A DNA stretch of 36,980 nucleotides from Lachnospiraceae bacterium (GTDB taxonomy: Bacteria; Bacillota; Clostridia; Lachnospirales; Lachnospiraceae). Position 1 is the first letter of the stretch; each line of letters opens with the position of its first letter. Position numbers and translations under genes: made by a program. This document shows, in pieces, positions 1 to 36,980 of this stretch. The stretch lies in assembly GCA_021770755.1 (NCBI GenBank), contig JAETQI010000043.1:1-36980 (forward strand). Direction: 5' to 3'. The notes beneath the pieces are model-generated. The model was not told where the DNA came from, made no database searches, and saw nothing but the letters and a program-made list of their open reading frames with translations.

Positions 1-58
1 GAAATATGAAGATGAAAAATGTTACAAAATAACAATAAAAATAGAGGTGAAACTAAAA

Positions 59-108
59 TCTTGGAAATTGCGGAGACCTTGTAAAATAAGGACTTCGAGT
101 TTCCGAGA
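59..108. other. Stem-loop upstream of the repressor gene
   Basis: The arms at 59-67 and 100-108 pair (CTTGGAAA with TTTCCGAG, one G-U), and an inner CCTT/AAGG stem (77-80 with 88-91) closes a 7-nt loop. It lies 30 nt before the repressor start, just ahead of a GGGAGG ribosome-binding site at 124-129. It could be an RNA leader or a DNA site of the mobile element; the function is unknown. Nothing coding is visible in bases 1-58. Confidence 0.4.
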
Positions 109-137
109 GCACACTTAATTATTAGGGAGGTAAACAA

Positions 138-896
138 ATGGCCAACAAAGACTTTTCAAATAAATTAAAAGATTTACGCTTGAAAGCTGGTTATAGTCAA
201 AAAGATGTATATGAACATTTCAAAATCCCTCAATCAACATTTAGTTCATGGGAAGTTGGAAAGTCGGAACCATCTGGAGAAATGCTGATAAAATTATGTG
301 AATTTTATAAATGCGATATGGTAAAAGAATTTTCATCAGACAACGATTTAACTTATAAAGAATGGAGTGTTATTGAAAGCTATCGTTCTCTTGATGATAT
401 AGGAAAAAATTATATTGATTACGAACTGAATAGAGAAATTGACAGGATGAAAGAACTGCAGAAACAATCTGAGTACATAAAACCTTTAGAAACCACTGAA
501 CATAACAACAATAAAGTTTCAAACATTGACATGCGCCTGATCAACTACTACTATCGTGTTGCGTCCGCAGGTGCAGGGCAGATTATCTTCGATATGCCGC
601 CCACAAAACGTATTGAGATACCAAACACACCTGAGTACCGAAAAGTCGATTATGCGATCGGAGTAAACGGAAATAGTATGGAGCCCTTGTATCATGATGG
701 AGATATACTCCTTGTAGAAATGAGAGATGATGTTGAAATTGGTGAGGTTGGCATATTTAGGGTAAACGGTGAAAGCTTTGTGAAAAAACTAGGCGAGACA
801 GAACTTATTTCCCTTAATCCTGCTGCCAGGAATATCCCGTTAAACGAAAGTGCGGGGTGCATGGGTAAGGTAATTGGGAAACTTTCACAGGATTAA
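138..896 (+). CDS. XRE-family S24 (LexA/CI-like) repressor
   Basis: A 252-aa phage-type repressor. Residues 8-60 form an HTH_3/XRE DNA-binding domain (KLKDLRLKAGYSQKDVYEHF, then the recognition helix QSTFSSWEVG). Residues 135-250 form an S24 peptidase fold: a cleavage site VASAGAG with the A144-G145 bond, the catalytic serine in GNSMEP (Ser180) and the catalytic lysine in FVKKL (Lys216 or 217). Such proteins repress mobile-element genes and cleave themselves on RecA activation during DNA damage. The start follows GGGAGG at 8-nt spacing. It is the first gene of an AT-rich block ending at a tRNA, so it is probably the control gene of the integrated element; the genes it represses are not in the window. 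The family is certain, the regulon is inferred. Confidence 0.9.
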   Translation: MANKDFSNKLKDLRLKAGYSQKDVYEHFKIPQSTFSSWEVGKSEPSGEMLIKLCEFYKCDMVKEFSSDNDLTYKEWSVIESYRSLDDIGKNYIDYELNREIDRMKELQKQSEYIKPLETTEHNNNKVSNIDMRLINYYYRVASAGAGQIIFDMPPTKRIEIPNTPEYRKVDYAIGVNGNSMEPLYHDGDILLVEMRDDVEIGEVGIFRVNGESFVKKLGETELISLNPAARNIPLNESAGCMGKVIGKLSQD

Positions 897-934
897 ATAA
901 AAATTGAAAAATCAAACGCTAAGGAAGAACTACA

Positions 935-2089
935 ATGGGATTTTCAGAAGATATCAACGCTTTGGCAGAACGTTTTTCTACAGTAGGAAATAACGTACTA
1001 ACTGAAGAGGCAACAAAAATGTCACTCATACTGCCCTTTTTTCAGATTCTGGGATACGACGTTTTTAATCCAACGGAATTTTGCCCAGAATATACTGCTG
1101 ATGTGGGCATCAAAAAAGGTGAAAAGGTCGATTATGCAATACTAGTAAACAACGAACCAGTCATATTAATAGAGGCGAAATCCATAACAAAAAAGCTCGA
1201 CAAGCACAGTTCTCAACTTTTTCGTTACTTTGTCACCACGCCAGCCAAATTTGCGATTTTGACAAACGGACTCAACTATAAAATATATACTGATCTTGAA
1301 GAACCTAATAAAATGGACAAAGAACCTTTCATAGAATTTGATCTGCTCAATCTCAAAGATGGACAGATTGAGCAAATAGAAAAATTTCATAAAAAATTTC
1401 TTGATGTTGAAGACATATTAAACACTGCCTCTATATTGAAATACAATACACTCTTTAAAAAATATATTGAACAGCAAATAAATAACCCTTCCGGCGATTT
1501 TGTAAAGCTCTTTTTGCAGCCTTTTTATAAAGGCGCCAAAACACAGGCCGTTATTGAAAAATTTAAACCCATACTGAAAAACTCGTTAAAAGAATATATA
1601 AATGAAACTGTCAATAGTAAAATCAAATTTGCACTTGACAATACCTCCTCTGTGCCTGATGAGGAACGCATTTCTACAGATCGCGAATGGGAAGCTCTCA
1701 CTTTCATTAAAGACATATTAAAGGGAACACTGAATACCGATGATATAACTCATAAGCAGACCGGCTCATACCTAGCAATCCTTTATAAAAACAACACACG
1801 AAAATGGATCTGCAGGATTAATTTGTATTCTTCCCAAAAAACTCTTATACTGCCAGACGAAAACAAAAAGGAACAGAGGCATCCTATAGACAAGATCAAC
1901 GATATCCATGATTTTGCATCTGATATCATTGCTGTCGCCAAACGGTACCTTGAACCGGCTCCCACTGAAAAGAACCCGGATTGTCTCTACACAAAATGGG
2001 GCGTCTATGAAATGCCACAGCCTTACAAAATAAGCTTGCAGAGAGGTCCGCGACATGACTTAAAAACTGCCCAATATTACAAACACTGA
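935..2089 (+). CDS. HsdR N-terminal-domain-like nuclease protein
   Basis: A 384-aa protein resembling the stand-alone 'type I restriction enzyme R protein N-terminal domain' family. The first 150 residues hold a PD-(D/E)xK nuclease core: a glutamate-containing helix (LTEEATKMSLILPFFQ), the Asp of KVDYAI and the E-x-K of VILIEAK. The C-terminal half (about 230-360) is unassigned. There is no ATPase domain and no HsdM or HsdS nearby, so this is not a complete type I system. The coding end is odd: the frame stops at TGA 2087-2089 but stays open for 41 more codons to 2213-2215, and the sequence around the stop is repeated after the Uma2 gene, where the same codon is CGA. The protein may therefore be slightly truncated. 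Confidence 0.75.
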   Translation: MGFSEDINALAERFSTVGNNVLTEEATKMSLILPFFQILGYDVFNPTEFCPEYTADVGIKKGEKVDYAILVNNEPVILIEAKSITKKLDKHSSQLFRYFVTTPAKFAILTNGLNYKIYTDLEEPNKMDKEPFIEFDLLNLKDGQIEQIEKFHKKFLDVEDILNTASILKYNTLFKKYIEQQINNPSGDFVKLFLQPFYKGAKTQAVIEKFKPILKNSLKEYINETVNSKIKFALDNTSSVPDEERISTDREWEALTFIKDILKGTLNTDDITHKQTGSYLAILYKNNTRKWICRINLYSSQKTLILPDENKKEQRHPIDKINDIHDFASDIIAVAKRYLEPAPTEKNPDCLYTKWGVYEMPQPYKISLQRGPRHDLKTAQYYKH

Positions 2090-2103
2090 ACAACTTTTGA
2101 TAG
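2062..2103 (+). repeat. Diverged direct repeat, copy A (with 2833-2874)
   Basis: Forty-two bases spanning the 3' end of the HsdR-N-like gene match 2833-2874 at 34 of 42 positions by my count; seven of the eight differences are transitions. In the frame of the upstream gene this copy reads K-T-A-Q-Y-Y-K-H-stop-T-T-F-D. Both copies begin shortly before or after the stop codon of a PD-(D/E)xK nuclease gene. The remaining intergenic bases up to 2260 contain no gene that I recognise. Confidence 0.7.
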
Positions 2104-2260
2104 TGCTATGATCGGCGGAAGAGCCAAAAAGAAACTGATAAGAAACGGCACACTTATTTTATATACATACATGGATAAACTAAATCAAAATTCCGAAGTT
2201 AGAATTCAGCTTTGAATCATTTGAAAGTTAGCAATATTTAAAGAAAGTGAGAAATTACCT

Positions 2261-2806
2261 ATGGCATTAGCACAGGAAAGAACTTATACAACAGATGATA
2301 TCTACGCCCTGCCAGACGGCCAGAGGGCAGAACTGATTGACGGGCAGATGTATATGATGGCGCCGCCAATGCGGCTGCACCAAAAGCTGATCACGGAGTT
2401 TGTATCTGCTATTCATCAATACATTAAAAATCATAACGGCGACTGTGAAGTCTATCCGGCACCATTTGCCGTATTTCTAAATAAAGATGACCGAAACTAC
2501 GTTGAACCTGACATTTCCGTTATCTGCGACAAAAGCAAGCTGGACGAGAGAGGCTGTAACGGCGCTCCTGACTGGATCATTGAGATTACTTCTCCGTCTA
2601 ATCCGGAAAATGACTATAACATCAAGCTTTTTAAATACCGTACCGCCGGTGTTCGTGAATATTGGATTGTAAACCCGCACACGCAGACTGTTACAGTGTT
2701 CGACTTTGAAAAAGGAAAAAAATCAAATCAGTATAACTTTAATGATAAAGTACCTGTCTGCATTTACGAAGATTTGAACATTACTATTTCAGATTTGCTC
2801 TCGTAA
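2261..2806 (+). CDS. Uma2-family (DUF820) PD-(D/E)xK endonuclease
   Basis: A 181-aa protein with the Uma2 layout over its full length: an N-terminal YTTDDIYALPDGQRAELIDG segment, a central VEPDISVICDKSKLDERGC strand-turn with the catalytic Asp, PDWIIEITSPSN carrying the E-x-(T/S) part of the nuclease motif, and the C-terminal KYRTAGVREYWIVNP. Uma2 proteins are putative restriction-like nucleases that are common in cyanobacteria and Firmicutes, and their biological role is not established. A weak GAAAGTGAGAAATTACCT precedes the ATG. The gene is noticeably richer in GC than its left neighbour. It sits between a nuclease-like gene and an integrase, which suggests mobile-element cargo. Confidence 0.88.
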   Translation: MALAQERTYTTDDIYALPDGQRAELIDGQMYMMAPPMRLHQKLITEFVSAIHQYIKNHNGDCEVYPAPFAVFLNKDDRNYVEPDISVICDKSKLDERGCNGAPDWIIEITSPSNPENDYNIKLFKYRTAGVREYWIVNPHTQTVTVFDFEKGKKSNQYNFNDKVPVCIYEDLNITISDLLS

Positions 2807-2811
2807 ACCGA

Positions 2812-2825
2812 TTGCGACGTCGCAA
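2812..2825. promoter_or_regulatory. Perfect 14-bp palindrome after the Uma2 stop
   Basis: TTGCGACGTCGCAA is its own reverse complement and begins 6 nt after the Uma2 stop codon. Without a loop it makes a poor terminator and looks more like a protein-binding site. It is 173 nt upstream of the integrase start, so an integrase or excision control site is possible. This is inference only. Confidence 0.4.
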
Positions 2826-2832
2826 CTAATGA

Positions 2833-2874
2833 AAAAACCGCCCAGTGTTACCAGCACCGAACGGCTTTTGATAG
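2833..2874 (+). repeat. Diverged direct repeat, copy B (with 2062-2103)
   Basis: Partner of copy A. In the frame that continues past the Uma2 stop it reads K-T-A-Q-C-Y-Q-H-R-T-A-F-D and stays open to the TAA at 2939-2941. In another frame it lies at the start of a 54-codon ORF (ATG 2829 to TGA 2991-2993) with no convincing ribosome-binding site; that ORF ends over the integrase's AAGGAGG. A 9-bp inverted repeat follows (2884-2892 with 2910-2918). Confidence 0.65.
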
Positions 2875-2997
2875 ATATCCTGAAGATGATACCTGTCTAC
2901 GAAAATATTGTATCATCTCCGGGAGCAGCCTGCAAGCGTAAAAATGCGCTGGCTGTTATTTTTATACACTTTTTAAGGTTTAAGGAGGAATGATACT

Positions 2998-4032
2998 ATG
3001 GCTACTGCAAAGAAGCTACCATCAGGCGCATACAGATGCTTGATCTTTGACCGCATGGAGGACGGCAAAAGGAAATACAAGTCTTTTACGGCCGCAACCA
3101 AAAAAGAGGCAGAGTACAAAGCTACACAGTACATAATGCAAAAAGAAGAACAGAAAAAAGCATTGCCGGAATATACCCTGTATGACGCCATCGGGAATTA
3201 CTGTGACCTGAAGAACAATGTACTTTCACCGTCAACGATCCGCGAATACCGCAGAGCACAAAATTATAATTACACAGACATCAAGGATATCAAGCTGAAC
3301 GAGATCACTAACGATGATATCCAGCGCTGGGTGAACACATTTGCCAAAGACCACAGCCCCAAGAGTACGAAGAATGCCTATGGACTGATCCGGGCCGTTC
3401 TGGATACCTTCGCGCCGGATATCCGTTTACGGATCACACTCCCCCAGGCTGTACCGCATAAATTATATGTGCCCTCTGACAGCGATATTAGGGCCGTAGT
3501 CGCGTATTTTAGCGAGAACGATAAAGATATGGAGCTTGCCGTTTATCTGGCCGCATTTGGCACGCTACGACGTTCTGAAGTATGCGGGCTGTACGCTGGG
3601 GACATTGATGGGAATACCATCACAATTCAGCGTGCTATGGTGGACAAAGGCAAAGACGAATGGGTGATTAAGACTACTAAGACAGTTTCCAGCACGCGCA
3701 CCGTTGAGATGCCACAGTTTGTAATAGATAAATGCCCAAAAGAGGGAAGGATTGTAAATCTCAATCCCGACCAGGTAACACACCGCTTTATGAGGGCGCT
3801 CCGACACCTTGATGTGCCCAGCTTTCGGTTTCACGACCTGCGGCACTATGCGGCATCTATAATGCACGCGATTGGCGTACCAGACCAGTACATCATGCAG
3901 CGTGGCGGCTGGTCATCCGACAAGACATTAAAGGCAATCTACCGGGGTACAATTAAAGATTACGAGAAAAAATATACCGACATGACGCTATCCCATTTTG
4001 AGGATATGCATTATGAAATAGAAAAAGCCTAG
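2998..4032 (+). CDS. int: Phage/ICE-type tyrosine integrase
   Basis: A 344-aa site-specific recombinase. Residues 1-45 match an AP2-like arm-binding domain, about 60-145 the SAM-like core-binding domain, and 155-340 the catalytic domain with Arg191/192 (GTLRRSEVCGL), Lys228, H279-x-x-R282 (FHDLRH), Trp305 in the second-His position (GGWSS) and nucleophile Tyr315 (KAIYRG). All catalytic residues are present, so it could be active. AAGGAGG precedes the ATG with 8-nt spacing. It lies about 390 bp from the 3' end of tRNA-Gly(GCC), the usual arrangement for an element integrated in a tRNA gene, with the element body to the left. The opposite attachment site is outside the window. Confidence 0.93.
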   Translation: MATAKKLPSGAYRCLIFDRMEDGKRKYKSFTAATKKEAEYKATQYIMQKEEQKKALPEYTLYDAIGNYCDLKNNVLSPSTIREYRRAQNYNYTDIKDIKLNEITNDDIQRWVNTFAKDHSPKSTKNAYGLIRAVLDTFAPDIRLRITLPQAVPHKLYVPSDSDIRAVVAYFSENDKDMELAVYLAAFGTLRRSEVCGLYAGDIDGNTITIQRAMVDKGKDEWVIKTTKTVSSTRTVEMPQFVIDKCPKEGRIVNLNPDQVTHRFMRALRHLDVPSFRFHDLRHYAASIMHAIGVPDQYIMQRGGWSSDKTLKAIYRGTIKDYEKKYTDMTLSHFEDMHYEIEKA

Positions 4033-4049
4033 AAATCCTAGGCTTTTTC
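4021..4049. terminator. Bidirectional terminator after int
   Basis: A perfect 12-bp stem, GAAAAAGCCTAG (4021-4032) with CTAGGCTTTTTC (4038-4049), and a 5-nt loop. A-rich and T-rich flanks let it serve both int (+) and the small convergent gene on the minus strand. The stem overlaps the last codons of int and shares 13 bases with the tRNA-Gly terminator at 4390-4402. Confidence 0.8.
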
Positions 4050-4230
4050 ATACAATATTAAGAGCCTTTTCTATAGCAGCTTTTAAATCTTTATCCTGTG
4101 ACAGATTCACTAAACGAGTTTGGAAATCACCTCGTAATGTTGGAGTTACTGCTCTCCTCATTTCCTCAACAAAATCTGCTGCTTTCTCTCGTTGTACTTT
4201 ATACTGCTTTCCAAATGAAGACGTTGCCAT
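4048..4230 (-). CDS. Small hypothetical protein next to the integrase
   Basis: A 60-aa protein starting MATSSFGKQYKVQREKAADF. The ATG at 4230 is preceded by GGGAGGTGG at good spacing, which makes it a better start than the in-frame ATG ten codons earlier, a choice that would swallow the ribosome-binding site. It is charged, alpha-helical in pattern, without membrane segment or zinc motif. It resembles in general character the small proteins often found beside integrases or in toxin-antitoxin loci, but I do not recognise the family and see no partner gene. It is convergent with int and ends at their shared terminator. Confidence 0.6.
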   Translation of the reverse strand: MATSSFGKQYKVQREKAADFVEEMRRAVTPTLRGDFQTRLVNLSQDKDLKAAIEKALNIV

Positions 4231-4273
4231 TCTACCACCTCCCCTAAATGCATACCGCATTATCTTTTTCTCA

Positions 4274-4307
4274 CGAATATATGCATTTTAACATGCAAAA
4301 CTGTATT
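4274..4307. repeat. Inverted repeat upstream of the small gene
   Basis: ACGAATA (4274-4280) and TATTCGT (4301-4307) form 7-bp arms around an AT-rich spacer containing two ATGCA motifs. It lies 44 nt upstream of the 60-aa gene's start, in the position expected of its promoter/operator, and close to the presumed integration site. Confidence 0.35.
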
Positions 4308-4362
4308 CGTCAACAAAACAAAAAAGTCATACATTGATATAATATCGCCGAATTTTGAAGGT

Positions 4363-4383
4363 ATGCAACACGAAATGCAACAC
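4363..4383. repeat. Tandem ATGCAACAC direct repeat near the integration site
   Basis: ATGCAACAC occurs at 4363-4371 and 4375-4383, a 12-bp period, 38 bp from the tRNA-Gly 3' end. Closely spaced direct repeats beside an att core are typical arm-type integrase or excisionase binding sites; that role is inferred. Confidence 0.4.
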
Positions 4384-4391
4384 AAATAGGA

Positions 4392-4416
4392 AAAAGCCTA
4401 GATTTTCTAGGCTTTT
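4392..4416. terminator. Terminator of tRNA-Gly(GCC)
   Basis: An 11-bp stem, AAAAGCCTAGA (4392-4402) with TCTAGGCTTTT (4406-4416), and a TTT loop. On the minus strand it begins 4 nt after the tRNA 3' end, and the U-rich 3' arm makes it a good intrinsic terminator. Confidence 0.75.
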
Positions 4417-4420
4417 CAAG

Positions 4421-4493
4421 AGCGATAGACGGGGCTCGAACCCGCGGTCTCGACCTTGGCAAGGTCGCGCGTTACCAACTACGCCACTATCGC
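4421..4493 (-). tRNA. tRNA-Gly(GCC)
   Basis: A cloverleaf on the minus strand: acceptor GCGATAG/CTATCGC, anticodon stem CGACC/GGTCG with loop TTGCCAA (anticodon GCC), T-loop GGTTCGAGCC, discriminator U as usual for bacterial tRNA-Gly. The CCA end is not encoded. Its 3' end faces the integrase and is the likely attachment site of the element to the left. Confidence 0.95.
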
Positions 4494-4531
4494 ATTTCAT
4501 TCTCCGATGCCTATCCGCATCGGACTTTTAT

Positions 4532-4560
4532 ATCTTACATGATATCAGGTATTTTGTCAA
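4532..4560 (-). promoter_or_regulatory. Promoter for tRNA-Gly(GCC)
   Basis: TTGACA (4560-4555), 17-bp spacer, TAAGAT (4537-4532), on the minus strand between the two Gly tRNAs. Transcription would start near 4525 and cross a small hairpin (TCCGATGC/GCATCGGA, 4502-4523) before the tRNA. Confidence 0.8.
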
Positions 4561-4606
4561 CCCTTTTTTATCAGATTTTCAAAATAGATCCGTGATATTC
4601 ATGGAG

Positions 4607-4677
4607 AGCGGGTGATGGGAATCGAACCCACGTATCCAGCTTGGAAGGCTGGTGTTCTACCATTGAACTACACCCGC
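4607..4677 (-). tRNA. tRNA-Gly(TCC)
   Basis: Acceptor GCGGGTG/CACCCGC, anticodon stem CCAGC/GCTGG with loop CTTCCAA (anticodon TCC), T-loop GGTTCGATTCC, discriminator U. It is 4 nt downstream of tRNA-Phe, so the two are probably co-transcribed. No CCA is encoded. Confidence 0.95.
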
Positions 4678-4681
4678 GCAG

Positions 4682-4754
<73 letters not shown>

Positions 4755-4769
4755 GCTTAACCGAAATCA

Positions 4770-4798
4770 AGTATACACTACCCCATTCCGGTTGTCAA
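4770..4798 (-). promoter_or_regulatory. Promoter for tRNA-Phe/tRNA-Gly(TCC)
   Basis: TTGACA (4798-4793), 17-bp spacer, TATACT (4775-4770) on the minus strand, starting a few bases after the stop of the DHH gene. An almost perfect housekeeping promoter. Confidence 0.88.
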
Positions 4799-4805
4799 TA
4801 TATTT

Positions 4806-5783
4806 TCAAAAATTTCTCATCTCCTGGATCACTGAAATAAATCTTCCCTTGATGTCGTCAAGCAGCACTGCCTTCTCCTGCACATCGCCGTCAAACGGAA
4901 CGAAACCGCCTGCCATGGAAGCATGTCCGCCGCCGTTTCCGATGCCTTCAAGCGCCTTTGCGATCACCTTGCCGGCATCGAGCGCCGTTCCCTCACTGCG
5001 GACAGAAAGCCTGATCCCGCCATCCTTGGCAGAATACACGACAGAAAACGTGACTTCCTTTAGCGCGAGCATAAAATCCGAGATGTCCGCAATGACGGGA
5101 CAGTCTCTCCCTGTGTCCGCAAAACTGATGTCATCATGGACCTCGATGCTCGAGATCGCCTTGGAATAGGCGACGAGATCCTCAAAGCACAGGATGCTGT
5201 TCTCCAGCATGGATATGATATTGTAATCACAGTCGTCATACATGCGGTAGAGCATCTCTATGTCCAGTCTGGAGACGCCGCGGTTGAGATTGTTGGTATC
5301 GATGCGGATACCATATGTCAATGCTGTCGCGATCTTTCTGTCCATTGGGACATTGTTTTCGAAGAAATACTGCGCGATCATGGTCGCACAGGCGCCAATC
5401 TCCGGGCGGATATCACTGAAACGGTACTTGAACAGATCATTGTCCGGATGATGGTCGATGCAGATGATCTCGTCTCCTGTGATGTCAAAGATGTTCGAGT
5501 TTCCCTTCTGGGAATCCACCAGGATCACTTCGTCATCGTCGCTGAGCACTTTTTGCAGGTCATCGATATTCAGCAGCTCGATCCCCATAAGCTCCACTAG
5601 CTTTCCGGTGCTGTAGCGGTCGATCTTTCCCTTGTAGCATAGTGTCGCGCGGACACCCCGCAGCTCCAGCAGTCTCTGCAGTCCGTATGCGCTCGCGATC
5701 GCATCCGGATCGGGAAAGTTGTGCGTCTGTATATACACATGTTCCCGAATGATCTCGCCGAGCAGCCTATCCAGATTCGTCAT
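4806..5783 (-). CDS. DHH/DHHA1 phosphoesterase (NrnA-like)
   Basis: A 325-aa enzyme of the DHH superfamily, the group that contains nanoRNase/pAp phosphatase NrnA and c-di-nucleotide phosphodiesterases. It has motif I HNFPDPDAIASA, motif II Asp in VILVDSQKG, the signature DHHP (CIDHHPDND) and, near the end, the DHHA1 glycine loop GNGGGHASMAGG. It is cytoplasmic, with no PAS, GGDEF or membrane segment, so it is the short form. I chose the ATG at 5783 because the product starts MTNLDRLLGEI as is usual for the family and a GGGGGA motif lies upstream; an in-frame ATG 12 codons earlier is possible. Whether the substrate is oligonucleotides, pAp or a cyclic dinucleotide cannot be decided from sequence. 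Confidence 0.9.
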   Translation of the reverse strand: MTNLDRLLGEIIREHVYIQTHNFPDPDAIASAYGLQRLLELRGVRATLCYKGKIDRYSTGKLVELMGIELLNIDDLQKVLSDDDEVILVDSQKGNSNIFDITGDEIICIDHHPDNDLFKYRFSDIRPEIGACATMIAQYFFENNVPMDRKIATALTYGIRIDTNNLNRGVSRLDIEMLYRMYDDCDYNIISMLENSILCFEDLVAYSKAISSIEVHDDISFADTGRDCPVIADISDFMLALKEVTFSVVYSAKDGGIRLSVRSEGTALDAGKVIAKALEGIGNGGGHASMAGGFVPFDGDVQEKAVLLDDIKGRFISVIQEMRNF

Positions 5784-5910
5784 ACCGTTTTCCCCCACTC
5801 TTTTCCTACAGACCCTCAAAAATCATATTTATTTTATCACACTTCCTGATGAAATGCCACTTCAATCGGATCGGGGAATGACCTTCTCCCCTGCACGGGA
5901 ATGTGCTCCC

Positions 5911-5952
5911 AAAAAAGAATGGCAGCCTTAAGGCTGCCCATACTTTTTTTTC
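5911..5952. terminator. Bidirectional terminator downstream of flagellin
   Basis: GGCAGCCTTAAGGCTGCC (5921-5938) is a perfect hairpin, with six A (5911-5916) on one side and an eight-T run (5945-5952) on the other. It most likely ends the flagellin transcript, which would then carry a 3' UTR of about 200 nt. Confidence 0.75.
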
Positions 5953-6125
5953 ACATGATCAGAGCTTTCAGTAGCTCGTGACCCCAATTGATTTCTTTTA
6001 ACGGCAGAAACCGCCCTTAGGACGGCTTCTGCGTGCACGCGTCACCCAAAAGGACATGCCAGCCAGTGCTGACGGGTGCTGGCGCGCGGGCAAGGAATAC
6101 TTCCCTGCCCGATCGTTATGGCAGA
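5953..6125 (-). other. Structured 3' region of the flagellin transcript, no gene
   Basis: No coding sequence seen. Three GC-rich hairpins lie in a row: 6004-6032 (GCAGAA/TTCTGC with inner CCG/CGG and CCT/AGG), 6058-6083 (GCCAGC/GCTGGC) and 6087-6111 (CGGGCA/TGCCCG). They precede the terminator on the flagellin strand and may stabilise the 3' end of this abundant mRNA. No known riboswitch pattern recognised. Confidence 0.5.
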
Positions 6126-7994
6126 TTAACCTAAGAGGCTAAGTACACCCTGGTTACCCTGGTTTGCCTGCGCGAGCATGGACTGCCCTGCCTGCGAAAG
6201 GATATTGGCATTTGAGTATTTCACCATCTCTGTAGCCATATCGGTATCACGGATCGCGCTCTCTGCCGATGTCGTGTTCTCCACTACGTTATCCAGGTTG
6301 TTGATCGTGTGCTCTAAGCGATTCTGGACTGCACCGAGAAGTGAACGCTGTGCGGATACGGTCGCAACTGCATCCGAGATCGCATCGATCGCATATGTTG
6401 CCGAGCTTCCGTCATCGTCAACGACATTGAGGTTCTTCACGCCAAGTCCTGCGGAGGACATCGTCTTGATCTCCACACCGATCTTGTTGGTCATGTCTGC
6501 ATCCGCACCTACATGGAGTGCAAATGTCAGAGAATTGTCAATCTCAACCTTACCCTGTGTGATCTCAAATGTACCATCACCATTATTCTTCACCGATGAG
6601 CGTTTATCAGCATCTGCACCTATATTGTTGGCAGTTTCCAGCTCTTTTGCCATCATTTCATACGCTTTCTTTAAAGAAATGTCTGTCTTGGATTCAGATG
6701 CGGAAGGAACCGCATAATAATAACTAGCGTCAACTTTTACATATTGTCCTTCCTTCACTCTTTCCGCAATATCATCCGCTGTCATCTTTGTGCCGTCCGC
6801 TTTTGTCGTAACACCTACTGTAAAGGTTTCTGCCGTGGCATTTGCACTGTCATAAAACTCAACTGACTTTCCATCTGCCAGCGCCTTAATAGCATCCTGG
6901 ATATCAGATACTGTCTGAATTCCCTGATTCGATAAAGATCCCTTTTCACCTGTTGCTGCAATTGTATATGTGTCCCCCGCCACAGCCGTATACGCCGTAT
7001 CGCTTGCCGTGTTTCCCTCACTCTTATAAAATCCGGCTGTTCCGTACTTTACACCATTCAAAAATGCATTTTTAGTAGTGTCAACGTAAGTATACTCCAC
7101 GCCATCCTTATCGACTACTTTGTCACCTGCAGCCCAGGTAGGAACGGCATGCGCGGCTGTTTTTGACATATCAATCGTATCACTGCCTACAAGCGTGACA
7201 GTGCCACCGCCTACAGTATTCTTATCTGTCAGTGTAGCGCCCTCTTTTACTGTCAACGTGATCGCATTTCCTGCAGAATCTTTTACAGCAATTCCTGCTG
7301 CGGCTGACATACCGCCTGCTGCCACGGCAGTAGTTACTGTATACTTTACGCCATCCTGCTCGATCACATCACCGACCGCCGCTGTTGCTGTTTTCATATT
7401 CAGATAGTCATTTGTCCGCTGTGATCCGACGATATTATAATCTGTCCCGCCAATCTTTACCGTATCGCCTGCCTTGAGCGCATCCGCCGTAAACTTCGAC
7501 TTGCCGTTTCCGACTGTATCAAGCTTCCCGGCAAGGCCAGCATCATGCGCTTCCAGTGTCTTTGTTCCCTTTGTACCGTCGCCCTTCAACAGATAGGTCT
7601 CATTGAACTTGGTCGTCTCCGCGACACGGTCGATCTCTGTTGTCAACTGTGAGATCTCGTCCTGGATCGTCTGGCGGTCGGATACGGAGTTTGTGCCGTT
7701 TGCCGCCTTGTTTGCCAGCTCGTTCATGCGCTGTAACATGTCATGAACTTCTGTCAGCGCGCCTTCTGCTGTCTGCACTGCACTGATGCCGTCCTCAGCG
7801 TTTGCCGATGCCTGAGTCAGACCCCTGATCTGCTTTCTCATCTTCTCTGAGATCGAGAGCCCTGCTGCGTCGTCCGCCGCGCGGTTTACCTTGTAGCCTG
7901 ATGACAGCTTCTCTGACGACTTGGATAACTGACCCGTCGTGATACCTAACATTCTGTTGGAATTCATCGCTCTAAGATTGTGTTGTACTACCAT
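6126..7994 (-). CDS. fliC: Flagellin with large variable domain
   Basis: A 622-aa flagellar filament subunit, exported by the flagellar type III apparatus. The D0/D1 N-terminus (MVVQHNLRAMNSNRML, residues 1-160) and C-terminus (last 95 residues, ending NQGVLSLLG) are conserved; the middle 350 residues are a Thr/Ala/Gly-rich hypervariable surface domain, which makes it larger than the usual 270-500 aa. The TLR5-contact motif LQRMNEL with Arg89, Leu93 and Glu113 is intact. The start at 7994 has GGAGG at 6-nt spacing and begins exactly at the conserved N-terminus; the frame is open 41 codons further but that part is leader. It follows csrA by 197 nt with no promoter that I can see between, so it is probably co-transcribed with csrA and controlled by the invertible promoter. 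Confidence 0.96.
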   Translation of the reverse strand: MVVQHNLRAMNSNRMLGITTGQLSKSSEKLSSGYKVNRAADDAAGLSISEKMRKQIRGLTQASANAEDGISAVQTAEGALTEVHDMLQRMNELANKAANGTNSVSDRQTIQDEISQLTTEIDRVAETTKFNETYLLKGDGTKGTKTLEAHDAGLAGKLDTVGNGKSKFTADALKAGDTVKIGGTDYNIVGSQRTNDYLNMKTATAAVGDVIEQDGVKYTVTTAVAAGGMSAAAGIAVKDSAGNAITLTVKEGATLTDKNTVGGGTVTLVGSDTIDMSKTAAHAVPTWAAGDKVVDKDGVEYTYVDTTKNAFLNGVKYGTAGFYKSEGNTASDTAYTAVAGDTYTIAATGEKGSLSNQGIQTVSDIQDAIKALADGKSVEFYDSANATAETFTVGVTTKADGTKMTADDIAERVKEGQYVKVDASYYYAVPSASESKTDISLKKAYEMMAKELETANNIGADADKRSSVKNNGDGTFEITQGKVEIDNSLTFALHVGADADMTNKIGVEIKTMSSAGLGVKNLNVVDDDGSSATYAIDAISDAVATVSAQRSLLGAVQNRLEHTINNLDNVVENTTSAESAIRDTDMATEMVKYSNANILSQAGQSMLAQANQGNQGVLSLLG

Positions 7995-8191
7995 AATATA
8001 CCTCCGTGTAATCCGGAGAAACGCTGTGTTTCCCCATTGCTGGGCATTCCGTTGCCCGCCTTTTGTTGCCATATTCAGTTGTTTTCGCGGGATTGATGCC
8101 CATACGGCACCGCCCACGATCTATAATATCCGCAGACCTCCACACCTCTGGCGCCTTTACGGCATAGACGCCTGCGGTTATTACCGTCTCA
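7995..8191 (-). promoter_or_regulatory. Flagellin leader with CsrA-type sites
   Basis: The RNA between csrA and flagellin contains two hairpins. Distal (8057-8042): stem GGGCA/TGCCC with loop ACGGAA, placing GGA in the loop as CsrA prefers. Proximal (8018-8002): stem CTCCG/CGGAG with loop GATTACA, which buries the Shine-Dalgarno GGAGG (8005-8001); the strand TACACGGAGGT resembles the CsrA SELEX consensus. The two GGA motifs are 45 nt apart. CsrA represses hag translation this way in Bacillus subtilis. Further GGA motifs (TGTGGAGG, TGCGGATA) lie upstream. No sigma-28 or clear sigma-A promoter seen here. Confidence 0.7.
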
Positions 8192-8398
8192 TCAAAGGCG
8201 ATCGCCCCCGATGCCGGACTCGGCATTTACTGCCAGGGCTGCCGCTCTCTTTTCGATCGCCTTGCCTCTCGCCACGTTTACTTCTTTTGGAGCATCGATC
8301 ATCAGTTTGATCGCCCTGTCGTTTCCGCCCAGAAATGTGATCCTGACATCTTTTCCCACCATCAGATACTCGTCTTTGTTTACAGAAAGTCTAAGCAT
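8192..8398 (-). CDS. csrA: CsrA translational regulator
   Basis: A 68-aa RNA-binding protein of the CsrA/RsmA family. It aligns end to end with the fold: the N-terminal MLRLSVNKDEYLMVGKDV strand pair, APKEV at 36-40, and the RNA-contact residue Arg44 exactly where E. coli CsrA has it (NVAR44). The helix and tail run about ten residues longer than the E. coli protein. AAGGAGG precedes the ATG at 8-nt spacing. It is immediately upstream of flagellin on the same strand, as is common in Clostridia; in Bacillus it represses flagellin translation until FliW sequesters it, but no fliW is in this window. Its start is 58 nt from the left inversion site, and a CATGAC/GTCATG inverted repeat (8419-8442) sits in its leader. 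Confidence 0.93.
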   Translation of the reverse strand: MLRLSVNKDEYLMVGKDVRITFLGGNDRAIKLMIDAPKEVNVARGKAIEKRAAALAVNAESGIGGDRL

Positions 8399-8455
8399 GA
8401 TCCGAACCTCCTTGTCTTCATGACTATTACAGGATTGTCATGTGCCGCCTTGCCC

Positions 8456-8484
8456 ATGCAACATTTTGTATAAATTGTTGCATC
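8456..8484 (+). repeat. Left inversion site (IRL)
   Basis: Imperfect 28-bp palindrome: arms ATGCAACA (8456-8463) and TGTTGCAT (8476-8483), centre TTTGTATAAA. Compared with the reverse complement of the right site it differs at a single base (8464), and the shared bases extend to 8484. The asymmetric centre GTAT gives the site a direction. Confidence 0.8.
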
Positions 8485-8486
8485 AT

Positions 8487-8529
8487 CAGCCCATTCGTAG
8501 TAAGGTAATACCGTACTATAAACGGGCTG
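8487..8529. promoter_or_regulatory. Large symmetric hairpin/palindrome before the recombinase
   Basis: A 43-base symmetrical structure: CAGCCC (8487-8492) with GGGCTG (8524-8529), a 5x5 internal loop, then TAGTA/TACTA and GGT/ACC closing on AAT. The inner 21 bp (8498-8518) is a palindrome with 9 of 10 pairs and could be an operator; as RNA it would be a strong leader hairpin. A second hairpin, AGGAACT/AGTTCCT (8541-8558), follows. I see no good sigma-A promoter for the recombinase in this interval. Confidence 0.5.
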
Positions 8530-8588
8530 AAGGAGCAGCAAGGAACTGAACAGTTCCTCAAAACCATTTCAAGGAAAGGATCATTATT

Positions 8589-9188
8589 ATGAGTACAACA
8601 CAACCGATCAGAGATTTACAGAAACTGCAGGATTTCAAGAACTATTATCAGAATACCAAGCCAAATCTGCGCAATTATGCCATTATCATCCTGGGGCTGA
8701 ACACAGCCCTGCGCATCAGCGATATCCTAAATTTGCCCTACGATCAGGTATTTCAGAATGGGCGCGTCCAGGAACACATCACGGTCAGGGAGGGCAAGAC
8801 CGGAAAAGAGAACAGGATCCTATTAAATAAAGAAGTGCGGCGCACACTCGCAAGATACTGCGACGAACTGACCAGAACAAAGATGTATAAAGAGGGAAAT
8901 CCCTATCTTTTTCCAAGTCCAAAGAAACCATGCGCGGCGATCTCGCGCTCACAGGCATACCGCATGATCACTTCCGCGGCCAGGGCGGTCGGCATTGACG
9001 GGCATATTAGCTGCCACTCCCTGCGCAAGACCTTTGGATATCACGCGTGGAAACAGGGAAGCGATCCTGTCGTGATCATGGTCATCTTTAACCATTCTTC
9101 CCTTTCCATCACCAAGCGCTACCTGTGTATCGACCAGGACGACAAAGATGATGTGTACCGCAGCATCTACCAGCGTACTGCTGCCTGA
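8589..9188 (+). CDS. Short tyrosine recombinase (FimB/RecV-like invertase)
   Basis: A 199-aa recombinase consisting of little more than the catalytic domain, the size of FimB/FimE and of C. difficile RecV rather than of phage integrases. The full active site is present: Arg42 (TALRISDIL), Lys70 (REGKTGK), His143 and Arg146 (CHSLRKTFGYH), His169 (FNHSS) and nucleophile Tyr178 (KRYLCI). AAGGAAAGGA precedes the ATG at 8-nt spacing. The gene lies inside the segment bounded by the two inverted sites and next to the flagellin operon, so it is the obvious candidate to invert the segment. It has no Xis-like partner or arm-binding domain. The chemistry is certain; the substrate is inferred from position. 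Confidence 0.9.
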   Translation: MSTTQPIRDLQKLQDFKNYYQNTKPNLRNYAIIILGLNTALRISDILNLPYDQVFQNGRVQEHITVREGKTGKENRILLNKEVRRTLARYCDELTRTKMYKEGNPYLFPSPKKPCAAISRSQAYRMITSAARAVGIDGHISCHSLRKTFGYHAWKQGSDPVVIMVIFNHSSLSITKRYLCIDQDDKDDVYRSIYQRTAA

Positions 9189-9336
9189 CGGCGCAAAGCA
9201 GTATCATTCTTATCTGAAAAAATCTGCCATGGCCAAACACAGGTCACGGTTTTTTGTGAACCGCACGATGACGGCAGCCGCAGCCACCCAAAACTGTATG
9301 AGGGATTTTGCAATTGAATAAATTTGGAGAAAAGAC

Positions 9337-9363
9337 TAAAGTTTTGGAAATTCCCACCGATAT
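9337..9363 (+). promoter_or_regulatory. Sigma-28 (SigD/FliA) promoter inside the invertible segment
   Basis: TAAA at 9337-9340, a 15-bp spacer (9341-9355), then ACCGATAT at 9356-9363. The SigD consensus is TAAA-N15-GCCGATAT, so all but one base match. It reads right, through IRR, with a start expected near 9370. In this orientation the only gene downstream is the AraC-type regulator; after inversion it would drive csrA and flagellin. Confidence 0.8.
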
Positions 9364-9375
9364 ATATAATGTAAG

Positions 9376-9415
9376 CAAGGGATGCAACAATTTATACAAA
9401 TTGTTGCATCCCTTG
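9376..9415 (+). repeat. Right inversion site (IRR)
   Basis: A 40-bp palindrome with one mismatched pair: 18-bp perfect arms ending at CAAGGGATGC (9376-9385) and GCATCCCTTG (9406-9415), centre ATAC. The 28-bp core is 9382-9409. Its reverse complement matches IRL at 27 of 28 positions, including the central GTAT. In the present orientation it would form a strong hairpin at the very 5' end of the sigma-28 transcript. The rest of 9189-9336 holds no gene. Confidence 0.8.
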
Positions 9416-9524
9416 TTATGTTTGCACTTTTTTTGTTTTTTATGCGCTGCTGACTATAGAAAACGCTAATCTTATCTATATTTTCCTGCGCTTTGCCGTA
9501 TGTGACATAATTTAAAAATTCCGC

Positions 9525-9553
9525 TGGAAAAACTTATTTGCACATGATATAAT
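9525..9553 (+). promoter_or_regulatory. Sigma-A promoter of the AraC-type gene
   Basis: TGGAAA (9525-9530), 17-bp spacer, TATAAT (9548-9553). Transcription would start near 9560. This argues against translation from the ATG at 9565 and for the one at 9625. Confidence 0.65.
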
Positions 9554-9624
9554 AGCTAGACAATATGAAACCGTTCAACATTTTATCAGATTCCAGTCAA
9601 AAGACTGCCAGGAGGCACTGCACC

Positions 9625-10527
9625 ATGTACAACCTGTTTGAGCCGGGAGATCTGCTGAACTCCCCCTATGAAGCTTTCCTGTTTGACACGGCAAAACACA
9701 GTTTTCCGATACGTTCACACTGGCATCATTACATGGAGATCATATTGATGCTCGAGGGGACTGCACTGATCGAGAGCGATCAGAAAAAATATCTGATGCA
9801 TCCCGGAGACATGGCCGCCCTTCCGCCAAAGAGCATCCATGCCATCTACAATGAACCCGGCGCGCAGGAGCACCTGGTCTATTATGTGATCAAATTTGAC
9901 CTGAACCGCTTCCGCGAGAACATCGGATATGTTCCCCAGCTCAAGAGTGCGGTTCTGCAGGCGATGGAGGATCCCGGCGTCTCCTTTTTCTTCTCCGCGC
10001 AGGAGCTTACAGGTTTTCCGGTTCTGGAATATGTGCGCGGCTGTGCGCGGGAAGCGCACGACAAGCATTACGGACACTATATGATCATGTACTCTTACCT
10101 CAACTGTATCCTGGTAAGTATGCTGCGCATCTGGCGCAAACACGGATTCACGCCCTCCTACGAGATCTCCCCGCCGTGCGGCAGTTCCATCGAGACCATC
10201 ACGGAGTACATCGACGCGCACTCCGACCAGCCGCTGAAAGTCGAGCAGCTCGCCGTGCGCTGCAATATGAGCTACTCCTTCTTCGCGAAACAGTTCCGCC
10301 AGATCTACGGGCGTTCGTGCAAGGAGTACATTGAGTATATCCGCGTCATCAAGACAGAGGACATGCTGCTCTTCACCGATTACGACATGACCTACATCAG
10401 CCAGGCTGCCGGTTTCTCCGACTGCAGCCACATGATCAAGACATTCCGGAAATACAAGAACATCACGCCGAAGCAGTTCCGCATGCAGAACACCAAGAAC
10501 CTGCGCGGACCCCTGCCCCATCCATAA
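9625..10527 (+). CDS. AraC-family regulator with cupin sensor domain
   Basis: A 300-aa transcription factor. Residues 20-120 form a cupin-type ligand pocket (FPIRSHWHHYMEIILMLEG, then GDMAALPPKSIHAIYN), and residues 195-295 the double helix-turn-helix of AraC/XylS proteins (VEQLAVRCNMSYSFFAKQF and ISQAAGFSDCSHMIKTF). Such proteins usually sense a sugar or related metabolite and act at a nearby operon. The start at 9625 is supported by AGGAGG at 9-nt spacing; the frame extends 20 codons upstream but without a ribosome-binding site and into the promoter. It stands alone between the inversion site and a terminator. In the drawn orientation the sigma-28 promoter also points at it, so its expression might vary with phase; that link is speculative. 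Confidence 0.9.
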   Translation: MYNLFEPGDLLNSPYEAFLFDTAKHSFPIRSHWHHYMEIILMLEGTALIESDQKKYLMHPGDMAALPPKSIHAIYNEPGAQEHLVYYVIKFDLNRFRENIGYVPQLKSAVLQAMEDPGVSFFFSAQELTGFPVLEYVRGCAREAHDKHYGHYMIMYSYLNCILVSMLRIWRKHGFTPSYEISPPCGSSIETITEYIDAHSDQPLKVEQLAVRCNMSYSFFAKQFRQIYGRSCKEYIEYIRVIKTEDMLLFTDYDMTYISQAAGFSDCSHMIKTFRKYKNITPKQFRMQNTKNLRGPLPHP

Positions 10528-10528
10528 T

Positions 10529-10550
10529 GGCAGGGCGTTAACGCCCTGCC
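10529..10550. terminator. Shared hairpin between convergent genes
   Basis: A perfect 22-bp palindrome: GGCAGGGCG and CGCCCTGCC around TTAA, directly after the AraC-type stop and 9 bp from the stop of the convergent helicase gene. There is little T-run on either side, so its efficiency is uncertain. Confidence 0.65.
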
Positions 10551-10559
10551 GTCTGAACG

Positions 10560-13500
10560 CTATCCCTGCAGCAGATCCAGCAGCTCATCCTTGCTCATAC
10601 TGCCGAGCTGTCCGAGTTCCCCGTTCATGACCTGCTCCGCGAGATCGCGTTTCGTCTCCTGCAGTTTCAGGATCTTCTCCTCGACGCTGTGCCTTGCGAT
10701 CAGCTTATACACTGTCACTTTCCTGGTCTGTCCGATGCGGTGCGCCCTGTCGGTCGCCTGATTCTGCGCGGCGATATTCCACCATGGATCATAATGGATC
10801 ACAACATCCGCCCCCGTCAGATTGAGTCCGACACCGCCTGCCTTTAAGGAGATCAGAAATACCGGAACAGAATCCTCATTGAAAGCCTTCACTAGCTGCA
10901 GACGCTTCTCCTTGGAGGTCTCGCCTGTGATCACATAGTAAGCGATCCCCTGTTCATCGAGGCGCTTTTTGATCAGATCGAGCATCGATGTGAACTGGGA
11001 GAACAGCAGCATCTTGTGTCCGCTGTCCATCGCGCTCTGCACCAGCTCCACACAAGAATCAAGCTTCGCGGACTCCCCTTTGTAATTGTCAAAGCACAGA
11101 GCCGGGTCGCAGCAGATCTGGCGCAGTCTTGTCAGCTCGGCAAGCACCTTCATCTTGTTCCTGTTAAAGTCGTCGTCATCCTGCCTTGCGAGCATTTCCT
11201 GCATATGCACTACCTGCGCATCGTAAGCTGTCTGCTGTGCCTTGTCAAATTTGACATAGCGCACCTCCTCGAGCTTGTCCGGAAGATCCTTTAACACATC
11301 CGACTTTAAGCGGCGCATGATAAACGGCCCGACCATCCGCTGGAGTCTCGCCATGGCATTCTTGTCGTCGTACTTGGCGATCGGCGTCTCGATATCGCGC
11401 TTGAAGACCTCGTAGCTGTACAGGAATCCCGGCATCAGGTAATCAAAGATGCTCCACAGCTCACTGAGCCTGTTCTCGATCGGCGTACCCGTCAGCGCGA
11501 TCCGCATCTGGCTGTCGATGACCTTTACAGCCTTTGCCGCCGCCGTCGTGTGATTCTTGATATACTGTGCCTCGTCGATGATCTCATAAGTAAACTTCTT
11601 GCCCTCATAATACGAGATATCCCTCCGCAGCAGATCATAGGAAGTGACACTCACGTCATAATCCGCATACTCCTCGATCTTTTTCTGGCGCTCCTGCTGG
11701 TCGCCTGTGATGAGCTGAACTTTCAATCCCGAGCCAAAGCGCTCAAACTCCTCGCCCCAGTTGAACACCAGCGAAGCCGGTGAGACGACGAGCGAAGTGA
11801 CGCCCTTCTTTTTCTCCGACAATAAAAACGAGATCGCCTGTATCGTCTTGCCAAGACCCATGTCGTCCGCAAGGATCCCGCCAAACTGGCAGGACTGCAG
11901 TGTTTTCAGCCATTTAAAGCCATTTTTCTGATAGCTTCGCATGACGCGTTTTAAGCCTGCGGGCACCTCGTAGTCCGCGTCGCTGATCGTCTTAAAATTC
12001 TTGACCATCTCGCGGAAAGTATGATCCCTGTTTGTGTACAGTCCTTCCTTTTCCTCGAGCAGCTTGTCCAGATAGAGCGTGCGGTAGATGGGCAGATGGA
12101 TCTTGCCCTTGATAAACTCCTTGGGCGGCAGGTGCAGCGTGTCCATCAGTTCCCTTAGCATCTGCAGATTCTCGTCCTCCAGATTGACAAAATCGCCATT
12201 TTTCAGCCTGTAATACTTCTTGCGCAGCCTGTATCCCTTGAGCACGTCCAGCAGCTCCTCCCTGCTGATGTTCTCCGTGTCGATCTCCAGATCGAGCAGG
12301 CCGCTCGACACCGACACGCCGACAGACATGCTCATCTTGCGGACGATGTTCAGACTCTTGAAAGCGTTCGTACAGCGCACCTCCCCAAGCTCGGCAAGCC
12401 GCTCCACGCCGCTGTTGAGCACCTCATAGATGCTGTCCTCCTCGCAGTCGCAGTAAAACAGGTCGCGCTCTTTGTCGACATACGGAAAGATCTGTTTTAC
12501 GAGAAAGAAGATCTCGCGCTCGCGCCCTTCCAGCCGAAAACTCTCATAGTACGTCGTGACCGGATCGGACATCACGGATTCGGCCACGGAGCACTCCTTT
12601 TCCCCATACCGGGCTGTCACGCGGCAGGTGATATCGCCATTCGCAGAATCGAGGTAAAATACAAATTCCACCTCAGGCGGCAGATATCTGTGGATCTCCT
12701 CGCTGTCCTCCTCCATGACCGTGAAGACCTCCTCGAGCTGCGGCAGCATGGAATAATAGAAATTCGTGAGCTTCCCCCGCCCGATCTGAAAATCGACATG
12801 CCCGCCGTCTGACATGTCCAGCAGCGGTCGGATCTTATTTGTGACATCAATGTCCGTTTTATACAGGACATCGTCCCTGATGTAGCACGCACAGGAAGCC
12901 CCGATATAAAACTGCGGCATATTGCAGGACACATCGATGCCGTGAAATTCTTTCTTCCTGCCAAGGCTGCTCTTTCGGATCTGCATCGTGAGTTTCGGTG
13001 TTCCCTCCTTGCAGGTGAGCTGTGCCTTTCCCCTTTTGTCAGCGCCTTTGTCCTCATACTCGATGGCATCATCGCCAATGATCTCACAGAACTGGTCGAG
13101 CCGCCATCCGTACAGCTCAAAATCGGAGCATTTTCGCTTCTTTTCATAATAGAAGTAACGCATCTCGCTGATGCGGTTGATCAGATCCTCCTCCTCCTGT
13201 ATGACTTTGCTCAGGAAATCGTACCACTGCCTCGCGCGCGGACTAAAATTGTTGATATTCTGGTTCAGCTTCGTGCTCGTCCCGTACTGCACGGTCTCAG
13301 AACCGCGCACCTGCTCGCAGAACTCGATCAGGTCTTTTACGACAAAAAGCTTCCCGATCCCGATCTTAAAAGAAAGACGCAGGCCGTCGTTATTACGCAC
13401 GAGCCTTGGCGACAGGTTCAGAACCTCATCCTGCATGGTCGCGCTCGCCACGATCTGGTTCGTGTGACTGCGCTGGAAGTCAGCGAGCAGCATCGCTCCC

Positions 13501-14759
13501 CGCTTGTCCGTCGCATCCCCCACCTCCATCTGCTGCATGTACGCCTGCGTGTAGGAGAGCACCGCAGAGACAAACGCGCAGTTGCTTTTCTGCCTGGAAT
13601 ACCAGCCATAACCGTAGGAGCGGCCGCACTGCGGACATCCGCAGTCTGTCCGGAGGATCGTATCCCTGTTGAAGATCACATCGACCCGAAACTGCCGATT
13701 GCGATATTCTGCCACTGCAGTGACATGAGCCGCCATATCGTCCATCTGCTCATAGTAGCCGACATTGATCCCTTCCACGATCACTGTCCTGGATGCGATA
13801 TACTCGCGCCCCTTTTCGAGTACCTCCTTGGGAAATTCCAGTTGTTTCCGGAGAGCGTCGATATCAAAATACTGGTACTGCACTGCCGGTGCCAAAGCGG
13901 TTGCAGGCTGCGTCTCCTCCTCGTTCTTTCTCGCGATCGCTGCCTTTACTTTCTCTTCCTTTTTCCTCATTGCTTCCTCTTCCTGCTCTCTCTTTCTTTG
14001 TTCGGCTTCTTCCCGCTTTTTTTTCTCTTCCATTTCCCGGCGCGCAGTTTCCTCCTGCTGCCGCTTTTCCTCCGCAGCCCTCCTCGCTGCCTCCTCCTCG
14101 CGCGCCCTTCGCTGTGCTTCCTCTGCCTCCGCACGCCTGCGCCTGCGGTCTGCCTTCGCTGCCGCCTTCTGCGCCTTGCGCTCCTCGATGCGCCGCTTTG
14201 CCTCTTCCTTTTTCGCCTGCTCCGCAGCCTCCTCGGCGGCAAGGCGCTCTGCCTCGAGCTGTGCCTTCGACTTCCTGCCGCGCTTTTTGGGCGCCGGCTC
14301 GTCTGTTTTTACCCCGGTCGTCTGTGCGGCTGGTCTTTCCTCTGCCTGATCCTGCGCCACTGGTTTCTCTTTTAGCTGATCCTGCCCGGCTGGTCTTTCC
14401 TCTGCCTGATCCTGCGCCACCGCCGTATCCCACAGCTTCTGGACATCATGAATATCCGTCTGCGTCTGTTCTGACGCCGGCGCGCTCTTTTTCGTCCCCG
14501 CATGATTGATCTCTTCGATCTTATACAGCACTGCTGCCATATGTTCGCATTTCCTGCCGCTCCTCGCCTTGGGGCACTTGCATTTCATGATATACGGCGC
14601 GCCGTCCCTGAGCGTGATCGCCACCTCTGTCCGCCCCATCGACATGACTGCCGCGTCAATATGTGTATCGTCTTTTTTATCGATCGTAACCCTGCTGCTG
14701 TCGATCGCCTTCGCCCGCGCCAGCGCTACGCTGTCAAATAATTTTTCCCAACTGTACAT
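10560..14759 (-). CDS. SWIM-domain SNF2-family helicase
   Basis: A 1399-aa Swi2/Snf2 ATPase. A SWIM zinc finger lies at residues 60-73 (C60-x-C62, C71-x-H73). A Pro/Gln/Glu linker and about 130 residues of Lys/Arg/Glu/Ala-rich helix, probably coiled coil, follow (roughly 150-290). The middle 600 residues are the bacterial SNF2-associated region with a few CxxC-like cysteines (CGCPQCG). The motor occupies about 945-1395: Walker A DDMGLGKTIQ near 967, DEAQ box near 1063, and motifs V-VI (KAGGVGLNL, DRAHRIGQ near 1341). Members remodel or translocate on DNA; the physiological role in Firmicutes is unclear. AGGAAAG precedes the ATG. It is monocistronic. The coding sequence for the linker contains a 32-bp repeat 60 bp apart (14330-14361, 14390-14421). 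Confidence 0.92.
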   Translation of the reverse strand: MYSWEKLFDSVALARAKAIDSSRVTIDKKDDTHIDAAVMSMGRTEVAITLRDGAPYIMKCKCPKARSGRKCEHMAAVLYKIEEINHAGTKKSAPASEQTQTDIHDVQKLWDTAVAQDQAEERPAGQDQLKEKPVAQDQAEERPAAQTTGVKTDEPAPKKRGRKSKAQLEAERLAAEEAAEQAKKEEAKRRIEERKAQKAAAKADRRRRRAEAEEAQRRAREEEAARRAAEEKRQQEETARREMEEKKKREEAEQRKREQEEEAMRKKEEKVKAAIARKNEEETQPATALAPAVQYQYFDIDALRKQLEFPKEVLEKGREYIASRTVIVEGINVGYYEQMDDMAAHVTAVAEYRNRQFRVDVIFNRDTILRTDCGCPQCGRSYGYGWYSRQKSNCAFVSAVLSYTQAYMQQMEVGDATDKRGAMLLADFQRSHTNQIVASATMQDEVLNLSPRLVRNNDGLRLSFKIGIGKLFVVKDLIEFCEQVRGSETVQYGTSTKLNQNINNFSPRARQWYDFLSKVIQEEEDLINRISEMRYFYYEKKRKCSDFELYGWRLDQFCEIIGDDAIEYEDKGADKRGKAQLTCKEGTPKLTMQIRKSSLGRKKEFHGIDVSCNMPQFYIGASCACYIRDDVLYKTDIDVTNKIRPLLDMSDGGHVDFQIGRGKLTNFYYSMLPQLEEVFTVMEEDSEEIHRYLPPEVEFVFYLDSANGDITCRVTARYGEKECSVAESVMSDPVTTYYESFRLEGREREIFFLVKQIFPYVDKERDLFYCDCEEDSIYEVLNSGVERLAELGEVRCTNAFKSLNIVRKMSMSVGVSVSSGLLDLEIDTENISREELLDVLKGYRLRKKYYRLKNGDFVNLEDENLQMLRELMDTLHLPPKEFIKGKIHLPIYRTLYLDKLLEEKEGLYTNRDHTFREMVKNFKTISDADYEVPAGLKRVMRSYQKNGFKWLKTLQSCQFGGILADDMGLGKTIQAISFLLSEKKKGVTSLVVSPASLVFNWGEEFERFGSGLKVQLITGDQQERQKKIEEYADYDVSVTSYDLLRRDISYYEGKKFTYEIIDEAQYIKNHTTAAAKAVKVIDSQMRIALTGTPIENRLSELWSIFDYLMPGFLYSYEVFKRDIETPIAKYDDKNAMARLQRMVGPFIMRRLKSDVLKDLPDKLEEVRYVKFDKAQQTAYDAQVVHMQEMLARQDDDDFNRNKMKVLAELTRLRQICCDPALCFDNYKGESAKLDSCVELVQSAMDSGHKMLLFSQFTSMLDLIKKRLDEQGIAYYVITGETSKEKRLQLVKAFNEDSVPVFLISLKAGGVGLNLTGADVVIHYDPWWNIAAQNQATDRAHRIGQTRKVTVYKLIARHSVEEKILKLQETKRDLAEQVMNGELGQLGSMSKDELLDLLQG

Positions 14760-15251
14760 TGTTCTTTCCTGCTTCTTTTTATCCTTTATTGCTTATCTTG
14801 TGATCGCGCTCCAGCCTTAGGAATACCCGTATGCCCGCAGCGCATCACTGAACCGAAACTTCATGATCGTCCACAGATGTAAACCAGGGATCGTTTTCCA
14901 GCTCATAATCTTATCAGATGCAATAACCAGCTTTCTGATCCCGGAATCATAAGACCACCATTCTGCAGCTCTGATGTATAAACTACAGGCATGGGGATTC
15001 CACGCCAAATCGCATCGATCAGATCAGACACAATCTCCCTATCCCTTGTTTTTCTTTGGACTTCGATGGAAAATGAATTCTTCCTTCTTTGTAGATCTGT
15101 ACGAAATAATATATAGAATTCTCAAAACGCTGTCCGTTTTTTATCATTATCATCATACCATCATATCAATAAAAAGTCGAGAACTATCAATCATGAAGAG
15201 AATATATTTCGGAAAATGACAATCTTCCTCTGGGTGCCCGTGTGCATAAAA
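14760..15251. other. Intergenic region without a convincing gene
   Basis: Nearly 500 bp, more AT-rich than its neighbours. One minus-strand frame (14817 to about 15026) could encode about 65 residues ending FRFSDALRAYGYS, but it lacks ATG near its 5' end (TTG at 15008 at best), has no ribosome-binding site and matches nothing I know. It may be a decayed gene fragment. The helicase promoter should also lie at the left end, but no clear hexamers stand out. Confidence 0.4.
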
Positions 15252-15287
15252 GCAGCCCGGGATATACCTCAATATACCCCGGGCTGC
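15252..15287 (-). terminator. Terminator of xylB
   Basis: GCAGCCCGGG (15252-15261) pairs with CCCGGGCTGC (15278-15287), with further pairing of GGTATAT/ATATACC-type bases inside. On the minus strand it is followed by TTTT and sits about 30 nt past the xylB stop. Confidence 0.8.
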
Positions 15288-15316
15288 CGCTGTCAGCCTA
15301 TGTAAAACGATCAATG

Positions 15317-16792
15317 TCAGGAGATCTTTGGAAACAGCTCCTTCACTGTTGGATAGATCTGCGCAAATTTGCGGTAGCGCTCCTCATAGCGCGCTGCAAG
15401 CGCCCCGTCAGGCTCTACGCTGTCGACCACTTTGACAAGCTTTGCCGCTGCCTCCTCCACGGAAGCATACTCGCTGCACGCGACTGCCGCGAGGATCGCT
15501 CCGCCGTAGCCTGGTCCCTCCTCGCTCTCGATGATATCGAGACGGATATTCAGCACATTGGCAAAGATCTTCTTCCAGAGCGGACTCTTCGCGCCGCCGC
15601 CGCAGATCTTGGACGAACGGATATCAATGCCAAGGCTCTTTGCCACCTCAAAGGAATCGCGGATCGCAAATGCCACGCCCTCGAGTACTGCCTGATACAG
15701 ATCCGCCCTCGTGGAATCCATCGTCATACCGATGAAAGTACCGCGCGCATTGGCGTCGTTGTGCGGGGAGCGCTCCCCCATCAGATACGGCAGGAAGTAG
15801 ACATGATTGTTTCCAAGCCGGTCATCTGTGATCGCTGCCTGCTCCTTGCCAAACTCCGTCGTCTGCATGATCTCTTCCATCCACCACTTGTTGCAGGACG
15901 CTGCACTCAGCATACAGCCCATCAGATGGTACTTGCCGTCCGCGTGCGCAAAGGAGTGAAGCGCGTTGTTCTTGTCAACGCCGAAATTCTTGCTGGATAT
16001 AAAGATCGTCCCGCTTGTTCCTAGGGAAATGTTGCACATACCGTCGCCGACTGTACCCGTTCCGATCGCCGCTGCCGCGTTGTCACCCGCGCCTGCCGCC
16101 ACTTTCACCTTCTCGGAAAGTCCAAGCTCCGCCGCAACCTCGGGCTTCAATGTCCCGACAACGTCATAGCTCTCGTAGATCCTGGCAAGCTGTGACTCGT
16201 TCACCCCGCAGATCTCCATCATCTCACGCGACCAGCACTTGTGCTCCACATCGAACAGGAGCATACCCGACGCGTCGGACACGTCCGTGCAGAAGCTCCC
16301 TGTGAGCATGTATGCGATATAATCCTTTGGCAGCATGATCTTGCTGATCTTTGCGAAGTTTTCCGGCTCTTTGTTCTTTACCCACAAAATCTTTGGCGCT
16401 GTAAACCCTGTAAACGCGATATTTGCCGTGTACTTTGACAGCTTATCCTTCCCGATCTCATTGTTGAGATAATCTGTCTCCTCCTGTGTCCTGCCGTCAT
16501 TCCACAGGATCGCGGGGCGGATCACATTGTCGTCCTTGTCAAGGATCACAAGCCCGTGCATCTGACCGCCAAAGCTGATGCCTGCCACCTGCGACTTGTC
16601 GCAGTCTTTTGTCAGCTCCTTCAATCCTTCCTTCACGGCACTCCACCAGTCCTCGGGCTTCTGTTCACTCCATCCCGGGTTGGGGAAATACAGCGGGTAC
16701 TCCTTAGATACAATGTTCGCGATCTTTCCAGTTCCTTCCATCAGAAGAAGCTTTACCGCCGAAGTTCCCAGATCCACACCTACATAATACAT
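15317..16792 (-). CDS. xylB: Xylulokinase
   Basis: A 491-aa FGGY-family sugar kinase, cytoplasmic, phosphorylating D-xylulose to xylulose 5-phosphate for the pentose phosphate or phosphoketolase route. It has the N-terminal phosphate loop VGVDLGTSAVKLLL, GWSEQKPEDWW typical of xylulokinases, the substrate region SFGGQMHGLV with ILWNDGR, and the second FGGY part with SLGTSGTIF and GGGAKSPLW. Length is normal. The start at 16792 has GGAGG at 7-nt spacing; the ATG two codons earlier lies directly on the ribosome-binding site. No xylA, transporter or repressor gene is adjacent, so it stands alone. A close FGGY relative with other specificity cannot be excluded. Confidence 0.92.
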   Translation of the reverse strand: MYYVGVDLGTSAVKLLLMEGTGKIANIVSKEYPLYFPNPGWSEQKPEDWWSAVKEGLKELTKDCDKSQVAGISFGGQMHGLVILDKDDNVIRPAILWNDGRTQEETDYLNNEIGKDKLSKYTANIAFTGFTAPKILWVKNKEPENFAKISKIMLPKDYIAYMLTGSFCTDVSDASGMLLFDVEHKCWSREMMEICGVNESQLARIYESYDVVGTLKPEVAAELGLSEKVKVAAGAGDNAAAAIGTGTVGDGMCNISLGTSGTIFISSKNFGVDKNNALHSFAHADGKYHLMGCMLSAASCNKWWMEEIMQTTEFGKEQAAITDDRLGNNHVYFLPYLMGERSPHNDANARGTFIGMTMDSTRADLYQAVLEGVAFAIRDSFEVAKSLGIDIRSSKICGGGAKSPLWKKIFANVLNIRLDIIESEEGPGYGGAILAAVACSEYASVEEAAAKLVKVVDSVEPDGALAARYEERYRKFAQIYPTVKELFPKIS

Positions 16793-17133
16793 AATCATAC
16801 CTCCGTTTGATTTGATATGCGCACCCTCAATGTGCTCGAGCACGCTCCTCTTTAAAAAAATATTGCCATATAGACATACTGTTTACCTTCATCGGCTTTG
16901 TACCAGGAACTGTTCCTTAGGAACAGTTTTTTAACATTACACTGCCTGCATTGATGTGCTACATAGCGATATCATTTACCTATAAAATATAGTATACAAG
17001 TTTTTTATCAATTTTTCATGGTATAAACTATACTAAATTTACCTTGAAAATTTGTTATTATTCACACTAATCCCCCTCCATTCACCCGTTTTGAATTGCA
17101 TATATTACATTCTCGTCAATCAATAGAAAGTAA
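16793..17133. other. Long AT-rich upstream region of xylB
   Basis: No gene. It contains a perfect 12-bp palindrome GTGCTCGAGCAC (16832-16843), 40 bp before the xylB start, a hairpin AACTGTTCC/GGAACAGTT with TTA loop (16908-16928) followed by six T on the plus strand, and a GTATA/TATAC palindrome (17021-17033). These are likely control sites for xylB, but the promoter is not clear: the best minus-strand candidate, a TTGATA near 17010 with 16-bp spacing, is weak. Confidence 0.45.
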
Positions 17134-17162
17134 TTGATTATCATATACGAAAGAATTATAAT
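17134..17162 (+). promoter_or_regulatory. Promoter of the 294-aa hypothetical gene
   Basis: TTGATT (17134-17139), 17-bp spacer, TATAAT (17157-17162). Start near 17169, leaving a leader of about 60 nt before the ATG at 17231. Confidence 0.7.
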
Positions 17163-17230
17163 TAGAGCAGACATTTGCGCAGGATATTTCTTCGAGAATA
17201 TATGTCTAAATACGAAAGGAGATGTGAAAA

Positions 17231-18115
17231 ATGTTCCATAAGATCCAAAATGAAGTGCGTTCCGCCGAGGAATGCCAGAAAGATCAGGACTGGGCAGGGC
17301 TGGCAAGAGCCTACTATCGATCAGGTGTGGATGCCATGGAGGCAGGCGACCTGGATCGTGCCCAGCTATGGCTTGGCCGCGCCGACACCATCTACAGTGC
17401 CGACGACGACGTCTATGACGAGGTTGGCGATGCGCTCATAGACGACTGTTCCGACCGCATCGGACAGCTAGAGGAGGAACCCCTGCTGTACAACCGCATT
17501 CCATCCTCGGTGGAGGAGATGGCGGATTCCCTGGGAGATGCCCAGATCCGTGTGTGGGGACTGCTCTCCCTCGCCAGACTGGTAAAGCTCGGAGAGCGTC
17601 TCTCTGTCCTTCCCGGCTGTGAAGCCCTGTCCCGTCTGGGCTGGGCTGTCGATACCGTGTTCAGTTCTTTTCAGGAGCCGCCCACAGAGGACGAATTTAA
17701 CGGTTTGAAGGATCTGTGCGATGCGCTGTATGAGCTGGGAGACAGCCCGGATTTCTGGGGCCGGGGAAGCGGGATCGAAGTTCCGGGCGGTGCGCCCTTC
17801 CAGGTTTTCGACCTGAATGGCATGATGGGCGTCCATCTTGAGATCGACGCCTATCTGAACAGCCATCTGGAATTGCTCTGCGCCCTCAGCCAGGAGGAGG
17901 AACCCTCAGACCCGGAGACCGGCATTATCGCCGGTGCGCTGCTGCCGGATTACTATGTGCGGACAGGCGCAGACAAGCTGGAGGAAGTCCCGCACATCAG
18001 AGCCGAGCTGGAACGGATCTCGAGCGACTACGATTTTCTCTGCTCAGAACTGACATGGGATCTGGTCCATGAGCGGCTTGAGGCGTACAAGAAACTGGAT
18101 ATCCTTGCGCGCTGA
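17231..18115 (+). CDS. Hypothetical protein, TPR-like N-terminus
   Basis: A 294-aa acidic, soluble protein that I do not recognise. The first 70 residues (WAGLARAYYRSGVDAMEAGDLDRAQ and LWLGRADTIY) have the small/large residue pattern of one or two tetratricopeptide-like helix pairs, suggesting protein binding. The remainder has many Asp/Glu, no signal peptide, no membrane segment and no catalytic motif that I can name. AAAGGAGATGTGAAAA precedes the ATG and a good sigma-A promoter lies upstream, so it is a real, independently expressed gene. It is monocistronic, convergent with ackA across a shared terminator. The codon usage and GC content match the neighbouring chromosomal genes. Confidence 0.8.
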   Translation: MFHKIQNEVRSAEECQKDQDWAGLARAYYRSGVDAMEAGDLDRAQLWLGRADTIYSADDDVYDEVGDALIDDCSDRIGQLEEEPLLYNRIPSSVEEMADSLGDAQIRVWGLLSLARLVKLGERLSVLPGCEALSRLGWAVDTVFSSFQEPPTEDEFNGLKDLCDALYELGDSPDFWGRGSGIEVPGGAPFQVFDLNGMMGVHLEIDAYLNSHLELLCALSQEEEPSDPETGIIAGALLPDYYVRTGADKLEEVPHIRAELERISSDYDFLCSELTWDLVHERLEAYKKLDILAR

Positions 18116-18137
18116 TCAAACAGGCGCCCGCGTGCAT

Positions 18138-18180
18138 AACAAAGAGCCTCTATGATATTTCATCATAGCGGCTCTTTGTT
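18138..18180. terminator. Bidirectional terminator between the hypothetical gene and ackA
   Basis: AACAAAGAGCC (18138-18148) pairs with GGCTCTTTGTT (18170-18180), and CTATGAT/ATCATAG continues the stem after one mismatch to an ATTTC loop. Very stable 18-bp stem, positioned between convergent stops. Confidence 0.88.
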
Positions 18181-18205
18181 CTACCTTATTCAGATCAGAA
18201 ACGGA

Positions 18206-19399
18206 TCATTTCACCAGTGCCACCGTCTGTCTTGCGATCGCAAGCTCCTCGTTTGTCGGCACACATAACAATGCTACCTTGCTGTCATCCGTGGAGATCA
18301 CCCTGTCTTCGCCTCTGACATTGTTCTTCTCCGCGTCGATCTCCGTTCCGAGATAACCTAAATACTTCGCGATCTCAGCGCGCCCCGAGATATTGTTCTC
18401 ACCGACGCCCGCCGTAAACGCGATTGCGTCCACGCCGTTCATGGCAGCCGCATACGCGCCTATGTACTTTGCCACACTGTAGTAAAATGCATCCAGCGTC
18501 ACTCTGGCAAGCTTGTTCCCGTCGTTTGCCGCCGCCTCGATGTCCCTGAAATCAGACGAAACCTGTGACAGACCGAGCACGCCCGACTTTTTGTTCAGGA
18601 CATTGTTCATCTCTGCGGGTGTCAGATGCTCCTTCTGGCAGATAAAGTCACAGATCGCCGGATCGATGCTGCCGGAACGCGTCCCCATGATGATCCCCTC
18701 GAGCGGTGTCAGTCCCATTGAGGTGTCGACGCATTTTCCATGATCCACAGCCGATACCGAACCGCCATTTCCCAGATGGCATACGATGATCTTCAGCGCA
18801 TCCCTTGTCTTGCCAAGGATCTCTGCCGCCCTCGCCGATACATAGTCGTGGCTCGTACCATGAAAACCATAGCGGCGGACCTTGTATTTCTCATAATACT
18901 CATAGGGAAGTCCATACAGATACGCCTTCTCCGGCATGGTCTGATGAAACGCCGTATCGAACACTGCCACCATCGGCACATCCGGCATGATCTCCTTGCA
19001 GGAATTGATGCCGATCAGGTTTGCCGGGTTGTGGAGCGGCGCCAGGTCATTGCACTCCTCGATGGCTTTCAGCACCTCGTCATTGATGACTACAGAGGAT
19101 GCAAACTTCTCGCCGCCGTGTACCACGCGGTGTCCGACCGCGTTGATCTCGTCAAGCGACTTCACCACGCCGTGATCCGCGTCTGTGAGCGCGTCGATCA
19201 CCAGTTTGACCGCCACGGTGTGATTGGGCATCGGCGTCTCGATCTTTACTTTATCTTTGCCGGCAGGCGTATGGGTAAGCACGCTGCCATCGATACCGAT
19301 CCGCTCGCAGAGTCCCTTTGCGAGCACAGCCTCCGTACCGCTGTCGATTAGCTGGTATTTGAGTGAAGAACTTCCGCAGTTGATTACTAAAATGTTCAT
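18206..19399 (-). CDS. ackA: Acetate kinase
   Basis: A 397-aa ASKHA-fold kinase converting acetyl phosphate and ADP to acetate and ATP, the last step of the Pta-Ack fermentation route. It has the full set of family motifs: [13 protein letters not shown] at the N-terminus, [29 protein letters not shown] and [10 protein letters not shown], and normal length. TTGGAGGGATCATC precedes the ATG. Pta is not adjacent, so the gene is on its own, as in Bacillus. A sigma-A promoter with a CcpA box just upstream indicates control by carbon supply. It is convergent with the 294-aa gene. Confidence 0.97.
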
Positions 19400-19445
19400 G
19401 ATGATCCCTCCAAAATTTATTTTCCGTCTTTCTGCAGACCCTTGT

Positions 19446-19474
19446 TTGATACTCTAATCATATCTTATTTTCAA
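19446..19474 (-). promoter_or_regulatory. ackA promoter
   Basis: TTGAAA (19474-19469), 17-bp spacer, TATCAA (19451-19446) on the minus strand. Start expected near 19439, giving a leader of about 40 nt. Confidence 0.7.
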
Positions 19475-19480
19475 GGAAAA

Positions 19481-19494
19481 TGAAAGCGCTTACA
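19481..19494. promoter_or_regulatory. Catabolite-responsive element (cre) at ackA
   Basis: TGAAAGCGCTTACA fits the Gram-positive cre consensus TGWNANCGNTNWCA at every position. Its centre is about 48 bp upstream of the predicted start, just above the -35. CcpA bound at this kind of position activates ackA in Bacillus, so overflow-metabolism activation is the likely meaning. Confidence 0.8.
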
Positions 19495-19531
19495 TGCAAG
19501 TTTTTGCACTTTTTTCAACACATTTTACACT

Positions 19532-20971
19532 CTAATACGCCCTGCCCCAGTAAACCATCTTTTTCGCCGGCTTCCCGCAGCACACGCACGTGGTGCTAAG
19601 CTGCTCCTGCTCAAACGGCATACAGCGGCTCGTCGCTGCCAGCTCGTCCTTGATCCTGTCCTCGCACGCGCGGTCGCCGCACCACATGGCTCTGACAAAT
19701 CCCGGTTTGTTGTTGATCGTATCGCAGAACGCGTCCCACGTCACTGCATCATAGATATGGGTCTCGAGATGCTTCTTTGCCGCCTCATACATGTCTGACT
19801 GGATCGTGTCGAGAAGCTCTGCCGCCTTCGCCTCAACCTCGTCGAGACTCACCTCGATCTTCTCTCTCGTGTCACGGCGCACAAAGACGCACTTGTTGTT
19901 CTCGATATCCTTCGGTCCGATCTCGATCCTGAAAGGAACGCCGCGCATCTCGCACTCGCTGAACTTCCAGCCAGGGCTCTTGTCGGAATCATCGACTTTC
20001 ACGCGGAAGCCTTTCTCCAGCAGACGGCTCCTTAACTCATACGCCTTGTCGAGCACGCCCTCCTTCTTCTGCTGGATCGGAACGACCATGATCTGCGTCG
20101 GCGCCACCTTTGGCGGGAGCTTCAGGCCGGAGTCATCACCGTGTACCATGATCACCGCGCCGATGATGCGCGTCGACAGTCCCCATGAAGTCTGATGGCA
20201 GTACTTTAGTGTATTGTCCTTGTCCGTGAACTGAATGCCAAACGCTTTGGCAAATCCGTCCCCGAAATTGTGGCTTGTCCCTGACTGCAGTGCCTTGCCG
20301 TCGTGCATCAGCGCTTCGATCGTATAGGTAGCCTCCGCCCCCGCAAATTTTTCTTTGTCAGTCTTCTGTCCTTTTACCACGGGAATCGCCAGTACGTCCC
20401 GCACGAAATCCGCATAGACATTGAGCATCTGGATCGTTCTCTCCTCTGCCTCCTGTGCCGTCGCATGGGCCGTGTGTCCCTCCTGCCACAGAAATTCGCG
20501 GCTCCTCAGGAACGGACGCGTCGTCTTTTCCCAGCGCACCACGGAGCACCACTGGTTATATACCTTCGGCAGATCCCTGTAGGACTGCACTTCATTCTTA
20601 TAAAAGTCGCAGAAAAGCGTCTCCGAGGTCGGGCGCACGCACAGTCTCTCCTGCAAAGGCTCAAGTCCGCCATGTGTCACCCACGCAACCTCCGGCGCAA
20701 AGCCCTCAACGTGATCCTTCTCCTTTTCCAGAAGGCTTTCCGGTATGAACATCGGCATGTACACATTCTCCACGCCCGTCTTCTTGAACGCCGCATCGAG
20801 CTGCTGCTGGATCTGCTCCCAGATCGCATAGCCCGCGGGCTTGATGATCATACAGCCCTTCACGCTCGAGTAGTCGCACAGCTCCGCCTTCTTCACCACG
20901 TCCGTGTACCACTGCGCGAAATCCTCCTCCATCGAGGTGATCGCCTCCACTAATTTCTTGTCGTTTGCCAT
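19532..20971 (-). CDS. proS: Prolyl-tRNA synthetase, archaeal/eukaryotic type
   Basis: A 479-aa class II synthetase that charges tRNA-Pro. It belongs to the short ProS type 3 found in archaea, eukaryotes and some Firmicutes: no INS editing domain, class II motifs 2 and 3 ([44 protein letters not shown]), an anticodon-binding domain, and a zinc-type C-terminus with cysteines and the terminal WGRAY. The ATG at 20971 has AAGGAAG at about 9-nt spacing and starts [11 protein letters not shown] as in the family; the frame is open 48 codons upstream, but that reaches back into the TOPRIM gene. Only 55 nt separate the two, so there is no room for a T-box leader, and expression probably depends on readthrough or a promoter inside the upstream gene. 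Confidence 0.95.
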
Positions 20972-21026
20972 TGTTTTTTCTTCCTTTCTATATTCATTTC
21001 TTCTTTCATGCTTCTGACCTGCTGTT

Positions 21027-21830
21027 TCAGCTATTCCCTGTTTCCTGTCCAGTTCCCGCAGACTGCGGATCCGTGATCGTTTTAAGCAGGGCAAAGTCCT
21101 TCTGTATCGCGGCATAATTTTCCCACGGGATATTTTTGATGATATCCCTTCTCTGGTGAAACTGCTCCGCCGCCGTTCTCACACAGAAGTACGCATCAAA
21201 CTTCGCTTTCGTGACCAAACGCCTTCCTTTTAAATAGCGGCGGTTTTGATCCGTATGATCCACAAAGTTTTTACAGTCGTCTATGATCGCCTTATCGTAC
21301 GCGTCCTGACTTGCGATCGCATTCAGCAGGAACGTTTCCATTGCACCATTTTCTTCAAACGGTATTACCATAAGCAGCAGATTGATCTGAATCTTATCGC
21401 CTGTTTGTGTCTCCATTTCACACACAGACCAATGATTATTTTTTACATCACCCTGAATAACTACCTTATCCTGTGCCAGAACACTCTCTATACTTTGTAT
21501 GACTTCACTCTCTGTACCAGGATCATCATGATCCGTAATAATGACAATGGATCGAAAGTAATTGTCATCGACCGGAGACTCTAAAAAGTTCTTTTTCAAT
21601 ACCGCTGACAAACCTTCCGCCATTCTGCTGCAGCCGCCTGTTGCAGCGATCGTGAGACTGCTGCTGCCTGTAGCTGTCTTTTTATGCAGGCGTCTTGATT
21701 TCTGGTCCGCTATCCGAAACTGCCCTGTCTGTTTCCGCTCTGTATCCTGCCATCCGCACACCCTTTGCATATAGAACTGTAATAAGGTATAGTCCGTTGA
21801 CCCCTCACAGAGGATTATCGCATTCTTTAC
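21027..21830 (-). CDS. TOPRIM-domain protein (DUF3226/OLD-like), start unclear
   Basis: A TOPRIM nuclease-like protein of about 265 aa. The conserved Glu is in [16 protein letters not shown] (21806-21804), followed by the [11 protein letters not shown] loop and the DxD of [10 protein letters not shown]. The start is a problem: the frame opens after a TGA inside the ATPase gene, but no ATG, GTG or TTG occurs before the conserved Glu. The first in-frame ATG (21770) lies inside the TOPRIM fold and would drop the Glu. An ATG at 21823-21821 is one base out of frame. So either initiation is unusual, the ribosome shifts after the ATPase stop (which overlaps the frame), or a 1-nt deletion has broken the gene. 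It lies directly behind the ATPase, a pairing resembling PARIS (AriA/AriB) and OLD systems. Confidence 0.72.
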
Positions 21831-22900
21831 CGTAACTCAACACCCCAATCATCCTGTGCCTCGACCGCTTCCATGCAGCTCATCTTTCTCACAAGGTTTT
21901 CTCCTTCTTTATTGTATAATGTATATAAGTTGATCTTATCCTGCAATTCAGGATCACACCGCAGTACTTTGCCGATCGCCTCCAGGCTGTGCGAAGTCAG
22001 GAACACCTGGACATTCAGCGTCTGGGCGCTCTGCAATATCCATGAAAAAATGCTGTTCATCGCAGACGTGTGGATCGCTGTCTCAAACTCATCCAGCAGC
22101 AATATCCCATCCTTTGCCTTCACTACCGCCGCCAGCAATACAAGCGCTTTCTTCATTCCGTCTCCATATGCGCTGAGCGGCACTGCTTTCTTGTGTTTGG
22201 TGGATAAAACAATATACTCCGCAGCATTGCCTGATTTGGTAATATTCATAATACTGTCATCAAACTTGCGTAAAATCTTCATCAGCTCCTGATATAGAGC
22301 CGGGCTTTCCATCACCTCATCCAGCAGTAATCTTCCATCTGTGTGCTCTGAGGGCGATACATAGATTATGGGCATAGACTTCTTTACGGATTGGTCTGCT
22401 GGAATTCTTGTCTGAAAATCGTATATATCATATTCCACCATCTCGTTAAGACCATATAACACTTCCAAGTGAAGACACTTTGATTCATAATATGTGCCTA
22501 TCTTTGTACTACACTCCTCCAAATCAGAGCAACTATCATGACCATTTATCATTTCAATATCCATTGCAGAAATGCGTTCTTCCCGAATCTTTGCTTCAAG
22601 TTCGATTGTCCGATATCTTTTCGAATCTTGGAAAGCAAATCTTATTGCCATATCATCTGAATCCACTGGAAACAAATTTAACATTCCCGCATAATAATTT
22701 CCGCTCCTGCCCAGTCTGCACATTTTTACCCATGTCAGGATACTCTCAGGATTCCCTATACCTGAAAGCACCTCGAGCACGCTTGTCTTACCGCTGTTGT
22801 TATTTCCTGTCAGTATATTGATATCATTACAATCTTGTAAACACAAATCCTTCAGTCCCCGGTAATCACCAATATCCAAATCTGTTATATGTCTTGCCAT
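21827..22900 (-). CDS. AAA/ABC-type ATPase (OLD/AriA-like)
   Basis: A 357-aa SMC/ABC-like ATPase of the AAA_15/AAA_21 group. It has Walker A GNNNSGKTS near residue 37, an ABC signature-like LSAYGDGMKKA, Walker B GILLLDEFE near 268 with the catalytic Glu, and the H-loop TSHSLEAI near 305; a 150-residue variable insertion lies between. It lacks its own nuclease domain, but the next gene encodes a separate TOPRIM protein, so together they correspond to a split OLD protein or to PARIS AriA plus AriB, which sense phage proteins or foreign DNA. GGAAGAAGG lies 11 nt before the ATG at 22900; a GTG at 22912 is less likely. AT-rich relative to its neighbours, consistent with acquisition. The defence role is inferred. 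Confidence 0.85.
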   Translation of the reverse strand: MARHITDLDIGDYRGLKDLCLQDCNDINILTGNNNSGKTSVLEVLSGIGNPESILTWVKMCRLGRSGNYYAGMLNLFPVDSDDMAIRFAFQDSKRYRTIELEAKIREERISAMDIEMINGHDSCSDLEECSTKIGTYYESKCLHLEVLYGLNEMVEYDIYDFQTRIPADQSVKKSMPIIYVSPSEHTDGRLLLDEVMESPALYQELMKILRKFDDSIMNITKSGNAAEYIVLSTKHKKAVPLSAYGDGMKKALVLLAAVVKAKDGILLLDEFETAIHTSAMNSIFSWILQSAQTLNVQVFLTSHSLEAIGKVLRCDPELQDKINLYTLYNKEGENLVRKMSCMEAVEAQDDWGVELR

Positions 22901-22985
22901 CTGCCCGAACACCTTCTTCCGTTTTCGAGATATTCCCTAATCCCATGCCACTTTTAAATTACAGATTCTATGTTTTCTATCCTCT

Positions 22986-23014
22986 ATACTAGCAAAATCT
23001 CACATAAATGTAAA
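22986..23014 (-). promoter_or_regulatory. Promoter of the ATPase/TOPRIM pair
   Basis: TTTACA (23014-23009), 17-bp spacer, TAGTAT (22991-22986) with an extended TGC just before the -10, on the minus strand. A leader of about 80 nt precedes the ATPase. Confidence 0.65.
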
Positions 23015-23171
23015 TAATGACTGTAAAATTTCAGATATGTATAACGCGATTACAGCTACAATTATATTATTGATTGTTTTTTGGAAACTTTATGAATGCT
23101 CTGAGAATCTATATAGTAAAGAACAAAACAGAAAGATGCGCACCTGTTGTAAAACAAGCCAGGAAATACTA

Positions 23172-23215
23172 TGCCAACTGGGTACTGTGGCTTTCAGGCG
23201 GGTAACCAGTTGGCA
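23172..23215. repeat. 10-bp inverted repeat with 24-nt loop
   Basis: TGCCAACTGG (23172-23181) and CCAGTTGGCA (23206-23215) flank a loop. It lies 24 bp after the stop of the isomerase gene (minus strand) and may act as its terminator, but no clear T-run follows. The rest of 23015-23238 holds nothing convincing; one 82-codon plus-strand frame runs into the isomerase gene and has no ribosome-binding site. Confidence 0.45.
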
Positions 23216-23238
23216 AGGGAATCTTTTCCTAATTTCCG

Positions 23239-24141
23239 TCATGATATCTGATACAGTCGCTGCCCTGCCGCATAGGCTCTCTTAAGATACGCTTCCGGCT
23301 TATCTCCTGCCGGCATACACACCTCAAGCACCAGCGGATTTTCATAGGCTGAATCCTTTAATACAGGCATCAATTCTTTCCAGGGGAAATCGATATCTTC
23401 CGGTATCCGGTGCGCATCACCGCAGCCTGGCTTTTCTCCCCACCCAAGATTGTCATGCAGATGAACGGAGTAGATCCTGTCCCGAAAAGGATACACCAGT
23501 TTTTCCACGAAATCCCTGCCCCACACCAGATAAGCATGACCAGTGTCAAGACAAAGTCCCAGAAACTTTTCCGGATAGCGCCCACACAACCTGGTAAACT
23601 GCTCTATCTGCAAAGCGCCTGGCGCTTCAAATAGATTTTCAATGCAGATACGAACATTTCTTTGCTCACAGAACGGCATCAGCTCATCCAGGGAACGGTA
23701 TACCTGATTGTAAAATATTTCCTTGAAACCAGGCTGCCTTTCAAATTCTTCATAAGGAAGATACATATGCAGCACTATTTCCCCTGCCCCCAGAATATGT
23801 GCGAGTTCCACCCGGTTCTGGATCAGCTCCACCCCGGCAATGCGGTTTGGCTCCAATAACGAAGCGTAGTCTTTCCGATAATGCGCCCCTATCCGTGCCT
23901 CCGTTTCCTTGCAACTGCCTTTGCTTGCATGAAGCGACTTCGCTTTCAGGCCATATTCTTCCATCCATTCACGTATCTGTTTCATCTCTGACACGGCATA
24001 AATATAATCCCCATCCCATTCATAACACCAGTGTATGTGGGAAAAACCAGCCGCAGCAATCTGCTCCAGACTCCGTTTCATGTCCTCGATCTTCACAAAC
24101 TCCCTCTCAAAATCCGTATTGATACCCAATTCCATTTTCAT
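23239..24141 (-). CDS. Sugar-phosphate isomerase/epimerase-like TIM barrel
   Basis: A 300-aa protein of the xylose isomerase-like (AP endonuclease 2) barrel family. Putative metal ligands sit at the barrel ends: Glu in CIENLFEAPG, Asp and His in LCLDTGHAY, His in SVHLHDNLG and Glu in LVLEVCMP. These enzymes isomerise or epimerise keto-sugars, inositol derivatives or hydroxypyruvate; the substrate cannot be told from sequence. GGAGG at 7-nt spacing supports the start. It is the third gene of an operon with a DeoR regulator and an MFS permease, so it probably acts on the compound that the permease imports. Confidence 0.87.
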   Translation of the reverse strand: MKMELGINTDFEREFVKIEDMKRSLEQIAAAGFSHIHWCYEWDGDYIYAVSEMKQIREWMEEYGLKAKSLHASKGSCKETEARIGAHYRKDYASLLEPNRIAGVELIQNRVELAHILGAGEIVLHMYLPYEEFERQPGFKEIFYNQVYRSLDELMPFCEQRNVRICIENLFEAPGALQIEQFTRLCGRYPEKFLGLCLDTGHAYLVWGRDFVEKLVYPFRDRIYSVHLHDNLGWGEKPGCGDAHRIPEDIDFPWKELMPVLKDSAYENPLVLEVCMPAGDKPEAYLKRAYAAGQRLYQIS

Positions 24142-24197
24142 ATCCCTGCCTCCTTATAATCATCATTTCATTCTATCTGCGATAACGGATCCACCCG

Positions 24198-25496
24198 CTA
24201 TTCCTGAAAATCATTCGCCGTATTCTCCGCACTGCCAAAGCAGCCCCACTTCCATATACCGGACAGCAGAAGCAAGGTACCTCCCAAAGCCGCCGTCCCC
24301 CATAAGGCCACCACTGTCTTCCATCCTGCGCTTTCCGCCACTGCCCCGAAGACATACGTGGACAACGCACTTCCCACATAGGTAGCCGCATTCAGGATTC
24401 CGGAAACCGTAGAAACATTTCCCCGGCCTGCAAAATGCCCAGGCAGCCGGCTGATCAGCATCAAATTCACACCGAACATACACCCCGTAATCAGCATCAT
24501 CATCACTACGCATACCGCCGGACGGCTGTCGTAGACAGCAAGCATGGAAATCCCGGCAATGGTACTGGCTCCAAAAAGCAGTGCCGCGGTAAGCACTTCG
24601 TTTTTCAGCCTGTACAAAAACGCCGAAGACAGCAGCGTACTAAACACGCTGCATAGGGGCAGCACGGCAGTGGAAAAAATGGACTGCGAGCTGCTCATGC
24701 CGAACATTTCCGTCATATAGACGGGCATCCATGTGGTAATCCCATCCTTTAACATACCATGCAGTACGATGGACAGGAGGATCGCAGTGATAGGCACGCC
24801 TGCAAACAATGCGCTCACTTTCGCCCTTTTGATCCCGGTTTGTGCACCTGATGCCCCAGCCTCCGCACATGCTTTCCTGTCTCTTTCGCTTGCCGCACCG
24901 TCTCCCGAATCCCTGCTCCCAAACATCCTGCCTGTATTCCGAAACCATACAAAAGCCGCCGTGATTCCCGCCGCCACCGCCAGATAAAATACGGTCTTCC
25001 ACCCTGATACGCGTATAAACAGCGGCGTCAGAAGATACAGCACGACCGTAGCGCCCGAAGCCGACAGCGATACCCATACGCAGCCCTTCCGATACCAGTT
25101 CTCATCCAGGTTCTCCGCCATGATCCTTACCATGGGCGGCCAGAGCATAGACTGGAAAAACCCGTTGGCAAACCAGGCAGGAACCAGTACCTCGATCCGG
25201 GGCAGAAGCACTGCTAACAGATTGCATAGTGCGGAGCCTATAAGCCCTGTAAAGATCATTTTCCGCGGCTCGTGCCTGTCTCCCAGAAATCCGCATATGA
25301 TCTGCCCCGCGCCATAACTTAGGAAACTGGCTGTAACCGGAAGCCCCGCGATATGTTTGCCTATCTGCAGGACTGCCTGAATTTCAACCATGCAGACCGC
25401 ATAATTCAGTCTGGTCAGATAGCTTACGCAATAGACAAGGCAGCATAACAGACATAAGGCTTTCATCCGCTTTCCGGATATGTTCGCTTTGCCCAT
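24198..25496 (-). CDS. MFS permease, OPA/GlpT-like
   Basis: A 432-aa integral membrane transporter with twelve predicted hydrophobic helices in two sets of six around a charged cytoplasmic loop (RDSGDGAASERDRKACAEAG). The N-terminal half resembles the organophosphate:phosphate antiporter branch (CVSYLTRLNYAVCMVEIQ, then LSYGAGQIICGFLGDRHEPRKM, the A-like motif between helices 2 and 3). The likely cargo is a sugar phosphate or organic acid. The start ATG follows GAGGGGG, which is part of the end of the DeoR gene only 7 bp upstream, so the two are translationally linked. It ends 57 bp before the isomerase gene. Confidence 0.88.
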   Translation of the reverse strand: MGKANISGKRMKALCLLCCLVYCVSYLTRLNYAVCMVEIQAVLQIGKHIAGLPVTASFLSYGAGQIICGFLGDRHEPRKMIFTGLIGSALCNLLAVLLPRIEVLVPAWFANGFFQSMLWPPMVRIMAENLDENWYRKGCVWVSLSASGATVVLYLLTPLFIRVSGWKTVFYLAVAAGITAAFVWFRNTGRMFGSRDSGDGAASERDRKACAEAGASGAQTGIKRAKVSALFAGVPITAILLSIVLHGMLKDGITTWMPVYMTEMFGMSSSQSIFSTAVLPLCSVFSTLLSSAFLYRLKNEVLTAALLFGASTIAGISMLAVYDSRPAVCVVMMMLITGCMFGVNLMLISRLPGHFAGRGNVSTVSGILNAATYVGSALSTYVFGAVAESAGWKTVVALWGTAALGGTLLLLSGIWKWGCFGSAENTANDFQE

Positions 25497-25503
25497 AAGG
25501 TAC

Positions 25504-26268
25504 TTACCCCCTCACCACATCCACAGAGGCTTTTTTGTATGCCTCCCACACCTGATCCGGCAGGCCGGAATCCGTTATGCAGGTAAATCTGGGATCGAAA
25601 TCGCTTATCTTCATCGGAGCACAGGTTTCAAATTTGGAACTGTCCGCCAGGATATATGCCTGGTCTGCTATCTCCAGGAAAGCCCTCTGCACGGCGATCA
25701 GCTCCTGCATATGGTCACTGATGCCGAAGTTCAGAGAGATTGCCGAAGGCGCGATAAAGCATTTGGATATATGGAGCTGGCGCACCATATCCAAAGCCAG
25801 ATGTCCGCAGAAACACTTTTCCGCCGGCAGATAGAATCCTCCCGCCAGGACAACGCGAATATTTTCCTTCTCCTCCAGGATCTTCATCACCTCCAGGGAA
25901 TGTGTCAGCACGGTAAGCGCACGAAAGCGCTCCCCCAGCAGCGCCGCCAGTTCATAGGTCGTGCTTCCTGCATCTAGGGCGATAAAATCCCCCTCCTTAA
26001 TATAAGAACAGGCTTTCAATGCCAGGCTATGCTTCTCGGGCTGATGCTCCCTGCGCCTTCCCGAAAGGCTGGTATAACTCTGCAGCCTCCTCATTGCAAC
26101 GGCACCGCCGTGAACCCGCTTCAGCAATCCCTGGCTCTCCATGTATTCCAGATCTCTGCGTATCGTTTCCACAGAAACCCCAAACGCCTCTGTAAGCTCC
26201 GATGTCGTGACGGAAGCGTGCCTTTTCAGCATATCCTCAATTTTCGTTTTTCGCTCGTCTGCAAACAT
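25504..26268 (-). CDS. DeoR-family sugar-operon repressor
   Basis: A 254-aa regulator. Residues 1-58 are the DeoR winged helix (RKTKIEDMLKRHASVTTSELTEAFGVSVETIRRDL), with the signature VKRVHGGA-type end LLKRVHGGAV. The C-terminal domain (75-250) is the ISOCOT sugar-phosphate-sensing fold with DAGSTTYELA. It heads the operon DeoR-MFS-isomerase and very likely represses it until a phosphorylated sugar binds. AAGGATAATAA precedes the ATG. Paired direct repeats 107-140 bp upstream (26375-26408) are good candidates for its operator. Confidence 0.93.
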   Translation of the reverse strand: MFADERKTKIEDMLKRHASVTTSELTEAFGVSVETIRRDLEYMESQGLLKRVHGGAVAMRRLQSYTSLSGRRREHQPEKHSLALKACSYIKEGDFIALDAGSTTYELAALLGERFRALTVLTHSLEVMKILEEKENIRVVLAGGFYLPAEKCFCGHLALDMVRQLHISKCFIAPSAISLNFGISDHMQELIAVQRAFLEIADQAYILADSSKFETCAPMKISDFDPRFTCITDSGLPDQVWEAYKKASVDVVRG

Positions 26269-26582
26269 TTATTATCCTTTCTGTCTTACCCTAATATCTG
26301 TTCAATCATATCAACCCTCATTTATCTGCTTTTGCACAAACGTTTCATATAATCCATACATTCGCAACTAATTCCACATATATACAACTATATACACATA
26401 TATACAACATCTGCACAAAAAAGTCAAGTGAGAATATGGAAGGAATTGCAAAAGAAATCGTATTTACAGTCCAAAACTGCCGAATATGGAGTGGATACGT
26501 TAGAAGTGCTTACGTTGGTGCTCTTTATAAGTTTCTGATAGAACAACCGTCGGACACGCAGCAGGTCTGCGCATAAAAGACA
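26269..26582. other. Regulatory region upstream of the DeoR operon
   Basis: No convincing gene. It holds the direct repeats described separately and AT-rich sequence where the operon promoter should be; I could not pick unambiguous -35 and -10 boxes. A minus-strand frame of 73 codons (26424-26645) starts within the terminator of the next gene and has no ribosome-binding site. Confidence 0.4.
26375..26408. promoter_or_regulatory. Direct-repeat operator of the DeoR operon
   Basis: CACATATATACAAC occurs perfectly at 26375-26388 and 26395-26408, a 20-bp period of about two helical turns, so both copies face the same side of the DNA. DeoR-family repressors commonly bind such repeats upstream of their own operon. 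Confidence 0.6.
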
Positions 26583-26620
26583 AAAAAATAAGACGCAGAT
26601 CCCTCCGATCTCCGTCTTAT
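26583..26620 (-). terminator. Terminator of the small secreted/membrane gene
   Basis: On the minus strand ATAAGACGGAGATC pairs with GATCTGCGTCTTAT (one mismatch) around GGAGG, followed by TTTTTTT. It lies 56 bp past the stop of the 94-aa gene. Confidence 0.85.
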
Positions 26621-26675
26621 CCGACGCCATAACAGCCCGAATCACACTTCCTGTCTGGTTGTACTTTCTGGCGTT

Positions 26676-26960
26676 TCACAGCTCGTCCGCGATCGCCGCC
26701 GATGATACAAATGTCCCGACAACCGAGAGCACGACTGCCAGAATAATGATCAGCATACCGCCCATCAGCAGGATCAGCGCGGCACCGCCGTTATCCTCTG
26801 CGCTGCCTTCCTGCGGCACCTGCTCCTCCGCAGCGTTCTCCACTGTCGTCTCCGCCGCCTGCGCGCTGACCGCGCCAAACGAGAACACGGATACAAACAC
26901 CCCCACGATCATCGCAAGCATCAGCTTCCACACCATACAGATTTTATTTTGCTTTGTCAT
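26676..26960 (-). CDS. Small secreted or membrane protein
   Basis: A 94-aa protein. Residues 8-32 are a signal-peptide-like or membrane segment (VWKLMLAMIVGVFVSVFSFG, then AVSAQA before AETT, a plausible signal peptidase I site). A short acidic stretch (ENAAEEQVPQEGSAEDNGG) follows, then a second hydrophobic helix (AALILLMGGMLIIILAVVL) near the C-terminus. The product could be a signal-cleaved, singly anchored protein or a two-helix hairpin. The start at 26960 has AAGGTGG at 5-nt spacing; the open frame begins 25 codons earlier without support. I do not recognise the family; a superficial resemblance to OadG-type gamma subunits is not enough to name it. Monocistronic. Confidence 0.65.
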   Translation of the reverse strand: MTKQNKICMVWKLMLAMIVGVFVSVFSFGAVSAQAAETTVENAAEEQVPQEGSAEDNGGAALILLMGGMLIIILAVVLSVVGTFVSSAAIADEL

Positions 26961-27104
26961 AAGATCCACCTTCTCCACTTCATATTCAGCAACGCTGCAG
27001 TGCAGGGTCGTGCACTGCATCATTGTCATTTTCATATATCAGTCTACCATACAATTCCCAAAATGTGAATTACATTCTGAAAATTTTGATCAAAAAATTC
27101 CATC

Positions 27105-27917
27105 TTATAACATAACCTGTTCGCCGCCCCTGATCTCCACGATCTGCTCGTCGTCAACGCACACCCACAGGCTCTGCGCGCACGGATTGTACACAAACGA
27201 ACTGTCCGCCGCAAACTGCGCCATCCTCGCCACGTCCATGTAGTCCACGATCTGTATGTTCGTCGCATACCAGATATCATCCCGTCCGCCAGCCAGCCGG
27301 CAGAAATCCTCGATCACGTCCCAGTTGTCATTGTTCGTAAACTCATAGCTGTGTCCCCACACATACATCAGGTACAGATACTGCTTCTTCTTTAGTTCGA
27401 CAAACTGCTGTCCCAGCTCCATCAGCCTGTGGTTGTGGTGGCAGGTCGCCTTCCACTGCAGGAAATCCTCCGGGAGCGCAAAATCATCCGAGTTCCCGAC
27501 GATCCTGCCATAGCGGATCCCCAGCCCCGAAAGCAGATCGCAGATCTCTTTTGAGTAAGATCCATTTGGATACGCGAGACCGCGCACGGGATACCCCATG
27601 ATCTCCTCGAGCCTTTTCCTGTCCTCGATGATCTCCTGCGCCACGGCCGCAAGCGGGCACCGCGCGATCGTCGGGTGCGATACCGTGTGGCACGCCACCT
27701 CATGCCCTTTGTAGAGTTCCCTGTACTCCGCCTGCGGGATCCGCACCGGATCGCCCTCCAGTCCGCTGTTTAAGTTAAACGTTCCCTTGATGCCATATTT
27801 GTTGAAGATCCCGACCAGCCGCCTATCCTCATGCTTCCCATCATCATAACTCATGGTCAGCGCCTTGTGCTTTCCCCCTGGAAAACATACATAGATCTTT
27901 TTGATATCTGTCTTCAT
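27105..27917 (-). CDS. Polysaccharide deacetylase-like protein
   Basis: A 270-aa NodB-homology (CE4) protein. The catalytic and metal motifs are visible: motif 1 MSYDDGKHED with Asp25/Asp26, motif 2 HTVSH with His77 and His81, and motif 3 GLAYPNGSYS. CE4 enzymes remove N- or O-acetyl groups from peptidoglycan or other polysaccharides. This one has no signal peptide or transmembrane segment, so the substrate may be cytoplasmic or the protein may be a carbohydrate-active enzyme of another type. The start at 27917 lies 7 bp after the stop of the MecA-like gene, whose tail supplies a GAGAGGGA motif, so the two form an operon. The frame is open 55 codons further but overlaps that gene. Confidence 0.85.
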   Translation of the reverse strand: MKTDIKKIYVCFPGGKHKALTMSYDDGKHEDRRLVGIFNKYGIKGTFNLNSGLEGDPVRIPQAEYRELYKGHEVACHTVSHPTIARCPLAAVAQEIIEDRKRLEEIMGYPVRGLAYPNGSYSKEICDLLSGLGIRYGRIVGNSDDFALPEDFLQWKATCHHNHRLMELGQQFVELKKKQYLYLMYVWGHSYEFTNNDNWDVIEDFCRLAGGRDDIWYATNIQIVDYMDVARMAQFAADSSFVYNPCAQSLWVCVDDEQIVEIRGGEQVML

Positions 27918-27924
27918 ATGTACT

Positions 27925-28356
27925 TTATCCCTCTCTTTCATCAGGCAGGGAAGAGTCCCGCTCCGCCTTGATGTTTTTCTCAAAATGTGACACCAGCCTG
28001 CGCCCCTCTTCCTCGTCGGCCTTCTCAAGCGCACTGATAAATTCTTCCAGTGGTCCTCTCGTCTCCTCATCCGCCATGGCAAGCGAATGTTTCAGGCTCA
28101 CAACATAGTCCTCAATGCGCTCACTGAACTCAAAGGAGACACGCTCGTCCGGAAGCATCGTGATATTGAGCGTATATGCCACATTCGTCCACGACACCCC
28201 CTGTGTCATGGCGCACAGCTCCTTCGCTTTTTTGAGAAAATACATGCCTGCCTCTGTCCGGTCAAGGACATCGTCCAGCGTGATCCCGAAAAAACTAAGA
28301 TCCTCCTGTGACGCTATGCATTCCACCTTCAGATCCGCCTTCTTATGATATTCCAT
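27925..28356 (-). CDS. MecA-like adaptor protein (tentative)
   Basis: A 143-aa cytoplasmic protein. The N-terminal half (DLSFFGITLDDVLDRTEAGMYFLKKAKEL) and the acidic C-terminal half with FEFSERIEDYV resemble the clostridial branch of the MecA adaptor family, which links substrates to ClpC for degradation. The protein is shorter than Bacillus MecA (218 aa), lacking much of the ClpC-binding C-terminal domain, so the assignment is tentative. GGGGGCGGTGG precedes the ATG at 28356; an alternative frame start 26 codons earlier lies in the upstream terminator. It is followed closely by the deacetylase gene. The 3' half encodes many Glu codons (EKADEEEGRR). Confidence 0.55.
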   Translation of the reverse strand: MEYHKKADLKVECIASQEDLSFFGITLDDVLDRTEAGMYFLKKAKELCAMTQGVSWTNVAYTLNITMLPDERVSFEFSERIEDYVVSLKHSLAMADEETRGPLEEFISALEKADEEEGRRLVSHFEKNIKAERDSSLPDEREG

Positions 28357-28393
28357 ATACCACCGCCCCCTTCTGTTGCACGGGTCTGTGCAG

Positions 28394-28422
28394 AAAAAGG
28401 ACGCTGAATCGTCACAGCGTCC
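28394..28422 (-). terminator. Terminator of the 128-aa gene
   Basis: GGACGCTG and CAGCGTCC (28399-28406 and 28415-28422) around an 8-nt loop, followed on the minus strand by TTTTT. It separates the 128-aa gene from the MecA-like/deacetylase pair. Confidence 0.85.
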
Positions 28423-28445
28423 CATGTTTTTCAAATGATAAGAGC

Positions 28446-28832
28446 CTATTCATCTTCCTCCACCAGATCGGTGTGAAACATCAATAAGAATTCAGCTCCG
28501 TTCCTGATCGTGAGCTTCATCACCACGCCCTTGCCATCCACTGATATTTTCGAGTCTACCCTTTTCACCGTGTCAAGATTCAACTGAACCGTCGTAAACA
28601 TGTCGTCGCTCATGAGACACATGACTCTCCCTGCGACCTTCGCCTCGGAACAGATCACTGACAGCGACATATTCAGTCCGGTTCCGTCTGTCACATCCTC
28701 GACGGTTGAAAGCGCGATCGGTATATTTTTGACATCCATCAGTACAGAAATCAGGCTATCAGCGTCATTGACGAGAAGCAGACGATTGCGCATTACCTCT
28801 AAATAGTTTGTCCAGTTCTGCATTCCATCCAT
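28446..28832 (-). CDS. Small hypothetical protein
   Basis: A 128-aa soluble protein of unknown function. It starts MDGMQNWTNYLEVMRNRLLL after a strong AAGGAGG at 7-nt spacing (28832; the longer open frame is not needed). The alternating hydrophobic strands (MNLSLSVICSEAKVAGRVMCLM, split by turns; VVMKLTIRNGAEFLLMF) suggest a mostly beta fold, and the tail is acidic (VEEDE). There is no signal peptide, membrane segment or recognised motif. It has one of the few fully consensus promoters in the window and its own terminator, so it is monocistronic and probably well expressed in growth. Confidence 0.75.
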   Translation of the reverse strand: MDGMQNWTNYLEVMRNRLLLVNDADSLISVLMDVKNIPIALSTVEDVTDGTGLNMSLSVICSEAKVAGRVMCLMSDDMFTTVQLNLDTVKRVDSKISVDGKGVVMKLTIRNGAEFLLMFHTDLVEEDE

Positions 28833-28891
28833 ACTCTGGCCTCCTTTGTATAGGAACTGTAAGTTATACAAGGCCTTTGTCTATATTCTAT

Positions 28892-28920
28892 ATTATACTT
28901 TTTCTATAAAAATGTGTCAA
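28892..28920 (-). promoter_or_regulatory. Perfect consensus promoter of the 128-aa gene
   Basis: TTGACA (28920-28915), 17-bp spacer, TATAAT (28897-28892) on the minus strand, about 60 nt before the ATG. Confidence 0.88.
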
Positions 28921-28942
28921 CTCCTAATCCAAATTCTTTTTA

Positions 28943-29614
28943 TCAGAATATTATATTAAATTTATCAAAATTTAATGAAAATTCCATCTTCTCGCCAGTA
29001 ACCGGATGCTCCAGCCGGACCTGATACGCCAGAAGTGCCGTACTGCCGACTGATAATCGGTCTGACAGCTCCTTAGACAGCTCCGAACCATACTTGAAAT
29101 CCCCCAGGAGCGGGAAGCCCGCGTGCGCCATCTGCACCCTGATCTGATGATGCCTGCCTGTGTACAGCTCGATCTCCAGGAGAGAAACCTCCTCGTCATG
29201 CCGCAGCATCCGCCAGCAAAGCGACGCCGCCTTTGCCCCCCGCGTCTCCTTTGGCACAACCCTGGACAGATTTGCCCGCCCGTCCTTTAGCAGATAATCC
29301 GACAGCACGCCTTTAGAAGTCTGCGGAACCCCCGCTACGAGCGCTGCATACTTTTTGGTCAGGATCCCTCTTTGCAGTTCATCGCTGAGTTTTTTGGCTG
29401 TCGCCCCGTCCTTTGCAAAAACCAGGAGTCCTTCCACCGGCTGGTCCAGCCTGTGCACCACGCCGATGTAGGTATCTTCACCTTTTTTCTTCCGGTAATT
29501 TTTTAATTCGGACACAAGGTCTGCCTGGCCGATCCTCGCCGTCTCTGTGGCGATCCCGGCCGGTTTATGCACCACCAGCAGAACATGGTCCTCATACATT
29601 ATCATTTTATCCAT
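28943..29614 (-). CDS. RluA-family pseudouridine synthase
   Basis: A 223-aa enzyme converting uridine to pseudouridine in rRNA or tRNA. It has motif I near the N-terminus (LLVVHKPAGIATE), the catalytic motif HRLDQPVEGLLVF with the nucleophilic Asp, the YAALVAG strand, and the motif III region LYTGRHHQIRVQMAH. There is no S4 RNA-binding domain, so it is the short RluA/TruC-like form; the exact target position cannot be assigned. I place the start at the ATG 29614; GTG two codons earlier is an equally possible start given AGGA just upstream. It lies downstream of, and on the same strand as, the two-component system but 40 bp away; a shared transcript is possible. Confidence 0.88.
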   Translation of the reverse strand: MDKMIMYEDHVLLVVHKPAGIATETARIGQADLVSELKNYRKKKGEDTYIGVVHRLDQPVEGLLVFAKDGATAKKLSDELQRGILTKKYAALVAGVPQTSKGVLSDYLLKDGRANLSRVVPKETRGAKAASLCWRMLRHDEEVSLLEIELYTGRHHQIRVQMAHAGFPLLGDFKYGSELSKELSDRLSVGSTALLAYQVRLEHPVTGEKMEFSLNFDKFNIIF

Positions 29615-29655
29615 CTTCACACATTCCTATTCGGATATAAGGAACTGAAATGCCA

Positions 29656-30345
29656 TCAGAGCTTAAACCGATAACCCACACCCCATATCGTCTCGATATA
29701 CTGAGGCTTCGAGGTATCCGTCTCGATCTTTTCGCGGATCTTCTTGATATGCACTGTCACCGTCGCAATGTCCCCGATCGAATCCATATCCCATATCTCC
29801 CGGAAGATCTCTTCCTTCGTAAATACATGGTTGGGATTTTCCGCAAGGAATGTCAGAAGGTCAAACTCCTTCGTCGTAAAGTTCTTTTCCACACCGTCCA
29901 CAAACACGCGCCTTGCAGTCTTGTCGATGCGGATCCCCCGGATCTCCACGATATCATTCTCCTTGGTGTGACTGCCCACCAGCCGGTTGTAACGCGCCAT
30001 ATGCGCTTTCACGCGCGCCACAAGCTCGCTTGGGCTGAACGGCTTGGTCAGATAATCGTCCGCCCCAAGTCCCAGTCCGCGTATCTTGTCGATATCATCC
30101 TTCTTTGCCGACACCATGAGGATCGGCACATCTTTGTCCTCGCGGATGCGCTTGCAGATCTCAAATCCGTCTATGCCCGGAAGCATCAGGTCCAGGATGA
30201 TCAGGTCAAACTCCTCCGCCAGTGCCGTTGCAAGTCCCGTATCACCGCTGTTCTCTATCTTTACCTCAAAATCGTTCAGCTCCAGATAATCCTTCTCAAG
30301 CTCCGCGATTGCCTCCTCGTCCTCTACGATCAATATTCTGCTCAT
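29656..30345 (-). CDS. OmpR/PhoB-family response regulator
   Basis: A 229-aa DNA-binding regulator. The receiver domain (1-120) has the acidic pair in VEDEE, the phospho-acceptor Asp52 (IILDLMLPG), Ser/Thr in MVSAK and Lys in LTKPF. The C-terminal winged helix (130-228) has the recognition helix region VTVHIKKIREKIE and ends YIETIWGVGYRFKL, typical of OmpR/PhoB. The start has AAGGAGGAAAGG upstream. It ends 30 bp after the sensor kinase gene on the same strand in the order kinase, regulator, which is the reverse of the usual order in translation: the kinase is transcribed first. The cognate stimulus is unknown. Confidence 0.94.
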   Translation of the reverse strand: MSRILIVEDEEAIAELEKDYLELNDFEVKIENSGDTGLATALAEEFDLIILDLMLPGIDGFEICKRIREDKDVPILMVSAKKDDIDKIRGLGLGADDYLTKPFSPSELVARVKAHMARYNRLVGSHTKENDIVEIRGIRIDKTARRVFVDGVEKNFTTKEFDLLTFLAENPNHVFTKEEIFREIWDMDSIGDIATVTVHIKKIREKIETDTSKPQYIETIWGVGYRFKL

Positions 30346-30375
30346 ACGCCTATCCTTTCCTCCTTATCAAATTTG

Positions 30376-31524
30376 CTAAATTACCACTTCGTCCGTCTTC
30401 TCCGTGTACTTGCGCAGCACAAAATGCATACAGGTTCCCTCGCCCTCCTTGCTGGTCGCCCACACATAGCCGCCGTGATCCTCGATGATCTTTTTCACGA
30501 TACTCAGCCCGATACCGCTGCCGCCCTGCAGCGAATTTCTGGATGAGTCCGTCCTGTAAAAGCGCTCAAAGATATTTCCGATATCTTTTGACGCGATCCC
30601 CTTTCCGTCATCCTCGATCTCGATCTTTACGGATTCCCCTTCATCCAGCAGCCGGATATCGATCACGCCGTTGTCATGCCCCATGTACTTGACACTGTTG
30701 CTGATGATATTGTTGATGACCTTTTTGAGCTGCTCCGGATCCGCCACCACACATGTACCCGCCGGCACAAGATTCGTGAAATTGAGATGTATGTTCTTCG
30801 ACTCGAGATCCAATCCGACCTCCTCCACACAGTCCGAAAAATAATCCGAAACATTCAGGATATTAAAATGATACGGGATCTTGTTGGAATCAATCCCGGA
30901 GTACGTAGTCAGCTCGTTGATGAGCTTATCCATGTCATTCGCCTTATTGTAGATCGTCTTGATGTATTTGTCCATCTTTTCAGGCGTGTTCGCGACACCG
31001 TCCATGATCCCTTCGACGTAGCCCTTGATCGACGTGATCGGCGTCTTGAGATCGTGGGAAATGTTGCTCACAAGTTCCTTGGATTTCTTCTCATTCTGGG
31101 CTTTCTCCTCCTCACTCTCCTTCAGTTGGAGACGCATCTGCTCATAGTTCTCAAACAGCAGCCCGATCTCATCCCCACGCCCGCCGTTCATATGATAGTC
31201 AAAATCTCCGACTGAAATGTGCTGCATCGCCACACTCAGCTCCTTGAGCGGCCTGTACACATCCCGGTTGAGCCATGCCGTGATGATGCCGCTTGTGAGG
31301 ATCAGGATAAGCATCATCGCGATCACCATATACTGCAGCAGCCGCCTGTTCACGATGGCACCGATCATGATATCCTTTTTGCTCAGCTCGTGCAGCATAT
31401 CAATATTTTCATAATACCCGTATCCCATGAACACCATGACGCCGCACAGCAGCGGTACCAGTATGATCGCCAGAAACAGGATCATCATCTTTGTTTTGAG
31501 TTTGATATGTGCTTTCTTATTCAT
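30376..31524 (-). CDS. HAMP-containing sensor histidine kinase
   Basis: A 382-aa membrane kinase. Two membrane segments (about 14-36 and 65-90) enclose a very short external loop of about 28 residues, so it probably senses within or near the membrane or through a partner. HAMP follows (95-145), then HisKA with the phospho-acceptor in SNISHDLKTPITS, and the HATPase domain with N box NNIISNSVKY, G1 DDGKGI, F box FERFYR and G2 GSGIGLSIVK. The start at 31524 has GGAG at 5-nt spacing; the frame is open 11 codons earlier. It is the first gene of the kinase-regulator pair. The extended -10 promoter at 31700 is probably its own. Confidence 0.93.
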   Translation of the reverse strand: MNKKAHIKLKTKMMILFLAIILVPLLCGVMVFMGYGYYENIDMLHELSKKDIMIGAIVNRRLLQYMVIAMMLILILTSGIITAWLNRDVYRPLKELSVAMQHISVGDFDYHMNGGRGDEIGLLFENYEQMRLQLKESEEEKAQNEKKSKELVSNISHDLKTPITSIKGYVEGIMDGVANTPEKMDKYIKTIYNKANDMDKLINELTTYSGIDSNKIPYHFNILNVSDYFSDCVEEVGLDLESKNIHLNFTNLVPAGTCVVADPEQLKKVINNIISNSVKYMGHDNGVIDIRLLDEGESVKIEIEDDGKGIASKDIGNIFERFYRTDSSRNSLQGGSGIGLSIVKKIIEDHGGYVWATSKEGEGTCMHFVLRKYTEKTDEVVI

Positions 31525-31699
31525 ATAGTCTCCATTCCGTAATCTCCATTCTGACATTTTTCATCCGGATGCCTGTGTGAGATCCCTGTGCAATCGAGCC
31601 GGAAAGAACCATCTTCCCCTACTCGTGCGCCGCACCAGTGACATATTCCTCTGCACAAGTCTGTGCATAAAAAGAACATAACCGGGTCAATATATGATT

Positions 31700-31708
31700 A
31701 GTATAGCA
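31700..31708 (-). promoter_or_regulatory. Extended -10 promoter of the two-component operon
   Basis: TGCTATACT on the minus strand (-10 at 31705-31700). No good -35 is present. The leader to the kinase start would be about 170 nt. The region 31525-31699 holds nothing else that I recognise. Confidence 0.5.
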
Positions 31709-31776
31709 TATCCCGCCTTAAAATATAGTAGTTTGGGTATTTCTTAATTTTTTTTTAATCAGCGCAAAATTATGTA

Positions 31777-31805
31777 TTGACAAATCGCTGGCGTGCAATT
31801 ATAAT
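31777..31805 (+). promoter_or_regulatory. Perfect consensus promoter of the perR operon
   Basis: TTGACA (31777-31782), 17-bp spacer, TATAAT (31800-31805), immediately followed by a PerR/Fur-type operator. The leader to the perR start is about 107 nt. Confidence 0.9.
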
Positions 31806-31807
31806 AA

Positions 31808-31822
31808 CAGTAATCATTACTG
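31808..31822. promoter_or_regulatory. 7-1-7 operator (PerR/Fur type)
   Basis: CAGTAATCATTACTG is a perfect 7-1-7 inverted repeat, the geometry of the PerR/Fur box (TTAGAATNATTCTAA in Bacillus), 2 bp past the -10, so a bound repressor would block initiation. A further TAATGATT (31833-31840) mirrors AATCATTA of the box. Autoregulation by the next gene is the likely meaning. Confidence 0.8.
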
Positions 31823-31918
31823 ATTTGTCGGTTAATGATTGACGATGTGTGATGTATTCCAGAGTGCGCAGTTGCGAGAAACTGATTCAACGCGCTCTGG
31901 CAGAAAGGCAGGGGTCTT

Positions 31919-32326
31919 ATGACGATGAAATACAGCCGCCAGCGGGCAGCGATCCTCTCCTTCCTGCAATCCCGCAGGGATCACCCGACAGCAGAACTCG
32001 TCTATTCCAGTGTGAAGGAATCATTTCCAAATATCAGCCTTGGCACTGTATACCGCAACCTGAATCAACTGGCAGAAGCCGGAATGATCACAAAGCATAG
32101 TTTTGGAACGCTGGGGATTGACCATTTTGATTACAATACCGCCCCGCACTATCATTTTGTGTGTAACTGCTGCAGTGCAGTCATCGATCTGCCTATGGCA
32201 TACAGCGCGATCTCCTCGATCGACGAGGAAGCGTCAAAGGATTTTGACGGACTGATCCGGGAACACAGACTTTATTTCTGCGGCACCTGCAGGAACTGCC
32301 TCGACCGTGAGTCGGGCGAAGACTAA
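31919..32326 (+). CDS. perR: PerR peroxide-sensing repressor (Fur family)
   Basis: A 135-aa metalloregulator. The winged helix (5-75) contains [11 protein letters not shown] and [18 protein letters not shown]. Regulatory-metal ligands line up with Bacillus PerR: His22 (DHPTAELVY), Asp71, His77 and His79 (HYHFVC) and Asp90 (VIDLP), the last being the Asp that distinguishes PerR from Fur. The structural zinc site is C82-x2-C85 and C121-x2-C124. Such repressors release DNA when peroxide oxidises a metal-bound His. It leads an operon with reverse rubrerythrin and rubredoxin, exactly the genes a PerR in an anaerobe controls, and an operator sits on its promoter. AGGGG is close to the ATG. Confidence 0.92.
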
Positions 32327-32341
32327 ACTGGCTTTATGGGG

Positions 32342-32360
32342 AACAGATCCGTCTGTTTTT
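32342..32360 (+). terminator. Weak terminator/attenuator after perR
   Basis: AACAGA-TCCG-TCTGTT followed by TTT, 15 nt after the perR stop. A second hairpin (CGCGGA/TCCGCG, about 32379-32420) stands before the rubrerythrin ribosome-binding site. The pair may set the ratio of perR to rubrerythrin mRNA or hold a further promoter, which I could not identify. Confidence 0.5.
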
Positions 32361-32450
32361 CATAGTGATAATCAGACTCGCGGATTCTCTTTGTGCCTGA
32401 TATTGCAGGAGATTCCGCGGGACTATTTAATAAAAAAGGAGGACTTTAAA

Positions 32451-32990
32451 ATGAAATTTGTATGTACTGTATGTGGTTATGTTTACGAGGGAGACAGCGC
32501 GCCGGAGAGATGTCCGCAGTGTAATGCACCCGCTGACAAGTTCAAGGCACAGGATGGTGCGATGTCCTGGGCTGCCGAGCATGTAGTAGGTGTTGCACAG
32601 GGCGTCAGCGAGGATATCATGGCGGACTTAAGGGCAAACTTCAACGGCGAGTGCACAGAGGTTGGTATGTATCTTGCCATGGCAAGGGTTGCGCACAGGG
32701 AAGGCTACCCTGAGATCGGTCTTTACTGGGAGAAGGCTGCCTGGGAAGAGGCAGAGCATGCTGCGAAGTTTGCAGAGCTTTTAGGCGAAGTGGTTACAGA
32801 TTCTACCAAGAAGAATCTCCAGATGCGTGTGGAGGCTGAGAACGGCGCTACCGCTGGCAAATTTGACCTCGCTAAGCGCGCTAAGGCTGCAAACCTTGAC
32901 GCGATCCATGATACCGTTCATGAGATGGCACGTGACGAGGCAAGACACGGCAAGGCTTTCGAAGGCCTGTTAAAGAGATACTTTGGCTAA
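32451..32990 (+). CDS. Reverse rubrerythrin (NADH peroxidase component)
   Basis: A 179-aa non-haem iron protein. The rubredoxin domain is N-terminal (C5-x2-C8 and C21-x2-C24: CTVCGY and RCPQCNAP), and the ferritin-like four-helix diiron domain follows (about 40-178) with [21 protein letters not shown] and [12 protein letters not shown] supplying Glu and His ligands. This order is the reverse of classical rubrerythrin and matches clostridial revRbr (rbr3), which reduces hydrogen peroxide and oxygen with electrons from NADH via a rubredoxin and its reductase. AAAGGAGG at 8-nt spacing fixes the start; the open frame runs 48 codons upstream into perR. The next gene supplies a rubredoxin. Confidence 0.95.
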
Positions 32991-33035
32991 ACATTTGTCA
33001 AAAAATACTACAGATCAAAAAAGGAGAGATACGAT

Positions 33036-33209
33036 ATGAGAAAATATTTTTGTAATCCGTGTGGCTATACGTATGACCCTGAGAAGGGCGATCCGGAACA
33101 TGGCATCGCTCCGGGAACCGCTTTTGAAGATCTTCCCGCAGACTGGTGCTGCCCGCTGTGCGGCGTGACCAAGGACATGTTCCAGCCATGCATCGATAAC
33201 TACAATTAA
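33036..33209 (+). CDS. Rubredoxin
   Basis: A 57-aa electron carrier. The iron site is formed by C6-x2-C9 ([11 protein letters not shown]) and a second C-x2-C ([13 protein letters not shown]); the first cysteine of WCC adds one more than usual. Length and the glycine-rich [19 protein letters not shown] loop are typical. AAGGAGAG with about 8-nt spacing precedes the ATG. It is 45 nt behind reverse rubrerythrin in the same direction and is the obvious electron donor for it. A strong terminator follows. Confidence 0.95.
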
Positions 33210-33220
33210 ATATGATTTAC

Positions 33221-33254
33221 AAAAGGGAATAAACCCGCAGGTTTATTCCCTTTT
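33221..33254. terminator. Bidirectional terminator after rubredoxin
   Basis: A 15-bp perfect stem, AAAAGGGAATAAACC (33221-33235) with GGTTTATTCCCTTTT (33240-33254), loop CGCA. It serves the perR operon and the convergent transglutaminase-like gene. Confidence 0.92.
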
Positions 33255-33270
33255 ATCATACCTTCATCCC

Positions 33271-34899
33271 TTAACTGATCACCGCGCGATGCCGCAGCAA
33301 ATAGCTTCCATCGGTTCTTGGCACTGCTTCCACATACATGCTGCACGCATTTTTGTGTTTCTCGACGAGATAGCGGTCGATATAGCCCTCCTGGCAGTCG
33401 CCTCTGTCATATGCCTTGTAGATGTTATCCCAGAGCTTCTTGTCTGTGACGATCAGGTCGAACGTTATCACCTCATCGTCCTTGTTGACCATCGCACCAA
33501 AGCATTCGTTAAAGTAGTCTCCGATATTGTCGATGTAGTCCGCATCCCCGCCGCCGCGCACCGTTACCACTGTGATCGACTCCGTATTGGTCGCTGTCGT
33601 CTGATCGGTGGTCGTAGTCGTTGTACCCGTCGTCGTGGTCGTATTGTTGGACGGTCTCGTGGTGGTCGTCCCCGTTGAGGGTTTCGTCGTTGTGGCAGGA
33701 GGTGTCACCGAAGGGTTGACCTCCAGTCCGCTGTAACGGTTGCCGTTGCATGGCGGCAGGTAGATGGACAGATCCCGTCTCACATGATCCGAAGCATAAT
33801 CGGCATCCGAGCAGTTGAAGTAATCATAGGTATTTGGATTGGTGTCGTCCCATGTGCTGTCCACATTGTAATACCCGTCATCCAGCCTGACGATGTTCCA
33901 CGCATGGTTTTCGCCGGCAAATCCTGTAACATAATAACACGGAATATCAAGCTGCTGCAAAATGTACTGGAACGCCCTCGCGTAGCCGGCACATACAGTC
34001 CTGCCGTACACGAGCGCACTGTACGCGCTCTGGTTCATCGGCGCGTTGGCGTCGTATTTCACCCGGCTGATCAGCTCGTCATGTACGATCCTTTCCTTAT
34101 CGTAATCGGTGTAATTTTTGTAAGTCTCATCCCGGATCAGCTTTGCCGCCGCCTCGAACTCGGACTTCGACGCATCCAGATCATTTGCCGTCACGTTGAA
34201 TACAAGCGTGATATCGGCGACGCTTCCCTTGGGTGTATACTGATACTTATACGCCGTCTCGACCCAGAACAGCTCCGGATGATCGTTCACCACGGATGTA
34301 AAGGCATTTTTCAGATCATTTGCCGTGATGTCCTCCACCGGTGCAAAATGCTTGTTCTGCGCGTTGGCGTTGGCATAGATCTGACGGTAGACCGCCCTCT
34401 GCGTCTCGTTGATGATATCATAATACGGATAAATGTCTCCGTCAAAATCCAGCTTGCTGCCCGTCTCACCCTTGCCAAGCTCCTTCGCGATCTCATCCGC
34501 TTTGGTCTGCGTGATCTCCGTCCCGGTCGCCTTGACCGGAATGTATCCGCTTAGCCCGGCAACTTTTCCGGGAACCTTGAGCTTGCTCTCCGCACTCTTG
34601 TCGTTGTCCGAATCATCTGCCGCGCGCGTGTTGTTTCCCGGCACAGTGTCGCCTTTGAGTGCCGTCTCTGTCAGCGCCCGGGTATTTTCCGCTGCCGGCA
34701 GCTCGCCAAATGTCACAGCCGCATTCGTCATGAGCACTTCGCCGGCATGGTTTCCGGTGCCCGGTTCCACCGCTTCCACCTTCTGGCTGGCACCGATCTT
34801 TTCCGCCAGTTCCGGATTAAAGTGGCAGATCGCAATAAAAAGAAGTATAAGCGCCAACAAGCCACCAAATCCGTACAGTATCTTCTCCACTATACGCAT
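33271..34899 (-). CDS. Membrane-anchored transglutaminase-like protein
   Basis: A 542-aa exported protein. Residues 5-27 (ILYGFGGLLALILLFIAICHF) form a signal anchor. An unstructured region with charged and Asn-rich stretches follows (30-130), then a transglutaminase/cysteine-peptidase core with the catalytic triad Cys in GRTVCAGYARAF (about 303), His in ENHAWNIV (about 331) and Asp in VDSTWDD (about 346). A Thr-rich mucin-like linker (about 400-435) leads to a C-terminal domain of unknown type. The core is of the kind used in surface protein processing or cross-linking, or in peptidoglycan peptide cleavage. AGGAGG at 8-nt spacing supports the start. Monocistronic, with a perfect consensus promoter; substrate unknown. 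Confidence 0.88.
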   Translation of the reverse strand: MRIVEKILYGFGGLLALILLFIAICHFNPELAEKIGASQKVEAVEPGTGNHAGEVLMTNAAVTFGELPAAENTRALTETALKGDTVPGNNTRAADDSDNDKSAESKLKVPGKVAGLSGYIPVKATGTEITQTKADEIAKELGKGETGSKLDFDGDIYPYYDIINETQRAVYRQIYANANAQNKHFAPVEDITANDLKNAFTSVVNDHPELFWVETAYKYQYTPKGSVADITLVFNVTANDLDASKSEFEAAAKLIRDETYKNYTDYDKERIVHDELISRVKYDANAPMNQSAYSALVYGRTVCAGYARAFQYILQQLDIPCYYVTGFAGENHAWNIVRLDDGYYNVDSTWDDTNPNTYDYFNCSDADYASDHVRRDLSIYLPPCNGNRYSGLEVNPSVTPPATTTKPSTGTTTTRPSNNTTTTTGTTTTTTDQTTATNTESITVVTVRGGGDADYIDNIGDYFNECFGAMVNKDDEVITFDLIVTDKKLWDNIYKAYDRGDCQEGYIDRYLVEKHKNACSMYVEAVPRTDGSYLLRHRAVIS

Positions 34900-35028
34900 A
34901 TCAGTTTCCTCCTAAATCGATCCTTATACTCCCCCATGAGCCTCATCCTCCATAATGAATCCGCCGCCAATCAATCTATGACGGTTCCTTAACTTCCCTG
35001 TTAACAGTCCCTTATTATATATGCTTTC

Positions 35029-35057
35029 ATTATAAAACGTTGCCATATATTTGTCAA
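35029..35057 (-). promoter_or_regulatory. Perfect consensus promoter of the transglutaminase-like gene
   Basis: TTGACA (35057-35052), 17-bp spacer, TATAAT (35034-35029) on the minus strand, leader about 125 nt. Confidence 0.88.
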
Positions 35058-35077
35058 TTTGTATTATGAAATACAAA

Positions 35078-35101
35078 AACCGGAATCATATGATTCCGGT
35101 T
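35078..35101 (-). terminator. Terminator of the DUF5722 gene
   Basis: A perfect 24-bp palindrome whose arms are AACCGGAATCAT and ATGATTCCGGTT. On the minus strand the 3' arm is followed by TTTTTGTATTT. It lies 59 bp past the DUF5722 stop and immediately upstream of the next promoter. Confidence 0.85.
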
Positions 35102-35159
35102 CTCATTTATGCACACGGGTGCCCTCTTCCCTTCTCGATTGCATTACATATGCATCATA

Positions 35160-36767
35160 TTACGGATTGACGCCAAGTGACTGCCAGCTCGATGCGCCGA
35201 TCACTGGAAGTAACTGCTGTGTATACGACGCTGACTGTGGTGTGTCGATGTACTTGTACACGTTGTAGATCATCTTCGGAGCGGCCGCCAGACCGTTTGC
35301 GTCACAGTTGAACAGTCCGCAGGCGATCTTGTCTGCATTTAACTCATACAGATTGTCCACTGCCCTGTGTACGATAAAGCCCTTGATCAGCGGATTTCTC
35401 TCGGCAAGCTTGTAAGCATACGCAAAGGATGCCGCCTGTGTCGCCTCGTCAGAGGTCATGGAGTTGAACAGGATCTCCGAGATGATGATGTATCTCACCT
35501 GACCGTTCGGCGCAAGAAATGCCGGCTGGCTCATGTATGTTGTAAACACATCCATATTCTGGGGATTGATCATCTTCGTGTTCGCGTTCTGGCTGATCAG
35601 GTTCAGTCTCTTGTAGTTTGCGGGCATATCCCAGAATCTCGCCGCTGTCAGCGGTACGGGATGGGGATGCCATGCTACACCCCAGTCGATATTTCCATGG
35701 GAAACGACATCCGTGTTGAAGGCATCGATGAACTTTTTCGCGCCATACTGATTTGCCGTGCCGTCCTCCCAGTTCCATCTCTGGTCGATACAGGTGAGTA
35801 CTCTTGCGTTTGCATTCTCACTCTTGATGGCATTGTAGCACAGACGGAATGCTTTCTCATACTCCAGTGCAAAGTTTGATGCATTGTAATTTCCGGCAAA
35901 ATACCACGGGTTGTTGTTGTTGACCTCGTTGCCGATGATCCAGTTTGTGATCAGACCTGTCGCCGGATTGCTGTAACGCACTGTGAGGAAAGACATCAGC
36001 GCCGCGATGGACTCTGCGCCCTGCTGCTCGTCCGTGTTAAACGCATAATGCCTGTAGCCGCCGACACGGCCTGTCGGTTTCACTGTGAGGGCTGTCGCTG
36101 CGTTGTAGTAGTTTACGATGTTCATGGTAACCTCTACCCTTTGTGAGGCAAAGATGTTCATGATCATGTCATACTCCCCAACGATACCCTGATTGAAGCT
36201 GTATGTCTTGCCATTATAGTTGTACGGAATCCCTGGACCCGGTGTAAAAAATCTGTCGATCGCCAGCTCGTAGCTTGCATGCTGAACGCCCAGATCTGCC
36301 ATGGCGATCATCGCTACATTGTCAGCCGTGAGGCCCTTGATCGATGTCGGAACCGGATTGACTGCGTTGTGTGTGGCAAGCGCCTCGGGATTGGTGATAT
36401 AAAACTGCTGGCTTACCGGCACGAACGCGCCGCCCTGCACTGCTGCCACTACAAACTTCGAGTAAAGCTTGGAATTGGCAGTTCCCTGATCAAGCGAAGT
36501 CACAAAAGTCACTGTCGCAGCGTTCGGTGCCACTGCACAGAAATCAGATCTTCCGGTGATGGAATTCTGATAAGGCTTCATCTCAAACAGATAAAGGTTG
36601 CCGTCCTCGCTCGGCACACCGCTTGCCGCTGCAACTACGGTGATCTGGTTGCCGCCGGTGATGGTGCACTGACCGATGGTTGCTGTTCCTGCAGCCGCTG
36701 CGGTCATAGACATAAGGCATACAAATACCATGCACAGCGCTGCCCAGAGAGTCAATTTTTTCTTCAT
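35160..36767 (-). CDS. Secreted DUF5722 protein, putative glycoside hydrolase
   Basis: A 535-aa exported protein. The signal peptide (MKKKLTLWAALCMVFVCLMS, then MTAAAAG) has a plausible cleavage site after ASA-like AAAA. The first 110 residues form a beta-rich domain; the rest (about 135-520) looks like a TIM barrel of the clan GH-A kind, with Glu in ITNWIIGNEVNN (about 280, acid/base position) and Glu in IIISEILFNS (about 430, nucleophile position). This matches DUF5722, a family of putative glycosidases; the substrate is unknown. No dockerin, carbohydrate-binding or LPXTG motif is visible, so it may be fully secreted. AGGAGG precedes the ATG. Monocistronic, with its own promoter and terminator. 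Confidence 0.85.
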   Translation of the reverse strand: MKKKLTLWAALCMVFVCLMSMTAAAAGTATIGQCTITGGNQITVVAAASGVPSEDGNLYLFEMKPYQNSITGRSDFCAVAPNAATVTFVTSLDQGTANSKLYSKFVVAAVQGGAFVPVSQQFYITNPEALATHNAVNPVPTSIKGLTADNVAMIAMADLGVQHASYELAIDRFFTPGPGIPYNYNGKTYSFNQGIVGEYDMIMNIFASQRVEVTMNIVNYYNAATALTVKPTGRVGGYRHYAFNTDEQQGAESIAALMSFLTVRYSNPATGLITNWIIGNEVNNNNPWYFAGNYNASNFALEYEKAFRLCYNAIKSENANARVLTCIDQRWNWEDGTANQYGAKKFIDAFNTDVVSHGNIDWGVAWHPHPVPLTAARFWDMPANYKRLNLISQNANTKMINPQNMDVFTTYMSQPAFLAPNGQVRYIIISEILFNSMTSDEATQAASFAYAYKLAERNPLIKGFIVHRAVDNLYELNADKIACGLFNCDANGLAAAPKMIYNVYKYIDTPQSASYTQQLLPVIGASSWQSLGVNP

Positions 36768-36820
36768 TTCATACCTCCTCGTAAGAAATAAAATTGAAAT
36801 GTTGGTTGATAGCTATAAAG

Positions 36821-36849
36821 AGTATAGCATTTTAGCCGTCTTTTTACAA
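36821..36849 (-). promoter_or_regulatory. Promoter of the DUF5722 gene
   Basis: TTGTAA (36849-36844), 17-bp spacer ending in an extended TGC, TATACT (36826-36821) on the minus strand; leader about 48 nt. The remaining 36850-36980 contains no gene that I can identify. Confidence 0.7.
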
Positions 36850-36980
36850 GTCCTATTCCTTACTGCGATAGTGTAACTTTACTTGGGGGATGCAGTGGAT
36901 AGTCTCCCTTATTCTGTCAGCATAAGCTTGCAATCGTATTATAGAAGTTCAACCGCCCTGAAATCTGGCTGCTTATATGC

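Follow-up and report, generated by a model that had tools for sequence, protein, structure and literature searches.

The first 36,980 nucleotides of contig C2 in a 4.7-Mb draft genome of a Lachnospiraceae bacterium (hereafter the window, i.e., the whole stretch of DNA analyzed) raise the question of how a csrA-flagellin operon can be transcribed when the flagellar promoter beside it points the other way. An earlier note on this DNA had proposed an invertible sigma-28 promoter, served by a resident tyrosine recombinase and feeding csrA and flagellin, and comparison with related genomes supports that proposal. Judging from its sequence and those of its relatives, segment 8456-9409 is very probably a self-contained invertible promoter cassette. 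The recombinase would pair the two palindromic sites and exchange strands within their asymmetric centre of 6-7 bp; a segment of about 0.95 kb, recombinase gene included, would then invert. In the sequenced orientation (OFF), the promoter would fire outward and transcription is predicted to stop early in a hairpin at the far site. In the ON orientation, the promoter would come to lie upstream of csrA at a distance of about 97 nt, with transcription running via csrA into the flagellin gene. The features of the locus are listed in Table 1.

Table 1. Features of the csrA-flagellin locus and its putative promoter cassette (positions in the window).
Feature	Position	Strand	Remarks
Flagellin, 622 aa	6126..7994	-	Flagellin_N and Flagellin_C at the ends, frame open
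Cassette CsrA paralog, 68 aa	8192..8398	-	Pfam PF02599
csrA leader, outside the segment	8399..8455	-	no promoter found
csrA-proximal recombination site, palindromic	8456..8483	.	asymmetric centre TGTATA
Tyrosine recombinase, 199 aa, small invertase	8589..9188	+	Pfam Phage_integrase E 3.3e-25, catalytic domain only
Sigma-28 promoter TAAA-N15-ACCGATAT (motif)	9337..9363	+	reads across the far site and out of the segment as presently oriented (OFF)
Predicted OFF-state terminator, 19-pair hairpin of far site and complementary flanks	9375..9416	+	T-rich to ~9442
Far recombination site	9382..9409	.	same centre as the csrA-proximal site, inverted orientation

Both palindromic sites were recomputed with the same values as claimed before. 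They form a 29-nt inverted repeat (97%), and their cores match at 27 of 28 positions in inverted orientation (one mismatch) vs 25 of 28 in direct orientation (three mismatches). Since the site centres are asymmetric, inversion is the expected outcome of recombination. The csrA start lies 57 bp from the left site (58 bp according to the earlier note), and the sigma-28 motif is found 18 bp before the right site, facing away from flagellin as had been described. The loose sigma-28 pattern has no match in the window on the coding strand from the left site to flagellin. A sigma-70 scan of positions 7900-9620 gave three sites vs 3.2 in shuffles. Outside the segment, no promoter was found for the operon.

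When up to three mismatches are allowed, the own genome (G000) has three matches to the site pattern, namely the left site, the far site and one at the end of contig C47. Contig C47 (positions 1-120; L158/L167) opens inside an apparent second cassette with a sigma-28 promoter, a site and complementary flanks. This third site of the genome has the centre ACAC instead of ATAC, and its flanks pair with altered bases (GAG/CTC instead of GGG/CCC). The remainder of this apparent half cassette was not found in the own assembly. The far-side neighbour is of the AraC type at the window and different at C47. An AraC-type flank as at the window is also present in locus L176 (genome G400, contig C106), which contains two tandem cassette-type csrA genes. 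Elsewhere in the window (138-4032), genes for an S24-type repressor, an HSDR_N protein, a Uma2 protein and a longer tyrosine integrase are possible remnants of a mobile element.

The resident protein has the full RKHRHY set that was attributed to it. All 120 homologs in the comparison keep R42, K73, H143, R146 and H169, and 119 keep Y178; K73 is one of two conserved lysines, either of which may be the catalytic one. With these residues (R-K-H-R-H/W-Y) and the catalytic domain it qualifies as a tyrosine recombinase, and the identity of a serine (Hin-type) invertase is out, since Pfam gives Phage_integrase only. At 199 aa and with scores of 73 and 76.5 bits (cut-offs, 335 and 330), it falls outside the Xer (XerC/XerD) equivalogs. 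It has weak matches to two ‘tyrosine-type DNA invertase’ models, which we take to be FimE and FimB. A PDB sequence search gave XerA/XerC/XerD types as top matches; pentatricopeptide matches in the same search were weaker than the Xer-type ones and were disregarded. The nearest named relatives are from Lachnospiraceae MAGs. Six pattern matches in a viral collection were not confirmed as relatives.

Homologs of the recombinase (E 1e-20) were found in 40 of 397 genomes of the family, own genome included, and in 24 of the 38 genomes of the own genus. A search of the order at E 1e-30 revealed homologs in 52 of 392 genomes (10 of these 52 in the own family), several of which encode many recombinase copies. 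The comparison set consisted of relatives’ loci from named genomes (80 of 149) together with fetched stretches. It contains 145 distinct recombinase genes, defined by a tblastn match of at least 150 aa with E < 1e-15 and collapsed on their middle 300 nt; L002, L003 and the loci retrieved with other queries (L141-L158, L199 on) are left out of this number. As the loci were collected via the recombinase, an association with csrA or flagellin is not built in. One of these two genes is nevertheless located within 1.5 kb, reading away from the recombinase, in 120 of the 145 (csrA in 115). The other 25 recombinase genes have neither in view, 12 of them near a contig end. Paired palindromic sites flank 92 of the 145 genes; the same search found none in the other 53, some of which have repeats by another search. 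Of another 25 loci, which came from the order search, 20 lack csrA and flagellin within the stretch examined. In other families of the order (L209, L210, L212-L215, L217-L228), homologs were observed whose examined stretch contains neither csrA nor flagellin nor a clear flanking repeat.

The promoter recurs in most of the site-paired loci. A strict sigma-28 motif directed outward and located inside the segment, at most 100 nt from one site, is present in 77 of 89 loci with one target, where 0.08 of 89 are expected from shuffled right ends (three of the 92 paired loci, with targets on both sides or none, were omitted). The motif lies downstream of the recombinase, as in the window, in 69 loci (class A) and upstream in eight loci with mostly GTAACAC-type sites (class B), and never at both positions. 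On the opposite strand, each segment end has the strict motif in 0 of 89 loci and the loose motif in one of 89. The spacing between promoter and site core is often about 21 nt. In 17 paired-site loci the TAAA pattern yielded no promoter; two of these, L049 and L107, contain a TTAA -35 element by eye. Between site and flagellin, the strict motif occurs in none of 84 loci. The loose motif occurs there in nine of the 84 vs 3.3 expected from shuffles (none in the window), and because of this excess a few relatives may own a second, outside promoter. The own genome has one match to FliA above the family cut-off (265 bits), and this sigma factor would be the one that uses the promoter.

The earlier note had suggested that relatives be compared for the alternative orientation, and both orientations were found. 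The state was read from the positions of promoter and operon, with two detections merged and L107 set OFF by eye. Among 120 cassettes, 76 are OFF, six are ON (L066, L068, L091, L097, L105, and L170) and 38 are unclassified. This 76:6 excess of OFF loci was observed among assembled genomes, many of them MAGs. The ON loci are scattered among OFF relatives, corresponding to six separate changes on the tree vs a mean of 5.9 with shuffled labels. The two orientations occur among species and also between paralogs of one genome, with the window’s own locus found in OFF only. Genome G428 encodes L170 (ON), its paralog L171 (OFF) and four other classable cassettes that are OFF (one of six ON), and in G429 all six classed cassettes are OFF. 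L170 and L171 are 92% identical in direct orientation over 1330 nt on the csrA side, 94% identical in inverted orientation over the segment (1001 nt) and again 93.5% identical in direct orientation over 62 nt of the far flank, with the breakpoints at the sites. The class B loci L075 (OFF) and L097 (ON) repeat this pattern with less identity (78% for the inverted segment, over 776 nt). Both have a deviant outer half-site beside csrA. The cassette has features of an inverton, i.e., a promoter between inverted repeats that can face or leave its target, and the evidence for inversion across relatives is strong but comparative.

It is unlikely that the window’s cassette is a fossil, which inverted in the family’s past and is now fixed OFF in this lineage with a silent flagellin. 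Such a history would fit the window’s close clade, in which all 14 classified loci are OFF (one more is unclassified), including that of G400, which shares the AraC flank. However, a dead switch should decay, whereas the window has retained its catalytic residues, site centres, promoter and hairpin intact, together with an open flagellin frame. The half cassette of C47, with another site centre and with flanks that pair via changed bases, likewise argues against fixation. We thus prefer a working promoter cassette, which the strain would still flip.

The recombination sites were also compared across loci. When flanks were paired without preselection, those belonging to a single locus shared an inverted repeat scoring at least 17 in 63% of 130 loci, vs 3% of 400 mismatched pairs; the overall similarity within the 92 site pairs, in contrast, is conditioned, since these were picked at no more than four mismatches. 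Tyrosine-recombinase strand exchange needs identical site centres. The central 6-7 bp (positions 9-14 of 22-nt cores or 9-15 of 23-nt cores) show zero differences within any of the 92 pairs, and mismatches are confined to the arms, mostly to the outer arm. The 92 loci display 73 distinct 8-nt centres. The central 8 nt are identical in 67 of 92 own pairs when inverted, in 0 of 92 when direct and in 47 of 4140 mismatched pairs. As the centres are identical within a locus and variable between loci, these data suggest that most cassettes are addressed separately. This makes it very unlikely that the sites act on other partners, through deletion or exchange between cassettes, rather than in simple local inversion: several cassettes per genome are on offer (seven recombinase matches in G428, the seventh, L191, cut by a contig end), but their centres mostly differ, the centre asymmetry gives inversion, and L170 and L171 differ by a clean inversion.

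The far site of the cassette may have a second function. The flank beyond it is T-rich and complementary to what directly follows the promoter, and the OFF transcript of the window is predicted to fold with a z of -7.2. The hairpin is missing from a simple terminator scan, and its T-rich run begins about 12 nt past the stem. We compared the far and csrA sides in 71 ON/OFF loci (two of 73 were dropped for too short outer flanks). Uninterrupted pairing beyond the site core has a mean of 8.3 on the far side vs 2.5 on the csrA side (longer in 69 loci, two ties), and the next 12 nt contain 7.2 vs 2.6 T (higher in 70 loci, one tie). The predicted hairpin is stronger on the far side in 67 loci and weaker in four, including the ON locus L170. 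The pairing is specific for the locus, with a mean of 8.3 for own flanks vs 3.3 with the far flanks of other loci; at least seven pairs are formed in 51 of the 71 combinations within a locus, in 746 of the 4970 mismatched ones and on none of the 71 csrA sides. In four of five ON loci, the far flank still pairs over at least seven bases with the promoter-side sequence, which is at the other segment end as assembled; the fifth, L091, has three pairs only (control level). Selection for an OFF state that is absent from the assembly is the simplest reading of this retained pairing, and our proposal is therefore that the far site, besides its part in recombination, is a predicted terminator, which would insulate the promoter when OFF. 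In Rfam, five matches over the far hairpin (positions 5800-9700 scanned) all scored below the gathering scores and were not taken as family members. The least likely alternative is a small mobile or selfish element that lies beside csrA-flagellin by chance, with a promoter serving the far-side neighbour: the 20 order-level loci without csrA or flagellin, the multi-copy genomes and the differing far-side neighbours of the window and C47 are in its favor, but csrA or flagellin accompanies 120 of 145 recombinase genes, the far flank makes a hairpin against the promoter, the promoter-to-core spacing is recurrent and the strict promoter is never found outside the segment.

The CsrA that would be switched together with flagellin falls in a divergent clade that is distinct from the housekeeping CsrAs. 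The own genome encodes a housekeeping csrA adjoining fliW in addition to the cassette csrA. The cassette protein scores 58.8 bits against PF02599 (cut-off 27) vs 90 bits for the housekeeping copy, and does not reach the cut-offs of the NCBIfam CsrA equivalogs. Within the genus, the scores of csrA fall in two groups (at least 83.8 bits and at most 65.2 bits). In a short alignment of 71 columns, 115 cassette CsrAs and 29 housekeeping CsrAs are on separate sides of a fully supported branch. The housekeeping proteins (29 of 30 loci) were picked by a pattern needing an early arginine, which makes the residue comparison partly circular; the gap in bit scores is independent of this pattern. A motif in the csrA leader was found with a loose pattern in 22 of 89 leaders.

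The earlier note had described a flagellar ON/OFF switch. This holds for one flagellin and the CsrA paralog, but not for the flagellum as a whole. The own genome has 18 Flagellin_N matches, of which 13 are nearly complete (including the one in the window), four are cut by contig ends and one is weak (64 bits) and maybe another filament protein. Some of the other flagellin genes are preceded by a sigma-28-like motif, with no recombinase homolog in the DNA examined there. With about 12 other complete flagellin genes, some with such motifs of their own, a switch of whole motility is out, and one flagellin among many would be expressed stochastically. Genomes G428 (L168-L171, L191) and G429 (L179-L183) contain six or more cassettes each with differing flagellins, and the six cassette flagellins of G428 differ chiefly in their middle parts. 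Two loci, L049 and L101, seem to have a Hin-like toggle layout. Here, the segment lies between two oppositely directed flagellins, at distances of about 140-220 nt from the sites, and no csrA was found at either locus. The flagellin pair of L049 is 79% identical, and that of L101 is alike at the ends only.

In Bacillus subtilis, flagellin expression is reported to be inhibited by CsrA (PMC3720852), so that an FljA-like role of the cassette CsrA is plausible by analogy. Taken together, gut Lachnospiraceae may carry a family of self-contained flagellin switches, each with its own recombinase and site centre, that flip independently and have a built-in OFF terminator. The CsrA paralog would act as an FljA-like translational repressor of other flagellins, turning ON would swap the filament antigen, and L049 and L101 would be direct toggles needing no repressor. 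We hold this joint reading tentatively, with somewhat less than even confidence. In the gut, the flagellins that commensal Lachnospiraceae produce are major immune antigens. If the reading is true, a widespread self-inverting promoter that chooses a flagellin would help to explain why many flagellin genes are kept and would make filament identity heritable yet reversible. The Hin system would also gain a counterpart based on a tyrosine recombinase, and CsrA paralogs a new role that can be tested.

In the Salmonella Hin/fljBA system, the recombinase gene lies inside the inverting segment, a promoter is located at one end, and the flagellin operon includes a second regulatory gene. The cassette shares this layout, as the earlier note had seen, but is built on a tyrosine instead of a serine recombinase and has a CsrA paralog in the place of FljA. 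Moreover, Hin inversion is reported to yield one of two flagellins (PMC8987985), whereas the cassette has in most loci one target, which is one of many flagellins and would be turned ON or OFF. The flg switch of Clostridioides difficile also combines a tyrosine recombinase (RecV) with flagellar phase variation in the Clostridia; it is located in the flgB 5′ UTR, contains no functional promoter and acts post-initiation via Rho, and RecV acts on several switches (PMC7446863, PMC5903667). The cassette, in contrast, has a promoter motif inside the segment and would invert the promoter itself, with the recombinase inside and an own site centre for each cassette. FimB and FimE of Escherichia coli are small tyrosine invertases with genes beside the fim segment. 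As in fimS, where a promoter is inverted (PMC7446863), a small tyrosine invertase would here invert a promoter; unlike in fimS, the recombinase is inside the segment, the sites are long and palindromic, the promoter is of the sigma-28 type and the target is flagellin. The cassette also resembles the invertons (invertible promoters) of gut bacteria in the PhaseFinder and PhaVa catalogues; inverton catalogues are mentioned in a 2025 review.

The main text of a flagellin promoter survey of Roseburia and Eubacterium contains neither ‘recombinase’ nor ‘phase vari’, and Roseburia, Eubacterium and Lachnospir are absent from the main text of a genome-wide inversion survey. The earlier note knew of no description of such a switch. 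This stands for the cassette, of which we found no published account in a partly accessible literature with thin coverage of subscription papers and preprints; it does not stand for flagellar switching by a tyrosine recombinase, which is already known from RecV (PMC7446863). The cassette architecture differs from that system, and versions of the cassette occur in many related gut bacteria.
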